A stretch of 64,000 nt of DNA from a virus. Below the pieces are notes generated by a model. It did no database searches. It saw nothing but the letters and a program-made list of their open reading frames with translations, and was not told where the DNA came from. Position numbers and translations under genes: made by a program. Positions 1 through 64,000 of the stretch are shown here, in pieces; positions within the stretch are counted from its first letter, which is position 1; each line of letters starts with the position of its first letter. The stretch spans positions 18,716-82,715 of the IMG/VR virus record IMGVR_UViG_3300044837_000097; one strand, given 5' to 3'.

Positions 1-777
1 CAAGAAGCGTTTGCCTTCATCCAGCAATCACAGAGCGCGGGCGCTGCCACATCAGGCGCGAACGAGCAGGTTATGCAGGGCGCAGGGCACGCGGGCATTT
101 CGACGACAGGCATGAGAAGTGGTACTGGCGCGGCGGCTGTTATCAGCGCGAACGCCAGCCGTCTCGACGGCCCAACGGGCCGTTTCGTCCGCCAAGTGTT
201 CGAGCCGTGGTTGCATCAGATGGACGATTTGAACAACGACCTTCTACCGACTCAAGTCATGAAGGATATTCTTGGCGAAGAGTTGGGCGGGTCGATTAAG
301 CTGGACCACATCGAGTACAGAAACTCGTCGGTCAAGTATGAAGTTCTGGCGGGAGCCAACCTCGGTGCCAAGAAGGAAATGGCACAGGCTCTACCGTTCA
401 TCATTCAGTTGATGACCAACCCAGTCTTCGTGAAGAACGCGAACGACGCCGGATACCAGTTCGACGCAATCGCAATCTTCCAAGCGTTCGTGGACGCAGC
501 AGGCTGGAAGTTCTCTCAGGCTTTTCTACGCAAGATGTCGGACAAAGAAGCCCAGCAGTTTCAGGCGAACAGTCCAGCAGCACTCGCGCAACAGCAGGCC
601 AAGAACGCACAAGCCGCCGCAGACCAGAAGTTCAAGCAGGAACAGACTCTCGAAAACCAGAAGCAACTCGGCAAAGCCGGAAACGAGGCGGTACGCGCTT
701 CTATCGAGAAGGCTACACTGCCAGCACTTATGGGTACACCACAAGTCGCTGGTTTTGGCCAAGTCACGGCTTTATAA
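1..777 (+). CDS. Probable portal protein, C-terminal part
   Basis: The frame is open from the window edge, so the N-terminus is missing; the first in-window ATG (73) is probably not the start. The visible part has a FEPWLHQMDDLNNDLLP-type stretch and an aromatic/charged core followed by a Gln/Ala-rich helical tail, as in portal (head-tail connector) proteins of short-tailed phages, which form the dodecameric DNA channel. The place just upstream of scaffold-like and coat genes supports this. Assigned by resemblance and gene order only; another head protein is possible. Confidence 0.6.
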   Translation, partial: QEAFAFIQQSQSAGAATSGANEQVMQGAGHAGISTTGMRSGTGAAAVISANASRLDGPTGRFVRQVFEPWLHQMDDLNNDLLPTQVMKDILGEELGGSIKLDHIEYRNSSVKYEVLAGANLGAKKEMAQALPFIIQLMTNPVFVKNANDAGYQFDAIAIFQAFVDAAGWKFSQAFLRKMSDKEAQQFQANSPAALAQQQAKNAQAAADQKFKQEQTLENQKQLGKAGNEAVRASIEKATLPALMGTPQVAGFGQVTAL

Positions 778-789
778 ACTAATCAGGGT

Positions 790-803
790 GGGGCTTCGGC
801 CCC
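790..803 (+). terminator. UUCG-tetraloop hairpin after portal gene
   Basis: GGGGC (790-794), loop TTCG, GCCCC (799-803), followed by TCTTAT. A compact, stable hairpin just after the portal stop and before the next ribosome site. It could be a weak terminator or an mRNA-stabilising hairpin; the T-tract is short. Confidence 0.55.
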
Positions 804-822
804 TCTTATAAGGAAGTACCCA

Positions 823-1197
823 ATGGCAGAACGTGAACTACTCGGCGCAACCCTTTCATATGAGGAGCGCATCGCTGTCGCACAGCTATCGCAGCAACCG
901 GGCTGGCAGATTTTGGTTCGAATGATTGCCGAAGCGTGCCGCAACGCGACAGAAGCAGTCATCAGGTTGGACCCTCAGACAGAGCGTTATCAGGACAAGG
1001 TCGTGGCGCTGCAAACAACCGCACGAGCCATGAACAAGTTTAGTGCGGCGGTCCTTGATTCAGTCAAGGTTCATCAGCGCACCGCAGTAAGAGAAGCACA
1101 GCGTAAGGAAAACCCAGTGGTGGAAGGCGAAGTGCCGAACCGCTTTAAGGGATTCCGTATGCCAACGACACAATCTCCCTCCGAGGGAGCGAAGTAA
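823..1197 (+). CDS. Hypothetical head-region protein (124 aa)
   Basis: Not recognised. A mostly helical, soluble protein with no signal peptide or membrane segment, between the portal and scaffold-like genes. AAGGA sits just upstream of the ATG. Small genes in this place in podoviruses are often head accessory proteins, but nothing in the sequence shows a function. Confidence 0.75.
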   Translation: MAERELLGATLSYEERIAVAQLSQQPGWQILVRMIAEACRNATEAVIRLDPQTERYQDKVVALQTTARAMNKFSAAVLDSVKVHQRTAVREAQRKENPVVEGEVPNRFKGFRMPTTQSPSEGAK

Positions 1198-1220
1198 GAA
1201 TCAAATTCTAGGTGGACAAA

Positions 1221-2513
1221 ATGAGTTCAATCACTCGCGAGCAGGTCTTGGCTATCAAGACATTTGCCGAAGTTGCAAAGCTGTTGAAGGAAAGTCCGGA
1301 CGAGATGCGCCCGATTATGAAGGGTGAAGTTCTAGTCCACATCCAGTCGCTCATCAATGCGCGCAACGTGCAGCTTGCTGGGCAGGAGACCGAGGTTGAC
1401 CGCCAACTGGCGTTGAACAACCCTCCTTCGACGGAAGAGTTGGCCGAGCAAGCCGCAGCCGTGGCAGCAGAGTCTGCCGCTGTTGTGCCGCCTGTCGTCG
1501 AGGCGACGCCGCCAGCCACAGTTGACCACACCGAGGAAGACGCGTCGTGGAAGACCGAAGGCGTGACCGTGCAGCGTGATGCGCAAGGCAAGATTGTTCG
1601 CATGGTCCAAGAGTATCAGGTTCGTGATGATGACGACTCTCCGATTGGTCGTCCGACGCACCTTGAGGCCCGTACGCCGTACGAGTTGCTCTCGAAGCAG
1701 CGCGTGGCTCACGAGAACGCGACCCGTGCGTTCCACCGCTTGAAGAAGCAGAAGTTGACCTTTAAGCAGACCGAAGAAAATCGTTTGCTGACTCCCGCCG
1801 AGATTAGTGCGGCAGCAACCAAGGCACTCGAAGGCAAAGACGCCGCCGAGGCCGAGAAGATTGTACGCAGCGTGCTTGAGAACGACTTCAAGCAGAAGGA
1901 AACCGCGCTGCTAAATGAACGCGAATACGCGGAAGGACAGAAGATTGGAAACACCTTCATCCGCCGCCACTTGCACGACTTCAATGCGAACGAAGCAAAC
2001 TTGAAGGCGCTTGGTGAGTATCTTCGCGAGCATAACATGGAATTTACGTTGGACAACTTGGAGGCCGCATTCATCGACCTCCGAGACCAAGGTAATAAAC
2101 TCGCCGCCGTTAACGCGGCGGTAACAAGACCAGCGGAGTCGGCTAATACCCCGGCAACCGCGACTCCCGCAGCAGCGCCAACGTCGGAACTCCCGGCGAC
2201 GGCACCGGCAGCGGCAGTGACACCACCAGTAGTAGCCCAACCAGCGGCTGCCGTAAGCCAGCCAGTAGTTGAAGCAACGGTATCTACGCCTGTCGCGCCG
2301 AATCCGGCACCAGCGACCCGTAGACCGGGAGTGAACGGGAGCATTACTCCGGGAACGATGAGCGCACATCGTCCGGGAGCAGTGGACCCGGCGCTCGCGC
2401 GCAAAGAGTTTATGAAGGAACTCAAGGCCATGACATCGGACCAAATTCGCAAGAAGCTAAACGACTCTCAGTTCGTGAAGCAGCTTGAGACGTACGGCGT
2501 CAAGGTTCGCTAA
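1221..2513 (+). CDS. Probable capsid scaffolding protein
   Basis: About 430 residues. The N-terminus is acidic; the middle is long, charged and coiled-coil-like (Glu/Lys/Ala-rich); then comes an Ala/Pro/Thr-rich low-complexity linker and a basic C-terminal segment (about the last 50 residues, RKEFMKELKAMTSDQIRKKL). Flexible acidic/helical proteins with a basic tail that lie directly before the coat gene are typically scaffolds, whose C-terminus binds coat subunits during procapsid assembly. I place the start at ATG 1221, because AGGTGG (1210-1215) is 5 nt before it; an in-frame GTG at 1212 lies inside that site. Assigned by composition and position. Confidence 0.6.
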   Translation: MSSITREQVLAIKTFAEVAKLLKESPDEMRPIMKGEVLVHIQSLINARNVQLAGQETEVDRQLALNNPPSTEELAEQAAAVAAESAAVVPPVVEATPPATVDHTEEDASWKTEGVTVQRDAQGKIVRMVQEYQVRDDDDSPIGRPTHLEARTPYELLSKQRVAHENATRAFHRLKKQKLTFKQTEENRLLTPAEISAAATKALEGKDAAEAEKIVRSVLENDFKQKETALLNEREYAEGQKIGNTFIRRHLHDFNANEANLKALGEYLREHNMEFTLDNLEAAFIDLRDQGNKLAAVNAAVTRPAESANTPATATPAAAPTSELPATAPAAAVTPPVVAQPAAAVSQPVVEATVSTPVAPNPAPATRRPGVNGSITPGTMSAHRPGAVDPALARKEFMKELKAMTSDQIRKKLNDSQFVKQLETYGVKVR

Positions 2514-2556
2514 AACCCTCTCCCGCAAACGCGGAGATTAGCTTGCAGAGTGAACT

Positions 2557-2635
2557 ATGTCTGGACCAAATCCAGCAGCATCAAACGTAGCAAACGTCCT
2601 AACGGCGCAAGCCATCATCAAAAAGGTGACACTCT
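2557..2635 (+). CDS. Major coat protein, exon 1
   Basis: ATG 2557 opens a frame of 26 codons that runs into a stop at 2635-2637, exactly where the first intervening sequence begins. Joining T2635 to position 3666 makes a TTG codon and restores a frame that continues as MGVTVTYTN. The phase fits, T before the 5' junction is what a group I intron needs, and the last intron base would be G3665. The boundary is inferred from frame continuity and not demonstrated. The expected U-G pair at the splice site was not identified. Confidence 0.65.
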
Positions 2636-2643
2636 AAAACAAC

Positions 2644-2672
2644 TTGACTGAAAGAGTCAAATGTGCTAGAAT
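2644..2672 (+). promoter_or_regulatory. Possible promoter inside intron 1
   Basis: TTGACT, 17-nt spacer, TAGAAT: a good sigma70 match with the same 17-nt spacing as other promoters here. It could drive the intron HNH gene independently of the coat transcript. Caution: TTGACT also forms a local hairpin with AGTCAA (2655-2660), so the match may reflect RNA structure instead. Confidence 0.4.
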
Positions 2673-2911
2673 AGACAATCTCTTCTTATTGACTTGAAAC
2701 CTGAAACGGCAACAAGGCGGAAGCCGAAAGGCACCGTGAGAGACTAAGCGAAGAGACGCCGAAAGGCGATGCGATAGTCCGTTCTTCCGAGAAAACAATC
2801 GGAAGAAGCAAGCAGAAATGACTTGCTCTCTGGAATACACCAGAGTAACAAAACAGCTTCGACAAGGAACTTATCCCTATCGCGTAAGCGAGCAAGTTCC
2901 GAAGGAATGAC

Positions 2912-3583
2912 ATGAAGGTACGAAACATCGTTGGACAGACTTTTGGGAGACTGGCCGCCCAGAGTGCCGCAGGCAGTAACAGCAGGGGGCGAGCACTGTG
3001 GTTGTGTCGTTGTTCTTGTGGCAAAGAGAAAATAGTTCTCGGAGACCACTTAACACGAAAGGATGCCAAAGGCGTAAGGTCTTGCGGATGTTTACAGCAA
3101 GAGAATCGTACAAAGCATGGAGCATTTTCTTCAAATTCAGATATAAAATACCACGTTCGTTATTCTCTTCTGGCAGGCTTGAAGGACAGAAGCCGCAGAA
3201 GGGGCTACGAATCAGACTTAGAAATCTCCGACATACCCGAGATTCCTGAGCTTTGTCCCGTTCTTGGGACTCGTTTGAGTTTGCACCGAAACAGCCACGG
3301 CAAAGGAAAAGGCAGAGGCAGAAATAGACAAGACGCCTCTCCATCAATAGACAGATTTAATTCAAATCTTCCGTACCTTAAAAAGTACAAAGATAATCTG
3401 TGTATTATTTCGTGGCGAGCAAACAAGCTAAAGTCAGACGCGTCTCTTGTCGAGATGAAGAAAGTGGTGGAATATCTTGAAAATTGGGGCACTCAGCAGA
3501 GTGAAAAATCTTCTCTAATTGACTCGAAACCCAACCAAATCGGGGGCAACGAGGCGGAAGCGAATAGCGCCGTGAGAGACTAA
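2912..3583 (+). CDS. Intron-encoded HNH homing endonuclease
   Basis: 223 residues. The N-terminal zinc-ribbon-like module (WLCRCSCG near residue 30, SCGCL near 61) is the kind often found in phage HNH proteins. The C-terminal HNH-type core reads CPVLGTRL near 112, then PSIDRFNSNLPY and IISWRANKLKSD. Such enzymes nick or cut intron-less alleles so that the intron is copied in. GAAGGA precedes the ATG, just after a GGAACTT/AAGTTCC hairpin. Oddity: the last ~25 codons run through ribozyme core B, and the stop TAA (3581-3583) lies in the 5' strand of its P7, so RNA fold and protein tail share the same bases. Confidence 0.85.
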   Translation: MKVRNIVGQTFGRLAAQSAAGSNSRGRALWLCRCSCGKEKIVLGDHLTRKDAKGVRSCGCLQQENRTKHGAFSSNSDIKYHVRYSLLAGLKDRSRRRGYESDLEISDIPEIPELCPVLGTRLSLHRNSHGKGKGRGRNRQDASPSIDRFNSNLPYLKKYKDNLCIISWRANKLKSDASLVEMKKVVEYLENWGTQQSEKSSLIDSKPNQIGGNEAEANSAVRD

Positions 3584-3665
3584 TCGAGAAGACGCCGAGA
3601 GGCGATGTAATAGTCCGGTCTAACAAATGAAAATTGTTAGAGGCAGGCGGAAACGACCAGTCCCG

Positions 3666-3881
3666 TGATGGGCGTCACGGTAACATATACGAACCTAAAG
3701 GGTAATACAAACGCCTTCGTTGGAGCAGCAGAGCGTCGTGTTCAGGGCCTTCACATGGGCATCAACCGTACGTTCTTCCAGTACAACACGCTATCGGGTG
3801 ACATCACCCAGAAGGCGGACGGTACTGTAGGCTCGCCGGAAACCATCACCCAGTTGAGCGCACCCGCTCAAATCGGTGAGT
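3666..3881 (+). CDS. Major coat protein, exon 2
   Basis: The frame runs MGVTVTYTNLKG to APAQIGE and then hits a stop at 3890-3892 within the second intervening sequence. The 5' end follows from joining to T2635. The 3' end is placed after T3881 because joining there to 4828 keeps the frame (giving GESNFSSF); a few nucleotides either way are possible. The segment encodes the N-terminal part of the coat protein. Confidence 0.6.
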
Positions 3882-3930
3882 GGAAAAACTAAGTTATTCC
3901 ACTATAAACTCAGCTATATCAAATTAGGTC

Positions 3931-3960
3931 TTGACAAACCGCAAAGGCTCTTGTTAAGAT
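3931..3960 (+). promoter_or_regulatory. Possible promoter for intron 2 LAGLIDADG gene
   Basis: TTGACA at 3931-3936 with TTAAGA after 17 nt, or TAAGAT after 18 nt, 20-25 nt before the ATG at 3980. It resembles the other sigma70-like promoters of this phage but has a weaker -10. Confidence 0.45.
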
Positions 3961-3979
3961 GAGTTTGAGGAAACTCTAA

Positions 3980-4822
3980 ATGGAAAAGAAAGCGTGGCCG
4001 TATGTGGCCGGATTGCTAGATGCAGAAGGGACAATCCAGATTGGCGTCGATAGAAGGCCAGACGGCGTAATCGGGATGTCGCTTCAAATTATCATCACTA
4101 ATACCGACACTCGACTGATGAAGTGGCTTAGTTCAAACTTCGGGGGGAAGTTCTACCGAAGGAAGAACACTCGCGGCTTTTCATCGAGCGAGTCTCCCGA
4201 TATTTACTTTTGGTGGCTTTTCGGTAAAGAAAAACAAGAAGCATTTCTTCTCGGTATCCTTCCTTTTCTCAAAACAAAGAAACAAGAGGCCCTTCTGGGT
4301 CTTGAGTTTGTTCGTTTGGTCGGGTGGAATAAAGAAAGAAAACTTCAAATAGCGGAAGAAATGAAAGCCGCTAAGGTTAGTGATGTAGAGAAAGATAGGC
4401 AAGTTAATCTGACAAGGCTTACCCCCGCAGAAGACTCGGCATACGCCGCAGGGCTTTTTGATGGGGATGGTTCAATCGGCTCAAGCGTAGAGATTACTCA
4501 AAAGAGGATTCTTCTGATGAGGTGGCTCTTGATGTGCTTTGGCGGAAGGTTTAACCAACGCAGCATGAACGGCGGTAAAACTTTTTTCAGGTGGCGTCTC
4601 TCAGGAAAGAAAAACAAAGAGTTGTTTCTTCTTGATTTGATTCCTCATCTTGTTATTAAACGGGACAGTGCAAGAGCATTGCTCGCTTCTCTTAGAGCAT
4701 CAAAGAGTTCCGCAACGACTGACATGTTGAGTACTTCGCAAGAAGTGAAGACACAGTCTGAACTTACTGGTGACAGTAAGAGCGACCCTGTGAAGACACA
4801 GGACTCCATAAACAAAAAGTAA
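3980..4822 (+). CDS. Intron-encoded LAGLIDADG homing endonuclease
   Basis: 280 residues with two LAGLIDADG motifs: YVAGLLDAEGTI near residues 8-19 and YAAGLFDGDGSI near 155-166. A two-motif monomer folds as a pseudo-symmetric dimer, and the acidic residues in the motifs bind the catalytic metals. It would cut intron-less coat genes at the insertion site. Its last ~35 codons overlap the ribozyme P7-P9 region, so the tail (SSATTDMLSTSQ onward) is probably RNA sequence read as protein. GAGG precedes the ATG. Confidence 0.88.
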   Translation: MEKKAWPYVAGLLDAEGTIQIGVDRRPDGVIGMSLQIIITNTDTRLMKWLSSNFGGKFYRRKNTRGFSSSESPDIYFWWLFGKEKQEAFLLGILPFLKTKKQEALLGLEFVRLVGWNKERKLQIAEEMKAAKVSDVEKDRQVNLTRLTPAEDSAYAAGLFDGDGSIGSSVEITQKRILLMRWLLMCFGGRFNQRSMNGGKTFFRWRLSGKKNKELFLLDLIPHLVIKRDSARALLASLRASKSSATTDMLSTSQEVKTQSELTGDSKSDPVKTQDSINKK

Positions 4823-4827
4823 CTTCG

Positions 4828-5567
4828 CGAACTTTTCGTCGTTCGCAATTGCAGCAGCAATTGACGAACTCGTTGGCAACAGCGCCGTGGAACTTGGCTA
4901 CCAAGCTGGGCAGTCCATCAGCGAGTTGTACAGCGCAGTAGCAGACAGCGCCAACTCGGTTGACTCACAGGTTAACCAGTCATCGTTGCTTGCATCTCCG
5001 TACACGCTTGACCTTGGCACCATCCGTGAGTTGAAGCAGCAGCTTGTTTCAAAGAACGTGTTGCCGTGCAAGCGCGGTATGTTCTTGGGCGCAATTAGCC
5101 CGAACGTGTTGGGCGACATTTACAATGCAACGACTGTGAACAACAGCATCGTTGACTTGTGGAAGTACGAGAACATGGAGAAGTACGACCAGATGGCAGG
5201 TTCGGACCAGAACAAGGTCATCGTGTTGCCGGGTACCAACATCGGCTTCATGCAGACCCCGTTCGTGACCACGACTGCTAACTACCAGTCAACAGGCAAA
5301 ATTGGCTACCGCACATACGTGTTCGGTAACTACGCCATGATTGGTGTGTGGTTGCAGGTACCGGGCGACACCGACCTTGACGACGGTGACTGGAAGACGA
5401 TTGACTGCCGCGTCGTAACCGACGCGCCGATGTCATCGTTTGACCCAGTTTCGACGATTGGCGGATGGTGTTCGTACAAATTTCATCAAACCGTTACGTT
5501 GCCACCGGCAACGGGAACAAACACGCAGCGTATCCGCTACGTAGATTCGGTTCCGGCCATTCAGTAA
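4828..5567 (+). CDS. Major coat protein, exon 3
   Basis: Encodes most of the coat protein, from NFSSFAIAAAIDELVGNSA to the stop at 5565-5567. With exons 1 and 2 the spliced product is about 345 residues, in the usual range for HK97-fold coats. Segments such as LDLGTIRELKQQL, RGMFLGAISPNVLGDI and FVTTTANYQSTGK suggest an N4 gp56/P22-like coat family; that family name is my inference. The start is set by frame continuity across intron 2. Without splicing only fragments could be made, so the introns must be removed for virion assembly. Confidence 0.75.
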
Positions 5568-5592
5568 CTAAATAGTTACTATGACGAACTTC

Positions 5593-5645
5593 CCACGGGC
5601 TTATAATCCGTGGCTTACTAATCAGGGGGAGCCTCGAACTCCCCC
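5593..5645 (+). terminator. Two hairpins after the coat gene
   Basis: CCACGG (5593-5598) pairs with CCGTGG (5608-5613), and GGGGGAG (5625-5631) pairs with CTCCCCC (5639-5645). Neither has a real T-tract. They may attenuate transcription or protect the abundant coat mRNA from 3' exonucleases. Confidence 0.45.
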
Positions 5646-5666
5646 AGATTATCTTTCGAGGAGATT

Positions 5667-6095
5667 ATGTCAGAAGCAACAAGAGCAGCAAGTCGTCGTT
5701 ATTATCAAAAGAATAAGGAAGCAGAAAAGATTCGTTCGAAGAAATGGCGTCAAGACAACCCAGAAAAATATAAAGAATGGGCAGAGAAGAATAAAGAAAA
5801 ACGACGTGCTGCCAGTCGTCGATATGAATACAATATCACACCAGAAGAGTATGAACGAAAGAAAGCAGAACAAGGAAACAAATGTGCTATTTGCCGACAG
5901 GAAACTAATTTGCTTGTAGTAGACCATAATCATCTGTGTTGTCCATCGAGAAAAAGCCGAGCAGGATATAAAACTTGTGGCAGATGTAATCGTGGCCTCT
6001 TATGTCGTTCATGTAATACAGCAATCGGATTGTTCAAAGAATCGGAGCAAGTCCTCAGCAGCGCAATCCAATATCTCAAAGGATACCAACAATGA
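5667..6095 (+). CDS. Endonuclease VII-like free-standing nuclease
   Basis: 142 residues. The N-terminus is very basic and helical (repeated Tyr/Lys/Arg, KWRQDNPEKYKEW). The C-terminal zinc-bound core is of the recombination endonuclease VII type: CAICRQ near 74, VVDHNH near 87, CGRCNRGLLCRSCN near 106-119. Known relatives resolve branched DNA or act as free-standing homing nucleases. GAGGAG lies just upstream. The gene is A-rich compared with its neighbours and sits next to the interrupted coat gene, which suggests lateral acquisition. Its stop overlaps the next start (ATGA). Confidence 0.85.
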   Translation: MSEATRAASRRYYQKNKEAEKIRSKKWRQDNPEKYKEWAEKNKEKRRAASRRYEYNITPEEYERKKAEQGNKCAICRQETNLLVVDHNHLCCPSRKSRAGYKTCGRCNRGLLCRSCNTAIGLFKESEQVLSSAIQYLKGYQQ

Positions 6096-6835
6096 GCATC
6101 ATTTTACCGGGACAAGACGAAACGAGCAAGTACGGCGGCCAGATTCTGAACCCGGAGGGTCCGAAGCAGGACTTCTTCGTGCCGGGGTCCGACGTTGAGA
6201 ATCCTTTCAACGAGCGCCACGACATCAACGCTACACACGAAGCCATCGGAGAACTGTTGAAGGATGGCACACCGAATTGGGTAAAGTGGCCGAACGAATA
6301 CAAGTCGATGGCGAAGGAATCTTTCGCATCGCACCGAGAGGACTCGGAACGCATGGCGGCGCAGTACAAGTGGGCCGACCAAGCAGTCTTGACGGACAAA
6401 GCGTCTCGTCGAGTCAACGGGATTATGACCCGCGATTTTATGACGCGCAAATTGCGCGCCAACGACATCGTTTCCACTCTTTTGCAGAGTGACTACATCA
6501 ACCACGGAGGAGGCCCGACAGCCGCCCTCTGGTGTGTTGTGCCGAACAGTTCTAAACTACGCTTTGTCTGCTATGTGGACATCCCGATGATGTTCGAATG
6601 GAGTGTGTTGAAGCTAGACCAGTACGGCATCCCGGCAGGCGAGGAGTCTCGTGGCTGGCGCACTGTCGCAGTTCAACTGGTTCAGAAAGACATCATTACC
6701 GAGGCGCAGTGCCATAAGATATTCGGCGCGCCCCCGGCAAACAGAATTTCCGACAGATACTATCGCACTCTTTGGGAGAAGAGGCACGGGAAACCGTATC
6801 TCGACGAAGAAGACCGCGAAGGCTTCGGAAGTTAA
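6092..6835 (+). CDS. Hypothetical virion-region protein (247 aa)
   Basis: Not recognised. Soluble, mixed alpha/beta, with a central LWCVVPNSSKLRFVCYVDIPMMF-type strand-rich segment. It starts by ATGA overlap with the nuclease gene. Its place after the coat gene fits a head-completion, adaptor or tail protein, but no motif decides this. Confidence 0.75.
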   Translation: MSIILPGQDETSKYGGQILNPEGPKQDFFVPGSDVENPFNERHDINATHEAIGELLKDGTPNWVKWPNEYKSMAKESFASHREDSERMAAQYKWADQAVLTDKASRRVNGIMTRDFMTRKLRANDIVSTLLQSDYINHGGGPTAALWCVVPNSSKLRFVCYVDIPMMFEWSVLKLDQYGIPAGEESRGWRTVAVQLVQKDIITEAQCHKIFGAPPANRISDRYYRTLWEKRHGKPYLDEEDREGFGS

Positions 6836-6915
6836 CGGACGTTGTTTGTCCGACTCGCCTGACCCCGGGCGTCTAACAAGTTCAGGGCAACCGGAAATTC
6901 CGGCTCAAGGAAGTT

Positions 6916-7503
6916 ATGACAAATCAGAAGGGCAGCGGTACTCCGGGCGAGACCCCGGCAACAGAAGTAGACGTACAGTCGGTGCTCGCAGAAGCATCGA
7001 AGACAGGCAATCTATCGGAAGCGAAGTTTATGGCTTTGCTCTCGATTATGATGGCGAAGGAAGCCCGCCTCGCTGAGAAAGAAGCCGCACTTGAAGTTCA
7101 AATCAAGGCGCGTGACCAGCAGCGCAAGCACGAGTCGGAGCAGTACACCATAGCGAAGATTGAGACGCAGAAGGCATGTCGCCACTTGAAGGGTGGTAAA
7201 GGCCGCACGCGCGGTCAACAGCGCGACCCGTCCGTTTACCTTCACACGTACACCAACGGTGACCGCGTAATCAAGTGCACTTTGTGCAGCGCGAAATGGA
7301 TGCCGAAAGACACCGCCGACTATCTGGACCGTAACGGAAACAAAATTCCGAACTGGACAGGCATCGGTTGGGTACAGGCGTTTGAAATGGTGGAAGACAG
7401 CAGCAACAAGCCGTCGTCATCAGAACGCTTTGGAAACACCGCACCGACCTCGATGGTTCCGACCAACGAGCGCGGCGCACAAGTTGCCAACCTACAGATT
7501 TAA
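6916..7503 (+). CDS. Hypothetical protein with zinc-ribbon-like segment
   Basis: 195 residues. Helical N-terminal half with a likely coiled coil (EARLAEKEAALEVQIKARDQ); middle with Cys/His (ACRHLKGG, then CTLCSAKW) that could bind zinc; polar tail. No known family recognised. It ends directly before a strong terminator. Confidence 0.72.
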   Translation: MTNQKGSGTPGETPATEVDVQSVLAEASKTGNLSEAKFMALLSIMMAKEARLAEKEAALEVQIKARDQQRKHESEQYTIAKIETQKACRHLKGGKGRTRGQQRDPSVYLHTYTNGDRVIKCTLCSAKWMPKDTADYLDRNGNKIPNWTGIGWVQAFEMVEDSSNKPSSSERFGNTAPTSMVPTNERGAQVANLQI

Positions 7504-7515
7504 TCTCTAAACCGA

Positions 7516-7540
7516 GGGGCGGCGGTTCCGCCCCCTTTTT
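7516..7540 (+). terminator. Rho-independent terminator
   Basis: GGGGCGG (7516-7522), short loop, CCGCCCC (7528-7534), then C and five T. A textbook intrinsic terminator that separates head genes from the tail-fibre-like block. Confidence 0.88.
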
Positions 7541-7552
7541 CTCAGGGGAAAA

Positions 7553-7651
7553 ATGGCCTCAGTCGCAACCAGCCAAACAACTCAAGCCTCGCAATACGGA
7601 TTCTGCACCCCATCACATTTTAACGCGCCCTCATCTGCGCGAGGATTTTAA
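7553..7651 (+). CDS. Small ORF, 32 aa
   Basis: ATG 7553 is preceded by AGGGGA at good spacing and reads MASVATSQTTQASQYGFCTP to a stop 3 nt before the next gene. Ser/Thr/Gln-rich with no recognisable domain. Its ribosome site and snug fit between the terminator and the next ATG support a real small gene or leader. Confidence 0.5.
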   Translation: MASVATSQTTQASQYGFCTPSHFNAPSSARGF

Positions 7652-7654
7652 TTT

Positions 7655-9622
7655 ATGACAGCAAAAGGCGTAAACTCTCCCGCACCTACGACAGCAGAAG
7701 TTGTCGGCGGCGTATATAATGTAGCCCCACCAGTGCTGGTCGATGGACAAGCAACTGCGTTACAAGTTGATGTCAATGGGAAACTCATCACTTCCGGTGG
7801 CAGCGGAGGCGGTGGTAACGTAAACATCACCGGAGTTAACAGCAACCCTCCTGCATTGAACAATCCGCTTCCTGTAGAGTTATCAGATGGCTCACAAGCG
7901 GTAGGAACTGCCAGCAACCCATTGAGCGTCAACGTAATCACGGGCGGCGGCTCAAACGCGTCTGTGGGCGTGACCGGCGCGTCAGCACCGGCTTCTGCGA
8001 CAGAGATTGGTATTGTTGATGGCACAGGAAAGCTACAGAACGTTTCTCCGACAAGCCCTCTCCCAATTAGCGCGGCATCTCTTCCTCTTCCGACGCTAGC
8101 TGCGACAAGCACTAAACAGTCGGATGGTAGTCAGAAGAGTCAAGTTGTGGACGGCTCTGGTAACGTAGTTGGTACCACGGGAAACGCTCTCGATGTAAAC
8201 ATTAAGACAGGTATTTCAAATCCTCTCCCCGTCTCTGCCGCTTCCTTGCCGCTCCCGGCTCTTGCTGCTACGTCCACTAAGCAGTCAGATGGTACTCAGA
8301 AAACGCAAGTTGTAGACGGTTCTGGTAACGTAATCAGTTCTACCGGAAACGCTCTCGATGTAAACATTAAGACGGGTATTTCAAATCCGCTTCCCATCAG
8401 TGGCACCGTCGTAACGAACGCCGATACGACAATCGGTGGAACAGTTGCACCAAGCAAAGAAATCTTAGTGGCGGGAAAAACCAACGACGGCACGCCACAG
8501 TATCAGCCTATCCCAGAGGGCGCGGGTGGCCGCTCTGTTATCGTAGAAGGTGTTGCTGGCGGAACAGCCGTTCCGGTTTCAGGAGCGGTGACCTCAAACC
8601 AAGGGACGGCAAACGCAACGCCTTGGAATGAGAATCTCTCCCAATGGGGCGGAACGGCAGTATCTGCGCCTCCTGCAACAGCCGTGCAGCCAACCGGAGC
8701 CGAAGTCGGACCAGTAATTAAGGCTCTCTTGAGAAAGAATCAAGACCTACTGAGCACTGCGACTATTGGCTCTGGCGCAACTTTCACCTCTGCGGTTTTC
8801 GATACCCAGCAAACAGGGGGAGGAGTTCAAGGTGTTATCGGTTTCCTGATTCCGAGTTCTGGTTTCGGTAGCAATGCTTTGAAGTTTGATACTACCGATG
8901 ACTCCACATTCACGGTATTCACAACGCAGCAATTTACCCCGTCAGCCAACGTGTTTGGACAAGTTTATGTTAACTTGTCGGGGCGATATTGGAGACTTCG
9001 CTTTATAAACGGAGCTTCGGCGCAAACGAATCCGATTCTCTCTGTTACGACCCTATCTACGAACAAGACTCTGTCTCCGTCAATGGGCACTAACTTAAAC
9101 GACGGCCTTCTTCAAACTTTACTAAGCTCGTCTATTAGCGACACCACAACCGCTGCTCTTTGGGCTTCCGCAAACGCGGGCACAGGAGCGGCTGCTCTTA
9201 GTGCTCAATATGTAATCACTAGCGGTCCTGCGGCTGGTTCGAACTGGGCAGCACTTAGAACTCCTACGACTTTTAAAACGGCAACTGCAACCGCTTCCGG
9301 CAACACGGCGGTGTGGACCCCCACTTCTGGAAAGAAATTCCGTTTGATGCGCTTCATGGTTCAGATTACCGGAAACGCCATAACAGCAAGTGGTGTAGTT
9401 GTAACAGTCAGTTTTCAAGACTCTGCGTCAGCGATGAATATTGCTATGGACGCGTTCGTCCCCTCGGCTTCTTTGGGGACCGGTGACGATTTTATCAGCC
9501 CTTGGGTTGACCTCGGAAACGGCTTCTTGAGCGCGGCGGCGAACAACGTTTTGAACATAAACCTGTCGTCTGCGTTGACCGGCGGAAACGTCAGAGTAAC
9601 AGTCTGCGGGACGGAGGAATAA
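7655..9622 (+). CDS. Large repeat-containing tail/appendage protein
   Basis: 655 residues, rich in Gly/Ser/Thr/Ala with no Cys-rich or membrane region, as in phage fibre or decoration proteins. It has a tandem 55-residue repeat (SPLPISAASLPLPTLAATST-type), two full units plus the start of a third. The second half has beta-rich segments like the following 163-aa protein. Its end carries GGAGG that serves the next gene. Probably an adsorption-related surface protein; exact role unknown. Confidence 0.65.
   Translation: MTAKGVNSPAPTTAEVVGGVYNVAPPVLVDGQATALQVDVNGKLITSGGSGGGGNVNITGVNSNPPALNNPLPVELSDGSQAVGTASNPLSVNVITGGGSNASVGVTGASAPASATEIGIVDGTGKLQNVSPTSPLPISAASLPLPTLAATSTKQSDGSQKSQVVDGSGNVVGTTGNALDVNIKTGISNPLPVSAASLPLPALAATSTKQSDGTQKTQVVDGSGNVISSTGNALDVNIKTGISNPLPISGTVVTNADTTIGGTVAPSKEILVAGKTNDGTPQYQPIPEGAGGRSVIVEGVAGGTAVPVSGAVTSNQGTANATPWNENLSQWGGTAVSAPPATAVQPTGAEVGPVIKALLRKNQDLLSTATIGSGATFTSAVFDTQQTGGGVQGVIGFLIPSSGFGSNALKFDTTDDSTFTVFTTQQFTPSANVFGQVYVNLSGRYWRLRFINGASAQTNPILSVTTLSTNKTLSPSMGTNLNDGLLQTLLSSSISDTTTAALWASANAGTGAAALSAQYVITSGPAAGSNWAALRTPTTFKTATATASGNTAVWTPTSGKKFRLMRFMVQITGNAITASGVVVTVSFQDSASAMNIAMDAFVPSASLGTGDDFISPWVDLGNGFLSAAANNVLNINLSSALTGGNVRVTVCGTEE
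8054..8383 (+). repeat. Two tandem 165-nt coding repeats
   Basis: Units at 8054-8218 and 8219-8383 encode nearly identical 55-residue blocks; a third unit starts at 8384 and diverges after a few codons. The in-frame unit length allows copy-number change without breaking the protein. Confidence 0.85.
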
Positions 9623-10114
9623 ATGTACTCATCTCCAACATCAACAAGAGGCGTACAAGCGGCATCTGCGAATCCGACCCAAGATTTAAAAGATTCTGGT
9701 CGCGTAATAAAAATCTTCTCGGCCTCTTTCTCGGCAGCGACAACAGAAGCGATTGTTACTCTGACTCCCGTCTCGGATGGCACGGCAGGCTCCACTGGGA
9801 CTAGCTTCACCGTTACAGCGGGAAAGAGGTTGCGTCTTCAATCCTTCTCAGTTACCACAAAGAACGCAGGGGCTGCTATTCAGGGCGTTGTTTGTAATCT
9901 TAGAATAGCAGCAAGTGGCGCTGTTACTGCCACTTCGTCTCTGGTTGCCACCGTTGGCGCTGGCACTTTATCAGCGACAGCAAACAACGCCGCAGGCGCG
10001 GCTATGGATTTTCCAGATGGCTTGGAATTGAGTGGCACCATGCAGCTTGGTATCTCTCAAGTCGGTACGGCAACAGCCGGAAATGTTGTTACTTTAATCG
10101 GATACGAGTACTAA
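9623..10114 (+). CDS. Beta-rich virion protein (163 aa)
   Basis: Ser/Thr/Ala/Gly-rich, strand-rich and Cys-poor. The part FSAATTEAIVTLTPVSDGTA to GKRLRLQSFSVTTKNAG resembles the C-terminal half of the preceding 655-aa protein, suggesting duplication of a jelly-roll-like appendage domain. It starts immediately after the previous stop, using GGAGG inside the upstream gene. Likely decoration or fibre component; unproven. Confidence 0.65.
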   Translation: MYSSPTSTRGVQAASANPTQDLKDSGRVIKIFSASFSAATTEAIVTLTPVSDGTAGSTGTSFTVTAGKRLRLQSFSVTTKNAGAAIQGVVCNLRIAASGAVTATSSLVATVGAGTLSATANNAAGAAMDFPDGLELSGTMQLGISQVGTATAGNVVTLIGYEY

Positions 10115-10378
10115 ATGGCGCACACATACGTAGTAACTTCAAACAGTTATACTCCCGGTGTTCCCGGCCCTGACCCCCTCGTAACAATCATTGGAACAGT
10201 AGACGGCATTGCCGTAACCGTCCAAGTTTGGAAGAGTGCTTACGACGCCGCTCGCTTAATAAGTCTTGCTGCGTTAGAGGCATTGGTAGCACCTATAATG
10301 CTGGCGCAAGCGCAAATTAATCAACCCCCGGCTCCTTCGGTTCCGGTCAACCAAATAACCGGGACATTTATTCAGTAA
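10115..10378 (+). CDS. Small virion-region protein (87 aa)
   Basis: Not recognised. Directly abuts the previous gene. The N-terminal half is strand-rich with a TVDGIAVTVQVWKSAYDAA segment, followed by an Ala-rich helix. Co-transcribed with fibre-like genes. Confidence 0.65.
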   Translation: MAHTYVVTSNSYTPGVPGPDPLVTIIGTVDGIAVTVQVWKSAYDAARLISLAALEALVAPIMLAQAQINQPPAPSVPVNQITGTFIQ

Positions 10379-10391
10379 AAGGAAACAACAA

Positions 10392-11069
10392 ATGACAACA
10401 GCCGACATTCAACAGCAAGTGGATTTGATTTTTCAACAATTAGCAGAATTGCGCGAATCTGTGGGGGCTTTCAAGCACTGGGATAACTGTCGCAGAGGGC
10501 AACAAGGACTCAAAGGTGAGAAAGGCGACCCCGGTTCCGATGGCGTTAGCAACATTCCGGGCATCAACGGTAAAGATGGCCGCGACGGGAAGGACGGAGT
10601 ATCCTGCGTGTGCAAAGCCGGACTTGATGGTCGCGACGGCATCGACGGTAAGGACGGAGTAAACGGCGCAGATGGTAAGGACGGTCTCGATGGTGTAAAT
10701 GGCCGCGATGGTGTGGACGGCATAGACGGTAAGGATGGCTTAAGCGGTGTGGACGGCAAAGACGGTAAGGATGGCCTAAGCGGTGTGGATGGTAAAAACG
10801 GCCTAGATGCAAAGGGTGAGAAAGGCGACAGAGGAGATAAGGGTGAACCGGGCGTATCCGGGCGCAACGGCGCAGACGGAGAAAAAGGCGCGGATGGTAA
10901 AGACGGCACCAACGGCATAGACGGCACCAACGGCATAGACGGCAAGGATGGTCGAGATGGCGTGGATGGAACTCCCGGCCCCCGAGGACCCGCAGGAGAC
11001 ATCAATGCCGCTGTTACTCAATCACTGGCGGCTGTTACCAACTTTTTGAAAGAGAAGAACCTAATTTAA
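10392..11069 (+). CDS. Collagen-like repeat protein
   Basis: 225 residues. A short N-terminal coiled-coil-like region (IQQQVDLIFQQLAELRESV) is followed by about 150 residues of Gly-X-Y triplets, mostly GKDG, GVDG and GIDG (roughly residues 37-205), broken by SCVCKAG, then a C-terminal helix. Asp/Lys-rich G-X-Y tracts form trimeric collagen-like rods in phage tail fibres; the N-terminal coil probably nucleates the trimer. GGAAACA lies upstream of the ATG. Confidence 0.85.
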   Translation: MTTADIQQQVDLIFQQLAELRESVGAFKHWDNCRRGQQGLKGEKGDPGSDGVSNIPGINGKDGRDGKDGVSCVCKAGLDGRDGIDGKDGVNGADGKDGLDGVNGRDGVDGIDGKDGLSGVDGKDGKDGLSGVDGKNGLDAKGEKGDRGDKGEPGVSGRNGADGEKGADGKDGTNGIDGTNGIDGKDGRDGVDGTPGPRGPAGDINAAVTQSLAAVTNFLKEKNLI

Positions 11070-11076
11070 GGATTTT

Positions 11077-12417
11077 ATGGCATACGGATACCTCTCAAGT
11101 GACTCGCTAATCACATTGCAACAGTTGGTTGATGTTGCGCAAACGTTTGGTGATTTGGAACCGATTTTGAACGTGGGCGGACAAGCGCAGACTACCGCGC
11201 TATCCTGTGCCAACACTGTTATGAACGCCATCACGGGCGTGAATTTCCCGTGGAAGTGGAATGAGTTCAATATCCCGCCGTTCTACACCAACAGTTTTCA
11301 GCAGGATTATGCAGCGACCCTTCCGGCAGGGTTGTACTCAGGCATTACGCTGACTGATGTGGTCTCGGTTTCTCTGTCCCAAGGCACCGCAGTTTACGCG
11401 GGCACTGTGTTGAACGGTGAGTTCGGGTTTTTCGTCGGCATAGCTTTCGTGGTGACTGGATTCGGTAACTCGGCCAACAACGGTACGTTCATGTGCGTGG
11501 CGTCTTCTTCGACTTCGATTGTGTTGCAGAACAAAAACGCAGTCGTGCAGTCCGGTCAGACCGCTTCGGCGGTTTCAGCGGCCAGCGGTATCCGCGACCT
11601 CGCGTGGTTGGAGCGCGGCGTAGCTTTCGACATCAACAACTCGGCTCAACCGAAGCCGTATGTGCGCGTCGAAGTAGGACGCCAGTTGCCTCAAATCACC
11701 GCGAGCTATACAGGCGGCGCTGGATTGGGTGACCCGGGCTTCTTCTGTAATTGGTTTCCGAACCGCGCACTCTACTACGGTGTTTGGGGTCAGCAACAGA
11801 CGGGTGGCGCAACGCTTGGTAATAACCCGGTTGCGGGCAGCGTGTACACTCAGCCGCTCGGCAACAATTCGCAGCCTGCAAACCCTTACACTCAAATCAT
11901 CGACGCTAACGGCAATTTCTTGCTCTTGACCACGTACGGCACCGAGGGCGTGTCCGCGCCGTTGGCAGCGAAGAACGCGTGCCCGGGCACCACGGTATCC
12001 GGTTCCGGCGCAACGACAGTCTGGACCGTTCTGGACCCGAATGGTTGGGGCTTCCGTGTTTCGCCTGTGCCGTCATCAACCGGAACCGAGTGGCAGTTCA
12101 ACTTGACCGCTCAAATGAAGCCTGTGCGCTTCGTTTCTCTTGACCAGACCCTAGCACCGCTGCCGGACGAGTTTGAGCCAATCTTCCGCGAGGGCTTCAT
12201 CTGCCAGTTGTATCGTCGCTCCCCGGAGAAGGCCGTGTACGCGAAGTTTGCAGGCGAGTGGCAGCTATGGCTTCGCACATTGAACGAACTTCGTTTGCGC
12301 GAAGACCGCGAACAAGAAGAGAATAAGTTTATTCCATCCCGCACTATTTTTGGTGCAGCCCGCAGCCGCAACAACTTCCAAGGCGGCGCGTGGCCCTTCA
12401 ATTACCCGAGACCATAA
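11077..12417 (+). CDS. Tail-tube/adaptor-like structural protein
   Basis: 446 residues. The beginning (LVDVAQTFGDLEPILNVGG, then FPWKWNEFNIPPFY) and the C-terminal helical part (ICQLYRRSPEKAVYAKFAGE) resemble adaptor or tail-tubular-A-like proteins that sit under the portal. Between them lies a beta domain of the GTAVYAGTVL...ANNGTF type (about 11383-11546) that also occurs in the next two proteins. Its place just before a nozzle-like gene matches the gp11-gp12 order of T7-like phages. Role inferred. Confidence 0.55.
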   Translation: MAYGYLSSDSLITLQQLVDVAQTFGDLEPILNVGGQAQTTALSCANTVMNAITGVNFPWKWNEFNIPPFYTNSFQQDYAATLPAGLYSGITLTDVVSVSLSQGTAVYAGTVLNGEFGFFVGIAFVVTGFGNSANNGTFMCVASSSTSIVLQNKNAVVQSGQTASAVSAASGIRDLAWLERGVAFDINNSAQPKPYVRVEVGRQLPQITASYTGGAGLGDPGFFCNWFPNRALYYGVWGQQQTGGATLGNNPVAGSVYTQPLGNNSQPANPYTQIIDANGNFLLLTTYGTEGVSAPLAAKNACPGTTVSGSGATTVWTVLDPNGWGFRVSPVPSSTGTEWQFNLTAQMKPVRFVSLDQTLAPLPDEFEPIFREGFICQLYRRSPEKAVYAKFAGEWQLWLRTLNELRLREDREQEENKFIPSRTIFGAARSRNNFQGGAWPFNYPRP

Positions 12418-13374
12418 ATGTTCACATTCACAATACAGAACTCTGCCTACTTCGCACAGCCGTTCGTTCAGTACGCGCCGCTCACCGCTGGATTCGGCTT
12501 CGAGCCTTCAACCACGATTTGCTCGATGATTCGCAATTCTCTTCTGTCTGCGCCGATGTCTTGGTTCTTCAACCGCAACGAGATAACTTTTCCAACGGTT
12601 GTAGGCCAGCAGGACTACTTGCAATCAATCAGTGCGAACGGAAATGATTTTGGCTTCATCGAGAAGGCAACGCTGACGGACGACCAAGGCAACATCATCG
12701 AAATTAAGGATGTGTACAACACGGCTCCTTTGGCTGTGTCGGCATTCAAGCAGCAACCGAGCGCGATAGCTGCACAGCAAATCACCTACAGCGGCGTAAC
12801 GCAATCGGTAAAGTTCCGCTTCCTCGGCGTGCCGAATCAGATTTACACCGTGACGGTTACTTATCAGAAGCTGGCTCCTCAGTTCGGACCTTTTTCGATT
12901 AGCGCGTCTTCGGCGGCATCAGGTGGAAACACTACGTACACCGGAACGTTTGACCCTTACTCTTTGCCAACAGGCGCGATAGCTACAATCGCCGGATTCG
13001 TTTCTCCCAACACGGCCAACAATGGGTCCTTCACGATTGTGAGTTGCAATGCGACAACCTTGGTGGTAGCAAACACCGCAGGCACGGCGGTCAGTGGCAT
13101 CACCGCGTTCGCCTTGAATTTGTCGTGGTCTCCAATCCCCAACCAGTTCAGCGACATCTACAACAATCTTTATCTGTCTGAGGTTTTATCGGTCCACGAC
13201 GATGCTCGTGCGCAATTGTATCGCCAGCGCGGCGTGGCTGCGTTCCTAGCGAAGTCGTCTGGTCTCACAGAGACGCAGAAGAACGCGTTCGTTCAACAGT
13301 GGATTGCTCGCGGTTCAGAGCGCGCATCCGCAGCACAAGCAATTCAAAGAGGCGACTTGGGGCGTAGTGTATAA
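12418..13374 (+). CDS. Tail structural protein (318 aa)
   Basis: Abuts the upstream stop and overlaps the next start (TAATG). The N-terminal beta region includes FPTVVGQQDYLQSI; a module NTTYTGTFDP...TANNGSFTIV lies in the middle (about 12921-13086); the C-terminal helix carries DDARAQLYRQRGVAAF. The C-terminal half is again adaptor-like. Specific function not recognised. Confidence 0.6.
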   Translation: MFTFTIQNSAYFAQPFVQYAPLTAGFGFEPSTTICSMIRNSLLSAPMSWFFNRNEITFPTVVGQQDYLQSISANGNDFGFIEKATLTDDQGNIIEIKDVYNTAPLAVSAFKQQPSAIAAQQITYSGVTQSVKFRFLGVPNQIYTVTVTYQKLAPQFGPFSISASSAASGGNTTYTGTFDPYSLPTGAIATIAGFVSPNTANNGSFTIVSCNATTLVVANTAGTAVSGITAFALNLSWSPIPNQFSDIYNNLYLSEVLSVHDDARAQLYRQRGVAAFLAKSSGLTETQKNAFVQQWIARGSERASAAQAIQRGDLGRSV

Positions 13375-16300
13375 TGACTAGCACATTTGAACAGAACGGC
13401 GGTCAACCTCAAAAGCAGCCGAAGTATACGGCTATTTTCGTGGACCGCGCATTCACCGGACTTTACACACAGCGCCCCGCCCTGCACGACCCGTCCGACG
13501 TGGTCACCTCTCACTATTACGGCGGGCGTCCCGACGCTTTACTTACTGGGCGTAACGTCGAGTTGACGAATCGCAATACGTTGCAGCGTCGTCCGGGTAT
13601 GGTACCTTTCCGCACCACACCGGGAGAGGGCGCATCGTACGCTACTGCGCCTGACCGCGCATTCTCTTTTCAGCTAGCTAATGGCACAATCCGCGTTATT
13701 ATAGACACGGGAGATAGCGGATTGCTTGCTATTACCGCCGCGGCAAACGCATCAGCGGGAACTACCGTTTATACCGGGACCTTCCCGGGCGGCGCATCGA
13801 ACGGCTATGCGGGACTGACCTTCGTTGTTGCTGGATTCTCCACGAACCTGATTAATAATGGAACATTCACCTGCACCGCTTCTTCGACTACAACTCTCAC
13901 GCTAAACAACCCCAACGGTATCGCTGAAACGATAGCCGCAACCGCAGATACTGCGGGCGGTGTGTATTGGGATAAGATGGATGGTACCGCGACTTTGCTG
14001 GTTGCCAAGTCTCCGGGCGCAGGACAGATGTACTTCATTTCAGTCGCTGGCGTGTTGTATATGGGCGACGGCATCGACACGAGAAAATACACCCCGTTAA
14101 ATGTCAATGGAATTATTTGGAATTGGGGTATTGTTGCGCCAACCGCCCAGCCAACAATCGGCTTGACTCCATCCGGCGCTGCGGCCACTCGTTGGCAGAT
14201 TAACACAAACTTCACGACGATGGGCTTAACGAAGGACACGAACGCTACGCCTCTCATCTGGCAACTTATCAGCGTCAACGCTGACGGCTCACAAGCTGCG
14301 ACTGCTCAGTTTGGAACGGCGGGCAACGGTGAACCAAACTGGCCGACAGCGGAAGGCGCAACGCTTGTTGATAACAGCGTAACGTGGCTGAATATGGGTC
14401 CGGTCAGTGCGATTCTGCCGAACACTTTTTATACCGACCTCGGTATCGGCGGCGGTTACGCGGGGGAAAACTTTTCTCAACCGGGGGCTGGCACCGCGAT
14501 TAACTCCATTTACGGGAACTTTAAGAACTCTGGACATCTCGGCAACACGGGTGGAACACTTCCCGCGTTCTCTGGAGCATATCCGGGTCCGGCTGGCGGG
14601 TACTTCAACAACAACACTCACTGGTTCGCAATCGGAAGTTTTAACACGCCGACACAATTATTGGCGCTGCGCTGGAAGCCATCTAAGGTTTACGCTAACT
14701 GGGCACCCACAGGCGCAAACGCATCAATTGCGGGAACACCAGATTTCATTTTGACTGGCAACCTTCCGGCAGCAGCAGGCACCGTGGTTAATCTGTTCAT
14801 CCCCAAGGTTGGCGGAACATCAGGTAGCGGATACAATCCTTTCCCCTCAACGTCGGTCTTCGGAAACACGGTCACTGATAATCAGCTTTCGTGGTTGTGC
14901 TTGGGACCCGCCGCGTGGCAGTCAACTTTCGCGTACACTCCTTGGGTCGCTCAAGGTACCGCATTTGGCTGTGTCTTCGATGGCGCAAACTTTCAAGTCT
15001 GCGTAAAGTCAGCCGGTACCGGATTGAGCGGCTCTCATATTCCGGGCACCGCGATTGTAACAGCAGCTAGTGTGGTCGTCACAAACTCGGGCACAACAAC
15101 AATTTTCACTAAGAGCGCAGGCTCTTGGCTGGCGACTCCGTCAGCAGGCGACCAGATTTTGACTTCTGGTTTTGCGAATGCGGCGAACAATGGTACCTTC
15201 TTGGTTGTGTCTGCAACATCGAATACAATCGTTGTTAACGTAAACACCGGGTCACCGGAAACAGCGACAGCAACAATCACGCTGAGTCCGTGGGGCACCG
15301 GTTATGGTGCTGCAACTCAAGACGGTGGTATTACGTGGACCTGCGTCGGGCAGAATGTGCCTTGGGTCGCGGGTTCTGGTACGACAGGAATTTGGCACCT
15401 GCCAACGGCTGGCTTTCAACCACCGGGACCGAGTGAGCAATTTGGTGGTTCCGAAGTTGCGGAGAGCGGCTTCGTCCAAGCCGTTGTGAATTCTGGAAAA
15501 TCTGGACCATCTACGCCGCCTGTTTGGCCGACAACCATCGGCTCTACAGTTACTGATGCCGGTTCTCCCACAATTACGTGGCAGACAGCAGCGGCGATTT
15601 CCTCTCAGTCGTTGGCTTGGTCATTTGGACTGGCATACGCATACAGCTTCAAGGCTCGCCCAATCGATGATATTTACTCGCCGTTGCCGCTTGGCGGCGG
15701 ACTGGTTCCTCCGGGTAGCGTTCCTCTAGGCATCCCGTTTGGTTCCGAGACCAACGCCATATCTTCTGCGTCACCAGTAAACCAAATCGTTGGCGCAAAT
15801 ACCGGTTCCGTCAATACTATCTCGGGTAATTATAGCCCCGACCCGCAAGTTGACACCATCGTAATTTGGCGTTCAGCCGATACTGCGTCTGGCTCAAACA
15901 CCATGTTTGAGTTGACGGAGATTCCGAACGTGCCCGCGTTGGCGGGTGTGGTAATGTGGAAGTTCCAAGACTTCCTGCCCAGCGTTGCAGCGGGGTCATT
16001 TCCGGGATTGAATGTTCTTCTACCTGCGCCGGTTGACGGCGTGAACAATCCGCCACTACCGACCTTCTTGCCGCAAGTTTTTAACTTTCAGCGCATTTGG
16101 GGGTCGAATGGTCAGCAAGTAAATTTCTCGGGCGGACCAGACACCAATGTTGGCAACCCGAACGAGGCATTCAACGAATCGGACGAGTTGCCGTTCCTCG
16201 CTCCTGTTACGCGCTTGGTCAAAACTCCTCAAGGCATCGTGACCTTCTTAACAGACAGTATCGAAATTATCGGCGGTGGTCCAGCGACAGCGACATTCGC

Positions 16301-17156
16301 TTCTGTTACGATGGCACCCGGCGTCGGTTTGCTATCTTTCAACGCCTGCGATGTTTTTGCGGGTGAAATTTATTTCTTCTCCAGCGATAATCAGTTTCGA
16401 GTAATTACACCGTCTTTGAACATGTCGTTGTTTGGATTCCCGTTAGGCGACCAGTTCGCGAACAACCCGTCGTTTGGGAGCTTAGATACGACGTGGGACC
16501 CCTCGAAAGTTTACGTTGCTGTTCACCAGAATGGTACCGATAACTGCGTCTTCGTTGCGGACGGCTCAACTGGCTGGTATCGGTTGAATCCTCATCAAGT
16601 TCCGGGCGCGTCACAAGGGCCGGAACCGATTTGGTCGCCGTACGCAGTAATCACGGGCGGCGTAAAGATGGTGCAGAGCGTTGAGACTGCGCCGGGAATC
16701 AAGCAACTGCTTGGCGGCGGTGTCTCGCCGGGAGATAACATTCTCTCGCGCAGCTTGACCAACTTCCAAGACGACGGCGCATCATACGACGCGTTCGTCA
16801 CGATGGGCAGCATCACTCTCGCAAAGCCGGGAACTTTGGCGCTATTGAAGTTCTTAGAGTTCGATTTCTCCGGTGTTGCGTATCAGCCGGTAATAAGTTA
16901 TCTGTTGAACGAAATTAGCGGAACTTTTACCCCCTTCGTGAACGGGACATTCGGCGTACCGCAATTCGACCCGCCATCGCTGTACGGCGATACGATTGCT
17001 CCCACAAGTTATAGCCCGAACCGCTATTACTTTAGTGCGAACGCGTCCTTGGCTCGTTGCCGTCACATGCAGATTAAAATAGATTTCGGAACCACATCGA
17101 ACGGTGACGAAATGTATAGTTTGGCGGTTTATGGTCGTTCGATTGTAGAGAACTAA
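13374..17156 (+). CDS. Large nozzle/tail-tubular-B-like protein
   Basis: 1260 residues. Near residues 60-80 it reads NVELTNRNTLQRRPGMVPF, like the conserved start of tail-nozzle (gp12/stabilisation-type) proteins. The rest is beta-rich with Gly/Thr/Asn and few charges. It holds two copies of the ~55-residue NNGTF module (13756-13929 and 15091-15261). Nozzle proteins form the distal tail tube through which DNA leaves. It is longer than T7 gp12 (about 790), partly because of these inserted modules. Starts by overlap with the upstream stop and ends overlapping the next ATG. Confidence 0.6.
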   Translation: MTSTFEQNGGQPQKQPKYTAIFVDRAFTGLYTQRPALHDPSDVVTSHYYGGRPDALLTGRNVELTNRNTLQRRPGMVPFRTTPGEGASYATAPDRAFSFQLANGTIRVIIDTGDSGLLAITAAANASAGTTVYTGTFPGGASNGYAGLTFVVAGFSTNLINNGTFTCTASSTTTLTLNNPNGIAETIAATADTAGGVYWDKMDGTATLLVAKSPGAGQMYFISVAGVLYMGDGIDTRKYTPLNVNGIIWNWGIVAPTAQPTIGLTPSGAAATRWQINTNFTTMGLTKDTNATPLIWQLISVNADGSQAATAQFGTAGNGEPNWPTAEGATLVDNSVTWLNMGPVSAILPNTFYTDLGIGGGYAGENFSQPGAGTAINSIYGNFKNSGHLGNTGGTLPAFSGAYPGPAGGYFNNNTHWFAIGSFNTPTQLLALRWKPSKVYANWAPTGANASIAGTPDFILTGNLPAAAGTVVNLFIPKVGGTSGSGYNPFPSTSVFGNTVTDNQLSWLCLGPAAWQSTFAYTPWVAQGTAFGCVFDGANFQVCVKSAGTGLSGSHIPGTAIVTAASVVVTNSGTTTIFTKSAGSWLATPSAGDQILTSGFANAANNGTFLVVSATSNTIVVNVNTGSPETATATITLSPWGTGYGAATQDGGITWTCVGQNVPWVAGSGTTGIWHLPTAGFQPPGPSEQFGGSEVAESGFVQAVVNSGKSGPSTPPVWPTTIGSTVTDAGSPTITWQTAAAISSQSLAWSFGLAYAYSFKARPIDDIYSPLPLGGGLVPPGSVPLGIPFGSETNAISSASPVNQIVGANTGSVNTISGNYSPDPQVDTIVIWRSADTASGSNTMFELTEIPNVPALAGVVMWKFQDFLPSVAAGSFPGLNVLLPAPVDGVNNPPLPTFLPQVFNFQRIWGSNGQQVNFSGGPDTNVGNPNEAFNESDELPFLAPVTRLVKTPQGIVTFLTDSIEIIGGGPATATFASVTMAPGVGLLSFNACDVFAGEIYFFSSDNQFRVITPSLNMSLFGFPLGDQFANNPSFGSLDTTWDPSKVYVAVHQNGTDNCVFVADGSTGWYRLNPHQVPGASQGPEPIWSPYAVITGGVKMVQSVETAPGIKQLLGGGVSPGDNILSRSLTNFQDDGASYDAFVTMGSITLAKPGTLALLKFLEFDFSGVAYQPVISYLLNEISGTFTPFVNGTFGVPQFDPPSLYGDTIAPTSYSPNRYYFSANASLARCRHMQIKIDFGTTSNGDEMYSLAVYGRSIVEN

Positions 17157-18925
17157 TGCCTGATAACCCGTACTTGACAAGCGAAGAAGAAGTTCCGAGT
17201 AATTGGTCTCCGGTTGAAACCGAGACGATGGGGCCGGGAAAATCTCCTGCGCCCCCTATTCCGCACGCGATGCCCCAGTATTTCTCCGGCTCGATGCCGC
17301 CTGCGCTGCAACACGATACATCATTTGTGAGCACGGAGGTGGGGAGTCCCCGCATCCCGAAGACATCGCTTATGCCACTGGGCTTGCAGCTTAGTTCTAT
17401 CACCAGCGCGGCGATTCAAAGCACTGCTACGAACATTGCACAGATAACGCCGGGTCCGAGCGGCGGTGGCGGTGGTGGAATCTCTAGCATCACTTTGAAT
17501 ATTCCAAATATTTTTACCCCTACTACTCAAACGAAAACGACAGACCCCGTAGTGTTGGCATTTACTCTGGCAACGGAACTTCCGGGAACTTATCTCGGCG
17601 TTCCAAGCGGCGCGGGATTAGGCGCACTGGAAGCATTTAACGTCGTAAGCAATCTAACGGGCGCTGGCGGGTCGGCCACGGTAACGGTAACGAGCACGCC
17701 AAGCACGGCGACATCGTGGGCGCTTCTACCCGTCGTTACAAAAAATGGATACGCCGGGGCGGGATTAGGCGCGTGGACCGGGATAACTGGAAACGACGGG
17801 CTTAAAGGCACGTTCATCAAAAATATAACCGGAACTTCCCCGGTTTCTGTTTCAGAGCCGCTCATCGCCAACGATACAGCGACCTTGGCTTTAGCTATTT
17901 TTTCCGGGCCTCTGCCTACTATAGTTCAGCAGAATACGGCGTCGTCGTGGACCGGGCAAACCATGTCCAAGGCTTACGGAAGTAGCAACACTGCGGGAAA
18001 CACATTATTCATTATTTTTCAATACACGCTTTCTTCCACCGCCTTTGGTGTGTCCGCTTCCGACACAGCCGGAAACTCCTACGTAACCTTGGCTTCTACC
18101 TTTGGAGGAAGCACGGCAATCGGAGCCACAGCCCAATTGATTATGATTGCTCCTGCCTGCTTGGGCGGTGCTAACACCGTCAACGTAAAAGTAACGGGAG
18201 GCAGCGGAGCAACCCCGGCAGGTCTGCTTCAAATTTTTGAAATTGCTCCGATAGCCGCAGGCGCGGGTGTCCCTTTTTTCCACCCTCTTTTCCCGGGAGA
18301 TATTCCACCCATCAATTTGAGTTCAGTTGGTAACGGCGGAATACAAAACATCCTTGGTTTAGCAAACGGGGGCACTAAATCCGATTTGTCCGGTACCGGA
18401 GGGCCAAGCCAATTCATATCTCAACTGAGTGCGGGGGCGGCTCTCAGCCCGACACAGCCGGATTTTGGTGACTTGGCCGGATTAAACAAAGCAATTAAGT
18501 ACAACAACATCGCGCTTGTAGGCGTGGGTTTGCCGTCCCTGATTGCTCTAGTAGACCGTACCGCACAAACGGCGGCTATTACCACAACCAATCTGCTAGC
18601 TTCGGTACCAACTACAGGGCAATACAGGCTGTCATGGAACGCGAAGGTTACAACGCCGGACGGGGCTAGTTCGACGTTAGGTGCTTTGACAATCACGTAT
18701 ACAGATGCCGACAACACGGTTCAAACCATCACAGCGGCAGCACAGAGCAAGAACGGAGTAATTGAAACTTCCGACACGGGAAACTCGACTACGGCGGTTT
18801 TACTCGGCGTCCCTATGATGTTAAACGCGCGTTCCGCTACAGCTATCCAATACGCTATGGCGTACGCCTCGGGCACGCCAGCGACGATGGCCTACAACCT
18901 TCATATAAAATTGGAGTCTTTGTAA
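17156..18925 (+). CDS. Fibre-like tail protein
   Basis: 589 residues. Pro-rich start, a short Gly run (GGGGGG), beta-rich middle, then a LGLANGGTKSDLSGTGGPSQF segment of the kind that precedes the C-terminal domain of many phage fibres, and a C-terminal beta domain. Likely an adsorption fibre or tip protein. Overlaps the neighbouring genes at both ends by start/stop sharing. Confidence 0.6.
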   Translation: MPDNPYLTSEEEVPSNWSPVETETMGPGKSPAPPIPHAMPQYFSGSMPPALQHDTSFVSTEVGSPRIPKTSLMPLGLQLSSITSAAIQSTATNIAQITPGPSGGGGGGISSITLNIPNIFTPTTQTKTTDPVVLAFTLATELPGTYLGVPSGAGLGALEAFNVVSNLTGAGGSATVTVTSTPSTATSWALLPVVTKNGYAGAGLGAWTGITGNDGLKGTFIKNITGTSPVSVSEPLIANDTATLALAIFSGPLPTIVQQNTASSWTGQTMSKAYGSSNTAGNTLFIIFQYTLSSTAFGVSASDTAGNSYVTLASTFGGSTAIGATAQLIMIAPACLGGANTVNVKVTGGSGATPAGLLQIFEIAPIAAGAGVPFFHPLFPGDIPPINLSSVGNGGIQNILGLANGGTKSDLSGTGGPSQFISQLSAGAALSPTQPDFGDLAGLNKAIKYNNIALVGVGLPSLIALVDRTAQTAAITTTNLLASVPTTGQYRLSWNAKVTTPDGASSTLGALTITYTDADNTVQTITAAAQSKNGVIETSDTGNSTTAVLLGVPMMLNARSATAIQYAMAYASGTPATMAYNLHIKLESL

Positions 18926-19344
18926 TGATAAAATTCACAGCATCGACAATTAGCGATATTCCTCAAATCGCGGAGTGGATTGCTGCCGACCCGTATCACA
19001 AGCACCAAGGTCAGCCAGAATGGTGGCTCACTGGAAGTGGGCTACTCACCTTCTGTTTACAAGACGATAAAGGCCCCCTGACCTTTGTCAGACTGGACGA
19101 AGAAGGTGAGCACGTTCGTATCCATACGCAGTTCGCGCCAAAAGAGATTGTTTCACAACGCCGACTTCTCCTTGGTATGATTGATTGTTTGACAGAACTA
19201 GTTAAAATTTATCGAACTCAATCGAGGGCGGGTCTGATATTTAATTCAGTCAGCCCGACTTTGGTGGCTTTCATGGAAAAGTGTTTCGATTTTAAGAGTG
19301 TCGGTGGCGATGACTACCGATTGGACTTCGAGGTGCAGAAATAA
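18925..19344 (+). CDS. GNAT-like protein of the internal-core region
   Basis: 139 residues: TASTISDIPQIAEWIAADPYH at the start and CLTELVKIYRTQ plus SPTLVAFMEKCFDF towards the end match the layout of an acetyltransferase (GNAT) fold, with strand-helix order and a terminal FMEKCF helix. In short-tailed phages a GNAT-like gene of this size often sits before the gp14-like gene, in the position of T7 gp13. Acetyl-CoA binding residues are not obvious, so the fold may be structural only. Confidence 0.55.
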   Translation: MIKFTASTISDIPQIAEWIAADPYHKHQGQPEWWLTGSGLLTFCLQDDKGPLTFVRLDEEGEHVRIHTQFAPKEIVSQRRLLLGMIDCLTELVKIYRTQSRAGLIFNSVSPTLVAFMEKCFDFKSVGGDDYRLDFEVQK

Positions 19345-19964
19345 TGTGTGGACCCAGCAGCGCAGAAACTTCTTTGCAGGCGCAAACGCAGGCGTTCTCA
19401 AACGTCTTGCAACAAAACTACGGCACGTTGTTCGGTAAGCAGCAAGGCGTGCTTGACAGCATCAACAAGTCCTTGTCCCCGATTGTGGCGGCAGGACCGA
19501 GTCAGCGTGGCTTCTCTGGTGCTGAAACTTCTGCGCTACAAACGCAGGCCATTGAGAACGCAGGCGCGGCCAACACGGCAGCCCAACAAGCGGCGCGCAC
19601 GTATGGCGCAGGACAAGGCGGCGGTGGAACCAGCGGCTTGACCTCTGGCATCACGAAACAGATTCAATCAGCTATCGCTAGCCAGAGCGCCGGGGCTGAG
19701 AGTGCGCAATTGAACAAGATTAACTTGGAAGATTTCAACCAAGGCAACCAGAACTACTGGCGCGCTCAAGGCGGCATGAATGCGCTGGCGGCTGGCTACA
19801 GCCCGAACGCTTCGGCATCAGAAGCCGGGTCGGAAGCCGGACAGTCGTTCCAAGAGGCAGCGAAGATTAATCAAGAGAACAACGCGCTCGGTCAGGACAT
19901 CGCAGGCTTCGCAACCGCAGCAATCGGTTCGGCTGGCGACATCTTCAAGGCGTACAAGGGATAA
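19344..19964 (+). CDS. Internal virion protein, gp14-like
   Basis: 206 residues, starting MCGPSSAETSLQAQTQAF. Ala/Gln/Gly-rich and helical, with a hydrophobic, glycine-containing C-terminal segment (IAGFATAAIGSAGDIF) that could insert into a membrane. Length and place (after a GNAT-like gene, before large ejected proteins) match T7 gp14, which forms the outer-membrane pore during DNA ejection. Inferred from context and composition. Confidence 0.6.
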   Translation: MCGPSSAETSLQAQTQAFSNVLQQNYGTLFGKQQGVLDSINKSLSPIVAAGPSQRGFSGAETSALQTQAIENAGAANTAAQQAARTYGAGQGGGGTSGLTSGITKQIQSAIASQSAGAESAQLNKINLEDFNQGNQNYWRAQGGMNALAAGYSPNASASEAGSEAGQSFQEAAKINQENNALGQDIAGFATAAIGSAGDIFKAYKG

Positions 19965-19967
19965 GCT

Positions 19968-20222
19968 ATGAGCATCGGAGAGGGATTCCAAGAACTCGCC
20001 AAAGTAGCGAGCGACTACACCAACAACGGGATGGGCCAAGGCGGCGCATACGCGGCGGTCAGAGCGGCGCGCTCTCGCGAAGCCATCCATGACAGGGATA
20101 AAGCTGCGCAGTCGAAGGCTAAGACGACGACTGCCCCAGCCAATCTTGAGAGCGACACCAATCCACCAGCGGGCGACGTAGGCGATGCAACTCCCAAATC
20201 GGGCGACTCGGAAGTAGCTTGA
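19968..20222 (+). CDS. Small hypothetical protein (84 aa)
   Basis: Not recognised. Short helical N-terminus (GEGFQELAKVASDYTNNGMG) and a polar, Asp/Pro/Thr-rich disordered tail. Lies between the gp14-like gene and a promoter. Probably a minor virion or assembly protein, by location only. Confidence 0.6.
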   Translation: MSIGEGFQELAKVASDYTNNGMGQGGAYAAVRAARSREAIHDRDKAAQSKAKTTTAPANLESDTNPPAGDVGDATPKSGDSEVA

Positions 20223-20247
20223 CATTTTTCGGCAATACTGATACACT
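20219..20247 (+). promoter_or_regulatory. Sigma70-like promoter before gp15-like gene
   Basis: TTGACA, 17-nt spacer, TACACT. The start codon of the 706-aa gene follows ten nucleotides after the -10, so the transcript would be nearly leaderless or begin close to the ATG region. Same architecture as at 28536. Confidence 0.7.
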
Positions 20248-20256
20248 ATTTAAAGG

Positions 20257-22377
20257 ATGAAAATGGGAAATACACCTACATCACAGATTCTTCAAGGTTT
20301 GGTAGGCACGAGCGCAGAGCCAGCAGTGCAGGTTCCGATGCGCCCAACAGAGCCTGTGCAAGTCCCGATGCGTCCCTCGGACCAGCCAGCCGACACCACG
20401 GCTGCGCCGCCCGCCCCAGTAGCTGCGGGTGTTGAGCAGACGCCTTACGAGAAAGAGGGCGGCACCCTACCGATGCACCCTGTGGACGCAATGGCAACGA
20501 TGTTTATGAAGCACGTCACCGACGAGGCCAAAGAAAATTCGCCGGGTTCCTTCGGCGCAAAGTTGGCGGGCGCACTTGACGCTGCGGGCGCTGGCTTGGG
20601 CGATGCTCGCACAGGCGGCGACCCGGGACAAGGTCACGGATGGTTGAGCGCGGTAGGCGCAACGTTGGGCGCACGCACCCAGCGTTTAGAGCATCTGAAA
20701 GAGATTGCCTTCGACCAGAAGGAGCGTTTGAAGAACGACCAGATTAACCTCGCGACTGCGAACGCGAACTTGCGCCAGCACGCGATGACAATTCAGCAGC
20801 AAGAAAAGACCATCCGTGACGCGAGTGCATCATCCGGCTCGAAGTTCATGGACACGCTGCGCGCCAATTACAAGGTATCGGACAACATCTCTCAAGATGA
20901 ACTGATGTCGAGAGCGCAAGCAGACCCGAAGTTCTTGCAGACTCACACTGCTCGCATCACAGGCTATGAGCCTGTAATGGGTTCAGACGGTAAGCCGAAG
21001 ATGGTGGATGGTGTGCCTGTCGAAATGCCGAAGTTCAGTATCGCGGACATCGCACCGGGCGACATGTCGAAGCAGTACACGGTTGACGCGACCCACGCGA
21101 AGAAGTGGGCCGATTCAGGATTGAAGCCGCTGGAAGCTGGCACAGTTATGCCTGTCAGCGTTGCAAACCAGATGGACGTGCAAGCGGAACGCTACGGCAC
21201 CACGCTTGGTTTGTTGAACTTGTCGAAGGTTCAGCCTTTGCCGGATTCGGTGAAGGACCAGATGGTATCTGCGTTGCAAGACCCGGAAGTTCAGCACGCG
21301 GTCTCCATGCAGCCGGGTAGCCCGCTAGCCGGATTGTATGAGGCATCCGAGAACGTTGGACAGCACTTGCAAGTGGCGCAACAGCAGTTGGCCGCTGCTC
21401 AAAAGAGCGGTAATGCCGATGTGGTAACGAAGGCACAACAGAATCTAGCTGATGTGCAGCAAACGCAAAAGAATTTGGACCAAACGATTAACTCTGGCTT
21501 CACGCCGCAGGAGCGTTCTGCGTACCAGAAGCAGATGGAAACAGACCGCAAGCAGACGGAAGTGGAGAAACAGAACGCGGCACGCGATGCCGAGACCGCA
21601 CGCCACAACCGCGCCGAGGAAGCAATCAAGACCTTGGAGGCAAGCGGTGGTTCCCCGGAAGCGTTGCAGGACATGGGCCAGAAGTTGGCCGATGCGGAAA
21701 TGGTTCCATCCCAGCTATCGAAGCGTTCAAAGAATTACAACGCCTCGTGGCTATCGGCGGACAAGCAGTCTTGGAGCACATACGGAAAGCCGTACGATGG
21801 CGCGCAAGCGGAGTCGGAATACAAGTACGCTTCCAACTCTACCAACCAGAACGTGCTCAAGCTGGTTAACGGCGTAACGGACAAGGGCGGGTCTCTTGAC
21901 ATCGCTTTGGATGCTGCGAAAGCACTTCCGGGCATGGACTCGCAGACCTTGAACAAGGTTTTCAACACGACCAAGACCGAGTTCGGAAACAAGGCACTCA
22001 GCGACTTCCAGACCGCTATGCTCGGTCTCTCAGACGAATACGCGAAGATTATGGGCGGCGGCAACGCCACCGTCGCGGGCCAGCAGCAGGCTCTCGATAT
22101 TTTGAAGGCCGCGTACGCGAAGAACCAAATGGCAGGTGCTGCGACAATCGTTCGCAAGGACATCGCGGCACGTCAGCGTGGTATCATCGGCAAAAACCGC
22201 TTTTTGCAGAAGCAATACTACGGAAACAACGGTATGACCGTAACGATGATTTCGCCGGACGGGAAGAACTATCAAGAAGTCCCGAAAAGCCAAGCGCAGT
22301 TTTACACCGGCAAGGGCGCACGCATCGCTAACAAGCAGGACTACGCCAACCTTAACATTACGTCCACGGACCACTAA
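20257..22377 (+). CDS. Internal virion protein, gp15-like
   Basis: 706 residues, largely helical and Gln/Ala/Lys-rich, with coiled-coil stretches around residues 370-460 (VAQQQLAAAQKSGNADVVTK). The first ~70 residues are Pro-rich and contain a repeated QVPMRP motif. Size and place between gp14-like and giant gp16-like genes match T7 gp15 (about 747 aa), which forms the periplasmic channel during genome ejection. ATG 20257 and ATG 20263 are both possible starts. Confidence 0.6.
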   Translation: MKMGNTPTSQILQGLVGTSAEPAVQVPMRPTEPVQVPMRPSDQPADTTAAPPAPVAAGVEQTPYEKEGGTLPMHPVDAMATMFMKHVTDEAKENSPGSFGAKLAGALDAAGAGLGDARTGGDPGQGHGWLSAVGATLGARTQRLEHLKEIAFDQKERLKNDQINLATANANLRQHAMTIQQQEKTIRDASASSGSKFMDTLRANYKVSDNISQDELMSRAQADPKFLQTHTARITGYEPVMGSDGKPKMVDGVPVEMPKFSIADIAPGDMSKQYTVDATHAKKWADSGLKPLEAGTVMPVSVANQMDVQAERYGTTLGLLNLSKVQPLPDSVKDQMVSALQDPEVQHAVSMQPGSPLAGLYEASENVGQHLQVAQQQLAAAQKSGNADVVTKAQQNLADVQQTQKNLDQTINSGFTPQERSAYQKQMETDRKQTEVEKQNAARDAETARHNRAEEAIKTLEASGGSPEALQDMGQKLADAEMVPSQLSKRSKNYNASWLSADKQSWSTYGKPYDGAQAESEYKYASNSTNQNVLKLVNGVTDKGGSLDIALDAAKALPGMDSQTLNKVFNTTKTEFGNKALSDFQTAMLGLSDEYAKIMGGGNATVAGQQQALDILKAAYAKNQMAGAATIVRKDIAARQRGIIGKNRFLQKQYYGNNGMTVTMISPDGKNYQEVPKSQAQFYTGKGARIANKQDYANLNITSTDH

Positions 22378-22379
22378 AA

Positions 22380-25300
22380 ATGACCGACCAGAATTCGAAT
22401 TGGTTTGACCAGAACGCGCCGGGGGCTGCACCGCAACAAGGTCAGCCCGCCCCACAGCAAGCTGCGCCAGCACCAACGCCTGCGCCACAGCCTGCGGGTA
22501 ATTGGTTTGACCAGAATCCAGCGCCAGCAGCTACGCCAGCCGCTGCCGAAACGGAAGAGAAAGCTGCACCAGCACAGCCGCAAGGTTTGTGGGACAAAAT
22601 CAAGACCGCAGTAGCGGGGCCGACGACAGCACTGGGTACACCACTTGGCGAGGACCAATCACAAGAACTATCAGGCTTGGGCGACATCTTGCAAGGTAAC
22701 GTGAAGCAAGGCGCGGGAAAAATCTGGAATTCCGAAAAGATTGATGCGAAGAACATCGTGCCGGGTTCACCTGCGGAATGGGCTATCCGTCAGTTCGACC
22801 CGGACTTCCACGGTGGGGCAACGAAGGAAGCCATCGCTGCGATGAAGGCAAAGAACCCGAATGCGGGCGAGAAGCCGCTTCTCGACGTTGCTCAATTCAT
22901 CGACATGAAGAAGCACCCGATTGGAAAGGCTTTGACGGAAGTCGCACAAGGCTTCACCTCCCCGGAGAATATCGCCATCATGTACGGCACCGGAGGTCTC
23001 GGTTTGATTGGGCAGACGCCGAAGGCTTTGAAAGCGTTCGGCACGATGAGCCGCCTAATCTCTGCGGGCTTCGCATATCAGGCACTACAAGGTGCGTACG
23101 AACACTCGAAGGCTTTCAAGGAAGCGTTTGATGCAGGCGACGAGGAACGTGCCGAATACGAGTTGACCCACGCAGTTGCGGGCGGCGTAATCGGAACACA
23201 GGCTGCGACTCACGCGGCGGAAGGTTTGCCACTACCGGGCTACGACAAGGGCGGTAAGGGCAATGCAGTAAAGCCGCTGGTCGAATTGTCACCGACAGAG
23301 AAGAAAGTTGCGGGCGCAATTAGCACCGCAGTCGGTCACGCAGCGGATGCCACCAAGAACTTTACTGCGGAAAAACTACAAGCCGCGACAGACCGCGTTG
23401 GTGTCGTATTCGGAAGAACTGCGGACTTCGATGAGGCCGTCACCCGCGTTGCGAACATGATGGGCAAGAAGGCGGGTCCAGAATTTAAGGAGAAGGTCTC
23501 AAACGCTAGTGATGATTTGAAGCAGATTATCAACGAAGACACCACCAACAAGATTGTGGACCCGGAGACGGCGGCGCAAGCAGTTGACCGCCACATTCAG
23601 GGCAACATCGAGGCACCGTTGCTGCAAGAAGCACACGCAACGAAGGATTCAACAGAGCCTGTTGTGCCGGATTTCAAGGCCCGCTTGAATGAGCGTCTTG
23701 ACAAGTTCTTCGATGAGAACGCGGGCAAGTACGGTTCACCGGAAGAGGAAGACGTTATCAAGCAGCGTATTCTGGACCGCATGGACCGCGACCAAGACCT
23801 CGGCAATGGTGTGAAGATTGCGCGTGAGCCGAATTTATACGAAGCCGAAAATATCCGCCAAGGCTTGAACAAGGAAGCTGGTAGCGTATTTGAGCAGGGC
23901 ACTAGCAGCGGATACCGCGCTGCGGCAGCAGAGACCTCGAACTTTATGCGTGAGGTCATCGACGAATCATACAAGGCGAATGGCGTTCAAGGCGTGCCGG
24001 ACGCACGCGCAAAGGAAGCAGACCTAATTGACATTCGTGATGCGTTGAGAGACGCACAAGGCCGCTTCGAAGCACAAAAAGCGACTCCTGCTCTGTTGAA
24101 ACTGTTCTCTCTCGGTAAGTTGGCCGGGATGGTTGGTGCTGTAGGAGCGCACTTCTTCGGCAGCGATATTCTAGGCGGCGCGCTGGCGGCAGGCTCTGCG
24201 TGGAAGGCTATCCACGAGCACAATGTCTCGAATTTGGAAGGCAACTTGGAACGCGCCCGACAGTTGGCCGCGCGTGAACAGGGAGCCTCGGCCACCGTTC
24301 CTGAGTTCAACCAGACCCCGGTTCCGCCGCCAGCGGGTCCTGCGGGAGCACAGATTCCACCGAACATGCCGCCGCGTCCGACCCCGCCTCAGCCTGCGAC
24401 CCGCCCTGCGGTTAATCACACGCTGAACGGCGAACTCGCATCGTACTTCTCAGAAGACCGCGCGACTTCGCCAGAAGAGTACAACGGCCTGCTTGACCGC
24501 TTCAAGGAGAAGTTTGCGACAATGAAGCAGAGCGTTGCCGACTTGAAGGCTAAGGGACAGGAGTTGCCGGAAGCCTACAAGGATGAGTGGAAGCAGGCGA
24601 ACGAACTCCACGCCACGATTCAGAAGGAAGGCGCGAAGGAAGATGCTGCGCTGGAAAAAGAAAACAAGAAGCGCCAAGACAAGTATGTGAAGGATAGTCA
24701 AGACTGGACCAGTCAGTTGCAGACCGAAACACAGAAGCAGGCCGAATTGACGAGACAGCAGAAGGATGCGGAGTCGCAGGCCAAGATTCAGGAAGAGAAG
24801 GCCCGTGTTGACGCAATCTTGAAGGATGAGCGTGTAGCTCACAGCCCGTTGATGAAGTCCACCGATGAGGCGCAGCCGATTGAGGGTGTGGAAGGACGTT
24901 CCTCGAAGGAACTTCACCGCCATGAGCACGGCCACATTATGGCGAACGTAGCGGAAGGTTTGAATCCGTTCACGTTTGTCGCCGCAGAGCATCCAGACGC
25001 AGTGGAGAGCGGCGCTGCGGCACAAGTCCACACGGACGTATCGGGTGCGGAAGAAGGCCCGAAGGGCATCGCACAACGCGTTGTCGGCATCTTGGGCGGT
25101 CCCGCGTTTGACGAAGTGCACCAAGGCATCACGATTGGCCGTAACACCGGGGCACGCGCCGACATCAGCCGCGCTCGCGAGATTCTGCGTGAAGAAGGCG
25201 GATTGAAGGGCAACCAGTTGGAGAAAGTATTTGACGCTCTATATGACAGAGCGAAGGAACACGTTTCAAACCCGGAAGCACTTGCACTGGTTGACGCTAA

Positions 25301-28300
25301 CGCGGACCTGCGCGAGGCTGGACTTCACAAGAACTTCCACATGTCACCGGGACGTATGGAAGAGTACGTTAAGAAACTAAAGGGAGCATATCGAAATGGC
25401 GAAACACCAAGCACCGAAGGAGTTCGTGAAGGGGATTCCGATGGAGGAGTACCGCAAGGAGAATCCGCTGGAACCGGAAACGGTGGAAGCGAACAAGATG
25501 GGGCTGTTGAAAGAACACGCACCGAAGCTGCACGAAAGAGCGACGAAGGCGCAGAAGCAGCAGCAGCCAGAGAAGAACGCTCAAGCGTAAAGGCCGCGAT
25601 GCCGCCAGAGCGTTCAACTGGTGACGCGGAACTTGACAAGAAGATTAAGAGCGGCGGGGCTATCCCTGCCGGACGCTTCGGACCTCTGGCGATGTTCCAC
25701 CACCCGGAGACTGGAAGCACACTGGCGTTGAAACCGGAAGAGATTACGCCGGAAGCTGTGAAGGAGCACGTCGCCAAGAGCACGGAGAAATACACTCAGG
25801 GCGACATCCGCAACACTGCGCGTCAATACAACGAGGTACGCGGGCTGCCGGAAGTCAACCCGGCCCCAGTGACCGAGGACCCGCGCGTTCAAGAAATGGG
25901 CCGCGTGTACGATGAGTTGAAGCACAACCCGAATGACCCGAAGGTCGAGGCATCATACAAAGCATTCAAAAACGAACTGGACCATCAGTACGACGCGCTG
26001 ACGAAGGCTGGATTTAAGTTTGACACCTCGAAAGAGGACCCGTATCCGTCGTACGACGCAATGCGCCAAGACATTCTGCGCAACAAGCACTTGACGGCAT
26101 GGGAAGGTGCAGCACCGCCAGCAGACCACCCGCTGGCAGAGCGCGACCCGAAGACTGGATTTACGTATAACGAAAAGTTCCGCTTGGTGCATGACGTTCT
26201 AGGGCACGCGGCGCACGACGCCGACTTTAGCGGGAACGGAGAAGAATCTGCGTGGAACTACCACCGTCAGATGTTCTCCCCGGAAGCCCAGCCTGCGCTC
26301 GCTGCCGAAACCCGTGGGCAGGTTGCTTCGTTCACTCGTAACGGAAAATTCCCGGACACACAGAAGGCTGTCTTGATGCCGGACGCTTACAATATGCGCC
26401 CGGAAGACATTATGAAGTCAAGTCTGTCGAAGACGGGTGGCAACGCAATCAAGAAGTTGGAGAACTCGAACGAAGAGTTCGCACGCCCTATCGGCTACGA
26501 TTCAAGCAAGCCGTTCACTAATAAGACAGCACCTGCGGTGATTTTGCCGGATGGACGAATCATTCCTGCTCGTTTGTCGCATGCGGACATCGCCGGGGAA
26601 GCTGGATTCAAGGATGATTTTGACGGCGTTCAAGACCTGTTGAAACACACGGATGGAGTACGCGTCATGTACCCAGACCGTGGCCGTGGAAACATCGGCA
26701 TCCAGTCCCACGCAAATCCGAACGATGTTCAAACCGGGACTGTCGCCAGCGTATTGAAGCACGCTGCGGAAGCGGGCATCGGAGACGGAAAGAACTTCGT
26801 GTGGGATTTGGGCGCGCCGGGCAAGGACCATGTTTCAGGCTCTGGCACCATCAACGATTATCGTCGAGCAATCGAATCGAAAGGAGTAGAGAAGTCGAAT
26901 CTCAATTGGGCGAAGAAGGTAGAGGACGAGCCGTTCGGTGGCGTTAACCCGAACGACCCGGAGGCACCGAGCAAGAAGTATGCGTTCGAGTTGTCACCGG
27001 AGAATCGCCACACGCCTGAGAAGCTGACTGCGCAAGAGGCACAAGCGTTCGCAGAACGTCCAGATGTGAAGGAATTGCTAGCGACTCACCCGGACATAAA
27101 GCTGGGTTGGGACACAACGACACAAGGCCGTCCTGAGTTGAATATCGGCGTATCGACGAACGATTTGGACACCGCAAAGAAAGTTGCGGGCAAGTTGGAC
27201 CAGCGCGCAATCGTAGACACACAGACCGGGGACGAGATTTCAGCAGGCGGTACGGGAACGAAGACCGAGTTCCCTGACTACCCGCTGGCGGACAGATTGA
27301 AAGACCTCGGCATCGAGAAGTCAGACATCGCGAAGTCACCGAAGGGTTCCAGCGTCCCATTGATGGAGAATCCGCTTCCAGTTAAAGGTACGATGGAAGG
27401 GAATGAAGTCGGCACGCTCGACTTGACCAAGGCACTAAACGCTTACAGCCGCAAGCAGCTTCCGTCGTTGGAGCCGGGTTCGGAGCCGAAGGAGATGGTT
27501 GACCGCGCGAAGAAGATTGCGGAAGACGAAGCGAAGTATCAGTTGGCGCAGTCAAAGACTGGCACCGAATGGTACACCACGGAAATGAAGGACCACGATA
27601 AGGTCTTGACGGACCTGCGCCCTGAGTTGTTGACGGGACCGGAGACAACTTCGGAAGCGCCGTGGACTCACACCGCGAAGATGACTTTGTTCAAGGCGGC
27701 GGAAGCTATTTTGTCATCCGGCCAGAAGCCGTATGCGAACGTGAAGTCGGCGCTGCGCGCTTGGGATGCATACAACGAGACAGGAGAATTTCCTCGCAGT
27801 AATCCGGCAACAGGCAAGGAAGGAATGTCGTGGGGTCCGCGTGGCGTTAATGCATACGGCAGCGCCTTTGACTCGTTGAATAAATTGATTCAAGAGAAGG
27901 GCGAGAAAGGCGCAGCGGATTGGCTGCTATCTGAACACCCAGTGAAGGAACTGCGTAGCTATCAGTCGGAAGGCCAATCTCCTGTGAAGGGTAAAGCAGA
28001 CGAAAATGAAACGGGCGCAATGATTCTAGGCGCGAAGCGTGGGCCATTCATGCAGAACCTTCACGGCATCGAGTCGAAGTTCACCGCCGACATGTGGGTA
28101 TCGCGTAGCTGGAACCGCTGGATGGGCACACTGGACTTGGACCCTCGCATCGAGAACAAGGGCAAGATGACATCGGAGTCGGACGCGCCACGCAATAACA
28201 CGGAGCGCACGCTTATGAATCAATCATTCTCCGAGACTGCAAACAAATTGGGGTTGACGACTTCCAGCTTGCAAGCCGTTTTGTGGTACTATGAGCAGGC

Positions 28301-28532
28301 GTTGTATCGTGCCCACGGGCTTCCTGTAGAGTCATGGTCGTTCTCTGACGCTGCAAAGCGAGTAGGGAAGGAAGCCAGCGCACCACCGGAAGCGGAGCAG
28401 ACCGGATTTGGTTTCGGAGCCAACGAAAACACTAGTCCGAAGGAAGCCGGGTTTAGAGGCTTGACCGCACCGGAGCTTAAGAACGGCTCGGCGGTCCACG
28501 CTCTCGACCTCATTAACGCGTTGAAGAAATAG
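22380..28532 (+). CDS. Giant ejected internal virion protein, gp16-like
   Basis: 2050 residues. It begins with a repeated NWFDQN motif and Pro/Ala linker, then helical regions. A metallopeptidase-like HEHGH lies at residues 848-852 (24921-24935). A second conserved-looking domain has LVHDVLGHAAHDADF (from about residue 1269) and ends SPEAQPALAAETRGQ; similar segments occur in giant ejected or 'polyvalent' proteins of other phages. The C-terminus is helical (SSLQAVLWYYEQALYRA). Position suggests an inner-core protein that enters the cell with the DNA. T7 gp16 is 1318 aa, so this one carries extra domains. No lytic transglycosylase motif was recognised. Confidence 0.6.
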   Translation: MTDQNSNWFDQNAPGAAPQQGQPAPQQAAPAPTPAPQPAGNWFDQNPAPAATPAAAETEEKAAPAQPQGLWDKIKTAVAGPTTALGTPLGEDQSQELSGLGDILQGNVKQGAGKIWNSEKIDAKNIVPGSPAEWAIRQFDPDFHGGATKEAIAAMKAKNPNAGEKPLLDVAQFIDMKKHPIGKALTEVAQGFTSPENIAIMYGTGGLGLIGQTPKALKAFGTMSRLISAGFAYQALQGAYEHSKAFKEAFDAGDEERAEYELTHAVAGGVIGTQAATHAAEGLPLPGYDKGGKGNAVKPLVELSPTEKKVAGAISTAVGHAADATKNFTAEKLQAATDRVGVVFGRTADFDEAVTRVANMMGKKAGPEFKEKVSNASDDLKQIINEDTTNKIVDPETAAQAVDRHIQGNIEAPLLQEAHATKDSTEPVVPDFKARLNERLDKFFDENAGKYGSPEEEDVIKQRILDRMDRDQDLGNGVKIAREPNLYEAENIRQGLNKEAGSVFEQGTSSGYRAAAAETSNFMREVIDESYKANGVQGVPDARAKEADLIDIRDALRDAQGRFEAQKATPALLKLFSLGKLAGMVGAVGAHFFGSDILGGALAAGSAWKAIHEHNVSNLEGNLERARQLAAREQGASATVPEFNQTPVPPPAGPAGAQIPPNMPPRPTPPQPATRPAVNHTLNGELASYFSEDRATSPEEYNGLLDRFKEKFATMKQSVADLKAKGQELPEAYKDEWKQANELHATIQKEGAKEDAALEKENKKRQDKYVKDSQDWTSQLQTETQKQAELTRQQKDAESQAKIQEEKARVDAILKDERVAHSPLMKSTDEAQPIEGVEGRSSKELHRHEHGHIMANVAEGLNPFTFVAAEHPDAVESGAAAQVHTDVSGAEEGPKGIAQRVVGILGGPAFDEVHQGITIGRNTGARADISRAREILREEGGLKGNQLEKVFDALYDRAKEHVSNPEALALVDANADLREAGLHKNFHMSPGRMEEYVKKLKGAYRNGETPSTEGVREGDSDGGVPQGESAGTGNGGSEQDGAVERTRTEAARKSDEGAEAAAAREERSSVKAAMPPERSTGDAELDKKIKSGGAIPAGRFGPLAMFHHPETGSTLALKPEEITPEAVKEHVAKSTEKYTQGDIRNTARQYNEVRGLPEVNPAPVTEDPRVQEMGRVYDELKHNPNDPKVEASYKAFKNELDHQYDALTKAGFKFDTSKEDPYPSYDAMRQDILRNKHLTAWEGAAPPADHPLAERDPKTGFTYNEKFRLVHDVLGHAAHDADFSGNGEESAWNYHRQMFSPEAQPALAAETRGQVASFTRNGKFPDTQKAVLMPDAYNMRPEDIMKSSLSKTGGNAIKKLENSNEEFARPIGYDSSKPFTNKTAPAVILPDGRIIPARLSHADIAGEAGFKDDFDGVQDLLKHTDGVRVMYPDRGRGNIGIQSHANPNDVQTGTVASVLKHAAEAGIGDGKNFVWDLGAPGKDHVSGSGTINDYRRAIESKGVEKSNLNWAKKVEDEPFGGVNPNDPEAPSKKYAFELSPENRHTPEKLTAQEAQAFAERPDVKELLATHPDIKLGWDTTTQGRPELNIGVSTNDLDTAKKVAGKLDQRAIVDTQTGDEISAGGTGTKTEFPDYPLADRLKDLGIEKSDIAKSPKGSSVPLMENPLPVKGTMEGNEVGTLDLTKALNAYSRKQLPSLEPGSEPKEMVDRAKKIAEDEAKYQLAQSKTGTEWYTTEMKDHDKVLTDLRPELLTGPETTSEAPWTHTAKMTLFKAAEAILSSGQKPYANVKSALRAWDAYNETGEFPRSNPATGKEGMSWGPRGVNAYGSAFDSLNKLIQEKGEKGAADWLLSEHPVKELRSYQSEGQSPVKGKADENETGAMILGAKRGPFMQNLHGIESKFTADMWVSRSWNRWMGTLDLDPRIENKGKMTSESDAPRNNTERTLMNQSFSETANKLGLTTSSLQAVLWYYEQALYRAHGLPVESWSFSDAAKRVGKEASAPPEAEQTGFGFGANENTSPKEAGFRGLTAPELKNGSAVHALDLINALKK

Positions 28533-28535
28533 CCC

Positions 28536-28564
28536 TTGACAATCAGTCGGAAGTGGGATACACT
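28536..28564 (+). promoter_or_regulatory. Sigma70-like promoter
   Basis: TTGACA, 17-nt spacer, TACACT, immediately after the giant gene and 17 nt before the next ATG (28581). Confidence 0.72.
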
Positions 28565-28580
28565 CGTATTTGGAGGAATT

Positions 28581-28751
28581 ATGGAAGCGAAACTAGGACC
28601 CACGGAATTCCAAGCCGAAGTTCAAAAGCTGCAAGCTGCGGGTAAGCTGCCGCCGCTGGAAGACCTTTTGAGCGCGGTGTCCGAGGCCCGTGAAAAGTAC
28701 GCTCCACAAATTCTCGAAGCCAGAAAAAAGGGAGACGACGATGGCGCATAG
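28581..28751 (+). CDS. Small hypothetical protein (56 aa)
   Basis: Start at ATG 28581 is set by GGAGGAAT just before it; an upstream in-frame ATG at 28536 lies inside the promoter. Helical, charged, ending in KKGDDDGA. Unknown function. Overlaps the next gene by 11 nt. Confidence 0.65.
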   Translation: MEAKLGPTEFQAEVQKLQAAGKLPPLEDLLSAVSEAREKYAPQILEARKKGDDDGA

Positions 28752-28929
28752 CGCAGGCAGCGGAGACAAGTTGGCTCGTGGCGCAGTTCGAGCGGTTTAC
28801 ATGGTGCGTGACGAGAAGAGCGTGACGCAGGATGCTTGGGATGCCATGTTTGCAGATTTTGACCCGAAGAAGTTTCAAGAAGAGAAGCCGAAGGTGGAAG
28901 GAAAGAAAGAAATTTCGCGCAAGAGGTAA
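28741..28929 (+). CDS. Small hypothetical protein (62 aa)
   Basis: ATG 28741 follows GGGAGACGACG inside the previous gene. Basic, soluble, Lys-rich C-terminus (EGKKEISRKR). Unknown function. It precedes a glycosyltransferase in the same short + strand operon. Confidence 0.62.
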   Translation: MAHSAGSGDKLARGAVRAVYMVRDEKSVTQDAWDAMFADFDPKKFQEEKPKVEGKKEISRKR

Positions 28930-28931
28930 GC

Positions 28932-29678
28932 ATGAGAGTAGTAGCGGTCCCAGCAGCGAATAGACCGGAACTTCTGGCCTTGACGCTGGAACGCTTGTCT
29001 CAGTCAAACAACCTGCCCGAGGTCCACATTTATGCGGACTCGGTTTCAGAATCCCGCCTCCGAGAGTTCGAGGTCGTTCGCGACCTTTATCTCCCGGAGG
29101 CTTTTTTGTTTCACGCCCGCTCTCACGTTCCGGCGATTTCCGGCGCTTGGAATATCTTGAACTGTTTGAAGGACGCCGCTCGGTGGGCGAATGAGGTTTA
29201 CTTGGTGGAGGAAGACGTGCTGGTCTTTTCGAACTTCTTCGATTGGCACGCAACTCAGACCTCAGACATTTCTTGCGGACGAATTATGCCGAGATACCCA
29301 GACTTCAAGCTGTACACGAACCCGGGGAGCCGCTTCTCTCGTTGCGCGCTCGATGCTTTGGTGCCGCACGTTTGTGACGAGTATTACCGCGATACAGACG
29401 CTTACTGCGATAAAGTGAAGCCGGGGGTCCACATTTCCACGCTAGATGATGGGCTGATTCGCCGAGTGGTCGCTGCGGAGAATTTAACGGTGACGTTCCC
29501 GCCGTCTCCGGTCTGCGCTCACGTTGGATTTCGTTGGCTTGGTCGATTGGACATTTACCAAATCCCGGACGGGACGTTGGAGGAAAGAATTGAGAGGGTC
29601 CGCGAGTTGGTCGCAAACCCCCCGAATAAAGAACGTTACGCGAGAGATTGGGAGCCTTTTACGGTTGGACCCCGATGA
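28932..29678 (+). CDS. GT-A-type glycosyltransferase
   Basis: 248 residues. The N-terminal VVAVPAANRPELLALTLERL is typical of the GT2-like nucleotide-sugar binding half. An acidic EVYLVEEDVLVF near residues 85-97 occupies the place of the metal-binding DxD motif, and a DGLIRRVV segment follows in the acceptor half. It would move a sugar from a nucleotide donor to an unknown acceptor (modified DNA base, protein or host glycan). The 3' end overlaps the convergent - strand gene by about 43 nt, with no terminator between. Confidence 0.7.
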   Translation: MRVVAVPAANRPELLALTLERLSQSNNLPEVHIYADSVSESRLREFEVVRDLYLPEAFLFHARSHVPAISGAWNILNCLKDAARWANEVYLVEEDVLVFSNFFDWHATQTSDISCGRIMPRYPDFKLYTNPGSRFSRCALDALVPHVCDEYYRDTDAYCDKVKPGVHISTLDDGLIRRVVAAENLTVTFPPSPVCAHVGFRWLGRLDIYQIPDGTLEERIERVRELVANPPNKERYARDWEPFTVGPR

Positions 29679-30013
29679 TTCCCCAATCGTTGACTCTTCC
29701 CGCATCCGTTCAAAAAGAACATCCCAAGCAGCGCGAAGAATAGAAATAGTCCGAGCGCCAGTTTACCCTTAGTAGTTTCGCATTTCATACATAGCTCGCG
29801 AGATTCGTTGTACGTGGTAAACGCTCCACATTTCTTGCACTGCGGCCAATCGACTTCGACCCTCCCGTACTCCGGGCACGGCAGCACGCTCAACGCTCCC
29901 CAATTCAATACCGGACTAGAACGCCCCAATGCTTTGAGTTCCGCCGCTCGGATGCGCGGGTTATGTTCGTGATAGAACGACTGGCCCGGGTAATCTTCAA
30001 TGGTAGATTTCAT
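29636..30013 (-). CDS. Zinc-ribbon protein with C-terminal membrane segment
   Basis: 125 residues. The middle has CKKCGAFTTYNESRELCMKC, a likely four-Cys zinc ribbon. Then comes a hydrophobic helix (LALGLFLFFALLGMFFLNGCG) and a short polar tail. So a tail-anchored small membrane protein with a cytoplasmic zinc knuckle is possible. Function unknown. Confidence 0.6.
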   Translation of the reverse strand: MKSTIEDYPGQSFYHEHNPRIRAAELKALGRSSPVLNWGALSVLPCPEYGRVEVDWPQCKKCGAFTTYNESRELCMKCETTKGKLALGLFLFFALLGMFFLNGCGKSQRLGNHRGPTVKGSQSLA

Positions 30014-30185
30014 GGACGATTATCACCTTGGTTGGATAATGATTGACGGACGGCCCACACCTGCACTGCAAAGACAGTTCGTGGCCCTTCATCAGGTAGC
30101 CCTCGATTGCCGGAGCGACGTGGACCGCGCTGTTCGCGTCGTGGAATGTTTTCCACTGGATGTGGGGGATGTCTTTACCCGGCAT
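29997..30185 (-). CDS. Small hypothetical protein (62 aa)
   Basis: Starts at ATG 30185 after GGAGAAG and overlaps neighbours on both sides by 11-17 nt. Cys pair CRC and several His residues; no family recognised. Confidence 0.5.
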   Translation of the reverse strand: MPGKDIPHIQWKTFHDANSAVHVAPAIEGYLMKGHELSLQCRCGPSVNHYPTKVIIVHEIYH

Positions 30186-30363
30186 TTTTCTTCTCCACGA
30201 ATCGGCAGAACACCACGCCGTAAAAACGGTCGTTATCTTTGGTCAAGTTCACCGAGACGACCTCTTGGTTCTCGCTATCCTCAATCAGTTCCAACTCCCC
30301 TTCCATACGTCTGACGATGGAGTGGAATTCTTTATCAACATATTTGAACGAGTGGATTATCAT
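30175..30363 (-). CDS. Small hypothetical protein (62 aa)
   Basis: Start chosen at 30363 because ATGA there overlaps the stop of the NAMPT gene; the frame is open further upstream but lies inside NAMPT. Strand-rich, acidic (MEGELELIEDSENQEVVSV). Unknown; translationally coupled to NAMPT. Confidence 0.65.
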   Translation of the reverse strand: MIIHSFKYVDKEFHSIVRRMEGELELIEDSENQEVVSVNLTKDNDRFYGVVFCRFVEKKNAG

Positions 30364-31919
30364 GCTTGCCCTCTCACGCGCTGGCGGATTGCATCGAAGG
30401 TATCGTCCAACAGCAGCGCGCCATTGAAGACCTTCTTGAAGACAGTGTCGCACTCGAACCCGTCCAAGAGGCGCGGGTCCAGAGTTTCGACGACCTCAAT
30501 CTGGTCGTCGCGCTCCGGGTTGAAGACGGCTACCGGTATGCCACGGTGCGATTTCTTGTGCGCGTTGTCGGTGACCGGGTCTTTGAAGATTGCCTCCACG
30601 CGGGGAACGCATTCGTACCCGGTTCCGTTCTCGTCGGTAATAATCCAACGCTCAATCGCCGTTGCTTTGAAAGCGAAGTTATAAGTGTCGCGGGTCACGT
30701 ATTGATATGTGTACGAGCCGATGCCGAAGACGAAGTTGTACGGGTGAAATTCTTTCTTCGCTGCGCGAGTGAGAATTTGGTCGGCTCTATCCACGGTAAT
30801 CGAATCGCCGTAAATGAGTCCCGCTTTATTAATCATCTTCAAAAAATTCGTGGTGTAAGCCGCTCTGGTGTAACCAAGGGCAGCAGACAGTAGATGCGCC
30901 GCTCCGTGCCATTCAGGTGAATACGGAACAGCGTTGTCGTCACCCGTAAGAATCTTCACCGGGTCGCCGCTGTCAGGACGGATGACAACTTTACCATCGC
31001 GGGCAAGGATGCTGTCTTTTAAACTGGGGATGATTTCGGTTAAAACCTTCCAAAGGTCCCAAGTGTCCGAGACGATGGAGACGATGCCGTTCGGATACAC
31101 GTCCTCAATCAGACGGCGGAACGTTTCGCGCTCCGATTCCTTCGACCCGGCGCACATCACGCTGTGCTCCGTGGCCGGAACCGAGCCGCCACACGAAAGA
31201 TTGGCATGGTAGTATTTCTTCGCATCCAGAATCGCCGGGAGCGTGTCGGTGCCGTTGAACGAGAGCAAGTGCCCCATACCACTTAGCACCGCGCTGTCGA
31301 ATCCGCTGAGTCCACGGTAAGAGAAGTCGTGGCCTTGCCAGTCGATGAAGCTGAGGTCGGTCTCCCCGGCTGCCTTCGCGTGCTTTTTGAAGAGGCGACG
31401 ATAACGAAGCGCCGTGGAAGCTGAGGTGCACGCGTGCCAGAGGCTGTTGGAGCACATCGTCTCGATGTAATTCGGGAGCCAGAAGGCCCAATCTTGGTTG
31501 TTCACAATGACCATCGCGGGAACTCCGAGCGGGACATACGTGCCCTCCGGTACCGCATAAATGTCGAGCGGGAGTGAGCCGTGGTCGAACAACTGCTTGA
31601 TGTGGTCCACACGGGCATCGACACCGAGCGTGGCCTTCATCACTTTCTTGTACTCGCGCTCCACATCGACCCACTCCCGGTCAAAGAAATAGTCGTTGAA
31701 CTGTTGAATCAGCACTCGCTTGATGAAGCGTTGAAGACCGAAAAAGATAACTCCGGTCTCGCCTTCCACACGAGTACTACGAGGCGTGAAGTTCACCCAG
31801 ATTTTCTTGATGCCCTTCGGATACTGGTCAACGTGTCCGAACTTGTAAAAGTCGATGAGGAAAATCGGGTTCGTATCGTCCCACCATGCTTCGCCTTTGA
31901 AGTCTGTGTAGTCGCCCAT
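30360..31919 (-). CDS. nadV: Nicotinamide phosphoribosyltransferase (NAMPT)
   Basis: 519 residues, close to the ~490 of bacterial NadV and human NAMPT. It makes NMN from nicotinamide and PRPP, the rate-limiting step of one NAD+ salvage route. Family motifs are present in order: NPIFLIDFYKFGH near 17-29, DFSYRG near 198-203, GTDT 223-226, the catalytic-His segment PATEHS 248-253, VSD 283-285 and RPDSGDP 314-320. GAGGTG precedes ATG 31919. The 5' end lies 92 nt inside the PRPP synthetase gene, which makes its co-substrate, so the two are coupled. No NMN adenylyltransferase was seen in the window; the host or another part of the phage must finish the pathway. Confidence 0.93.
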   Translation of the reverse strand: MGDYTDFKGEAWWDDTNPIFLIDFYKFGHVDQYPKGIKKIWVNFTPRSTRVEGETGVIFFGLQRFIKRVLIQQFNDYFFDREWVDVEREYKKVMKATLGVDARVDHIKQLFDHGSLPLDIYAVPEGTYVPLGVPAMVIVNNQDWAFWLPNYIETMCSNSLWHACTSASTALRYRRLFKKHAKAAGETDLSFIDWQGHDFSYRGLSGFDSAVLSGMGHLLSFNGTDTLPAILDAKKYYHANLSCGGSVPATEHSVMCAGSKESERETFRRLIEDVYPNGIVSIVSDTWDLWKVLTEIIPSLKDSILARDGKVVIRPDSGDPVKILTGDDNAVPYSPEWHGAAHLLSAALGYTRAAYTTNFLKMINKAGLIYGDSITVDRADQILTRAAKKEFHPYNFVFGIGSYTYQYVTRDTYNFAFKATAIERWIITDENGTGYECVPRVEAIFKDPVTDNAHKKSHRGIPVAVFNPERDDQIEVVETLDPRLLDGFECDTVFKKVFNGALLLDDTFDAIRQRVRGQA

Positions 31920-32778
31920 CTCTCACCTCGTTGAACGTGTCGTATTCCTGTCCCTTGATGCTGTAACCGGAAATGTACAACTCGGTGATTCCGCCGTCCG
32001 CCGCCAGCACTTGAGTGCCTTTGGAGAAGATACCGTGGCTGACGTACAGCGCCAGTTTTATATTCGGATTCTTTTTCTTGATGAGTTGGCCCAACCCGAC
32101 GAAGGTTCCGCCGCCATCGCAGATGTCATCAATAATCAGAGCGGACTTGTAATACTTGATGCCGGAACCAATCTTGAATCCGGTCAGTTTGCCCGTCGCC
32201 GCATCTCGAATCTTGCCAGCGACCAGTACAGGCAGTTTATACTTGCTGAGGTCGTAACGCTTCGCCGCGCCAACGTCCGGGAGCACCAGCACCAAACTCT
32301 TCTTGCCCATATCCTGAATGATTGGAAGAAGTTGGTCGGTGGGTTCATAGGTTGGCAGCACGTTCACGATACCGTACGCCCTCGCTAGTCCCGCATTGTG
32401 AGCATCGAAGGTCCATACGCTAGTGAACTCCAACGCCTCGATAAATTTCATGAAGATTCCGAAACCGTGAGAGTCGCCATCCACGAAGCGGCGGTCAGCG
32501 CGGGCGTACGGCAGATATGGAAGAAAAAGACTACGCTCTCGAAACAGTCGGCCCTTCGTTTTAAACGCGGTGTACTGAATCGCGTCGTTCAGTTGCGCGA
32601 GTTCAATCACATCCGGGATGGGATTGGCGACGATTTCGTACGCGTCCACGCCGTCCTTCAAAACCGCTGCGATGCCGTTCGCAGTCAAGCGGGTCTGGAT
32701 TTCCCCAGCCGGATACTTGATGACCTCATACAACTTGCCTCGGTCATCAGGAATGTTGAATTTCATTTTCATTCTCAT
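31828..32778 (-). CDS. prs: Ribose-phosphate pyrophosphokinase (PRPP synthetase)
   Basis: 316 residues, the usual family length. It transfers pyrophosphate from ATP to ribose 5-phosphate to give PRPP. Visible motifs: YLPYARADRRF (ATP-binding/flexible loop), FDAHNAGL (catalytic site), and ALIIDDICDGGGTF, the PRPP-binding loop (VDDxxDTxGT type). A following SHGIF matches the usual SHGVF. SD AAGGA precedes the first of three closely spaced ATGs. It lies directly upstream of NAMPT and likely feeds it. Confidence 0.92.
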   Translation of the reverse strand: MRMKMKFNIPDDRGKLYEVIKYPAGEIQTRLTANGIAAVLKDGVDAYEIVANPIPDVIELAQLNDAIQYTAFKTKGRLFRERSLFLPYLPYARADRRFVDGDSHGFGIFMKFIEALEFTSVWTFDAHNAGLARAYGIVNVLPTYEPTDQLLPIIQDMGKKSLVLVLPDVGAAKRYDLSKYKLPVLVAGKIRDAATGKLTGFKIGSGIKYYKSALIIDDICDGGGTFVGLGQLIKKKNPNIKLALYVSHGIFSKGTQVLAADGGITELYISGYSIKGQEYDTFNEVRDGRLHRLQRRSMVGRYEPDFPHRLLQVRTR

Positions 32779-32826
32779 TTTCTTTTCCTTTGATTTTCAA
32801 CCACGCGATAAATTCCAGCGCGGCCT

Positions 32827-33207
32827 TTAACCCTCGTGTTTTTCTTCCGGGTCCTTAAAACCCATCCGCTTCGCAGTCTTCCGGCACTTCGCCATCGTCT
32901 CCTCGTACGCCTTTATCGGGCAGTAATACTTATTGAAGTGAACTTCCCACCAACCCAAATCCGAATCGTGGACCACGAAGTAGCCAGCGCCGTTGCCCGT
33001 CTTGATGACCGCGACGTAAACCGCGTCTCGGCCTGCATAGCTCATATTCTCGATAATCCGCCACGCTTGCATCATCGCCGCGCCATCTTCCCAGCGATAC
33101 AATTCATTCAACTCGCCGTTGGCATAATCGTAGAGGATGCCGCCCCATTCGTACGGCGCGAGATAGTTATACAACCGCGCCCAAAGCTGGATGAGCCAGC
33201 GTTTCAC
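32827..33207 (-). CDS. Hypothetical protein (126 aa)
   Basis: GTG start at 33207 chosen because it overlaps the upstream stop (GTGA) and follows GGAGGAAGG. Trp/Tyr-rich, with a strand-rich middle (YVAVIKTGNGAGYFVVHDSD) and Lys-rich end. No family recognised. Part of the integrase-PRPP synthetase gene string. Confidence 0.65.
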   Translation of the reverse strand: MKRWLIQLWARLYNYLAPYEWGGILYDYANGELNELYRWEDGAAMMQAWRIIENMSYAGRDAVYVAVIKTGNGAGYFVVHDSDLGWWEVHFNKYYCPIKAYEETMAKCRKTAKRMGFKDPEEKHEG

Positions 33208-33650
33208 GATACCTTCCTCCTCGCGCGGCCAAGTTCCCAAGCGATTCGACAAAGGCGTCGAATCTCGGGACTCTTGGTCGTGTCCCACGAATTGAACCAG
33301 TCCTCGAAACGGTCAAATAGCGGCGTTGACTCCGCGCGACGTGCCTCGGATTGTAGGTCGATGATGACCTTGCCGAGCGCGCCGATGTCAACCGGATAAT
33401 ACTTGCCCTCTATCCAAACGCCGAAGCCGTGAGGCGCACCGCCGACAATCTCTAAAGGCTGCGGTGCTTGGTTCACCACCTTCAACTTGGATGCGAGAAA
33501 TGCGCCCTTCTGCCTGATGGCCTCCCCGCTCTCCATCGAGACCGACGCGAACGTGTTTTTTCTAAACGTGAACAAATCAACCACTGTGCCGACCCCGGCC
33601 CAGTAGCAGTTTAGCTCTTTTGTGACTAAAACCTTGTCTCCGATGTTCAT
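33204..33650 (-). CDS. Hypothetical protein (148 aa)
   Basis: The N-terminal part (MNIGDKVLVTKELNCYWAGVGTVVDL) resembles small SH3-like barrel proteins; the C-terminus is helical. Starts by overlap (ATGA) with the integrase stop. Function unknown. Confidence 0.65.
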   Translation of the reverse strand: MNIGDKVLVTKELNCYWAGVGTVVDLFTFRKNTFASVSMESGEAIRQKGAFLASKLKVVNQAPQPLEIVGGAPHGFGVWIEGKYYPVDIGALGKVIIDLQSEARRAESTPLFDRFEDWFNSWDTTKSPEIRRLCRIAWELGRARRKVS

Positions 33651-34525
33651 AGTTGAAACCCCAGTCCGGCTTTTTCAGACCAATCTTTGCGTGCAGCGAT
33701 TTCGTTGCCGACCTTCGTATATCGAGCGGTGACATCTTTTCCGGCGTGACCCGCCCAAAACTTAATAAGAGATTCCGGCACGCTGGCGAGTTCGAGGTGC
33801 GTGATACGGAAGCGGCGTAGCGCATGAAAGCCTTCGATGCCGAGCGCCTTGAACTTGCGGCGATACGTGCTCTCTGAATCGGGGAACATTGGGCCTTCCA
33901 AATTCGCGAATTGCGAACGCAGAAGGGCGTTGACTTCCGGGTGCAGGTCCACGGTGCGTTTCCCGGCCTTGGTCTTGGGTGCGGGCTGAAATGTGCCCAT
34001 AACGAGGGTCCCAGAGACCGTAATCGACCCTTGTATGGGGTCCCAGACGTTCCCTTGCCCGATAGCCAGCGTCTCTCCGATTCTAAGGCCCGTGGAGGCT
34101 AGGATGGCTACCAAGGCTTGGATAGAGCCGTTTGTCGTTTCTAGGGCATTCTGGAGCGTTTGGGAAGCCGTTATGGGGGCCTTCTGGGTGTCCGGGTCCA
34201 CCTTTGGGGCCTTGATGAAGTCCGAGTTCCAAACCACCGGGTGGAGGCAGTTGCCGCGCGAATCCACCGCGCTCTTGACAATCTGCTTTACAAGGGTGAC
34301 CGCCAAGCTTATCGTGGCGGGACTGAGTTCAGCCTCCGCGAGACGGCTGACCAGCGACTTAGCGGTCTTGTTGTCCACCTCCGCAAGGTCCAACCCACCG
34401 ATGGCGGGAAGGATGCGGCGGTCCAGAAGAGAACGATAAACGTGGAGGGTATTGGGACGTGCGGCCCCCGCGATGTCGGCAATATACGCCTCGGCTTGTT
34501 CTGCAAACGTCAATGCGCTCTCCAT
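33647..34525 (-). CDS. int: Tyrosine recombinase / phage integrase
   Basis: 292 residues. The N-terminal SAM-like core-binding domain (about 1-105) precedes a catalytic domain with the full set: Arg148 in TGLRIGE, Lys in KTKAGKR (184-190), HxxR at 234-237, His260 in GHAGKDVT and the nucleophile Tyr269 in RYTK. Such enzymes join attP and attB, or resolve genome multimers. A promoter lies just upstream (34532-34560). Intact catalytic residues suggest a temperate life or chromosome resolution. I did not find an attP core by eye. Confidence 0.92.
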   Translation of the reverse strand: MESALTFAEQAEAYIADIAGAARPNTLHVYRSLLDRRILPAIGGLDLAEVDNKTAKSLVSRLAEAELSPATISLAVTLVKQIVKSAVDSRGNCLHPVVWNSDFIKAPKVDPDTQKAPITASQTLQNALETTNGSIQALVAILASTGLRIGETLAIGQGNVWDPIQGSITVSGTLVMGTFQPAPKTKAGKRTVDLHPEVNALLRSQFANLEGPMFPDSESTYRRKFKALGIEGFHALRRFRITHLELASVPESLIKFWAGHAGKDVTARYTKVGNEIAARKDWSEKAGLGFQL

Positions 34526-34531
34526 GACGAG

Positions 34532-34560
34532 AGTGTCTCAAAGTTTCCGACTTTTGTCAA
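34532..34560 (-). promoter_or_regulatory. Sigma70-like promoter of integrase
   Basis: On the - strand: TTGACA, 17-nt spacer, GACACT; the -10 ends 7 nt before the integrase start codon, so the transcript would be leaderless or use a second start. The -10 is weaker than in the other promoters. Confidence 0.55.
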
Positions 34561-34616
34561 GAACTATTTTCGGTATTTATTATAGCTCCCGTATTTTACG
34601 GGCAAACCACGGCTTT

Positions 34617-34691
34617 CTAAAATTTCAATTGTCCTTTATGGGCAGTTTTTGCATCCAACTCAACAAGCTCCGCGCGTAAATTCTCGTCCAT
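34617..34691 (-). CDS. Very small ORF (24 aa), doubtful
   Basis: ATG at 34691 reads MDENLRAELVELDAKTAHKG to TAG. The frame is open upstream for roughly 30 more codons without an ATG (it includes GGVTWQRAPAGEFTCPEP), so either a rare start or a decayed 5' end is possible. The rest of 34561-34794 shows no other convincing gene; a CCCGTA/TACGGG hairpin lies at about 34588-34602. Confidence 0.3.
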   Translation of the reverse strand: MDENLRAELVELDAKTAHKGQLKF

Positions 34692-34794
34692 TGGTTCCGG
34701 GCATGTAAACTCCCCGGCTGGTGCGCGTTGCCACGTTACGCCGCCCCGACTGCCGCTTTTAAGCGGTAGAATGTCCGAAACATTTCACTTCTTC

Positions 34795-34974
34795 TCATCG
34801 TCTCGCTCCCGGGCACTCTTTCAATCCGCACGAGTAGTCCGTGGGCGACTTGGCGCATATGTCGCCACAGTCGCACGGCCTCGGGTCGTGCTGTCGTCGA
34901 ATCAAAGAGAAGACGACGAGGAACAACACCGCGAAGATGTACATCCCAATCCGGTAGTAGTATCCCGGCTTCAC
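34795..34974 (-). CDS. Small membrane protein with Cys-rich tail (59 aa)
   Basis: GTG at 34974 overlaps the upstream stop (GTGA). One membrane helix (IGMYIFAVLFLVVFSLI) near residues 8-25 is followed by RR and a Cys-rich soluble tail (CDCGDIC, CGLKEC). Could be part of the lysis set or an inner-membrane regulator; no family recognised. Confidence 0.55.
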   Translation of the reverse strand: MKPGYYYRIGMYIFAVLFLVVFSLIRRQHDPRPCDCGDICAKSPTDYSCGLKECPGARR

Positions 34975-35165
34975 TCTTTTTCAGCCGAGTGAATCAACAG
35001 AACGCCCGCGCCCAAAATAAACAGAAGGGCGTAAGCGAGCAACACATCGGGATTGTGGATTTGAGGCTCGTTAGTTCTGCCGATAGCAAGGCCAAGCGAG
35101 ACCAGTGTGCCGAAAAACCCGACCAACGCAAACACTGCACCGAAGATTGCTTTTGCTAGTTTCAT
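34971..35165 (-). CDS. Two-helix membrane protein (64 aa), holin-like
   Basis: Two hydrophobic helices (AIFGAVFALVGFFGTLVSLGL and LLAYALLFILGAGVLLI) with a short polar loop and charged C-terminus: the size and topology of a class II holin. The endolysin lies 6 kb away, so a holin role is only a guess. Linked by ATGA overlap to the gene upstream. Confidence 0.6.
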   Translation of the reverse strand: MKLAKAIFGAVFALVGFFGTLVSLGLAIGRTNEPQIHNPDVLLAYALLFILGAGVLLIHSAEKE

Positions 35166-35338
35166 TTTCCCCTCGCATTCTGATTCAAAATTTCGATGTC
35201 ATTCAAATGTTTTGCTTTCTCTTCCTGCTTCTTTTTCTGCTGTCTTTCTTCTGCGTCCTGAATGCTGAGTTCTAGATTGGGGTAATAAGCGCCGAACAAA
35301 ACTCTATTGATGACATCTAATTCACTAATTCTGGGCAT
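35162..35338 (-). CDS. Small charged protein (58 aa)
   Basis: ATG at 35338 overlaps the upstream stop (TGATG), and its own TGA overlaps the next ATG. Contains a highly charged helix (DAEERQQKKKQEEKAKHL). No family recognised, but the tight overlaps support it. Confidence 0.6.
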   Translation of the reverse strand: MPRISELDVINRVLFGAYYPNLELSIQDAEERQQKKKQEEKAKHLNDIEILNQNARGK

Positions 35339-35823
35339 CAATGCACCGCCTCAAAATAGTTGTCAATCAGAACTTGCCGGAACGCGCCTTGCATATCGAG
35401 TTGAATCATGCACGAGCGCCAGTAGCGCCCGTGGTCGATGGGTTCCCCGTCCAAGGTGACATCCTCGCCCCACGTCTTGACGTGGCACATTTCGTGCAGC
35501 ATGGTGAGTTGTCCGGTTCGAGCGGCGACTACGGAGGTCTCATTGAAATGAATGATGAAGCTGCCGTCCGACATCTTCATCGTGCTGGCCATCCACTTCG
35601 GATTCGTCTCCAACATGTCGATGACCAGAACTTGAGGGAGTTTCTTTCCAAAGTATCCAACGTTATAGACCTCGTACAAACTTTGCATGTACGCAGCGTC
35701 CACTACTCCATTGGCGTTGGCTGTGGCCCGGACAGGAACGAGGTGTTCCTGCCCGCAGCCGAACAACCACGAACAAAGAACCGCCAGAGCTATCGTGAGC
35801 AGAACTTTTGTTCGAGTAGACAT
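35338..35823 (-). CDS. Lipoprotein with HExxH metalloprotease-like motif
   Basis: 161 residues from ATG 35823. The signal peptide VLLTIALAVLCSWLFGCG has a lipobox-like LFGC, so it is a likely lipoprotein. The body contains TMLHEMCHVKTW, an HExxH zinc-protease motif (SprT-like style), and further His residues. Could be an exported peptidase acting at the cell surface or during superinfection exclusion; both are speculative. An in-frame ORF extends upstream but overlaps the preceding gene. Confidence 0.65.
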   Translation of the reverse strand: MSTRTKVLLTIALAVLCSWLFGCGQEHLVPVRATANANGVVDAAYMQSLYEVYNVGYFGKKLPQVLVIDMLETNPKWMASTMKMSDGSFIIHFNETSVVAARTGQLTMLHEMCHVKTWGEDVTLDGEPIDHGRYWRSCMIQLDMQGAFRQVLIDNYFEAVH

Positions 35824-35824
35824 G

Positions 35825-36160
35825 TTAGTAGCGGCCTCCCGAGTTAGCCCAATACAGAACCTTTGAGCCGACTGGCAGGTGGCGGTTGGAACTGGTGGAC
35901 TGGATGAAGATTTCCCAGTCACCGTGGTCCCCCGGAGACAGTTTAATCGTGCCTTGCGTCGGCAAGCCGAGCAAGTCGCGAGCACTCTGTCCGGCGTAAA
36001 CTGCGCCGTCCCTGCGGTTGCGAATCACAATCAGCTTCGAGGCTTGAACGGCCTTCTCGGTCTTCACCAACTCGTAGAATGCGGAGCCGCGCTGATACGC
36101 CGTGCGCGTCTTCTTTTCCACAAACGGCCCGATTTCAACGACACGATACCCGTTACTCAA
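35825..36160 (-). CDS. Hypothetical protein (111 aa)
   Basis: Start placed at TTG 36160, with GGAG 8 nt upstream and overlap with the end of the small upstream ORF; a longer frame extends to 36250. Strand-rich, basic. Contains IVIRNRRDGAVYAGQSARD and KLSPGDHGDWEIF. Unknown. Confidence 0.5.
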   Translation of the reverse strand: MSNGYRVVEIGPFVEKKTRTAYQRGSAFYELVKTEKAVQASKLIVIRNRRDGAVYAGQSARDLLGLPTQGTIKLSPGDHGDWEIFIQSTSSNRHLPVGSKVLYWANSGGRY

Positions 36161-36302
36161 GGTTGTTTCTCCATGTGTTGAATTTTTCGTCGATACTGGC
36201 CCTCTCCGCTCGGATTTGTTCGATGCGCTCAACGATGCGCGCCGGGTCAACTTGTTGCTCCCCCGCCCGGAAGGGTATGGGAAGCAGAATTTTATTGTCC
36301 AA
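36153..36302 (-). CDS. Small helical protein (49 aa)
   Basis: TTG start at 36302 with GGAG upstream; reads MDNKILLPIPFRAGEQQVDP then a charged helix (VERIEQIRAERASIDEKF). Overlaps the next start. Found by reading between annotated frames; the coding pattern is convincing, the start less so. Confidence 0.5.
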   Translation of the reverse strand: MDNKILLPIPFRAGEQQVDPARIVERIEQIRAERASIDEKFNTWRNNLE

Positions 36303-36313
36303 AGTGGACTCCG

Positions 36314-36679
36314 TTAAGGAACCAGAGGGCCAGAATCATCAGCGCCAGCAAGGACATCCCCACCGTCGTCGTTATCAGTCTCGCCATCCTCGTCCAATCG
36401 AATGATGTCTGCATGTTCATACAGGTTACCCTCGCCCGTTGTAATTGTCAAGTCCAAAACCGTGCCCAGTTGAATCTCTGGGTTCGACAAGATGTCGGAG
36501 TCGGCGGGCAGGACCGTGCCCACTGGCTTGATAAGAATCTCTTCGTACGTATCCGGGTGCTGGCGCAGAACTTCCGCCTCCACCACATTGTAGCGGTTCG
36601 GGAGCGTCTCGTCCGGCTTCAAAACCACGCGGGCGTTTTTGATGGTGTGCCCGTGACCGGGGATGTATCCGACTATCAC
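36314..36679 (-). CDS. Hypothetical acidic-tailed protein (121 aa)
   Basis: A strand-rich body and a strongly acidic C-terminus (DEDGETDNDDGGD), as in some DNA-mimic or assembly proteins. Family not recognised. A promoter-like sequence lies inside it (36423-36451). Confidence 0.65.
   Translation of the reverse strand: MIVGYIPGHGHTIKNARVVLKPDETLPNRYNVVEAEVLRQHPDTYEEILIKPVGTVLPADSDILSNPEIQLGTVLDLTITTGEGNLYEHADIIRLDEDGETDNDDGGDVLAGADDSGPLVP
36423..36451 (-). promoter_or_regulatory. Possible internal promoter
   Basis: On the - strand: TTGACA, 17-nt spacer, TAACCT, the same -10 as the promoter at 43547. It lies inside a coding region and would serve the genes at 36302 and beyond. Lower confidence because of the coding context. 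Confidence 0.4.
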
Positions 36680-36864
36680 TCGCTCACCGTCACGATGAGC
36701 TTGTCCGATAAATTGTAAGGAACCGAAACCTGTTCAAAAATCTCCGCGAGCCATCGAGTCTTCTCGCCCGTTTGCAGGATGGTGATGTCGTAGAAGCCAC
36801 CGCCCTCGGACTTGGTGGCCTCCACGACAATCCCGTTGATAAGATATTTGGCCGGGTTGTTCAT
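36676..36864 (-). CDS. Small hypothetical protein (62 aa)
   Basis: ATG directly follows the stop of the SPFH-like tail frame (TAA ATG). Beta-rich (YLINGIVVEATKSEGGGFYDI), no known domain. Its stop overlaps the next start. Confidence 0.65.
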   Translation of the reverse strand: MNNPAKYLINGIVVEATKSEGGGFYDITILQTGEKTRWLAEIFEQVSVPYNLSDKLIVTVSE

Positions 36865-37195
36865 TTATTCGTTGTCCTTCTTCTCGTCTTGCGCCTGTTT
36901 TTCTTTGCGTTCATGGATAGCATTACGGACTTCCACGGCCTTTGCTTCGCGCCGACATCAAGTCGAGATTAGCAAGAAAACCCCCGCCTGCTCCATCGAC
37001 CATCATAGTTGGGAGTTCGCCATCCCATTTGTCGTGCATCAACTCGATGGTGCGGAGTTGTAGCAGTTCGGGCGTGATGTTCCCGACCTGTAAACGCTGC
37101 GCTTCTGCTTTCGCCTTCGCGACGATGAGGTTAGATTCCGCCTCGCCTTTCGCATTTGCAATACGCGCATTGGCTTCGCCTTCCGCCTTGGCCGC
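36865..37195 (-). pseudogene. SPFH/prohibitin-like C-terminal remnant
   Basis: Directly downstream and in frame with the amber stop of the 110-aa ORF comes EGEANARIANAKGEAESNL, then ITPELLQLRTIE, KWDGELPTMMVDG and FLANLDL: the C-terminal coiled coil and end of SPFH/prohibitin-type membrane-associated proteins. That frame stops at 36923. In another frame REAKAVEVRNAIHERKEKQ continues to a stop at 36865, abutting the next gene's ATG, so a one-base shift probably broke the gene. The N-terminal SPFH domain is missing. Confidence 0.6.
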
Positions 37196-37528
37196 CTACT
37201 TCCCTGACTTAGCCCATTGGATAAGCGCACGACGGCTGTCACCGACGAAACGCATACACCCAATCTGAATAAACTTTTTCCTGCGCTGGGTCGTGCCGTG
37301 CGTGATGGCGCATGGAAAATCGGGGTCAGAAGAAATTTTGAGTTTGCGGCTCAAGGGGCCGTTCAACCCAACCATGATGGTTGGAAGATTAGATTTTAGC
37401 GCCGCCTTCAACGCGGAGCGATACAAAAACCAAGACATCAGGGAGTTCTCAATCATCACCTCGTCTAGGAGGGTGAAGGAGTTCGAATACTGACTAGATG
37501 GTCGGATGGTTTTCTTCATGTTAATCAC
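37196..37528 (-). CDS. Hypothetical protein (110 aa)
   Basis: GTG start at 37528 with AAAGGA upstream (an ATG three codons later is the alternative), about 50 nt after a promoter. Basic, with no domain recognised. Its TAG stop is followed in frame by the SPFH-like remnant, so it may be the 5' part of a fusion cut by a nonsense change, or an independent gene. Confidence 0.55.
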   Translation of the reverse strand: MINMKKTIRPSSQYSNSFTLLDEVMIENSLMSWFLYRSALKAALKSNLPTIMVGLNGPLSRKLKISSDPDFPCAITHGTTQRRKKFIQIGCMRFVGDSRRALIQWAKSGK

Positions 37529-37578
37529 TCAATCCTTTCACGCAGACAAGCTGCTTAATTTTCACTAACAACGAACAA

Positions 37579-37607
37579 AGTGTACTAAACCACATTCGAA
37601 ATGTCAA
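37579..37607 (-). promoter_or_regulatory. Sigma70-like promoter
   Basis: On the - strand: TTGACA, 17-nt spacer, TACACT. It lies in the 160-nt gap between genes and reads towards the 110-aa gene. One of the best matches in the window. The gap upstream to 37690 shows no gene. Confidence 0.75.
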
Positions 37608-37690
37608 GAACAAAATTTGCGGGTCGCCACCCAGCACGACCCAGCCAATAAGGGCCGGGATTCCGTGCTGAGGACAGAATAGTTCCCACA

Positions 37691-38059
37691 TTAACGCACG
37701 TAGCAGGACAGCTTGGCGAAGGGGTTTTCCTTCGTTTTGGTGTCAGCCAGCACGATGCTGAGGACGGTGCCGAACGCGATGGTCAATCCCGGCTGAGGCT
37801 CATACAAGCCTTTGCCGATTTTGACGTGCTCTTTGCGGACCAGCGTGCGCTCGATTTCCGCCGCCAATTGACGATGCGACATGTGCGGTACGCGGGCCTC
37901 GAAGGTGGCAACGCGCTCCGCTTCTACCTTCTTCTCGGCTTCCGCCTTTGCGATTGCTGCCGCTAAAGCCGCCTTATCTTCTGCCGACATCGTTTGCACA
38001 GGCGCTGGCTTGCGGTGACGCTTCTGATTCGGATTGTGTTTACCCTTTGATTCGGCCAT
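37691..38059 (-). CDS. Hypothetical basic/helical protein (122 aa)
   Basis: A basic N-terminus (KGKHNPNQKRHRKPAP), an Ala/Glu/Lys helix (ALAAAIAKAEAEKKVEAERV) and a strand-rich C-terminus (GLTIAFGTVLSIVLADTKT). No family recognised. GAGAGG lies upstream of the ATG. Confidence 0.62.
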   Translation of the reverse strand: MAESKGKHNPNQKRHRKPAPVQTMSAEDKAALAAAIAKAEAEKKVEAERVATFEARVPHMSHRQLAAEIERTLVRKEHVKIGKGLYEPQPGLTIAFGTVLSIVLADTKTKENPFAKLSCYVR

Positions 38060-38099
38060 CGTTAATCACCTCTCTGAATTTTCCATCCTTGTCGCTCAT
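38040..38099 (-). CDS. Possible leader ORF (19 aa), doubtful
   Basis: ATG 38099 preceded by GGGGGAG, a very strong ribosome site; reads MSDKDGKFREVINDGRIKG and ends inside the next gene. May be a translational leader for the 122-aa gene. Confidence 0.3.
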   Translation of the reverse strand: MSDKDGKFREVINDGRIKG

Positions 38100-38141
38100 G
38101 CTAGTACTCCCCCGTCTAAGATAACTTCTTGAAATTTTCTT

Positions 38142-38573
38142 TTACTTCTCTTGCGCAGGCGGATTTTGTACATAATCCCAAAAAGGCTTACACTGTCTCA
38201 AAAGAGTAGGACGTTTCTCTAATGCGCCCAAGGTCACATTACACAGTGTGCACAAAATCCCGCGAACTTTCCTTCCTTTGTGGTCAACATTCGGTGTAGA
38301 CCACCGGCCATCAAACTTTTTAATTTTACAAATCGCACATCTGTTTCTCTGTTTTTGAAAAAGTCTTCTATAGCAGGCAAGCGAAAGTCCGTATTTTGAG
38401 AGAAGCCAATTCGCTCTCTTTATTTTCTTTCCCGCCCCCTTATACCATCGACGCTGCGCCGCAAGAACTTTCTTTGCAAACTTTCGACGATATGCTCGCC
38501 CTCGTTTCAATAATCTTTTCCGATTCTTTTGGTAATATTTTCTGTCATAATTCGCTCTTTTTGAGTTTCCCAT
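38142..38573 (-). CDS. Endonuclease VII-like free-standing nuclease
   Basis: 143 residues. A Lys/Arg/Tyr-rich helical N-terminus is followed by CAICKIKKF near 79, VDHKGRK near 97 and GILCTLCNVTLGALEKRP near 104-121, the zinc-bound His-Asn core of the endonuclease VII/HNH type. It is a second copy of the type seen at 5667, but diverged. AT-rich compared with flanking genes, typical of a mobile nuclease. Its 5' end overlaps the zinc-finger gene. Confidence 0.82.
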   Translation of the reverse strand: MGNSKRANYDRKYYQKNRKRLLKRGRAYRRKFAKKVLAAQRRWYKGAGKKIKRANWLLSKYGLSLACYRRLFQKQRNRCAICKIKKFDGRWSTPNVDHKGRKVRGILCTLCNVTLGALEKRPTLLRQCKPFWDYVQNPPAQEK

Positions 38574-38739
38574 CTAAAATAACCTCGGCGAACTTTCCGC
38601 TTTTGCACTTCCACATCCACTTCCCGGCGTCCTCGAAATACACCGCCTTGTGGCGGCACACGTAGCAACCGCCGCAGCGGGAGCAGATGAAAACCTTGTC
38701 TCCCACTGCATTGGTCAGTTGACAATTATGCCTCGACAT
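38545..38739 (-). CDS. Small zinc-finger protein (64 aa)
   Basis: Start placed at ATG 38739 (an upstream start near 38763 is possible). Contains CSRCGGCYVCRHK, a tight cluster of Cys/His likely to bind zinc, then a Trp-rich strand region. Unknown role. Confidence 0.55.
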   Translation of the reverse strand: MSRHNCQLTNAVGDKVFICSRCGGCYVCRHKAVYFEDAGKWMWKCKSGKFAEVILDGKLKKSEL

Positions 38740-38769
38740 CGAACTGTGCGTCACTCCTGTCAATAAGCC

Positions 38770-39093
38770 TCATACGTCCCTTCCCTCTCTCCACACAGTG
38801 AGGTGTGGCTCAACTCGGATTCCGATAGTGCCGAGTTTTTGGATGTGCTCCCCGATTGTCGGGCACGAGGAGTTGAACGCCCTTGCAATTTTCATATCGT
38901 GAGTGAAGATTGGTCGGCCTGACGGCTTGAAACCGTAAAAGTACGGCGGGGTCGCCTTTTGTTTCAACAGCACAAGGTCGGTGATTGCCAAAGCCGAGAC
39001 CTCAATTTTCTCTTCGGCGTAGTGAGGATTTCCTTTCCCCAACTGTGCGAGAAATTTCGCCGCCGCTGTGTGTACATCATCTTGATACATCAC
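38770..39093 (-). CDS. Hypothetical protein (107 aa)
   Basis: GTG ATG at the start; GAAAGGAAC upstream favours the ATG at 39090. Mixed fold with YFYGFKPSGRPIFTHDMKIA, like short phage proteins of unknown function. No domain named. Confidence 0.62.
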   Translation of the reverse strand: MMYQDDVHTAAAKFLAQLGKGNPHYAEEKIEVSALAITDLVLLKQKATPPYFYGFKPSGRPIFTHDMKIARAFNSSCPTIGEHIQKLGTIGIRVEPHLTVWREGRDV

Positions 39094-39148
39094 GTTCCTT
39101 TCGCTTGATAAGATGGGGGTCTTTCGACCCCCTTGAATCGGGACCCGG

Positions 39149-39826
39149 TTACTTGCCGCTAATGCACTCTTCCAAAGTGACGCCCGACTTTGCCACTTCT
39201 GGCAGAGCTAGGATGACCTTGCAAGCTGCGACTTTGGAGCCGATGGCTGCCAGCAAACGCGCATCTTCGCGCGCTTCGCAACCCTTATCAATCTTGCCGC
39301 CGCCGAGCGAGAAGCCGAAACCCGCCGCTTGGCCTGCGCCGCTGTACGACTTGAAACATGGAACCGTGGGGAATGTTTCCGGGGCAATCGCGCTGGCGGT
39401 CTGACGCACGTCTTGGAATGAGGTGCTTTGTGCGTTCGACTGCGGGCCGTTCGATGCCGAGGAATTGGAAGTGCTGGAAGCAGAGCCACCGTTCGCCGTC
39501 TGGGACTGGGACGCGTTCGAATTGCTCTTGACGGTATTCGAGTTCGTATTCTCATTCGCGTTGGCGTTCACGTTCGTGTTGTGGACGTTGGTCTTCACGC
39601 TGTTGAGAACCGAGGTGAGATTATCGTTGGTCACATTGACCGTGCTGGAGCCGCCGTTCGCAGTTCCACCAGTGCCGCCGCTTCCACCGTTACCGCCCGG
39701 ATTGCCGCCGTTCTTCTGACAGGACGGAGTGCCCTTGCCCTTGTCCTTGCCGTTACCACAGTCATTCGCGAGCGTGAAGCTGGCGAGACCGAGGGTGAGC
39801 AAGGCTACCAAAAATGCCTTTGTCAT
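39149..39826 (-). CDS. Secreted Asn/Ser/Gly-rich protein
   Basis: 225 residues from ATG 39826 (GGGAG upstream). A clear signal peptide (AFLVALLTLGLASFTLA, cut before NDCG), then a Gly/Asn/Ser/Thr low-complexity stretch with alternating Asn/Thr/Val repeats (about residues 30-140). The compact C-terminal domain has Cys in PCFKSYSG, KGCEAR, AACKV and EECI. The product is likely exported to the periplasm or cell surface. A promoter lies just upstream. Function unknown; surface shielding or envelope modification are guesses. Confidence 0.7.
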   Translation of the reverse strand: MTKAFLVALLTLGLASFTLANDCGNGKDKGKGTPSCQKNGGNPGGNGGSGGTGGTANGGSSTVNVTNDNLTSVLNSVKTNVHNTNVNANANENTNSNTVKSNSNASQSQTANGGSASSTSNSSASNGPQSNAQSTSFQDVRQTASAIAPETFPTVPCFKSYSGAGQAAGFGFSLGGGKIDKGCEAREDARLLAAIGSKVAACKVILALPEVAKSGVTLEECISGK

Positions 39827-39892
39827 AATTTCTCCCATTAATCCTGCCACACGTCGTGCTGTACGGTCAGGTGGTCGTTCTTGTTATTGTGG

Positions 39893-39921
39893 AGATTAAC
39901 AAACATCGTCGGCATTGTCAA
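39893..39921 (-). promoter_or_regulatory. Sigma70-like promoter of secreted-protein gene
   Basis: On the - strand: TTGACA, 17-nt spacer, TAATCT, 67 nt upstream of the ATG of the secreted Asn/Ser-rich protein. It overlaps the 3' end of the preceding gene. Confidence 0.65.
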
Positions 39922-40441
39922 GCACATTTTTCCAGCACCACATACAGACCTTAGGTCCTGTCGGACTATACTCGTACTCAAATAGATACTCTTTACAAAC
40001 AACACAGCGTTCCGTTGGAATAATCTTGACCTTGTCGTAAGAAGAGACTGGGGGCGCAGGTTTAGGCAAGACCCGGCAACAAACGAAGCCAAGGACCTCG
40101 TCCATGTATTCGTCCGGCTTCATCGTGTCCTGCTTGTCGAGTTTCAGTTTCTTCTTGAGTTCTTTCGTGTGGGCGGCGAGTTGCGCTTTGGTCGCGACGT
40201 TTCTGTCTTCGACCTCTTTCAGTCGAGTGTACTCGGCGCGCGCCTCCGGGGAGATAGTAAGGACAGGAGGCTTGTCCTCACGTAACTTGGTGAGCGGTGC
40301 TGCCTTAATGGAATACCAGACCCACGACGGCGGACCAGTGGTCTTAAATCCAGCGGCCTTCGTCAGCGGTTGTTCGATTCTAAAATCGGTCCCAAACTCC
40401 GCTTCAAAGCGTCGTAGGTCCGGGTTCCATCGTAGATTCAT
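39896..40441 (-). CDS. Hypothetical protein with C-terminal zinc ribbon (181 aa)
   Basis: Helical middle (ARAEYTRLKEVEDRNVATKA) and a C-terminal CVVCKEYLFEYEYSPTGPKV plus CMWC, a four-Cys zinc ribbon. Likely nucleic-acid or protein binding; no named family. Overlaps the next promoter. Confidence 0.62.
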   Translation of the reverse strand: MNLRWNPDLRRFEAEFGTDFRIEQPLTKAAGFKTTGPPSWVWYSIKAAPLTKLREDKPPVLTISPEARAEYTRLKEVEDRNVATKAQLAAHTKELKKKLKLDKQDTMKPDEYMDEVLGFVCCRVLPKPAPPVSSYDKVKIIPTERCVVCKEYLFEYEYSPTGPKVCMWCWKNVLDNADDVC

Positions 40442-40710
40442 TACGTGTCGAGAATGCTTCCAATCTGTTCCAGTTTTTGTTCCACGGGCGTGCGAGTCAG
40501 CGCCTTGATAACGGCCAGCTTCTCTTCCATTTCAGTGAGTTTCAAACTGTCCTTCACAAGCGAATCAATGTCACCGTTTAGCGCCGACCACATCTCTTTC
40601 CACTGTCCGTACACGACCTGCTCTTGCTCATCCTTCGGTTCCAGTTGTTCAATCTGGTTGGTTATCCAGCCTTGTGCGAACGATACGCGTTCCAAATCAT
40701 CCATCTTCAT
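40441..40710 (-). CDS. Hypothetical helical protein (89 aa)
   Basis: Acidic, all-helical, Glu/Gln/Lys-rich. Directly coupled to the neighbours by stop/start overlap. Unknown. Confidence 0.62.
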   Translation of the reverse strand: MKMDDLERVSFAQGWITNQIEQLEPKDEQEQVVYGQWKEMWSALNGDIDSLVKDSLKLTEMEEKLAVIKALTRTPVEQKLEQIGSILDT

Positions 40711-41072
40711 AATCCCATCCTGTTGCGACGGCCCTTGTCGTCGTCTTTTTCTCTGTCTTTCTCATCCAGATTGCGGAAATAATTCCGGTCTGCCAGCGAG
40801 TAGTTGATGTACAACGAGTGGAACATCACGTAACACACGTCGCAAATCGAGTGCGCTTTGAAGGTCAACGCCAGCGTGCCTTCGCAGCGGCAGAATCCGT
40901 CCTTGCAACCCAAAGCAATCTCTTTGTACTCATTATCGGAGAGCGTGATGTTGCAAATATCGCAGCGATTTTTCAGCTTGCGGCGCAAAAGGTCCCACTG
41001 CCACACATTCTTGAAAACCGTGAGAGGAGTCTCGGGATGTTTCAACCCGTGAATCCAGTTCGCAATGTTCAC
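40707..41072 (-). CDS. Hypothetical Cys-rich zinc-binding protein (121 aa)
   Basis: CDICNITL, GCKDGFCRCEG and ICDVCYV give two likely zinc sites, followed by a very charged C-terminus (DEKDREKDDDKGRRNR). ATGA overlap at its 3' end; 4-nt overlap with the endolysin gene upstream. No family recognised. Confidence 0.65.
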   Translation of the reverse strand: MNIANWIHGLKHPETPLTVFKNVWQWDLLRRKLKNRCDICNITLSDNEYKEIALGCKDGFCRCEGTLALTFKAHSICDVCYVMFHSLYINYSLADRNYFRNLDEKDREKDDDKGRRNRMGL

Positions 41073-41575
41073 GATTGAATCCTACTTGTCCACCCATGCA
41101 GGAACTCCACGTCTTGCGGGTTGCGGTTTACCACATCCATGCAGTGATTGATGAGCACCACGCGATACGCATTGATATTGCCGTGGTCGTTCATTGCTGC
41201 CAGCGTGTTTGGTCCGAAAACTCCGTCCGAGACCACGCTGATACCTTGAGACAGAGAGACCTGCAACAGCTTTACCGCCGTCTTCACGCCGAACAGCACG
41301 CCCATGTCAAATAGTTTCTCGGCCAGCGCTTGGTCGTTAATCTGTGAGTACAGCGGCTTAACATAATGTTCACGATAGTAGGCGATAGCTTGTTCTTCTG
41401 TGAGATTTTCGATATCAGTTCCGGGCATATCAAGCGCGGTTATTCCATACTTCGTACCGATTAAATCACCCTCTCCTACCACGCCCAGAGACCAATTAGC
41501 GCGGTCATTCAGGTTCTTTTGAAAACCGCCCTCGTGTTGAAGAGTCAGTTTTATCGCTTTATTCATGTCCGCCAT
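41069..41575 (-). CDS. Endolysin, GH108-type N-acetylmuramidase
   Basis: 168 residues. AIKLTLQHEGGFQKN at the start carries the catalytic Glu15 (EGG motif) of glycosyl hydrolase family 108. KYGITALDM follows, then FDMGVLFG and a C-terminal peptidoglycan-binding-like segment (DGVFGPNTLAAMN). No signal peptide, so it needs a holin for release. It would cut the glycan strands of the host wall at the end of infection. Confidence 0.88.
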   Translation of the reverse strand: MADMNKAIKLTLQHEGGFQKNLNDRANWSLGVVGEGDLIGTKYGITALDMPGTDIENLTEEQAIAYYREHYVKPLYSQINDQALAEKLFDMGVLFGVKTAVKLLQVSLSQGISVVSDGVFGPNTLAAMNDHGNINAYRVVLINHCMDVVNRNPQDVEFLHGWTSRIQS

Positions 41576-41587
41576 GTGTTTCCTCTC

Positions 41588-41719
41588 CTAATTTGAACAC
41601 CCCTCTACTTTGCAAAGATAGTTACGCTTGTTCTGAGAATCTGAATACCCTCTATACCCTAAAGAAGACTCTGTCTGAATTAAATATTTCAAAGTCTTGA
41701 AAATTTTATCGGCGCGCAT
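41588..41719 (-). CDS. Small ORF (43 aa)
   Basis: ATG at 41719 reads MRADKIFKTLKYLIQTESSL and ends YLCKVEGCSN. It fills the gap between the endolysin and glycosyltransferase genes. The ribosome site is weak. A TTCAAAAG/CTTTTGAA inverted repeat (about 41720-41747) overlaps the end of the upstream gene and may act as a terminator. Confidence 0.42.
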   Translation of the reverse strand: MRADKIFKTLKYLIQTESSLGYRGYSDSQNKRNYLCKVEGCSN

Positions 41720-41732
41720 TTTCAAAAGCCCG

Positions 41733-42842
41733 CTAGCGCCTTTTGAATAGCGATTTTACTATCTGCCATAGTCCTTTCTCCTCGCAACTGTCATTCTCTA
41801 CCGCGTGAAAGAATCCTTCCCACACCGACAAACCCCAAGCGTCGTGCGCCTTCAACGCGCTAATTCCTAACTGGCGCGTCTCGTCTTGACGTAGCAGACT
41901 CAACCCGACGTGCGCGACTTCCTTCGCGTTGTCCGGGTCCGCCGTCCACAAAAACGGTGCCCATGAGATTGCAGGCGAGACCACCGAGGGCACACCGGCG
42001 TTGATGCCATCCGCCGTAATCATGTTGAATGACTCAGTGTATGAGACCTGTATGAGCAAATCCATGCTGCCGACGACTTCAATGAAGTCGTCCCAATAGC
42101 GCCACGGATGGCGAATGAGCGTAACGCCGGACTCTTCCAGCATCTGCTCAATGGCAAGAGACGTGAAGTTTCCGCCCTCTTCGCCCCCAACTGACATGTG
42201 AAACTCGACGGGCACTTTCAAGTGGCGTTGAATCGAAACCGCTGCCGCAGCCGCCGTCATGAAATTCTTCTGAGGACGCACGGCACCGAACGCCCCAATC
42301 TTAATTGTCTGAGTCGGCAGACCGTCCTTCGGCACTGGCGCTGGCTTCATCTTGGTGCGCGCCAACGGATACAGGTTCGGTAACAGGACCGCATCGCGAT
42401 GGAAGGTCTCGCGGAGCCACTCCACAAAACGCTCCGAATTGCCACCCACGGAAAGATTCGAGTGTTCTTGGGATAGGTGAATGTACTGGCGCAGCAAACG
42501 AACGCCTTCAAAATCGGCCTGCAAGAATCCCACATTCGAGTGAGACAAGACGACGAAGTGGATATACGGGAAATGCTCCAAGAGTGAACGCAAGTCGTGA
42601 ACGCTCAACCACGGCGCGGAGATAATGACGTGCGTCAATGGCTCCCCGTGTTCTTCTTTGTAGCCGTCGATGGCGTAAACCAAATCGATGTTATGTCGAA
42701 CCGGGAAAACCGTTACGTCGATTCCCGCTTCCTTCAAAACTTCTGCCGTCGCGAACCCGGCCACGTTCAACCCTGTGCAAGAGGAGCGCAGCCAAGCTGC
42801 GAAGTCCTTGAATGCGAGTGCTACTCGTACTTTACGCTTCAT
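41733..42842 (-). CDS. GT-B-type glycosyltransferase (GT4-like)
   Basis: 369 residues. An N-terminal Rossmann half (SSCTGLNVAGFATAEVLKEAG) and a C-terminal half with IGAFGAVRPQKNF and ESFNMITADGINAGVPSVVS, the region that binds the nucleotide-sugar and carries the E-x7-E-like motif of GT4 enzymes. Retaining transfer of a sugar to an unknown acceptor. Clustered with two more glycosyltransferases. Confidence 0.8.
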   Translation of the reverse strand: MKRKVRVALAFKDFAAWLRSSCTGLNVAGFATAEVLKEAGIDVTVFPVRHNIDLVYAIDGYKEEHGEPLTHVIISAPWLSVHDLRSLLEHFPYIHFVVLSHSNVGFLQADFEGVRLLRQYIHLSQEHSNLSVGGNSERFVEWLRETFHRDAVLLPNLYPLARTKMKPAPVPKDGLPTQTIKIGAFGAVRPQKNFMTAAAAAVSIQRHLKVPVEFHMSVGGEEGGNFTSLAIEQMLEESGVTLIRHPWRYWDDFIEVVGSMDLLIQVSYTESFNMITADGINAGVPSVVSPAISWAPFLWTADPDNAKEVAHVGLSLLRQDETRQLGISALKAHDAWGLSVWEGFFHAVENDSCEEKGLWQIVKSLFKRR

Positions 42843-43464
42843 TGGTTTTCTTCCTTGGGCCTGTGGCCTGATAACGCTCTGGGTGCGCTAGAAACTTTTG
42901 TAGTTCAATCGGACGATAGTCCGTGTACTCCACGGCGAACAGTCGTTGCCACTTGTGCTTCAACTGCTTCGTGAAGTCTACGCCGTGCAATTCCTTGTCA
43001 CGTTGTATACGCTCCGGGCTGTGAAAACCATCCCAGATATTATGGAAGTGTCCGTGCACGTTGACCGCAGCGCCGAGGGGCAGGCCCTCTTCCAGCGCAC
43101 CGTACGGACGGTGACCATCCGACTTTATGATGGCGTTGGCTGGCTCGTGGGTGAACAGCACGTCGCGGAAGGTGAAGCTGTCCACAGAGATGTGGAAACC
43201 GTGTTCCATCCACCACGTGTTCGAGTGAGAGCGGTCGTGGTTGCCGCGCACCAGTATCTTACGACCCGGCCACGCTTGCACCATCCACTCCCAGTCCGCG
43301 TACTTGCCGATGCCCACGTCGCCGCAGTGTATCAGCATGTCGCCTTCCTTCACTGTGTTCATCACGTTGCGGTGTATCTGTTCGGTGAAGTCACTGGGGC
43401 GCTGGCAATACGTCTCCATGCTTGCGTGTTTCAGATGGGTATCCGAAATTAAATAAACTTGCAT
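42832..43464 (-). CDS. Calcineurin-like metallophosphoesterase
   Basis: 210 residues from ATG 43464, set by AGGAGGG seven nucleotides upstream. All signature blocks are present: SDTH near 7-10, HCGDVG, VRGNHDRS, FTHEP and VHGHFHN. Such two-metal enzymes cleave phosphoesters (phosphodiesters, nucleotides or protein phosphates). Known phage members are involved in RNA/DNA end repair or nucleotide turnover; the substrate here is unknown. Confidence 0.88.
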   Translation of the reverse strand: MQVYLISDTHLKHASMETYCQRPSDFTEQIHRNVMNTVKEGDMLIHCGDVGIGKYADWEWMVQAWPGRKILVRGNHDRSHSNTWWMEHGFHISVDSFTFRDVLFTHEPANAIIKSDGHRPYGALEEGLPLGAAVNVHGHFHNIWDGFHSPERIQRDKELHGVDFTKQLKHKWQRLFAVEYTDYRPIELQKFLAHPERYQATGPRKKTNEA

Positions 43465-43546
43465 GTTTTCGCCCTCCTGTATAAAGTCGTCGTGCCAGTC
43501 TTTCGCCGCAAACGCTTCCACTTCGGTTTTGTTTGGCAGGTAAATT

Positions 43547-43575
43547 AGGTTACTCGTCTTTCCCGAATTTGTCAA
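43547..43575 (-). promoter_or_regulatory. Sigma70-like promoter of phosphoesterase gene
   Basis: On the - strand: TTGACA, 17-nt spacer, TAACCT, 83 nt before the phosphoesterase ATG. It overlaps the stop of the upstream glycosyltransferase. Confidence 0.65.
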
Positions 43576-44321
43576 CGGTAATCTCCGCTCAAGTACGCAG
43601 CCCATTGGTCGCGCATCCAACTCGACTTCGGGTCATGTCCCTTCGAGTGGCCCTCCGGGGTAAGAAAATACTTTACCACGCGTTGCTCCAAAGGCATCGA
43701 GAGAATTTCGCCGCGTGATGCCTCCATTCCCAAAACCTGACCAACCCAATAGTCCTCGTTCGCGCCGTTCAACGTCACGCTGGCCTTCGGGAAGGTGTCC
43801 GCGATAATCGTCGCGGCCTTGCGTGAGAGGAAGTAGCCTGCTCCGCTGGCCCACGAGTACACGCGGTCCACTAACTGCATTTGACCATCTTTGTTGCGAA
43901 TCTCACGTGGCCCACACGCGCCCCACTCGCCATTGAACGTACCTGCATAGTCCGCGATTTCGTAGTTTGACTTCTCAATACGCTTCGGGTAAACGCAGCA
44001 ATCGGTGTCTACGAGCAAGACGTGGTCGAGCGCGCGGTCAGTCATCCACTGGCAGATGCCGCGCGTTTTGAAAACCAGACCCTCGTACGTATCCGGGCAT
44101 TCGAGGATAACCTCGTCCGACTTCGGGCTGTACGAGTTCTGCGGTGTCGGGTGAACCGACTTAATAACGCCGCCCAGTTCCAGCGATGGGCGACCTAGAA
44201 AGAATTTAGTCTGGATTCCACGGTCACGAAGATAAGCGCCCCACGTCCCACGAATGTTATCGTGCGCTCCCGCATCCAAATCGCGGAAGCAACTTTTAAC
44301 AGCAACGAGAAGTCGCGACAT
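43572..44321 (-). CDS. Glycosyltransferase, GT31-like
   Basis: 249 residues. VAVKSCFRDLDAGAHDNIRGTW at the start resembles the RxxIRxTW entry motif of beta-1,3-galactosyltransferase-type enzymes. VLLVDTDCCV provides the DxD-like metal site, and GAGYFLSRKAATI followed by GANEDYWVGQVL matches the conserved later motif. Acceptor unknown. Overlaps the DHH gene by 26 nt. Confidence 0.72.
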   Translation of the reverse strand: MSRLLVAVKSCFRDLDAGAHDNIRGTWGAYLRDRGIQTKFFLGRPSLELGGVIKSVHPTPQNSYSPKSDEVILECPDTYEGLVFKTRGICQWMTDRALDHVLLVDTDCCVYPKRIEKSNYEIADYAGTFNGEWGACGPREIRNKDGQMQLVDRVYSWASGAGYFLSRKAATIIADTFPKASVTLNGANEDYWVGQVLGMEASRGEILSMPLEQRVVKYFLTPEGHSKGHDPKSSWMRDQWAAYLSGDYR

Positions 44322-45231
44322 AGCTCCTCCCCAAAACCTTATCGACCAGCGCGCGGCCTTCCTTCAAACTGAGTTGAAAACCACTCGCATTCTGGTGCCC
44401 GCCGCCTCCGTACGCCTTCGCGATGGCGCTCACGTCTATGTTGCTCCCTTCTTTATTGCTGCGGAGGGAGAACTGAATGAGGCCGTCGCCGCGTTCAAAC
44501 CACAAGAGGGCGATGTCGTACCCGGCCTTGCATGCTGCGTTGCCCGCTTCGCTCACCCCGGTATACGGGATGTTGAGCACGGCGGTGCAATAATTGTGGC
44601 CCTCGAATACGAAGACGCCTTCTTGCCGGTCGGCTACAACGTTCTTCGTGTAGTATTCGATGTAACGACGAACCCCGATTCCTCCAAGTTCTGCTGTTTC
44701 GGGTGTGTCAATCATATCCCACGACTCTACAGTTCGAGGCACCGTCATAAGATACGCGTTAATCTCTTGCGATTTCGGCAGTGCCCAATTCCAGAGGTCT
44801 TGGTCCTCCGTGTAATCCACCCACCACGGGCGGTAGCTCTTATGCGGGCCCACCAATAAATGACCAGCGTTAAAATCAGGCGAGTTTTTCCCGAATAGAT
44901 AATCCCACGCGAGTCCTGCGCCGGAACGCTTCATATCGAAGGTAGCGTACGGCGCACCCTCTAACGCGGCTTGTGCCGTTTTATGGTGGTCGAGCAGACG
45001 AAAAGATTTCGCTGCGGAGTTCAGGCGGTCATTCAACTCGCGGGTGCGCAGCGAGTAGTCCACCATGATTACATCTTTGCCTGTGCAGTATGTGAAGAGT
45101 TCTTCCAGCGCCTCCGGTAGTAGGCCGTGGTTCAATCCCATCAACTCCGCTTCCGGGTATTTCTTCTTGCAAATATAAGCGGCACACCAGCCATCGGAAC
45201 AATTTGCGTGGAACAATATTAAATCCATCAA
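44296..45231 (-). CDS. DHH-family phosphoesterase
   Basis: 311 residues. HANCSDGWCAAY near the start binds metal; VMVDYS and FRLLDHHKTA give the DHH core; GGGGHQNASGF near the C-terminus is the DHHA1 domain glycine motif. Relatives cleave short oligonucleotides, pAp or cyclic dinucleotides. In a phage it could salvage nanoRNA or remove a defence second messenger; the sequence does not tell which. Confidence 0.88.
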   Translation of the reverse strand: MMDLILFHANCSDGWCAAYICKKKYPEAELMGLNHGLLPEALEELFTYCTGKDVIMVDYSLRTRELNDRLNSAAKSFRLLDHHKTAQAALEGAPYATFDMKRSGAGLAWDYLFGKNSPDFNAGHLLVGPHKSYRPWWVDYTEDQDLWNWALPKSQEINAYLMTVPRTVESWDMIDTPETAELGGIGVRRYIEYYTKNVVADRQEGVFVFEGHNYCTAVLNIPYTGVSEAGNAACKAGYDIALLWFERGDGLIQFSLRSNKEGSNIDVSAIAKAYGGGGHQNASGFQLSLKEGRALVDKVLGRSYVATSRCC

Positions 45232-45251
45232 ACACCTCTCTTATTAACAGG

Positions 45252-45308
45252 CTAAAGACGCCGCTTACCCACCGTAAACGGAGGGATTGCGCGGCTAAAT
45301 CCGTTCAT
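45252..45308 (-). CDS. Tiny ORF (18 aa), doubtful
   Basis: ATG 45308 overlaps the stop of the GT2-like gene (TAATG) and reads MNGFSRAIPPFTVGKRRL. It fills most of the gap before the DHH gene. Only its overlap supports it. Confidence 0.25.
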   Translation of the reverse strand: MNGFSRAIPPFTVGKRRL

Positions 45309-46087
45309 TACTTCACCTCTTCGTCGAACCCGTAATATTTTTTCACGCCGCGTTTCTTCAACATCATCGCGTGGCCGTCCCAAACACGGCGGCGCTTGAA
45401 TCCGTAATCCGCGTCTTCCATTTGGGGGTCCTTCTCTTGTTCTTCAATCCCCAGCCCGGGCGTCCACACGATGACCTTGCCCGCGTTCTTCATGTCGATG
45501 TACCAATCGGCGTGCTCTCCACCGATGGGTCCGATGGCCTCGTCCCACGGCACTGCCTTCATGACGTGAGTACGGGCGAGGAAGAAGTTCACCGCGATGT
45601 CAACCTTCCACAATGTGCACGCTTGCGACTTCACCAGTGGCTCATCTCTCGTCACGTCCAACGGAATTTCTTTAATGTACTGACCCGGGACGATATTCAA
45701 GTAACCTTCATACGGCCTATTATTGAAGGTGCCCGCAATCACGTCCGGCAGGCGGTATGCGTCCAATATGTCCATCATGCGAATCACGACGCGACGGATG
45801 TCGATGTCAAACTTGAAGTCGTCGCAACCAAGCAGCGTGTATTTTGTATCAACCAGTTGCACACCTGCGTTGCGCTTCTTGGTGAGCCATGTATCGCTCG
45901 GCATTTCTTTCCAAATCACTTGGGAGTAGAGCGGGTATCCGCTCGGTGTCATGGGTCTGTGCCTGTCATCGTTAACAACAATAACTTTGCACTCGGGCAG
46001 GTTTCTAGTCAGCCCGAGCAAGGCTTGACGCAAGTAGCCGGGGCGGCTACCTGCTGTTAAGATGATGGAAACGTCATTCAATGACAC
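45308..46087 (-). CDS. GT2-like glycosyltransferase
   Basis: 259 residues. VSIILTAGSRPGYLRQALLG and CKVIVVNDDRHR form the nucleotide-binding start; YTLLGCDDFKFD carries the DxD-type acidic motif; IGGEHADWYIDMKNAG resembles the acceptor-side ED motif. Ends in a Lys/Arg-rich tail. The third glycosyltransferase of the cluster. Confidence 0.75.
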   Translation of the reverse strand: MSLNDVSIILTAGSRPGYLRQALLGLTRNLPECKVIVVNDDRHRPMTPSGYPLYSQVIWKEMPSDTWLTKKRNAGVQLVDTKYTLLGCDDFKFDIDIRRVVIRMMDILDAYRLPDVIAGTFNNRPYEGYLNIVPGQYIKEIPLDVTRDEPLVKSQACTLWKVDIAVNFFLARTHVMKAVPWDEAIGPIGGEHADWYIDMKNAGKVIVWTPGLGIEEQEKDPQMEDADYGFKRRRVWDGHAMMLKKRGVKKYYGFDEEVK

Positions 46088-46433
46088 TGTGTTTCTCGAT
46101 GTATCGAATACGGTTCGACGGAAAGGTCAGGCCAACTTCACTGGCGTACAATGCGTGGTCAGCGCGCTCCATCGTAACGTCGTAAGGAATGTAACCCATC
46201 TTCACGTAGCCGTGCTTTTTGTCATACCACCCGGTGCTGAACGCGAAGCGATAACTAAAATCTGCATGAAAGAATCCCATCGGGTACTCGGCAGTCCCCG
46301 CTTCTATCTGGTTCTCCACCAGCGGGGTAGATGCGATGAACCCCTCCAAACCGCACTCCAAGAGGTGCGAATACTCGTTGACGAGTTCTCGCAAACTCTC
46401 GGGGCGCGCAACACTATGGAAGTGCCAGTTCAT
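46074..46433 (-). CDS. Hypothetical protein (119 aa)
   Basis: Aromatic-rich, mixed fold, with AEYPMGFFHADFSYRFAFST. No family recognised. Overlaps the GT2-like gene by 14 nt, so coupled with sugar-transfer genes. Confidence 0.62.
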   Translation of the reverse strand: MNWHFHSVARPESLRELVNEYSHLLECGLEGFIASTPLVENQIEAGTAEYPMGFFHADFSYRFAFSTGWYDKKHGYVKMGYIPYDVTMERADHALYASEVGLTFPSNRIRYIEKHSVIE

Positions 46434-46636
46434 GCCTTGATGACGATGACTGCGGCTGCTGGGATGTCGGCTTTGCCGATGTTGCCGTTGTCGCTCGACC
46501 AGATAACAGTGATAAGACCCTTGAACGTGTCAGCGCCCACCACCGTCAGTCTGCGTTCCGAGCGGCCAGCATCGCTGCGAAGTTGCACGACGCTACCAAT
46601 TCCGATTGTTACCTGTGCCTCTGGTTTGTTCTTCAT
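46430..46636 (-). CDS. Small beta-barrel-like protein (68 aa)
   Basis: VTIGIGSVVQLRSDAGRSERRLTV resembles short YodC/DUF2158-type proteins (a VVQLKSGGP-like opening). The whole protein is beta-rich and ends AAAVIVIKA. Function unknown. Confidence 0.55.
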   Translation of the reverse strand: MKNKPEAQVTIGIGSVVQLRSDAGRSERRLTVVGADTFKGLITVIWSSDNGNIGKADIPAAAVIVIKA

Positions 46637-47391
46637 GCTAGGTTCCTCCCTAGTTTCAATCCGCGATTAACGCGGCGCGACTGGTCTTGACGGCGGCGTC
46701 CACCGCGCGATGACAAGCGGCGCTCTTTACGAATCTGACGTGCCGCGATAACGCGAGCGCGCTGCAAGTCTTCTTGAAAATCCTTCTGCACCAGCGCCTG
46801 CACTTCCGGTGTCAATTCTTTGAACTTGTCCGAGGTCTCGTCCAACAAGTAGAAGCCGATTGTATTGAAGACCACGCGGGTACGTTCGATAAACTGCAAC
46901 TTGATTTTCGACGGGTGCGGATGGAAACGTTTCTTGGCGAACTGCGCGGCTCCCAAAACTTGCTTCAATGTCGGCGTCGAGTCCGGGTGAATTGCTGTTC
47001 TCAAATCGGGTACAAGCGTAACCGATTCGGGTACACCCTTCTCTTCATCAACCGGGACAACTTCTTCTCGAAACTGCTCATATTTTCGCCCATCCTTGTC
47101 CTTCAACGTGTGCGTGAATTTCTGCTCACACTTCGTTGTCGGGTCGAACTCAAACTGGCGGTGGCGAAAGCCGTGAACTTGGCAGTTCACCATCTTCCCG
47201 AGTTCCGGGTGACGACCAGAGAATGACTTGCCGCGCAACTCCGCTGTTGCGGCTGCTGCTTGCTCCGTGGTCAACGTAGTCTTGAACACTGGCTCCGCTT
47301 CCGGCACAGGCTGAATCTCAGAGGACGCCAGCACTTGCTCCCTGATTTCTTCCAGCGATGGCAACTTTACGTTGTCGTTCTGTTCGCTCAT
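46633..47391 (-). CDS. Hypothetical basic-tailed protein (252 aa)
   Basis: Start at ATG 47391 (GGAAGGATTC upstream); an in-frame extension into the 24-bp duplication is unlikely. Acidic N-terminal half, a Cys/His pair region (VNCQVHGFRHRQFEFD), helical C-terminal half and a strongly basic tail (SSRGGRRRQDQSRRVNRG), suggesting nucleic-acid contact. No family recognised. Confidence 0.65.
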   Translation of the reverse strand: MSEQNDNVKLPSLEEIREQVLASSEIQPVPEAEPVFKTTLTTEQAAAATAELRGKSFSGRHPELGKMVNCQVHGFRHRQFEFDPTTKCEQKFTHTLKDKDGRKYEQFREEVVPVDEEKGVPESVTLVPDLRTAIHPDSTPTLKQVLGAAQFAKKRFHPHPSKIKLQFIERTRVVFNTIGFYLLDETSDKFKELTPEVQALVQKDFQEDLQRARVIAARQIRKERRLSSRGGRRRQDQSRRVNRGLKLGRNLA

Positions 47392-47435
47392 ATCGTGAAT
47401 CCTTCCGGGATTGTCCCTAGTTCTTGAGAGAACTT

Positions 47436-47483
47436 CATATTGCTCTCCCAAAGTCGTATCATATTGCTCTCCCAAAGTCGTAA
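47436..47483. repeat. 24-bp tandem duplication
   Basis: The sequence catattgctctcccaaagtc plus gtat occurs twice back to back (47436-47459 and 47460-47483, with one mismatch at the last base). It covers the 3' end of the zinc-finger gene and the leader of the next gene. The near-perfect match points to a recent slippage event. Confidence 0.9.
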
Positions 47484-48055
47484 TTGCGCCCTTCGCCTGT
47501 CTTCGGACTGTCCGCTGGTTCTATGCCGATTGCGTAAACCTTTGTCCCTGCCGGAACTTCACAACGGGTGCACTTGAACTCTTTGCGATGAGTGCACTTT
47601 GCAGGTCCGGGATACGCGCGTGCCTCCAACGTTAGCAACCCATACTCTTCAATTCTCGCTGCGGCCTTCGGGTCTTGGTCCACGTACGCATACTCGATGT
47701 GCTCGCTTTCAATCGTCGGGACTTTCGGGGTCGAGACATTTTTGCTTCGGTGACGGACCAGCACGATGTCGTACTTGTAGGTGTCCCAAGTTCGGGCGAC
47801 TTCAACCATCTTCGTGCCGTTGCACTTCGCGCAGTTCTTAACCTCGGTGCTGCCGTTGCACATATCGCAGCGAACCGATTCTTTACCGCGCTCTCGGGCT
47901 ACCACAACCCAAAGGGCCTCGCCGCACTTGACCAACTCGTCGGCTTCTTGATAATCAATCGTCTTGCGGCATCGGCAAAATTTCGCTGGTGGTTCCGCCT
48001 TTCCTAGTGCGACCAGTTCCTGCTGTTGGCAGGAGTGGACCTTCGATATGTTCAT
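47459..48055 (-). CDS. Hypothetical zinc-finger protein (198 aa)
   Basis: CRCRKT near the start, CDMCNGSTEVKNCAKCNGT in the middle (DnaJ-type Cys-rich repeats, CxxCxG twice) and CTHRKEFKCTRC later. At least two zinc sites are likely. No J domain is present. Perhaps a DNA- or protein-binding accessory factor. Its last codons fall inside the 24-bp duplication. Confidence 0.65.
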   Translation of the reverse strand: MNISKVHSCQQQELVALGKAEPPAKFCRCRKTIDYQEADELVKCGEALWVVVARERGKESVRCDMCNGSTEVKNCAKCNGTKMVEVARTWDTYKYDIVLVRHRSKNVSTPKVPTIESEHIEYAYVDQDPKAAARIEEYGLLTLEARAYPGPAKCTHRKEFKCTRCEVPAGTKVYAIGIEPADSPKTGEGRNYDFGRAI

Positions 48056-48104
48056 TCTTTTCTCCGATTCCCTCGGGGTGTCTTCACGAGGGGTTCCGGT
48101 TATG

Positions 48105-48617
48105 TCAGGCGTTCTTTATCTTACGCTCTTTGCCATCCATTCTGCGGCCCTCTCGGGCGTAGTTCAAGCTGCGCAGAATCATCAAAACAACGTTGGGGGT
48201 CAGGCCCATTTCCTTAGCCACTTGGGTGTACGTCATGCCCATGCGGTGGTACAAGTAGCAGACTCGAATCCAGCGTGCCGCCTTACGCGCTTGAACCGGG
48301 TGGGTACGCGCCTCGGGGAACGCTTTCAACACGGTATTTCGGAGTTCCGCATCGTCCATCGTCCAGTCAGGTGCTGTGCGACCCTCGGTGCGGACCTTCG
48401 TTACTTGGTACGAACTCATGAAAGCGTCGTTTGTGTCCAGTTTCTGTCTTAGTCGCGCGGTGTCTTTCTTGTTTCCCGTGACTTTGGAAATTTCGATGAT
48501 GTCCGGTTGAACGGTTTCGTCATTCGAGTTGTCGGTCATCGATTGATAAACGCCGAGTCCGTATTTCTTTAACTGACGCTCCCAGTAAGCCGGGTCTGTA
48601 TTATTGAGGTTCGCCAT
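48105..48617 (-). CDS. HTH-containing protein, possible regulator (170 aa)
   Basis: Start at ATG 48617 (overlapping the RecB-like gene's 3' end). The C-terminal third has MTYTQVAKEMGLTPNVVLMI, a helix-turn-helix like those of sigma-factor region 4 or small DNA-binding regulators, followed by a basic tail (GRRMDGKERKIKNA). The N-terminal part is unassigned. Might control phage transcription; no target is shown. Confidence 0.6.
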   Translation of the reverse strand: MANLNNTDPAYWERQLKKYGLGVYQSMTDNSNDETVQPDIIEISKVTGNKKDTARLRQKLDTNDAFMSSYQVTKVRTEGRTAPDWTMDDAELRNTVLKAFPEARTHPVQARKAARWIRVCYLYHRMGMTYTQVAKEMGLTPNVVLMILRSLNYAREGRRMDGKERKIKNA

Positions 48618-49806
48618 CTGTGTCCTCTTCCGCGAACAAGTCAACGTCCTCGTCCGACTTTGTAAAGTTAGATTCTTTGAACTGCTTGTCGTTCAACACA
48701 AACGCGCGGAAGTACGGGTCCGAGCGGTCATCATGAGGATAACGAACTCCAAAGGTGTTGGGGTACGAGTTGCTTAATCGCGCATTCACAATACGCATAA
48801 TCTGCGTTTGCGCAATCTTGCCTGCGTCTTCCGCCGACTCGATGCTGACGTAGCCCGCGTTGAACTGCAAGCGTTGTTTCGTCACTGCCTCCTCGCTTGC
48901 CCACGTTCCGTTCTCTTCCAGCCAGTCGTCGCGGCGCTGCTTGGCCTCTTTCGTCTGTTCCGTCTTGCCGTTCTTCTGGCCTTGCACACGGTTCATCTCT
49001 TCCACCATGAAGTCGTTCGGAAGCAACCACAGTCCGTCGTCGTCCACGCCTGCGACTATTGCCTCTTGTCCGGCCTTCATGAACCCGGCGTCTTCCAGCA
49101 ATGTCACCGAATAGCCCTTCTGAATCGAGAGCGCCTTCTTTACAAACCAGAGAAGGGCCACGTCCCTGTACCCAGATAACCACGAGTAACGTCGTAGCTG
49201 CGTATCATGCGCTGCGATGCCATACTGCTCGGGAAAATCATTCCCTGCGGTTTTGATGTCAACGATGATGGGTCGAAAGACTCCGTATTCTGGCTTCCAA
49301 TTGAGTCTTGGGAGCAGCGGATGGGCAGGGTCAGTGAAGCTGACAATATCGAGTTTACCCACGTCTTCAATCTCGCCATAAACTGGGTCATTGGGGAAAA
49401 CCTCCTTCGCGTATTCGCGTTGAAAAACTACTTGTCCGCCAAGCGGGATGGGGAGACTCGGTTGACGCAATGCGTACAACTTCATCCAGTCGGTGCCGAT
49501 GCGCGCGCACGTCGCCCAATCCTTCTCAACTCTTGTGTATTGCAATTCCTTTACTTCTCGGAACGGCTCCCACTTCGACAAGAAGTGAGCAATAGCAGCA
49601 TCGCGGTCTCCCCAGTTCTCGTGATAGAACTGGACGGCATCTTCAAACGCCTTGCCGAACTCAAAGCGAGCGCGCAGATTCTTTTCTTTCCAGCCCATCA
49701 CCTTTTGTAGGTAGTATTTGTATGGGCACTGGTCGAAAGTATTGCCTGCCGAGTAGCTATGCTTGCGCCACGGTTTTCCTTTCGTATTTATGTATAAAAA
49801 ACCCAT
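48601..49806 (-). CDS. PD-(D/E)XK nuclease, RecB/Cas4-like
   Basis: 401 residues. SAGNTFDQCPYKYYLQKV at the start and ARFEFGKAFEDAV form the opening of the RecB-type nuclease fold. GKLDIVSF with IIVDIKTAGND supplies the catalytic D...DxK, and QLRRYSWLSGY matches motif QxxxY. Probably an exonuclease that works with the neighbouring UvrD-type helicase, as in AddAB/RecBCD, to process ends for recombination. No 4Fe-4S cysteine cluster was seen. Confidence 0.82.
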   Translation of the reverse strand: MGFLYINTKGKPWRKHSYSAGNTFDQCPYKYYLQKVMGWKEKNLRARFEFGKAFEDAVQFYHENWGDRDAAIAHFLSKWEPFREVKELQYTRVEKDWATCARIGTDWMKLYALRQPSLPIPLGGQVVFQREYAKEVFPNDPVYGEIEDVGKLDIVSFTDPAHPLLPRLNWKPEYGVFRPIIVDIKTAGNDFPEQYGIAAHDTQLRRYSWLSGYRDVALLWFVKKALSIQKGYSVTLLEDAGFMKAGQEAIVAGVDDDGLWLLPNDFMVEEMNRVQGQKNGKTEQTKEAKQRRDDWLEENGTWASEEAVTKQRLQFNAGYVSIESAEDAGKIAQTQIMRIVNARLSNSYPNTFGVRYPHDDRSDPYFRAFVLNDKQFKESNFTKSDEDVDLFAEEDTDGEPQ

Positions 49807-50256
49807 TATCGATTCTCCTGCTTTCTTCGTTTTTGAATCTTTTTTAAGACGGGAGAAAGAAGCATCATTTCACCGTAATTAAGATGTTTATTTTTGGTAT
49901 AATTACAGAGCTTACAACAAGGAACCACGTTTTTACTTTCGTGTTTTAGGTTGTCGTCTTTTCTATCAAGATTAAATCCAGTTGGTGACAAAGGACCAGA
50001 GCAGTAGTGGCACTCGTTCTTTTCTAATAGCTTTTTGTAAAAACCAAAACCCCAAATAACGCCTGACTTTTTTATTTTCTCTTTTTGTAAAACAGCAACG
50101 AGACGCTTGAAACGGTCTTCAATTGTGCGCGGGTGCCGTTTGTAATATTCTCTCTGCCATATCTTTGTACTCTTTCTTGTGACTTTCTCGATACGCTTTG
50201 GACGCCGCTTTTCTTTTCTCGCGATTCTTTCTATAATATTTTTGTCCGTATGTCAT
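49806..50256 (-). pseudogene. Frameshifted HNH endonuclease gene
   Basis: ATG 50256 (ATGA overlap with the helicase stop) reads MTYGQKYYRKNREKRKAASK and soon stops at HN. In another frame QREYYKRHPRTIEDRF continues through a full HNH domain: CHYCSGPL, NLDRKDDNLKHESKNV, PCCKLCNYTK. It ends at 49806, overlapping the RecB-like start. The total length is not a multiple of three, so one indel splits it (near 'KDMAE/WQREY'). AT-rich. Either inactive, or rescued by frameshifting. Confidence 0.72.
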
Positions 50257-53200
50257 GCTTGGCTCTCGTTATCAAATTCTTCGATTTCTTCTCTAAAATC
50301 ATTTAAAAACTGACTATGATTCTCCGTAAAACTTATCTGTAATTCATCTGCCGCCCTAGAGCACCCGACGAAGAAAATTCTTCTTTCTTCGTTTAATTCT
50401 CCGTCTTTGTGAGGGAGAATCCCCTGATTACATCCGACCAAATACACGTACCGCCACTCTCTTCCTTTTGCAGCATGAATTGTCGCCAGAGTTAAAATAG
50501 GCGCGTCTTTTTTACGACGGGCGTGTGTTATTTTTCTTAGCCATTCTAAAAACTCAGGCACTGTTAATGGCTCACCTGTTGCTTTATTTTTTCTTCCTGC
50601 TAATCGCACAAAATCGTTCAAATTCTCGACTGGGTCTTTCTCCATCGGATTCGCCTTGGTGTTGTGGTAGCGGTGGACCAGATTGTGCTCTTTGATTAGC
50701 TCCTGCATCACGATGGCTGCCGGACGTGGGTCAATAATTTGTTCCTTGGTCAAATCGATGAGGTGCTTGACCTCGTTCTCCTGCCACACGTTTCGTTTGC
50801 CGAGAATCTCGGCGCGCATGTTGCGACTCATGGCGCGGCGCTGCACTAGTTGAAGCTGGCGGTTGGTGCGGGCCAGAATCGCGGTATCGTCTGTGATGCC
50901 CCGGTCCGCAATATCGTTCAAGATTTCGTTCGCCTCTTCGTCTTCGCCCCAATACTTGATAAAAGACGGCGACTCACCCGGCTGGCGGGCGGACTTCATG
51001 TGGCTGGCGAGACCGTTGTCCACTGGGAGAATCGCTTTGAAGAACTCTACAAGTGCTTGAGTGCTTCTGTAATTTGTGCCAAGATATAGTGTTTTTGCTC
51101 CGGGGAAAGTGCGAGCAAAGTTTGAGAGATTTCCGGCTTGAGCAGAACGCCACTCGTAAATACAATTCCCAACCGGAATACCGTCAGCGATGTATGTGTG
51201 GTCTTTCTCTACCTCTAATGAGTAGACTGGCCCGTGATAGTCCACTTTACTAACTTTGCTAACTACGGCACTCTTATAATTCTCTTCTGTTGGTAAATCC
51301 ATCAATCCTTCGAGTATGTTTGTCGCTGCCGTTTTGAAATACCCGTGGAACTTCGTCAAGCCTTTCTCTTTTTTATCCCAAGATACTAGCGGGTGGTCAA
51401 ATTCCAACCCTTTGTCTTGGAGAAGACGAAGACCTCCATAACTGGAAACCGAACTAAAAATTCTTTTTGCATCCGGGTCTTGAAAGACGCGTTCTGGGAT
51501 TTGATATTTTAGCGAATAAATTTCTTCTCTGGTTCTTGCCTCTTTTCCTGATTTAACAACATCAAGAATCCACATCCTGTCTGCTTGCTCCTGATAGCCT
51601 CTGTGAGATATTTGATTGGAACCGCAAGCAGTTCGTAGAGTGCTGGTACCAACCCGATACCCGAGGTCTTTTCGCCACATTAAGTATACGAAATGGGTTT
51701 TCTTTTTAAGTGCTTCGCGGTTGAACTTAACCCACAAAAAGTGGTTCGGTGTGACTCTGGTAGTGTTTCCGTTGGATTGAATCTCCAACAAGTTACCATC
51801 ATAGTGGCGCACAGCGCGGCGGAAGCGGCGACCCGCCCCCAAACGAATTCTTTTACCGTGAGGGTCCCACGACACTAGCTTATCGTTTGTCTCGCTCAAC
51901 TCTTCAATCGCTACTTTCTCTACATGCGACTCGATGCGTCCTCGTCTCGGAGATACCAACACATCCACAAGAGTTCCGGGAGGCTGGCACTGATTCTCAT
52001 CCCCAACGACAAAGATATTTCCATTGTACAGAAGTTGGAGAAGACGGAATTGCGTGGTGTCAGTATCCTGACACTCATCGACTGCGATATATTTACGTTT
52101 GGCGCGTTCTCTGACAGCCTCGTTTGTTTCCAATAGCGCGACGGCTTCCTTCACGAGCGAATCGAAGTCGAGCCAGCCTTGCTCTCTCATCTTCTTTTCG
52201 TAGTCGCGGTAAGCTAGCGCGTAAAAGTATTCCATTCCGGCGCTGTGCGTCTCCAACAGCGCGCGTTCCGGCGAAATGTTTTCAGCTTTCCACTCCCCTA
52301 TGCGGTCTGCGAGTCCGTGGTAAGACGTGATAGGCGGGTAACTCTTTAGCAGGTCCTTCATCAACATATACTGCTCCCCTCGAACGGGGATGACGGTGTC
52401 GATGGTCTTGAAAGGCAGGTACTGGCGCTCTTTCTTCAACAGGTCGAGACAGAAAGAGTGAAAAGTACGGAAGACCTTCTCAGCGTTCAACAAGCCGACG
52501 CGCTCCACCATTTCGGTAGCCGCCGCGTTCGTGAAGGTGAGGTTGAGGATGTCTCGGTCAGGAATGCCCCGCGTTCTCATGCGGAGGTAACGCTCCACGA
52601 GCACGCGGGTATTATGAGTTACGGTAAAATCCCCTAATAAGAATAATCCGTCTCCTGTTATTTCGAACCCGTAATACTTTCCTACGCCAAGAGACGAAAC
52701 CTTAAATCCTGTTTTAAGTACACTTTTGATTTGACGGCGAGGAGCAGCTATTTTTCTTTTTATCTTTGTCGGAACTTTGGATAAATCTCCTGAAATAGAA
52801 ACACGAAAATAACGCCCTGAGAAGTTTCTTTTCTTGATACCTTTTAAAGACGGAGATACATAAGCAGCTAAACCCAAAGAACGACATAAAAAAGCAACAT
52901 CTTCCGCAAGTTGAGCGCTTTTCGATATAAAATCAAATCCTCCGCGAGAATAGTGCCCATCGCCGTCCAAAAGTCCCGCCAATAACTGTAGTTGATGGTA
53001 TTTCCCTGTTATCTTGAAGTCGTTTGGAATAAATTTTGTTGAGCACTTTTCTTTCTTAAAATATCTCTTCATCTTCTCTCTGATGCGCTCATTTGATAGT
53101 TTCCAACGGGGGCAAAAATTCTCTCTTTTTTCAATATTCTCTGTAGGTCCTAATGTTTTTAAATAGTCTACTATCTCAAAATCCGCCGATGTTATATTAA

Positions 53201-53693
53201 GAGAATCTAATCTCGAATCTCCATCTGCGAGCCAAAGACCTAGAAAATATGAATCAAAGGGCGGCGCTATTTTAAAAGGCCAAATAACAGGAGAACGCCA
53301 CAATTTTGCCTTTGCTTGAAAACGTTTTCCTTTTTTAAGGTAATCGAAAATAGGTATTTCTACTTTCTCTCGGCCCTCGTACCTTTTTCCACTCATAGAA
53401 AGAGCTAGAATATGAGAGCAATTGCAGGTCCAAGACATTCCTTTAATTGGCGTGATTACATACATTTCTTCTTCGCCGGAAGTTACGCTCAATACGCGCC
53501 TTGGTTGAGAGTCAGGACCAATTAAAAGGTCCCCAACCATCACCTTTTCAACGGGTTTAATAGAGCCATCGAACATAAGTACGGGAGTGCCTATGCCCAG
53601 ACATTTGCCTGAACCGGGTCCGGCAATTATGACGAAGTCGCCTTCGAGTGCATTGACCCCGGCGAGCTGTTCGGGATTGAGAGGGAGGCTCAC
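50253..53693 (-). CDS. UvrD-type SF1 helicase with two inteins
   Basis: 1146 residues as translated; exteins are residues 1-30, 362-568 and 844-1146, giving a ~540-aa helicase. Motifs: Walker A GPGSGK|T (split by intein 1), LTFTNAAATEMVER (Ia), VDECQDTD (II), VVGDENQ|CIYEWRSA (III, split by intein 2), GTNYRST, LATIHAAKGREWRYVYL (V) and EERRIFFVGCSRA (VI). It would unwind DNA 3'-5' with ATP. GTG start at 53693 overlaps the stop of the 36-aa gene. Without splicing the ATP site is broken, so activity needs protein splicing. Next to a RecB-like nuclease. Confidence 0.92.
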   Translation of the reverse strand: MSLPLNPEQLAGVNALEGDFVIIAGPGSGKCLGIGTPVLMFDGSIKPVEKVMVGDLLIGPDSQPRRVLSVTSGEEEMYVITPIKGMSWTCNCSHILALSMSGKRYEGREKVEIPIFDYLKKGKRFQAKAKLWRSPVIWPFKIAPPFDSYFLGLWLADGDSRLDSLNITSADFEIVDYLKTLGPTENIEKRENFCPRWKLSNERIREKMKRYFKKEKCSTKFIPNDFKITGKYHQLQLLAGLLDGDGHYSRGGFDFISKSAQLAEDVAFLCRSLGLAAYVSPSLKGIKKRNFSGRYFRVSISGDLSKVPTKIKRKIAAPRRQIKSVLKTGFKVSSLGVGKYYGFEITGDGLFLLGDFTVTHNTRVLVERYLRMRTRGIPDRDILNLTFTNAAATEMVERVGLLNAEKVFRTFHSFCLDLLKKERQYLPFKTIDTVIPVRGEQYMLMKDLLKSYPPITSYHGLADRIGEWKAENISPERALLETHSAGMEYFYALAYRDYEKKMREQGWLDFDSLVKEAVALLETNEAVRERAKRKYIAVDECQDTDTTQFRLLQLLYNGNIFVVGDENQCQPPGTLVDVLVSPRRGRIESHVEKVAIEELSETNDKLVSWDPHGKRIRLGAGRRFRRAVRHYDGNLLEIQSNGNTTRVTPNHFLWVKFNREALKKKTHFVYLMWRKDLGYRVGTSTLRTACGSNQISHRGYQEQADRMWILDVVKSGKEARTREEIYSLKYQIPERVFQDPDAKRIFSSVSSYGGLRLLQDKGLEFDHPLVSWDKKEKGLTKFHGYFKTAATNILEGLMDLPTEENYKSAVVSKVSKVDYHGPVYSLEVEKDHTYIADGIPVGNCIYEWRSAQAGNLSNFARTFPGAKTLYLGTNYRSTQALVEFFKAILPVDNGLASHMKSARQPGESPSFIKYWGEDEEANEILNDIADRGITDDTAILARTNRQLQLVQRRAMSRNMRAEILGKRNVWQENEVKHLIDLTKEQIIDPRPAAIVMQELIKEHNLVHRYHNTKANPMEKDPVENLNDFVRLAGRKNKATGEPLTVPEFLEWLRKITHARRKKDAPILTLATIHAAKGREWRYVYLVGCNQGILPHKDGELNEERRIFFVGCSRAADELQISFTENHSQFLNDFREEIEEFDNESQA
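51165..51989 (-). mobile_element. Intein 2 in helicase motif III
   Basis: 275 residues, from Cys569 (CQPPGTLVDVL, block A) to Asn843, followed by Cys+1. Block B is RVTPNHFLW; block F reads VYSLEVEKDHTYIADG. The C-terminus is IPVGN|C, with Gly in place of the usual penultimate His. Between the Hint halves lies a segment with FVYLMWRKDLGYRVGTS, then HRGYQ, WILD and AREE-like spacing (ARTREE), which resembles a GIY-YIG nuclease; this is an inference. Splices out of motif III. Confidence 0.85.
52611..53603 (-). mobile_element. Intein 1 in helicase Walker A motif
   Basis: 331 residues, Cys31 (CLGIGTPVLM) to Asn361 (FTVTHN), followed by Thr+1, so it sits exactly between Lys and Thr of GPGSGKT. Block B has CNCSHIL; block F ends YYGFEITGDGLFLLGDF. 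Two LAGLIDADG (DOD) motifs, FLGLWLADGDS near 150-160 and LLAGLLDGDGHY near 237-248, give a homing endonuclease. The nucleotide composition is markedly more AT-rich than the exteins, in keeping with recent arrival. Confidence 0.92.
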
Positions 53694-53800
53694 TTAGTGT
53701 CGGCTGGGTGAACTAGACCCGGCTCACGGTCGGTGTAATAGTCGGCGTCTTCCACCGCAAGGTCAAAAAGATTACGACGCGTTAAATACAGTTGCTGCAT
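53690..53800 (-). CDS. Small ORF between annealase and helicase (36 aa)
   Basis: ATG 53800 overlaps the upstream stop (TGATG) and its TGA overlaps the helicase GTG. Reads MQQLYLTRRNLFDLAVEDAD. Acidic, no known domain. The overlaps on both sides make it a convincing operon member. Confidence 0.6.
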   Translation of the reverse strand: MQQLYLTRRNLFDLAVEDADYYTDREPGLVHPADTK

Positions 53801-55065
53801 CACTTCACCCCCAAGGTGTCATTGACGTACTTGATGAGACCCTTCACTGTGTTCTTCGCCACAAAGGCATCGAACCACGCAATTGTCTCTTCCCACTGCG
53901 CGACGGTCATGTCTTGCGGAGGATTACCGGACATGTGAGTGATGAAGGCGCGCATCTTTTGCACGCTGCCCATCCCTTCGCTTGACGGCAACTCGGCGGT
54001 GAACACGCCGACCTTCTTGCGATACTCAGCCATCTGCTCTGCCGATGGGAGGCCCACGACCGGGGCTGCCGGGGCAGGAGGAGTTGCCTTCGGTGGCTCC
54101 GGCGCGGGCGCTTGCAGAGGCGTCGCGGGAACAGCGGCGGGAATCGTTTCAGCTTTGGCAACCTTAGCCGTTGAATTGACAACCTCTGGTTCCACTTCCA
54201 GCGACACGCTTTTACGGCTCTTGCGGGCACGCTTCGGTGCCGATATTTCTGCCGCTTCTATGTCCGTCTGTTTGTCCGTGGAAGTTACTGATTCCACAGG
54301 AGTTGAGGTGACCGGGGCTGCCTTCGTGTCCGCCTTCATTTCCGCTTCTTTGTCCGCTTGTCTTGCCGCTTGCTTTGTAGCGACCTGCGCCATCGCGGCG
54401 TCAATCTGGTCCTGCTGGCCGACGAACGGCTCTCCTAAAGGCTCTGGGTGCGTTTCATTGGCATTTGTGGTGGCATCGCGCTCCACAGACTTTCCCGGGG
54501 CATTGTTGGCCGGAACGGTGGGCACGGCGTACATCGGCGGAAGCGGGTTGGCCGCGAGTTGAGCGGAGCCTGCCGGGTTCGGGGCGTGGCCGAGCAAGGA
54601 GACGACTTCCGATTCGTCTAAAATTCCGAGGGTGGTGAATTGCATCGTGAGACGGCGCAGCGCGCGGGTGCTGGCGGTCATGATGGCATCATCCAATTCC
54701 TTGCCGGATAAGTTGCCTAGAAATTTCGAGCCGATTGCGATTTCGTGTCTGCCCCTCTTGCCATGCCCGTCGTTGTCGGTGTGGCCCTTAGCTGTAAACA
54801 CGATGCTGCCATTCACCGATTCATGCGTCAGTGAATCGACCTCAATGCCTAGCTTGTTGCGTAGAATCTCGGCGGTGCCACGGCGGGCGTACACAACGAG
54901 GGAGCGGCCCGGTCCAGTCTCGTTGTTCATATAGATGGTGTCGAGGCCATTCAAATCCGGGTCCAGCCCGATGAACTCGCTTACATCTCTCAAATACTGG
55001 ACCAACTCTTCCTTGCTCAATTGGTCGAGATTGTGTTTCACTGCAAAGGGATTTTTTGTTGCCAT
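53800..55065 (-). CDS. Putative RecT-like ssDNA-annealing protein
   Basis: 421 residues from ATG 55065 (GAGGAAAAC upstream); a longer frame to 55185 runs through the promoter and is rejected. The first ~160 residues end in ELDDAIMTASTRALRRLTMQ with LGILDESEV, resembling the AIMKAETKAKRR...LDESE signature of phage single-strand annealing recombinases. The middle is a long Ala/Pro/Glu-rich disordered linker and the C-terminus a helical domain. Genes for a helicase and RecB-like nuclease follow, completing a recombination module. Confidence 0.6.
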   Translation of the reverse strand: MATKNPFAVKHNLDQLSKEELVQYLRDVSEFIGLDPDLNGLDTIYMNNETGPGRSLVVYARRGTAEILRNKLGIEVDSLTHESVNGSIVFTAKGHTDNDGHGKRGRHEIAIGSKFLGNLSGKELDDAIMTASTRALRRLTMQFTTLGILDESEVVSLLGHAPNPAGSAQLAANPLPPMYAVPTVPANNAPGKSVERDATTNANETHPEPLGEPFVGQQDQIDAAMAQVATKQAARQADKEAEMKADTKAAPVTSTPVESVTSTDKQTDIEAAEISAPKRARKSRKSVSLEVEPEVVNSTAKVAKAETIPAAVPATPLQAPAPEPPKATPPAPAAPVVGLPSAEQMAEYRKKVGVFTAELPSSEGMGSVQKMRAFITHMSGNPPQDMTVAQWEETIAWFDAFVAKNTVKGLIKYVNDTLGVK

Positions 55066-55084
55066 GTTTTCCTCGCGATTGTCA

Positions 55085-55113
55085 ATAGTACCAAAGTACC
55101 GCTGATTTGTCAA
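55085..55113 (-). promoter_or_regulatory. Sigma70-like promoter of recombination operon
   Basis: On the - strand: TTGACA, 17-nt spacer, TACTAT, 20 nt before the start codon of the annealing-protein gene. Likely drives annealase, 36-aa ORF, helicase and nuclease. Confidence 0.75.
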
Positions 55114-55118
55114 GAACT

Positions 55119-55298
55119 TTATGCGGACCCGTTGGCCACGCCCTCTGCGCGGCGATTGGCCTTGTACTCGTTGCACTTCGCGCAACGCTTCGTCCCCACC
55201 ACAACGGGGCGGGTCTTGTTAAGGCATCGCATACAGCGTATCGTCCCGGACTCTCGAATCCATCGGCGGCGGTAGCTGGTCGGAAGTATCAGGGTCAC
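55119..55298 (-). CDS. Small zinc-ribbon protein (59 aa)
   Basis: GTG 55298 overlaps the upstream stop (GTGA). IRCMRCLNKTR and KRCAKCNEYK give a four-Cys zinc ribbon, with basic residues around it. Resembles the zinc-binding start of many phage nucleases but lacks their catalytic part. Confidence 0.6.
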   Translation of the reverse strand: MTLILPTSYRRRWIRESGTIRCMRCLNKTRPVVVGTKRCAKCNEYKANRRAEGVANGSA

Positions 55299-55525
55299 TG
55301 CAAATCTTTCTCCGGGGTCTGACAATATATGCAGTGGCGCTCACCAACCCCAGTATAAATGACGACGTGACGCATCAGCTTACCTTTCACAGTAACGCAA
55401 GCGCGCTTCAAGTTGTGCGGGCCTCCCTTGTTAAGAGAGCAACTGGTGTAGACGGCGCACCAGTTTCCGGGCTGCCCACAGCTACCACATTTAATCAACG
55501 AATCGGACGACTTCGAGTTTGACAC
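55295..55525 (-). CDS. Small zinc-binding protein (76 aa)
   Basis: GTG 55525 has GGGGAG at 6 nt; an in-frame TTG at 55498 is the alternative. Contains IKCGSCGQPGNWC and HCIYCQT: two Cys pairs likely to hold zinc. Function unknown; co-transcribed with the RlpA-like gene. Confidence 0.58.
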   Translation of the reverse strand: MSNSKSSDSLIKCGSCGQPGNWCAVYTSCSLNKGGPHNLKRACVTVKGKLMRHVVIYTGVGERHCIYCQTPEKDLQ

Positions 55526-55892
55526 GCTCCACTCCCCACTTTTTCAAGTCGATGCGGCGCGCTACGCGCTCGCTCACATCAATTTCACGGCCTTCTTCGT
55601 ACGGTCCACGGTCCACCACTTTTGCGAACTCGCTGTGCCCGGTGCGCGTGTTGGTAATACGTAGCCACGTTCCGCAAGGCAACACGGGATGCGCGGCGTA
55701 CAATCGTTCTGCGTCGTACTTGATGCCGCACGCTGTCTTCTTTCCATTCCAGTAGCTGCCGTACCACGAAGACTGCCCGTACCACGGCTTAGAATACTTA
55801 GCCTTGATTGCCGCGTTAGTCGGTGCTTCCGCCTTCAACGTCAAGAGCGGGAGCACCGCGAGCACGGTCAAAATTGCGAGTAATTTCCTCAT
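55491..55892 (-). CDS. RlpA-like exported double-psi beta-barrel protein
   Basis: 133 residues. Signal peptide (LLAILTVLAVLPLLTLKAEA), then GQSSWYGSYWNGKKTACG, LPCGTWLRITNTRTG, VVDRGPY and REIDVSERVARRI, the conserved blocks of RlpA-type lytic transglycosylases (denuded-glycan cutting) and related septal-ring proteins. The catalytic Asp and a His in AAHPVLPCG are present. Secreted to the periplasm, it could weaken peptidoglycan during lysis. It has its own promoter. Confidence 0.85.
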   Translation of the reverse strand: MRKLLAILTVLAVLPLLTLKAEAPTNAAIKAKYSKPWYGQSSWYGSYWNGKKTACGIKYDAERLYAAHPVLPCGTWLRITNTRTGHSEFAKVVDRGPYEEGREIDVSERVARRIDLKKWGVERVKLEVVRFVD

Positions 55893-55898
55893 TGAAAG

Positions 55899-55927
55899 AG
55901 AGTATCACACCCCCCGGGGTTTGTCAA
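55899..55927 (-). promoter_or_regulatory. Sigma70-like promoter of RlpA-like gene
   Basis: On the - strand: TTGACA, 17-nt spacer, TACTCT, with the -10 only 7 nt before the ATG at 55892. Confidence 0.65.
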
Positions 55928-56097
55928 AGGTCGGTCTCCCAGAAGCGGACATGGTTCGCCGCACCCCAGTCGATTTCCGCTTGCGGGTAGCCGTCGCGGA
56001 GCAAGGTCTGGTCCAACGCCTCGTGCGGTAATGGCTTGTACGGTTTCGGAAAGCCATAGCGCCAGCCGGACGGCGGGTCGTAAATTGTGGTCATCAT
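55924..56097 (-). CDS. Hypothetical protein (57 aa)
   Basis: ATG 56097 overlaps the upstream stop; a second ATG follows at 56094. Reads MMTTIYDPPSGWRYGFPKPY. Pro/aromatic-rich; unknown. Longer frames upstream are shadows of the preceding gene. Confidence 0.6.
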   Translation of the reverse strand: MMTTIYDPPSGWRYGFPKPYKPLPHEALDQTLLRDGYPQAEIDWGAANHVRFWETDL

Positions 56098-56552
56098 CCT
56101 AGCATCCTCTCTGCGGCTGCGAAGTCGTTTGACGACAACGAACCGCTCCATTTCTTTTCTCGTTCTGCGGATGCCGCGATTTCCGCCGCGATTTCGTTCT
56201 CTGTAGGCCAACCCTCGATGGGCTTGATTTCTTCACCAGTCCAACTCAGCGGCACCTCTGTTGCCTCGTTCGCTATTTGCGCCTCGGTGAGATAACCTTC
56301 TGGTCTTCCATACTTCGTCAACTTCGACAGTTTCGGCACCCAATCAATGCTGTCGCTGTATGCGGTGAACAAATCATCGCCGTAAAGGTACACAATCTGT
56401 GGAGCGTGGGGGCCGAGTACGTAATAATCTAAGCCGCTCTTGTCGCGCTTCTTGTTTTTCTCAACTATCTCTTTCAAGACAGGGCGGCGCATATCTCGCA
56501 TCAACTGTGCGATTGCCATCCCGCGTCCGTAAGTGTATGGTCTTCCGCTCAT
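56094..56552 (-). CDS. Hypothetical protein (152 aa)
   Basis: Mixed fold, YYVLGPHAPQIVYLYGDDLF and a helical C-terminus. Lies 12 nt downstream of the polymerase gene and is probably co-transcribed with it. No family recognised. Confidence 0.62.
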   Translation of the reverse strand: MSGRPYTYGRGMAIAQLMRDMRRPVLKEIVEKNKKRDKSGLDYYVLGPHAPQIVYLYGDDLFTAYSDSIDWVPKLSKLTKYGRPEGYLTEAQIANEATEVPLSWTGEEIKPIEGWPTENEIAAEIAASAEREKKWSGSLSSNDFAAAERMLG

Positions 56553-56564
56553 CGTTCGTACTCC

Positions 56565-57677
56565 TTATTTGTGATAGTATACGCCCTCAAAACCGTCTGC
56601 TCCTAATAGAAGACCTTTTGCCCACGGCTCCTCCACCGACATCATTTCGACCATGTCATGGACCGTAGGTGAGAGAAGGTCGTCTTCCACCAAGACGATG
56701 CCTTCGTCGTGGACGTGGCCGTGGACAGGGAGTCCACGATTTTCAAACTGGGCCAGTTTTGACGCAAGAACGTCTCTAGCGATTCCTTGAACGAGGTTTT
56801 CAAATAGCTTTCCACCATGTGTTGAGACCCAGACATCCCACTGCTTAGTTTTTTGATTTGTTCCGGCGTAAATGAGAGAGTCACGATAAACGTCAACTTC
56901 GTTTCCATCTTCGTCCTCGCCTTTCCACGGCATAAGCGTTGGCTCAAGTCGTGCGTCAATGTAGTGCAAATAGCGGCCACTCGGAAGCTGCATACGCATC
57001 ATCGAGTGACGGCCTTCAATGTTAACCTTGTCGATGCGGACGGCGTTGCCCGGGCCGACGAAACGCACAGTCTCCGGGTGGTCCGGGTGCATCACGTCCG
57101 CGACAGCGTCTTCCAGTCGTTTCCATATACCGAGCGGTCCAGCGTTCTTATCCGCGTTGCAGATTTCCGGGTACGAGTTGCGGAAGATTTCCACGACCTC
57201 CCCGGCCTGCTTCTGCGACATTTCCACGCTCATCTTATCGGCGTAGTCCCACAGTCCAGTCTTCTTCGTGTACTGAGGGTTGCATTCGGTACCGCAGTTC
57301 TTGCAGTTCGAGGTTATCGCTTGCGCGTTCCATTCAGTCTTGCGGCAGGTGCACTTGAACACATACACGAGAAAGCCACCTGAGAGACGATAAATAGCGC
57401 CGAGCACGCCCGGTTTCGCAATCTGGCGCATACGTTTTGCGTCGGCCTTAGCCTTCTTGCCGTTCCATCCTTGGTAATCCGCCCACAACTGTTCGTACGG
57501 GATGGCAAACATCTTGCTGGCGAAGGATAGATATGGGTCCTTCCCGTTGCGCCAATAGTTCCCCTTCGCATCAGTGTACGGACGGAATACTTCCATCAAA
57601 TCGTGGCACTCGGCAAGCCACGCGCCGACACGGGTCTCGATGGCGTTCAAGTCGCATACGTTGAATCGGTATCTCAT
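56565..57677 (-). CDS. polA: Family A DNA polymerase, palm/fingers part (split gene)
   Basis: 370 residues with all three polymerase motifs: A, CDLNAIETRVGAWLA (residues 8-22); B (O-helix), RQIAKPGVLGAIY (84-96); C, VHGHVHDEGIV. The R-x3-K-x3-Leu-Gly pattern places Leu92 at the position of E. coli Phe762. Between B and C an insertion FKCTCRKTEW...NCKNCGTEC has four to five Cys and may bind zinc. The N-terminal exonuclease/thumb half is in a separate gene (58001-59260), so the two polypeptides must associate. Starts by ATGA overlap with the 70-aa ORF. Confidence 0.93.
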   Translation of the reverse strand: MRYRFNVCDLNAIETRVGAWLAECHDLMEVFRPYTDAKGNYWRNGKDPYLSFASKMFAIPYEQLWADYQGWNGKKAKADAKRMRQIAKPGVLGAIYRLSGGFLVYVFKCTCRKTEWNAQAITSNCKNCGTECNPQYTKKTGLWDYADKMSVEMSQKQAGEVVEIFRNSYPEICNADKNAGPLGIWKRLEDAVADVMHPDHPETVRFVGPGNAVRIDKVNIEGRHSMMRMQLPSGRYLHYIDARLEPTLMPWKGEDEDGNEVDVYRDSLIYAGTNQKTKQWDVWVSTHGGKLFENLVQGIARDVLASKLAQFENRGLPVHGHVHDEGIVLVEDDLLSPTVHDMVEMMSVEEPWAKGLLLGADGFEGVYYHK

Positions 57678-57886
57678 TTAAAAATCCAGCCTATCCAGTC
57701 CTCTTTGTGTTCATCTTTCAATGGCTCAAAAACATGCGGCGGCTCATCTTTTGTCATTGACGAGCGAGTCCAACGCCAGTAAGTTCCACGCCAGTAATAT
57801 AGAAGTTCATTCGCTTTATAACCAATGTGTGTGTGAACTCTTCTCTCATGGTCTCCAACCACAGCGTTGGCAATTTCCGCACTCAC
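57674..57886 (-). CDS. Small ORF between polymerase halves (70 aa)
   Basis: GTG 57886 start, overlapping the preceding small ORF by 41 nt, and stop coupled to the polymerase ATG. Trp/Tyr-rich (LLYYWRGTYWRWTRSS). Unknown; may be a cargo gene at the split site. Confidence 0.5.
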   Translation of the reverse strand: MSAEIANAVVGDHERRVHTHIGYKANELLYYWRGTYWRWTRSSMTKDEPPHVFEPLKDEHKEDWIGWIFK

Positions 57887-57980
57887 TTATACGGTGTTCT
57901 TCAAATATCAGCCAGTGGTCCACTAATTTGAAGATTTCGCCCACACTACGCCAATAGGATTGTTGAATATCAGTGCTCAT
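57846..57980 (-). CDS. Small ORF between polymerase halves (44 aa)
   Basis: ATG 57980 reads MSTDIQQSYWRSVGEIFKLV and ends ISECGNCQRCGWRP, with a CxxCxxC zinc-ribbon-like end. It begins 21 nt after the stop of the N-terminal polymerase half. Too short to be a nuclease by itself. Confidence 0.5.
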   Translation of the reverse strand: MSTDIQQSYWRSVGEIFKLVDHWLIFEEHRISECGNCQRCGWRP

Positions 57981-58000
57981 GCTTTTAACGACCCAACACT

Positions 58001-59260
58001 TCATTGTCCTTCATATCCCGGCGCAACAAACACGGTGCGGATGAGGTTCTTCACCACAAGCAGCACAGTGCCGTACTTTGCCTTGATGCCATCGTAATCT
58101 TCCGCGTGAATCATTGCGCGCGCTTCCTTCACAACCTTCTGGTCTTCAAAATCGTACACGATTTCGTTGCCGTCAATCTCGACCTTGATGGGCAGCGGGC
58201 GGGCCATATTGTGCAACTGCACTGCGTTTCCGCTCCATCTTCCACATCTGGGAGAACCGAAAAATATAAATTGACCGCGCAGAAAATTGTCCGCAGAAAT
58301 GGCGTCAAGAATCTTTCCGAGTTTCTGGTAGCTGGTAGATGCAGCTTCCCGGCGCATCTTTAGCGCAGCACGGCATACGTCGGTGAGTTGTAGGTTGGGG
58401 TCCTTTAGCGCCGATGTTACAACATCTTTGCCGATGGACGGGTAAGGGTAGCCTTGGGTGGCGGCCCACTTCTTGATTTGAGCGGGGCTGTTGGCGTTCA
58501 ATACGCCCGTCATAGCCTCGAAGCTGGTCTTAGCTTCTGCCTTAGCACGGAGGGCCAGCGAGTACATCTTGCGAACGAACTCGCGGTCCACAGGCATCCC
58601 ACGGTCATTAATTTTCTGGTCGAGCAGCCAATATTCGTGCTCTGTTGTGGGTAGCGGCATCGCGCCAAGCAAGCGTTCGCGGCGCAGCAATTCCTCTTCC
58701 GCGACCACATCGCGCTTGCCGTATTCCAAGAACTCGGCCCATTCTGCCGGGTGAGAGTTCCAATCGTTGTAGTAGCTGTACTCCGCTGTGCCGTTCGGGT
58801 TCTTCTTAGTCGGCTTCTTGGCTTTCACAACGACCTTCACCGAGAATAGCTTGATGAGTTCCTTGCCGCGCGAGTCCTTCGCTAGATGCGCAGGCACGCC
58901 CAACACTTGACACTGTACGTCTAAGCTGGCCGGGAGCGAGAGATAACGCCCGCCAACTTGCGGGTCGATGAAACGGCTAGCTGGAATTTCGTATCCTAAT
59001 TTTTGGAGCATATATCGCTCAAAACTTGAATTAAAAGCAACTAGCGATACATCGGGATTCAGTAACGCATTATGTAGCTCGTCGGTGTGTCTGATGGAGT
59101 CGCCTTCATAGAATTTGACACACTTGTACTCGCCTTTTTCAACCTTGTACCACAAAAACAAAGGCTCAGTAGCCGGGTCCCAGATGTAGCGGTGTAAACC
59201 GACATCGCCCGGGTCCAACGGAGAACGGGATTCAAAGTCGAGATGGCACTCAATCATCAT
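58001..59260 (-). CDS. polA: Family A DNA polymerase, exonuclease/thumb part (split gene)
   Basis: 419 residues. 3'-5' exonuclease motifs: HLDFESRSP (ExoI), LVAFNSSFERYML (ExoII) and YGKRDVVAEEEL (ExoIII). Then the thumb and the start of the palm: CGRWSGNAVQLHNM, and it ends VKNLIRTVFVAPGYEGQ. That is exactly where motif A of the palm should follow; motif A begins the other gene at 57677. Together the two (about 790 aa) equal a normal phage PolA. No 5'-3' exonuclease domain. Confidence 0.92.
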   Translation of the reverse strand: MMIECHLDFESRSPLDPGDVGLHRYIWDPATEPLFLWYKVEKGEYKCVKFYEGDSIRHTDELHNALLNPDVSLVAFNSSFERYMLQKLGYEIPASRFIDPQVGGRYLSLPASLDVQCQVLGVPAHLAKDSRGKELIKLFSVKVVVKAKKPTKKNPNGTAEYSYYNDWNSHPAEWAEFLEYGKRDVVAEEELLRRERLLGAMPLPTTEHEYWLLDQKINDRGMPVDREFVRKMYSLALRAKAEAKTSFEAMTGVLNANSPAQIKKWAATQGYPYPSIGKDVVTSALKDPNLQLTDVCRAALKMRREAASTSYQKLGKILDAISADNFLRGQFIFFGSPRCGRWSGNAVQLHNMARPLPIKVEIDGNEIVYDFEDQKVVKEARAMIHAEDYDGIKAKYGTVLLVVKNLIRTVFVAPGYEGQ

Positions 59261-61310
59261 CTGAGAAGCGCATATCGCGTAGCAAGCGAATGATGCGCGG
59301 GTCTCCCTTCACGCCGCGCCCAGCGGCGGCGATGTATCCTGAGTTCACGAGTCCGAAGAACGCGCGGTTCCACAATGTGGTACCGTAGCGGGTCACGCTC
59401 AACTTACGTTCCAAGTCGCGCGACTCCATCTTGCCCTTGTTCTTCTTCAACAAACGGACAACACTTTGCTGAATTGCCGACTCGTCGTTCTTCGACTCGA
59501 AAGTCATCAAAAACTTTTTGACCTCAGCCTCGTAGCGCGCTAGTGCGATGCCGCGCTCCACACAGTCTTCATCAATCTCGCTCAATCCCATGTCGATAGC
59601 AAAATACAACGCCCACTTCTCCGCACGAATCTCGGCGCGAGTGCCGTACTTCTTCAACGTCTCGACGAATGGGGTCTGGTCGAAGAACTGGTAGACCTTC
59701 TGGTCCACAGCTTTATCAATCAGCTTCTTCGTTTCCAGCGCAGCCTCTTGGAAGCCGACCACTTCTTGAATCCGCGTGTCCGGCAAATTCTCCGGTTGCA
59801 GTAGGAACGTGAAGCGGTCATCCAACCCGGTGTCTTCTCCCGCGAGTTGCGACCAAAGTTCGGTGAACTTCTTGTCGGTGGTCGCAGTGATGACCGTCGT
59901 GATATAGCTGTCCGGTGCAACGCTGAATGCGTCCTTCTTCGATTTGATGCTGTTCGAGAAGTTGTTCGACTCGTACATCTTGAGCAGCGCGCTGTTCATA
60001 CCACTGCCCTCGATACGGGCCTTGGACACCAACGCGGAGAGTTCGTCGTAGAACAACACAGCGTTCTTGCAGTTAATGCGTTGCATATCGGTGCCAAGAC
60101 CTTCCGGGGAGCCTGCTTCCCACACGACGGTCTTGCCATCCGCGTTCTTGATTTCCTTGCCGTACATTTGAAGAACGCTCGCGAACTCCAAATATTTCAT
60201 GCCATCCTTGACCGACGACGATTTGTTGGCGCGGCCTTTCTCCCCAATCAGGACGATATAGAACGACGGCTTCCAGCCCTTCAACGGAACGCTGACCTTC
60301 GTGCCGAGGTAGTTCATCATCATAGCGGCAGTCGGCATCCACATGAAGTAGTCCACGCGGCTGTTGACTGCGCAATATGGCTTCACGAACTTCTCATAAA
60401 TGCTCGTGCCGTGCATCACCCACTTGGGGAACACGGGGTATTCGATGGTCTCGAAGTTAATCTCTTCCGGCTCCGGTTCGTACGGCACACTCGGTGCTTG
60501 AGTCAACGCCAGCGACGACGAGACAGGCGCGCCAACCGGGAAGTTGCAAATAGACTTCGCCATCGTCTCAACCTTACTCCAGTCGATAGGCGGTTCGCAA
60601 TTTTCCTCCACCAACTTTTTCAAAGCGATTTCGATAGTGTCGGCATCCAGCCCCATCGCGCGCAGTTTGCCTGCATTGTGGAGTAAATAACCATGAATTG
60701 AGCCGTGGGGGACGCGCCCACTCTCGTTGCGCGGTGATTCCAGCCCTTGTGCTCCCGAGGGCGCGCTGTGCTTCTGAATTTTTTGTGATAGCAACCAGTC
60801 AATCAGCCACTTCGGCGCAGTTGCAATCTCGGTGCCCCAGTTCAGTGCTGTATAAGGTTGTCCGGTGTCCGGGTGGGTGCTGCCGGGACCGACGACATAT
60901 TCACGGTTGGTGCGGACAGACCAGTCTTGGCCGACGACGTAGGTCTGTGAGATATTGCCCAGAGAAAGCGATAGCGAATCATGTCGAAAATAAAAGTGTC
61001 CACGTCCGGGTCTGCTGCGAACGCGGAAGGTATTGATTTCGTTGAGAACGTCATGTCCTGTATCCTTCAAAATGCGCGGCATCACATCCGGTGAGTCCAC
61101 TTCCCAAAACCAGACGCCGCCTTCCTCAGCACGAGCAACACACGCAGCGTTGTGGTCTGAATACAATTTGTCCCACTGTTCGAGTTGTACTTGGTCTGTG
61201 GTCGCGGTGGTGGGGAAGTCCGGCAAGAAAGCACGCTTGGTGCCCGGACGCACGGGTGTCATCGGCACGCCGAGTTTTGCTAGAGGTAGTGCTATTTCTA
61301 GGAAACTCAT
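59250..61310 (-). CDS. Prim-pol primase with helicase-type ATPase
   Basis: 686 residues. The N-terminal archaeo-eukaryotic primase (bifunctional primase/polymerase) domain: FWEVDSPD (catalytic Asp pair), RPGRGHFYF and YVVGPGSTHPDTGQPY. The middle is a helical PriCT-like region. The C-terminal P-loop ATPase has GEKGRANKSSS (Walker A, near 366), VLFYDELSAL (Walker B) and TTVITATTDKKF (sensor). It would make primers and unwind the fork for the phage polymerase. Confidence 0.88.
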   Translation of the reverse strand: MSFLEIALPLAKLGVPMTPVRPGTKRAFLPDFPTTATTDQVQLEQWDKLYSDHNAACVARAEEGGVWFWEVDSPDVMPRILKDTGHDVLNEINTFRVRSRPGRGHFYFRHDSLSLSLGNISQTYVVGQDWSVRTNREYVVGPGSTHPDTGQPYTALNWGTEIATAPKWLIDWLLSQKIQKHSAPSGAQGLESPRNESGRVPHGSIHGYLLHNAGKLRAMGLDADTIEIALKKLVEENCEPPIDWSKVETMAKSICNFPVGAPVSSSLALTQAPSVPYEPEPEEINFETIEYPVFPKWVMHGTSIYEKFVKPYCAVNSRVDYFMWMPTAAMMMNYLGTKVSVPLKGWKPSFYIVLIGEKGRANKSSSVKDGMKYLEFASVLQMYGKEIKNADGKTVVWEAGSPEGLGTDMQRINCKNAVLFYDELSALVSKARIEGSGMNSALLKMYESNNFSNSIKSKKDAFSVAPDSYITTVITATTDKKFTELWSQLAGEDTGLDDRFTFLLQPENLPDTRIQEVVGFQEAALETKKLIDKAVDQKVYQFFDQTPFVETLKKYGTRAEIRAEKWALYFAIDMGLSEIDEDCVERGIALARYEAEVKKFLMTFESKNDESAIQQSVVRLLKKNKGKMESRDLERKLSVTRYGTTLWNRAFFGLVNSGYIAAAGRGVKGDPRIIRLLRDMRFSDDD

Positions 61311-61748
61311 TTATCTCGCTCCCGTAAATTTTGGAAAACCAAATTCGGCTCTCCATTTTAAAACGGTATTGTGGTCCACATCGAACTTTTTGGCGGCAAT
61401 TATTCCGCCATCTTTGCTAGCAACTTTTGCTGCTCTCTTACGAAAAGATTTACCATAAATACGGCACTCGTCGCGTAGACTTCTCATTCTATAATTACAA
61501 AGAACGCAAAGAGGAAGGTATTTGGAGGGAAAACGCTCCGCATCTTTCCATGATGCTCGCCCGTGCTTACCATCGGGGTTTATGTGTGCTATCTGTATGT
61601 CTTTAACAGACAACAAAGACAGGTCGCACGGGCATTTTGGGCCTTTTAAACGGCCAAGTCCTGCACAATAAATTTGTCCGTTGCAAAGTTGATTAACAAT
61701 ACGTTCTCGATGTTTTACGATGCAACTCAAAATTACCCCTCGATTCAC
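61311..61748 (-). CDS. HNH endonuclease with C-terminal HTH
   Basis: 145 residues. HNH core: CNGQIYCAGLGR, KCPCDL, IQIAHINPDGKHGR, LCVLCNYRMR. The C-terminal segment VASKDGGIIAAKKFDVDHNT plus VLKWRAEF looks like a helix-turn-helix for site recognition. AT-rich relative to the flanking replication genes. GTG (61748) or TTG (about 61730, with GAGGGG upstream) may be the start. It sits immediately before the prim-pol gene (TAA ATG), a typical free-standing homing position. Confidence 0.8.
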   Translation of the reverse strand: MNRGVILSCIVKHRERIVNQLCNGQIYCAGLGRLKGPKCPCDLSLLSVKDIQIAHINPDGKHGRASWKDAERFPSKYLPLCVLCNYRMRSLRDECRIYGKSFRKRAAKVASKDGGIIAAKKFDVDHNTVLKWRAEFGFPKFTGAR

Positions 61749-61822
61749 GAAAATTAGGCCGTTCTCTCCGACCTGTCACACAACTATCTTTCGCGGCAAT
61801 GTGTCGCCGTCCGAGAGAAAAT

Positions 61823-62413
61823 TTAGAATGCGTCGTTGGAAGTTCCGCCGACCTGCGGTGCTGGCGGCGCTCCCGCGTTCAAGTTGACGTTCGGCGGACG
61901 CTGTTGATACGTCTGCGAAGTCTGACCGGGGTTCGGGCCGGAAGCCTGCTTCGGCTTGTCCTTATGGCGCAGGAAGCCTGCGGGTGCTTGCGGTGGTACG
62001 ACTCCCGGTGGCAGCGGCGAGATTCCGGCAACGAAGGTGACGAACTGGTCCTTGTTCTTCGTGTCCGGTTCCTGCGTCAAGAAGACGCTGTTGGAGCGGC
62101 CAATTAGCAAACGTGCGAGTTCTTCCGTGTTATTCACAACTGGCGGTAGCGCGTTGAGAATCTGGCGGACGGCCTTCGTCAAGTTTGAGTTGTCGCTCAT
62201 GGTGGCGTTGTAGAAGCCTGCTTGCAAGAACGGCTTGCCTTCGCTGTCCATGTAAGGCGCGCCGTTGGCATAAGCGAGCACCCACATGATGCGAATCTTG
62301 TCCTTGGGGCCAAACTTCGTCATTTGCTGCGGCATGTCTACAACGTCGATGATGGTGCCGATGTAGGAACCGCCAGTCGGGCGTTCAAACACTTTATTCT
62401 GACTGATTTCCAT
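61823..62413 (-). CDS. Putative ssDNA-binding protein
   Basis: 196 residues. The N-terminal beta-rich region (GGSYIGTIIDVVDMPQQM, IRIMWVLAYANG) fits an OB-like fold. A Pro/Gln/Gly/Asn-rich disordered linker follows, and the tail is short and acidic-aromatic (GGTSNDAF), like the partner-binding tip of SSBs. Lies between the exonuclease and prim-pol genes. Assigned from architecture and place. Confidence 0.55.
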   Translation of the reverse strand: MEISQNKVFERPTGGSYIGTIIDVVDMPQQMTKFGPKDKIRIMWVLAYANGAPYMDSEGKPFLQAGFYNATMSDNSNLTKAVRQILNALPPVVNNTEELARLLIGRSNSVFLTQEPDTKNKDQFVTFVAGISPLPPGVVPPQAPAGFLRHKDKPKQASGPNPGQTSQTYQQRPPNVNLNAGAPPAPQVGGTSNDAF

Positions 62414-62425
62414 TTTTGTTTCTCC

Positions 62426-63175
62426 TTATTCGCTTGTGTCCAGTTGTTCCACGGTGTAGTCTGTCTCGCTAATCGCGAACTCGTTGTTGATAGCCTTCCA
62501 CAATCCATCGAGGTCGATTTGCTTCACAGCCTTCCACCATATCTTCCTTTCACTGTTCCAGCGAAACTTGTGTTTTTTAACTTTTGCGTTTTCGTTACGA
62601 GATTGGTGGGACTGAATCACCACCACCGGCGATTGTGCTCTCTGCAATACGTGTTCAAAATTTCTTTTCGCCATCAAACGGAGCGTCGCTCCAACGTCTG
62701 CGCCCGCCTCGTGCGGGTCGTAATAAATTCCTTCCTTGGCACACATCGTGATGAGTTCTTGTGGTCGCATTCCCGGCGTAGGTCCTGCGAGCGTGGCAGG
62801 CATGTCTTCGTACGGGTCGATGATAGTCTTTTCAGGAAAGATGTGGCCAACGCGCTTACCCCACGCGTGCATCATCGGGATGTCGAAGCGGCGTCCGTTA
62901 AATGCGACGACGGCTTGCGCGCGGCCCGTGAAGAAGACGGCTTCCTCGAATGCATCCTTCGGGTCCCATCCGTACTTATCCACCATGCCTTGAGTGATGC
63001 CTGTGATTTCAGTGATTTCGTTGGTGACGGGAACGCCGTCAGACTGAATTAGAATCGCTTTGGCTTCGAGACTACGGTTAAAATTGGTGGTGTACAGCGA
63101 AAGACCGAGTTCTATTGGTCTGTCTTTCACCTTATCAAGTCCAGTGGATTCTATATCTAAGCCCAGTACTATCAC
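62426..63175 (-). CDS. DnaQ-like 3'-5' exonuclease
   Basis: 249 residues. DEDDh motifs: LDIESTGLD (ExoI, residues 6-14), VVAFNGRRFDIPM (ExoII) and HEAGADVGATL (ExoIII, His and Asp). Helical and basic C-terminal extension. Degrades single-stranded DNA or RNA ends; could give proofreading, recombination or primer removal. Co-oriented with the replication genes. Confidence 0.87.
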   Translation of the reverse strand: MIVLGLDIESTGLDKVKDRPIELGLSLYTTNFNRSLEAKAILIQSDGVPVTNEITEITGITQGMVDKYGWDPKDAFEEAVFFTGRAQAVVAFNGRRFDIPMMHAWGKRVGHIFPEKTIIDPYEDMPATLAGPTPGMRPQELITMCAKEGIYYDPHEAGADVGATLRLMAKRNFEHVLQRAQSPVVVIQSHQSRNENAKVKKHKFRWNSERKIWWKAVKQIDLDGLWKAINNEFAISETDYTVEQLDTSE

Positions 63176-63188
63176 GGTCTTTTTATCC

Positions 63189-63383
63189 TCAAATATCGCT
63201 TGAAAGTCTCCAAATGCAGCGAGTCCCTTTCTTCCATAACAGAATCTTTTTTATTTCTTTTTCTGAAAAATTATACTCGCGCCCTCGTAAACGGTACTCT
63301 AGGTGTTTTAGAGGGTTAGCTTTGCGCCAAAGAGATTGTCGGACATTTATCTTTGCTCTATTATCTTTAGTCCATTGGCTCAT
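63189..63383 (-). pseudogene. Truncated HNH-like nuclease remnant
   Basis: 64 residues, AT-rich and basic (RQSLWRKANPLKHLEYRLRG), ending KEIKKILLWKKGTRCIWRL. The opening looks like the DNA-binding start of endonuclease VII/HNH proteins, and the stop comes at the point where the first zinc Cys pair would begin. I read it as a decayed homing nuclease; a short functional DNA-binding protein is the alternative. Confidence 0.5.
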
Positions 63384-63431
63384 TCTTTTATAGTCACAGA
63401 CCTTGCCAGTAGTGGTGCAGCTTATGTCAGT

Positions 63432-63800
63432 TTACTGCAATAACGGCGTGCTGCCGTCGTTAAGTCGCTCCACTCCCTCGGCATCCGGGTCTGTAACCTC
63501 CGCACCGAGTTTGTGGACGCTGGCAGAGATGTCCACAACCCACTTAAACGGCACGAGGATGCGGTCTGCTGGTGTTTGTCGAAGGTCAATCATGTCGCCT
63601 TGGTTGCGCTGCACCGCCATAGCCTGCATACGCACGAAGGCCATCACTTGGCTTTCGATAGTCTGGTCAATGAACGGCTTCTCGCCTGCGCCACCTTCAC
63701 TTTCCAGAATGATGTATGCGTAAATCTCGGGAGGCAGACCGTTCGTCTGCCCTTCCCAAGAGATGCGTCCAGTAAATTTCAGTGCGTACTGGTTCAGCAT
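63432..63800 (-). CDS. Hypothetical protein (122 aa)
   Basis: Mixed fold: NQYALKFTGRISWEGQ at the start and an acidic C-terminus. ATG overlaps the upstream stop (TGATG). Co-transcribed with the exonuclease gene. No family recognised. Confidence 0.65.
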   Translation of the reverse strand: MLNQYALKFTGRISWEGQTNGLPPEIYAYIILESEGGAGEKPFIDQTIESQVMAFVRMQAMAVQRNQGDMIDLRQTPADRILVPFKWVVDISASVHKLGAEVTDPDAEGVERLNDGSTPLLQ

Positions 63801-64000
63801 CAGTTATCCGTAATCTGGATGTTGGCTGGCTGTCCGGCGCGGATTGCTGCGTCCGCGTCTGCGCGGGCCTTTGCCAACGCTACGGCTGCCGAGACATCAG
63901 CAGCTGAGGCGGCGGATGCGACCTTCGGAGCCTCCGGGATATTGTGCTTGCCCGTTTTTGCGCCTTCCACCTCGCAAATATCCGAGCAGTACGCGAGGTT
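63800..64000 (-). CDS. Partial hypothetical protein (C-terminus)
   Basis: Continues past the window edge. The visible 66 codons read LAYCSDICEVEGAKTGKHNI then an Ala/Ser-rich helix and QPANIQITDN. Two Cys at the start may be part of a metal site. Not identifiable. Confidence 0.55.
   Translation of the reverse strand, partial: NLAYCSDICEVEGAKTGKHNIPEAPKVASAASAADVSAAVALAKARADADAAIRAGQPANIQITDN

Follow-up and report, generated by a model that had tools for sequence, protein, structure and literature searches.

Few examples are known of tandem group I introns that flank a micro-exon. The main one is orf142 of Staphylococcus phage Twort, where two similar group I introns surround a 23-nt exon with some skipping of that exon (Landthaler and Shub 1999, as summarised in PMC10136302). 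The same source describes a 34-nt exon with a group I intron on either side in the 23S rRNA of Coxiella burnetii (PMC10136302), a case that differs in lying in an rRNA gene and in combining introns of subgroups IB2 and IA3. A small exon between two group I introns is also found in the ribonucleotide reductase gene of phage phiNIT1, and exon skipping was seen in vitro for the terminase gene of SIOphi (PMC11878797). Introns in capsid genes have been described in mycobacteriophage LittleE and lactococcal phage Tuc2009, one of them with a homing endonuclease ORF (PMC3706429).

In the DNA analysed here (the window, a stretch of 64,000 nt from a virus record of 82.7 kb), three introns interrupt the major coat gene, and there is little doubt that the first two, A and B, are consecutive but separate group I introns that flank a 22-nt micro-exon, each of which most likely removes itself in cis. 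The closest precedent is the pair of introns 2 and 3 of Twort orf142, since in both cases related introns flank a micro-exon of similar size (23 vs 22 nt) in a phage structural gene; the window fits the Twort-type definition of two group I introns with a coding exon of ~20–35 nt between them. The Twort introns, however, belong to subgroup IA2 and are not reported to cluster at neighbouring points, whereas the relatives of the present locus show several combinations. Furthermore, the gene is here the major coat gene and an HNH gene lies in the P1 loop of one intron, unlike in orf142, and skipping has been seen in Twort while splicing at this locus is predicted from the sequence. The phiNIT1 and SIOphi cases share the small exon between two phage introns but concern other phages and non-coat genes; in LittleE and Tuc2009 a group I-type intron likewise sits in a phage capsid gene, but as a single intron.

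The intron limits (Table 1) were obtained by splice alignment of ~60 loci, in which every intron had to follow an exon ending in U and itself to end in G; low-scoring alignments of distant coat genes were set aside. The window was entered as locus L001, whose positions become window positions on addition of 1135. Homologous coat genes without introns read ...QAII-FDKELIP-NLKGN..., and QAIIFDKELIPNLKGN or a near variant is the usual N-terminal reading, most close relatives of the coat protein having no insertion there. In the window the seven codons for FDKELIP stand at 2858–2878, between the upstream ribozyme module and the HNH gene. Introns A and B satisfy the U at exon ends and the G at intron ends, which the alignment imposed, together with the exact coat protein. 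The joined exons of 62, 22 and 194 nt restore the intact N-terminal coat sequence and, with the last exon and after in silico removal of the third, LAGLIDADG intron as well, a protein of 341 residues, the same length as in the intron-less relatives. If A or B is retained, translation ends early, and if the micro-exon is skipped, a stop follows after 22 residues, i.e., the sequence yields coat protein only if both introns are removed and the micro-exon is kept. The placement of both introns rests on the intron-less relatives, the splice alignment, an independent model of the ribozyme core, and the finding of each site occupied alone. Across the 5′ splice site of intron B, GGAACTT in the micro-exon and the intronic AAGTTCC are complementary (2866–2901) and could form a hairpin, present in unspliced RNA only, just upstream of the HNH ribosome-binding region.

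Table 1. Features of the coat locus (window positions) and tandem introns in coat genes of relatives
Feature	Position	Strand	Basis or remark
Coat exon 1	2557..2618	+	MSGPNPAASNVANVLTAQAI + 2 nt; residues 1–21 80–100% identical to intron-less coat genes
Group I intron A, 238 nt, without ORF	2619..2856	+	Splice alignment; exon-final U, intron-final G
Proposed guide sequence of A, GUGA	2626..2629	+	Pairs with UCAU at 5′ splice site; control P 0.10
Core of A	2676..2816	+	Covariance model 151 bits, E 3e-30; covariation; fold
Core A helices	P3 2679–2685/2750–2756; P7 2740–2746/2775–2780; P8 2757–2760/2765–2768; P9 2784–2790/2799–2805	+	
Micro-exon, 22 nt, CTTCGACAAGGAACTTATCCCT	2857..2878	+	Completes codon I, then encodes FDKELIP
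Group I intron B, 813 nt	2879..3691	+	Splice alignment; ORF-less introns at same site in L043, L045, L053
HNH endonuclease ORF, 223 aa, in P1 loop of intron B	2912..3583	+	PHROG HNH/endonuclease families, E 4e-18
Proposed guide sequence of B, GGGG	3486..3489	+	Pairs with CCCU, micro-exon end; control P 0.39
Core of B	3506..3651	+	Covariance model 118 bits, E 3e-23; covariation; fold
Core B helices	P3 3509–3515/3586–3592; P7 3576–3582/3611–3616	+	
Coat exon 3	3692..3885	+	NLKGN...GEW + 2 nt
Third intron, different kind	3886..4819	+	LAGLIDADG ORF 3980–4822; limits uncertain by a few nt
Coat exon 4, up to stop codon	4820..5570	+	tblastn to relatives; ORF
Tandem, L045	A (with HNH) + B		22-nt micro-exon
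Tandem, L062	A + C (with HNH)		27-nt micro-exon
Tandem, L051	Codons 308/318		29-nt micro-exon
Tandem, L262			33-nt micro-exon

The ribozyme cores were followed with a covariance model for which 44 cores from relatives were used, those of the window and its near-identical relatives being excluded. In the whole 82.7-kb record this model passes two cores only, those of A and B, and it found no core in the intron-less coat loci to which it was applied. Among 47 cores, standard pairs fill 95.7% of the pair cells, two-sided changes occur at 29 of the 35 pairs as against 17 expected in shuffles (0/500 shuffles reached as high a count), and sliding the partner columns by 1–3 positions brings the pairing down to 35–43%. 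Helix P3 covaries at all seven pairs, and its two versions in the window, UCUCUUC/GAAGAGA in A and UCUUCUC/GAGAAGA in B, are each paired at 7/7 positions. The cores also contain P7 with the bulged base of the guanosine site; the pair outside the bulge is G-C in 24/47 cores and A-U in 23/47, the bulged base is A or C, and the exchange of G-C for A-U goes together with that of A for C at the bulge. As a pseudoknot, P7 is beyond the reach of the energy program and is supported by covariation at some of its pairs, while minimum-free-energy folds contained P3, P4–P6, P8 and P9 in both modules. The sequence-only reading had described two complete modules of a common plan, with differing but fully paired P3 helices and with both folds maintained next to an HNH gene. 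The model scores, the strong covariation and the folding of each module all bear this out, the conserved P3-P4-P6-P7-P8-P9 group I fold being present in both and the HNH ORF lying between the cores. Rfam, which that reading had proposed for checking the modules, missed the two cores both at the gathering threshold and at E ≤ 10. Its one general model for group I introns is a poor fit to so compact a family, which explains the miss; weak matches were obtained to the third intron and to one member of the family.

The structural case is at its weakest in P1, whose pairing in the window is short, with four pairs each in A and B (control P of 0.10 and 0.39, not significant alone). Next to the proposed guide of A, the 3 nt upstream fit a P10 with CUU of the micro-exon, and the position proposed for the guide of B agrees with that in ORF-less relatives. 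P1 comprises 6–8 pairs in many relatives (P 0.00–0.04), and the ORF-less introns at the site of B have 6–7 P1 pairs and 4–7 P10 pairs.

The third intron is of a different kind, with an ORF that matches Pfam LAGLIDADG_1 and a weak Rfam group I match at 4679–4780 (E 0.0027). Its 5′ exon seems to end in A and not in the usual U (exon GTGGAA, intron AAACTAA...AAAAAG, exon TAAC), and a 7-bp helix, AGTGGAA/TTCCACT, surrounds the site; with the alternative, U-ending exon, the end of the intron would be U. L012, L033, L048 and L061 seem to share the A-ending exon, whereas the site in L054 has the normal U. In some loci the alignment cut this intron in two around an exon of 4–5 nt, an artefact of the forced U at exon ends, and these cuts were not used.

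Three target points for introns lie within 27 nt of the coat gene, namely site A (after codon 20, with the third base pending), site B (after codon 28) and site C (B + 5 nt). Site A holds an intron with an HNH gene in L045 and in L067, where the gene is broken and A alone is occupied, and an intron without one in L062; site B is filled without an ORF in L043, L045 and L053 (B alone in L043 and L053); and site C is filled in many relatives, with or without HNH. The relatives are metagenome contigs, and an individual one could contain an assembly error, but the arrangement of the window is seen in three records, among them L015 and L017, in which the limits of intron A are identical. With the window included, there are five tandem arrangements around exons of 22–33 nt. 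The 1023-nt coat gene holds the same core family at ~15 sites with two hot spots, the second around codons 308–318, and the sites are clustered, with 10 neighbouring gaps of ≤30 nt where random U positions would be expected to give 5 (P ~0.001). It is this density, three target points in 27 nt and five tandems, that is unusual, and the clade-wide density and the repeated tandems exceed earlier reports as far as the openly searchable literature shows. Selection for in-frame skipping was considered and dropped, the micro-exons of 22, 22, 27, 29 and 33 nt being mixed in frame. In L070 (833–1026), a site-C core seems to be split by a short insertion or to be decaying, with partial matches at 833–888 and 935–1026.

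The ORF of intron B is an HNH/endonuclease VII-type sequence (phrog_374 and phrog_3322, E 4e-18; a Pfam search with it gave no match). It sits between the 5′ splice site of B and the proposed guide at 3486, and its last codons overlap the core through P2, P3 and P4–P7. The position in the P1 loop holds for all HNH introns at sites A, B and C, with a loop of 567–608 nt. The HNH protein tree contains two groups, one at sites A and B and the other at C (support 100/99). In L045 (3799–4539), the HNH ORF of intron A is in frame across the entire core and ends 12 nt before the end of the intron, so that the protein tail and the catalytic RNA use a common sequence. Just 3′ of the coat gene, the window has a second, free-standing gene of the endonuclease VII/HNH type (5667–6095; Pfam Endonuclease_7, E 3e-18).

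How the two introns came to stand side by side can be approached from their cores. The cores of A and B are 84% identical over 61 nt, and this stretch would speak for a recent in-place duplication of one intron with the second copy decaying, an origin that the sequence-only reading had also raised. Over the 136 aligned positions of the whole core, however, the identity is 76%, the conserved pairs are kept in both, and in the core tree the two fall into different clades: A lies near introns that other phages carry at codons 286 and 311, being closer to these (84%) than to B, and B groups with HNH introns of L045 and L067 at site A and of L021 at site C, with support of 98/92. A recent duplication, contradicted by this tree, is therefore rejected as highly improbable. 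The tree, the 76% identity and the HNH protein groups point to two arrivals and not to copying in place.

The sequence-only reading had taken the whole of 2636–3665 as a single intron, whereas the intron-less genes and the splice alignment give two; one of its alternatives, two introns with the HNH gene as the exon, was right as to the number of introns and wrong as to the exon, which is the FDKELIP micro-exon, the HNH gene lying inside B. The twin-ribozyme introns of protists (Didymium, Naegleria) carry a capping ribozyme nested inside one splicing intron, and the locus had been likened to them, with the upstream module capping or processing the HNH mRNA and the downstream one splicing. Two cores and a homing gene are indeed common to both, but here conserved coat codons separate the cores, the upstream module has its own splice sites and the plan of the relatives' splicing introns, and introns of its family stand alone at site A (L067). 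At E ≤ 10 this module matched Rfam families by chance only, and none of these was a lariat-capping family. Since each core belongs to its own intron, such a division of labour is unsupported and has hardly any probability left. That the tandem mainly splices out as one, with the micro-exon skipped as a means of regulating coat production, a form of the alternative splicing that the sequence-only reading had listed, is somewhat less remote and still improbable. It has the 23-nt exon of Twort orf142 as a precedent for skipping (PMC10136302), and the cores of A and B are related, with similar helices; the early stop after skipping weighs against it, as does the fact that the P3 helices of the window are not interchangeable (one mismatch and one wobble). 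P3 incompatibility as a general guard against skipping was rejected, as it holds in the window but fails in L045 and L062. Separate splicing of A and B may still give some skipping as a by-product.

The ribozyme family extends beyond this coat gene: 117 stretches came up in a scan with a DNA pattern, and 54 of the fetched loci had no match to this coat protein; several of the scan loci hold tandem cores. In other contigs, two or three tandem cores interrupt an apparently unrelated phage structural gene, probably a capsid gene (L121 5487–8121, L139 11703–12066, L170 268–964, L103 7012–7400). A related ribozyme (82 bits) lies between two ORFs annotated as ribonucleotide reductase in Roseobacter phage CRP-118 (L064 2500–2659, OR420741.1), a group I intron missed in the annotation of this isolated phage. 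The coat protein itself has its nearest phage isolate in Tunturiibacter phage Tunturi_3 (37–38%); a 72% identical protein is encoded by L266, filed under the uncultured archaeon isolate LFW-28 and probably a misbinned phage contig.

With two separate introns at the locus, each core would bind guanosine in its P7 and cut at its own U·G pair, and the exons would then join, the 22-nt exon serving as the 3′ exon for A and as the 5′ exon for B. To judge from its family, the HNH protein presumably cuts coat genes that lack the intron and thereby spreads intron B. One compact ribozyme family would have entered the gene repeatedly at neighbouring points (A, B and C; codons 308–318), and it is from such repeated entry of ribozyme lineages that tandem introns with micro-exons would arise. 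HNH introns of one lineage are found at points 22 nt apart, and a single endonuclease target zone would account for the clustering of sites. More broadly, the coat gene may offer hot spots of intron capture, in which a single endonuclease target zone admits one ribozyme family at several points with a few bases between them; introns would then shift by 5–27 nt and pile up in tandems around micro-exons. This view is tentative and its chances are rather below even; it fits the presence of one HNH lineage at both A and B, the cores of HNH introns common to A, B and C, and the clustered sites.

A coat gene broken by three introns, with one exon of 22 nt, illustrates how gene callers lose coat proteins. 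The clade offers ~15 insertion points in one essential gene, with intron-less, single-intron and several tandem alleles. It thereby makes testable how neighbouring ribozymes avoid or use skipping when P10 of one intron and P1 of the following one both draw on a 22-nt exon, and whether the local spread of group I introns relies on reverse splicing or on a common endonuclease target.
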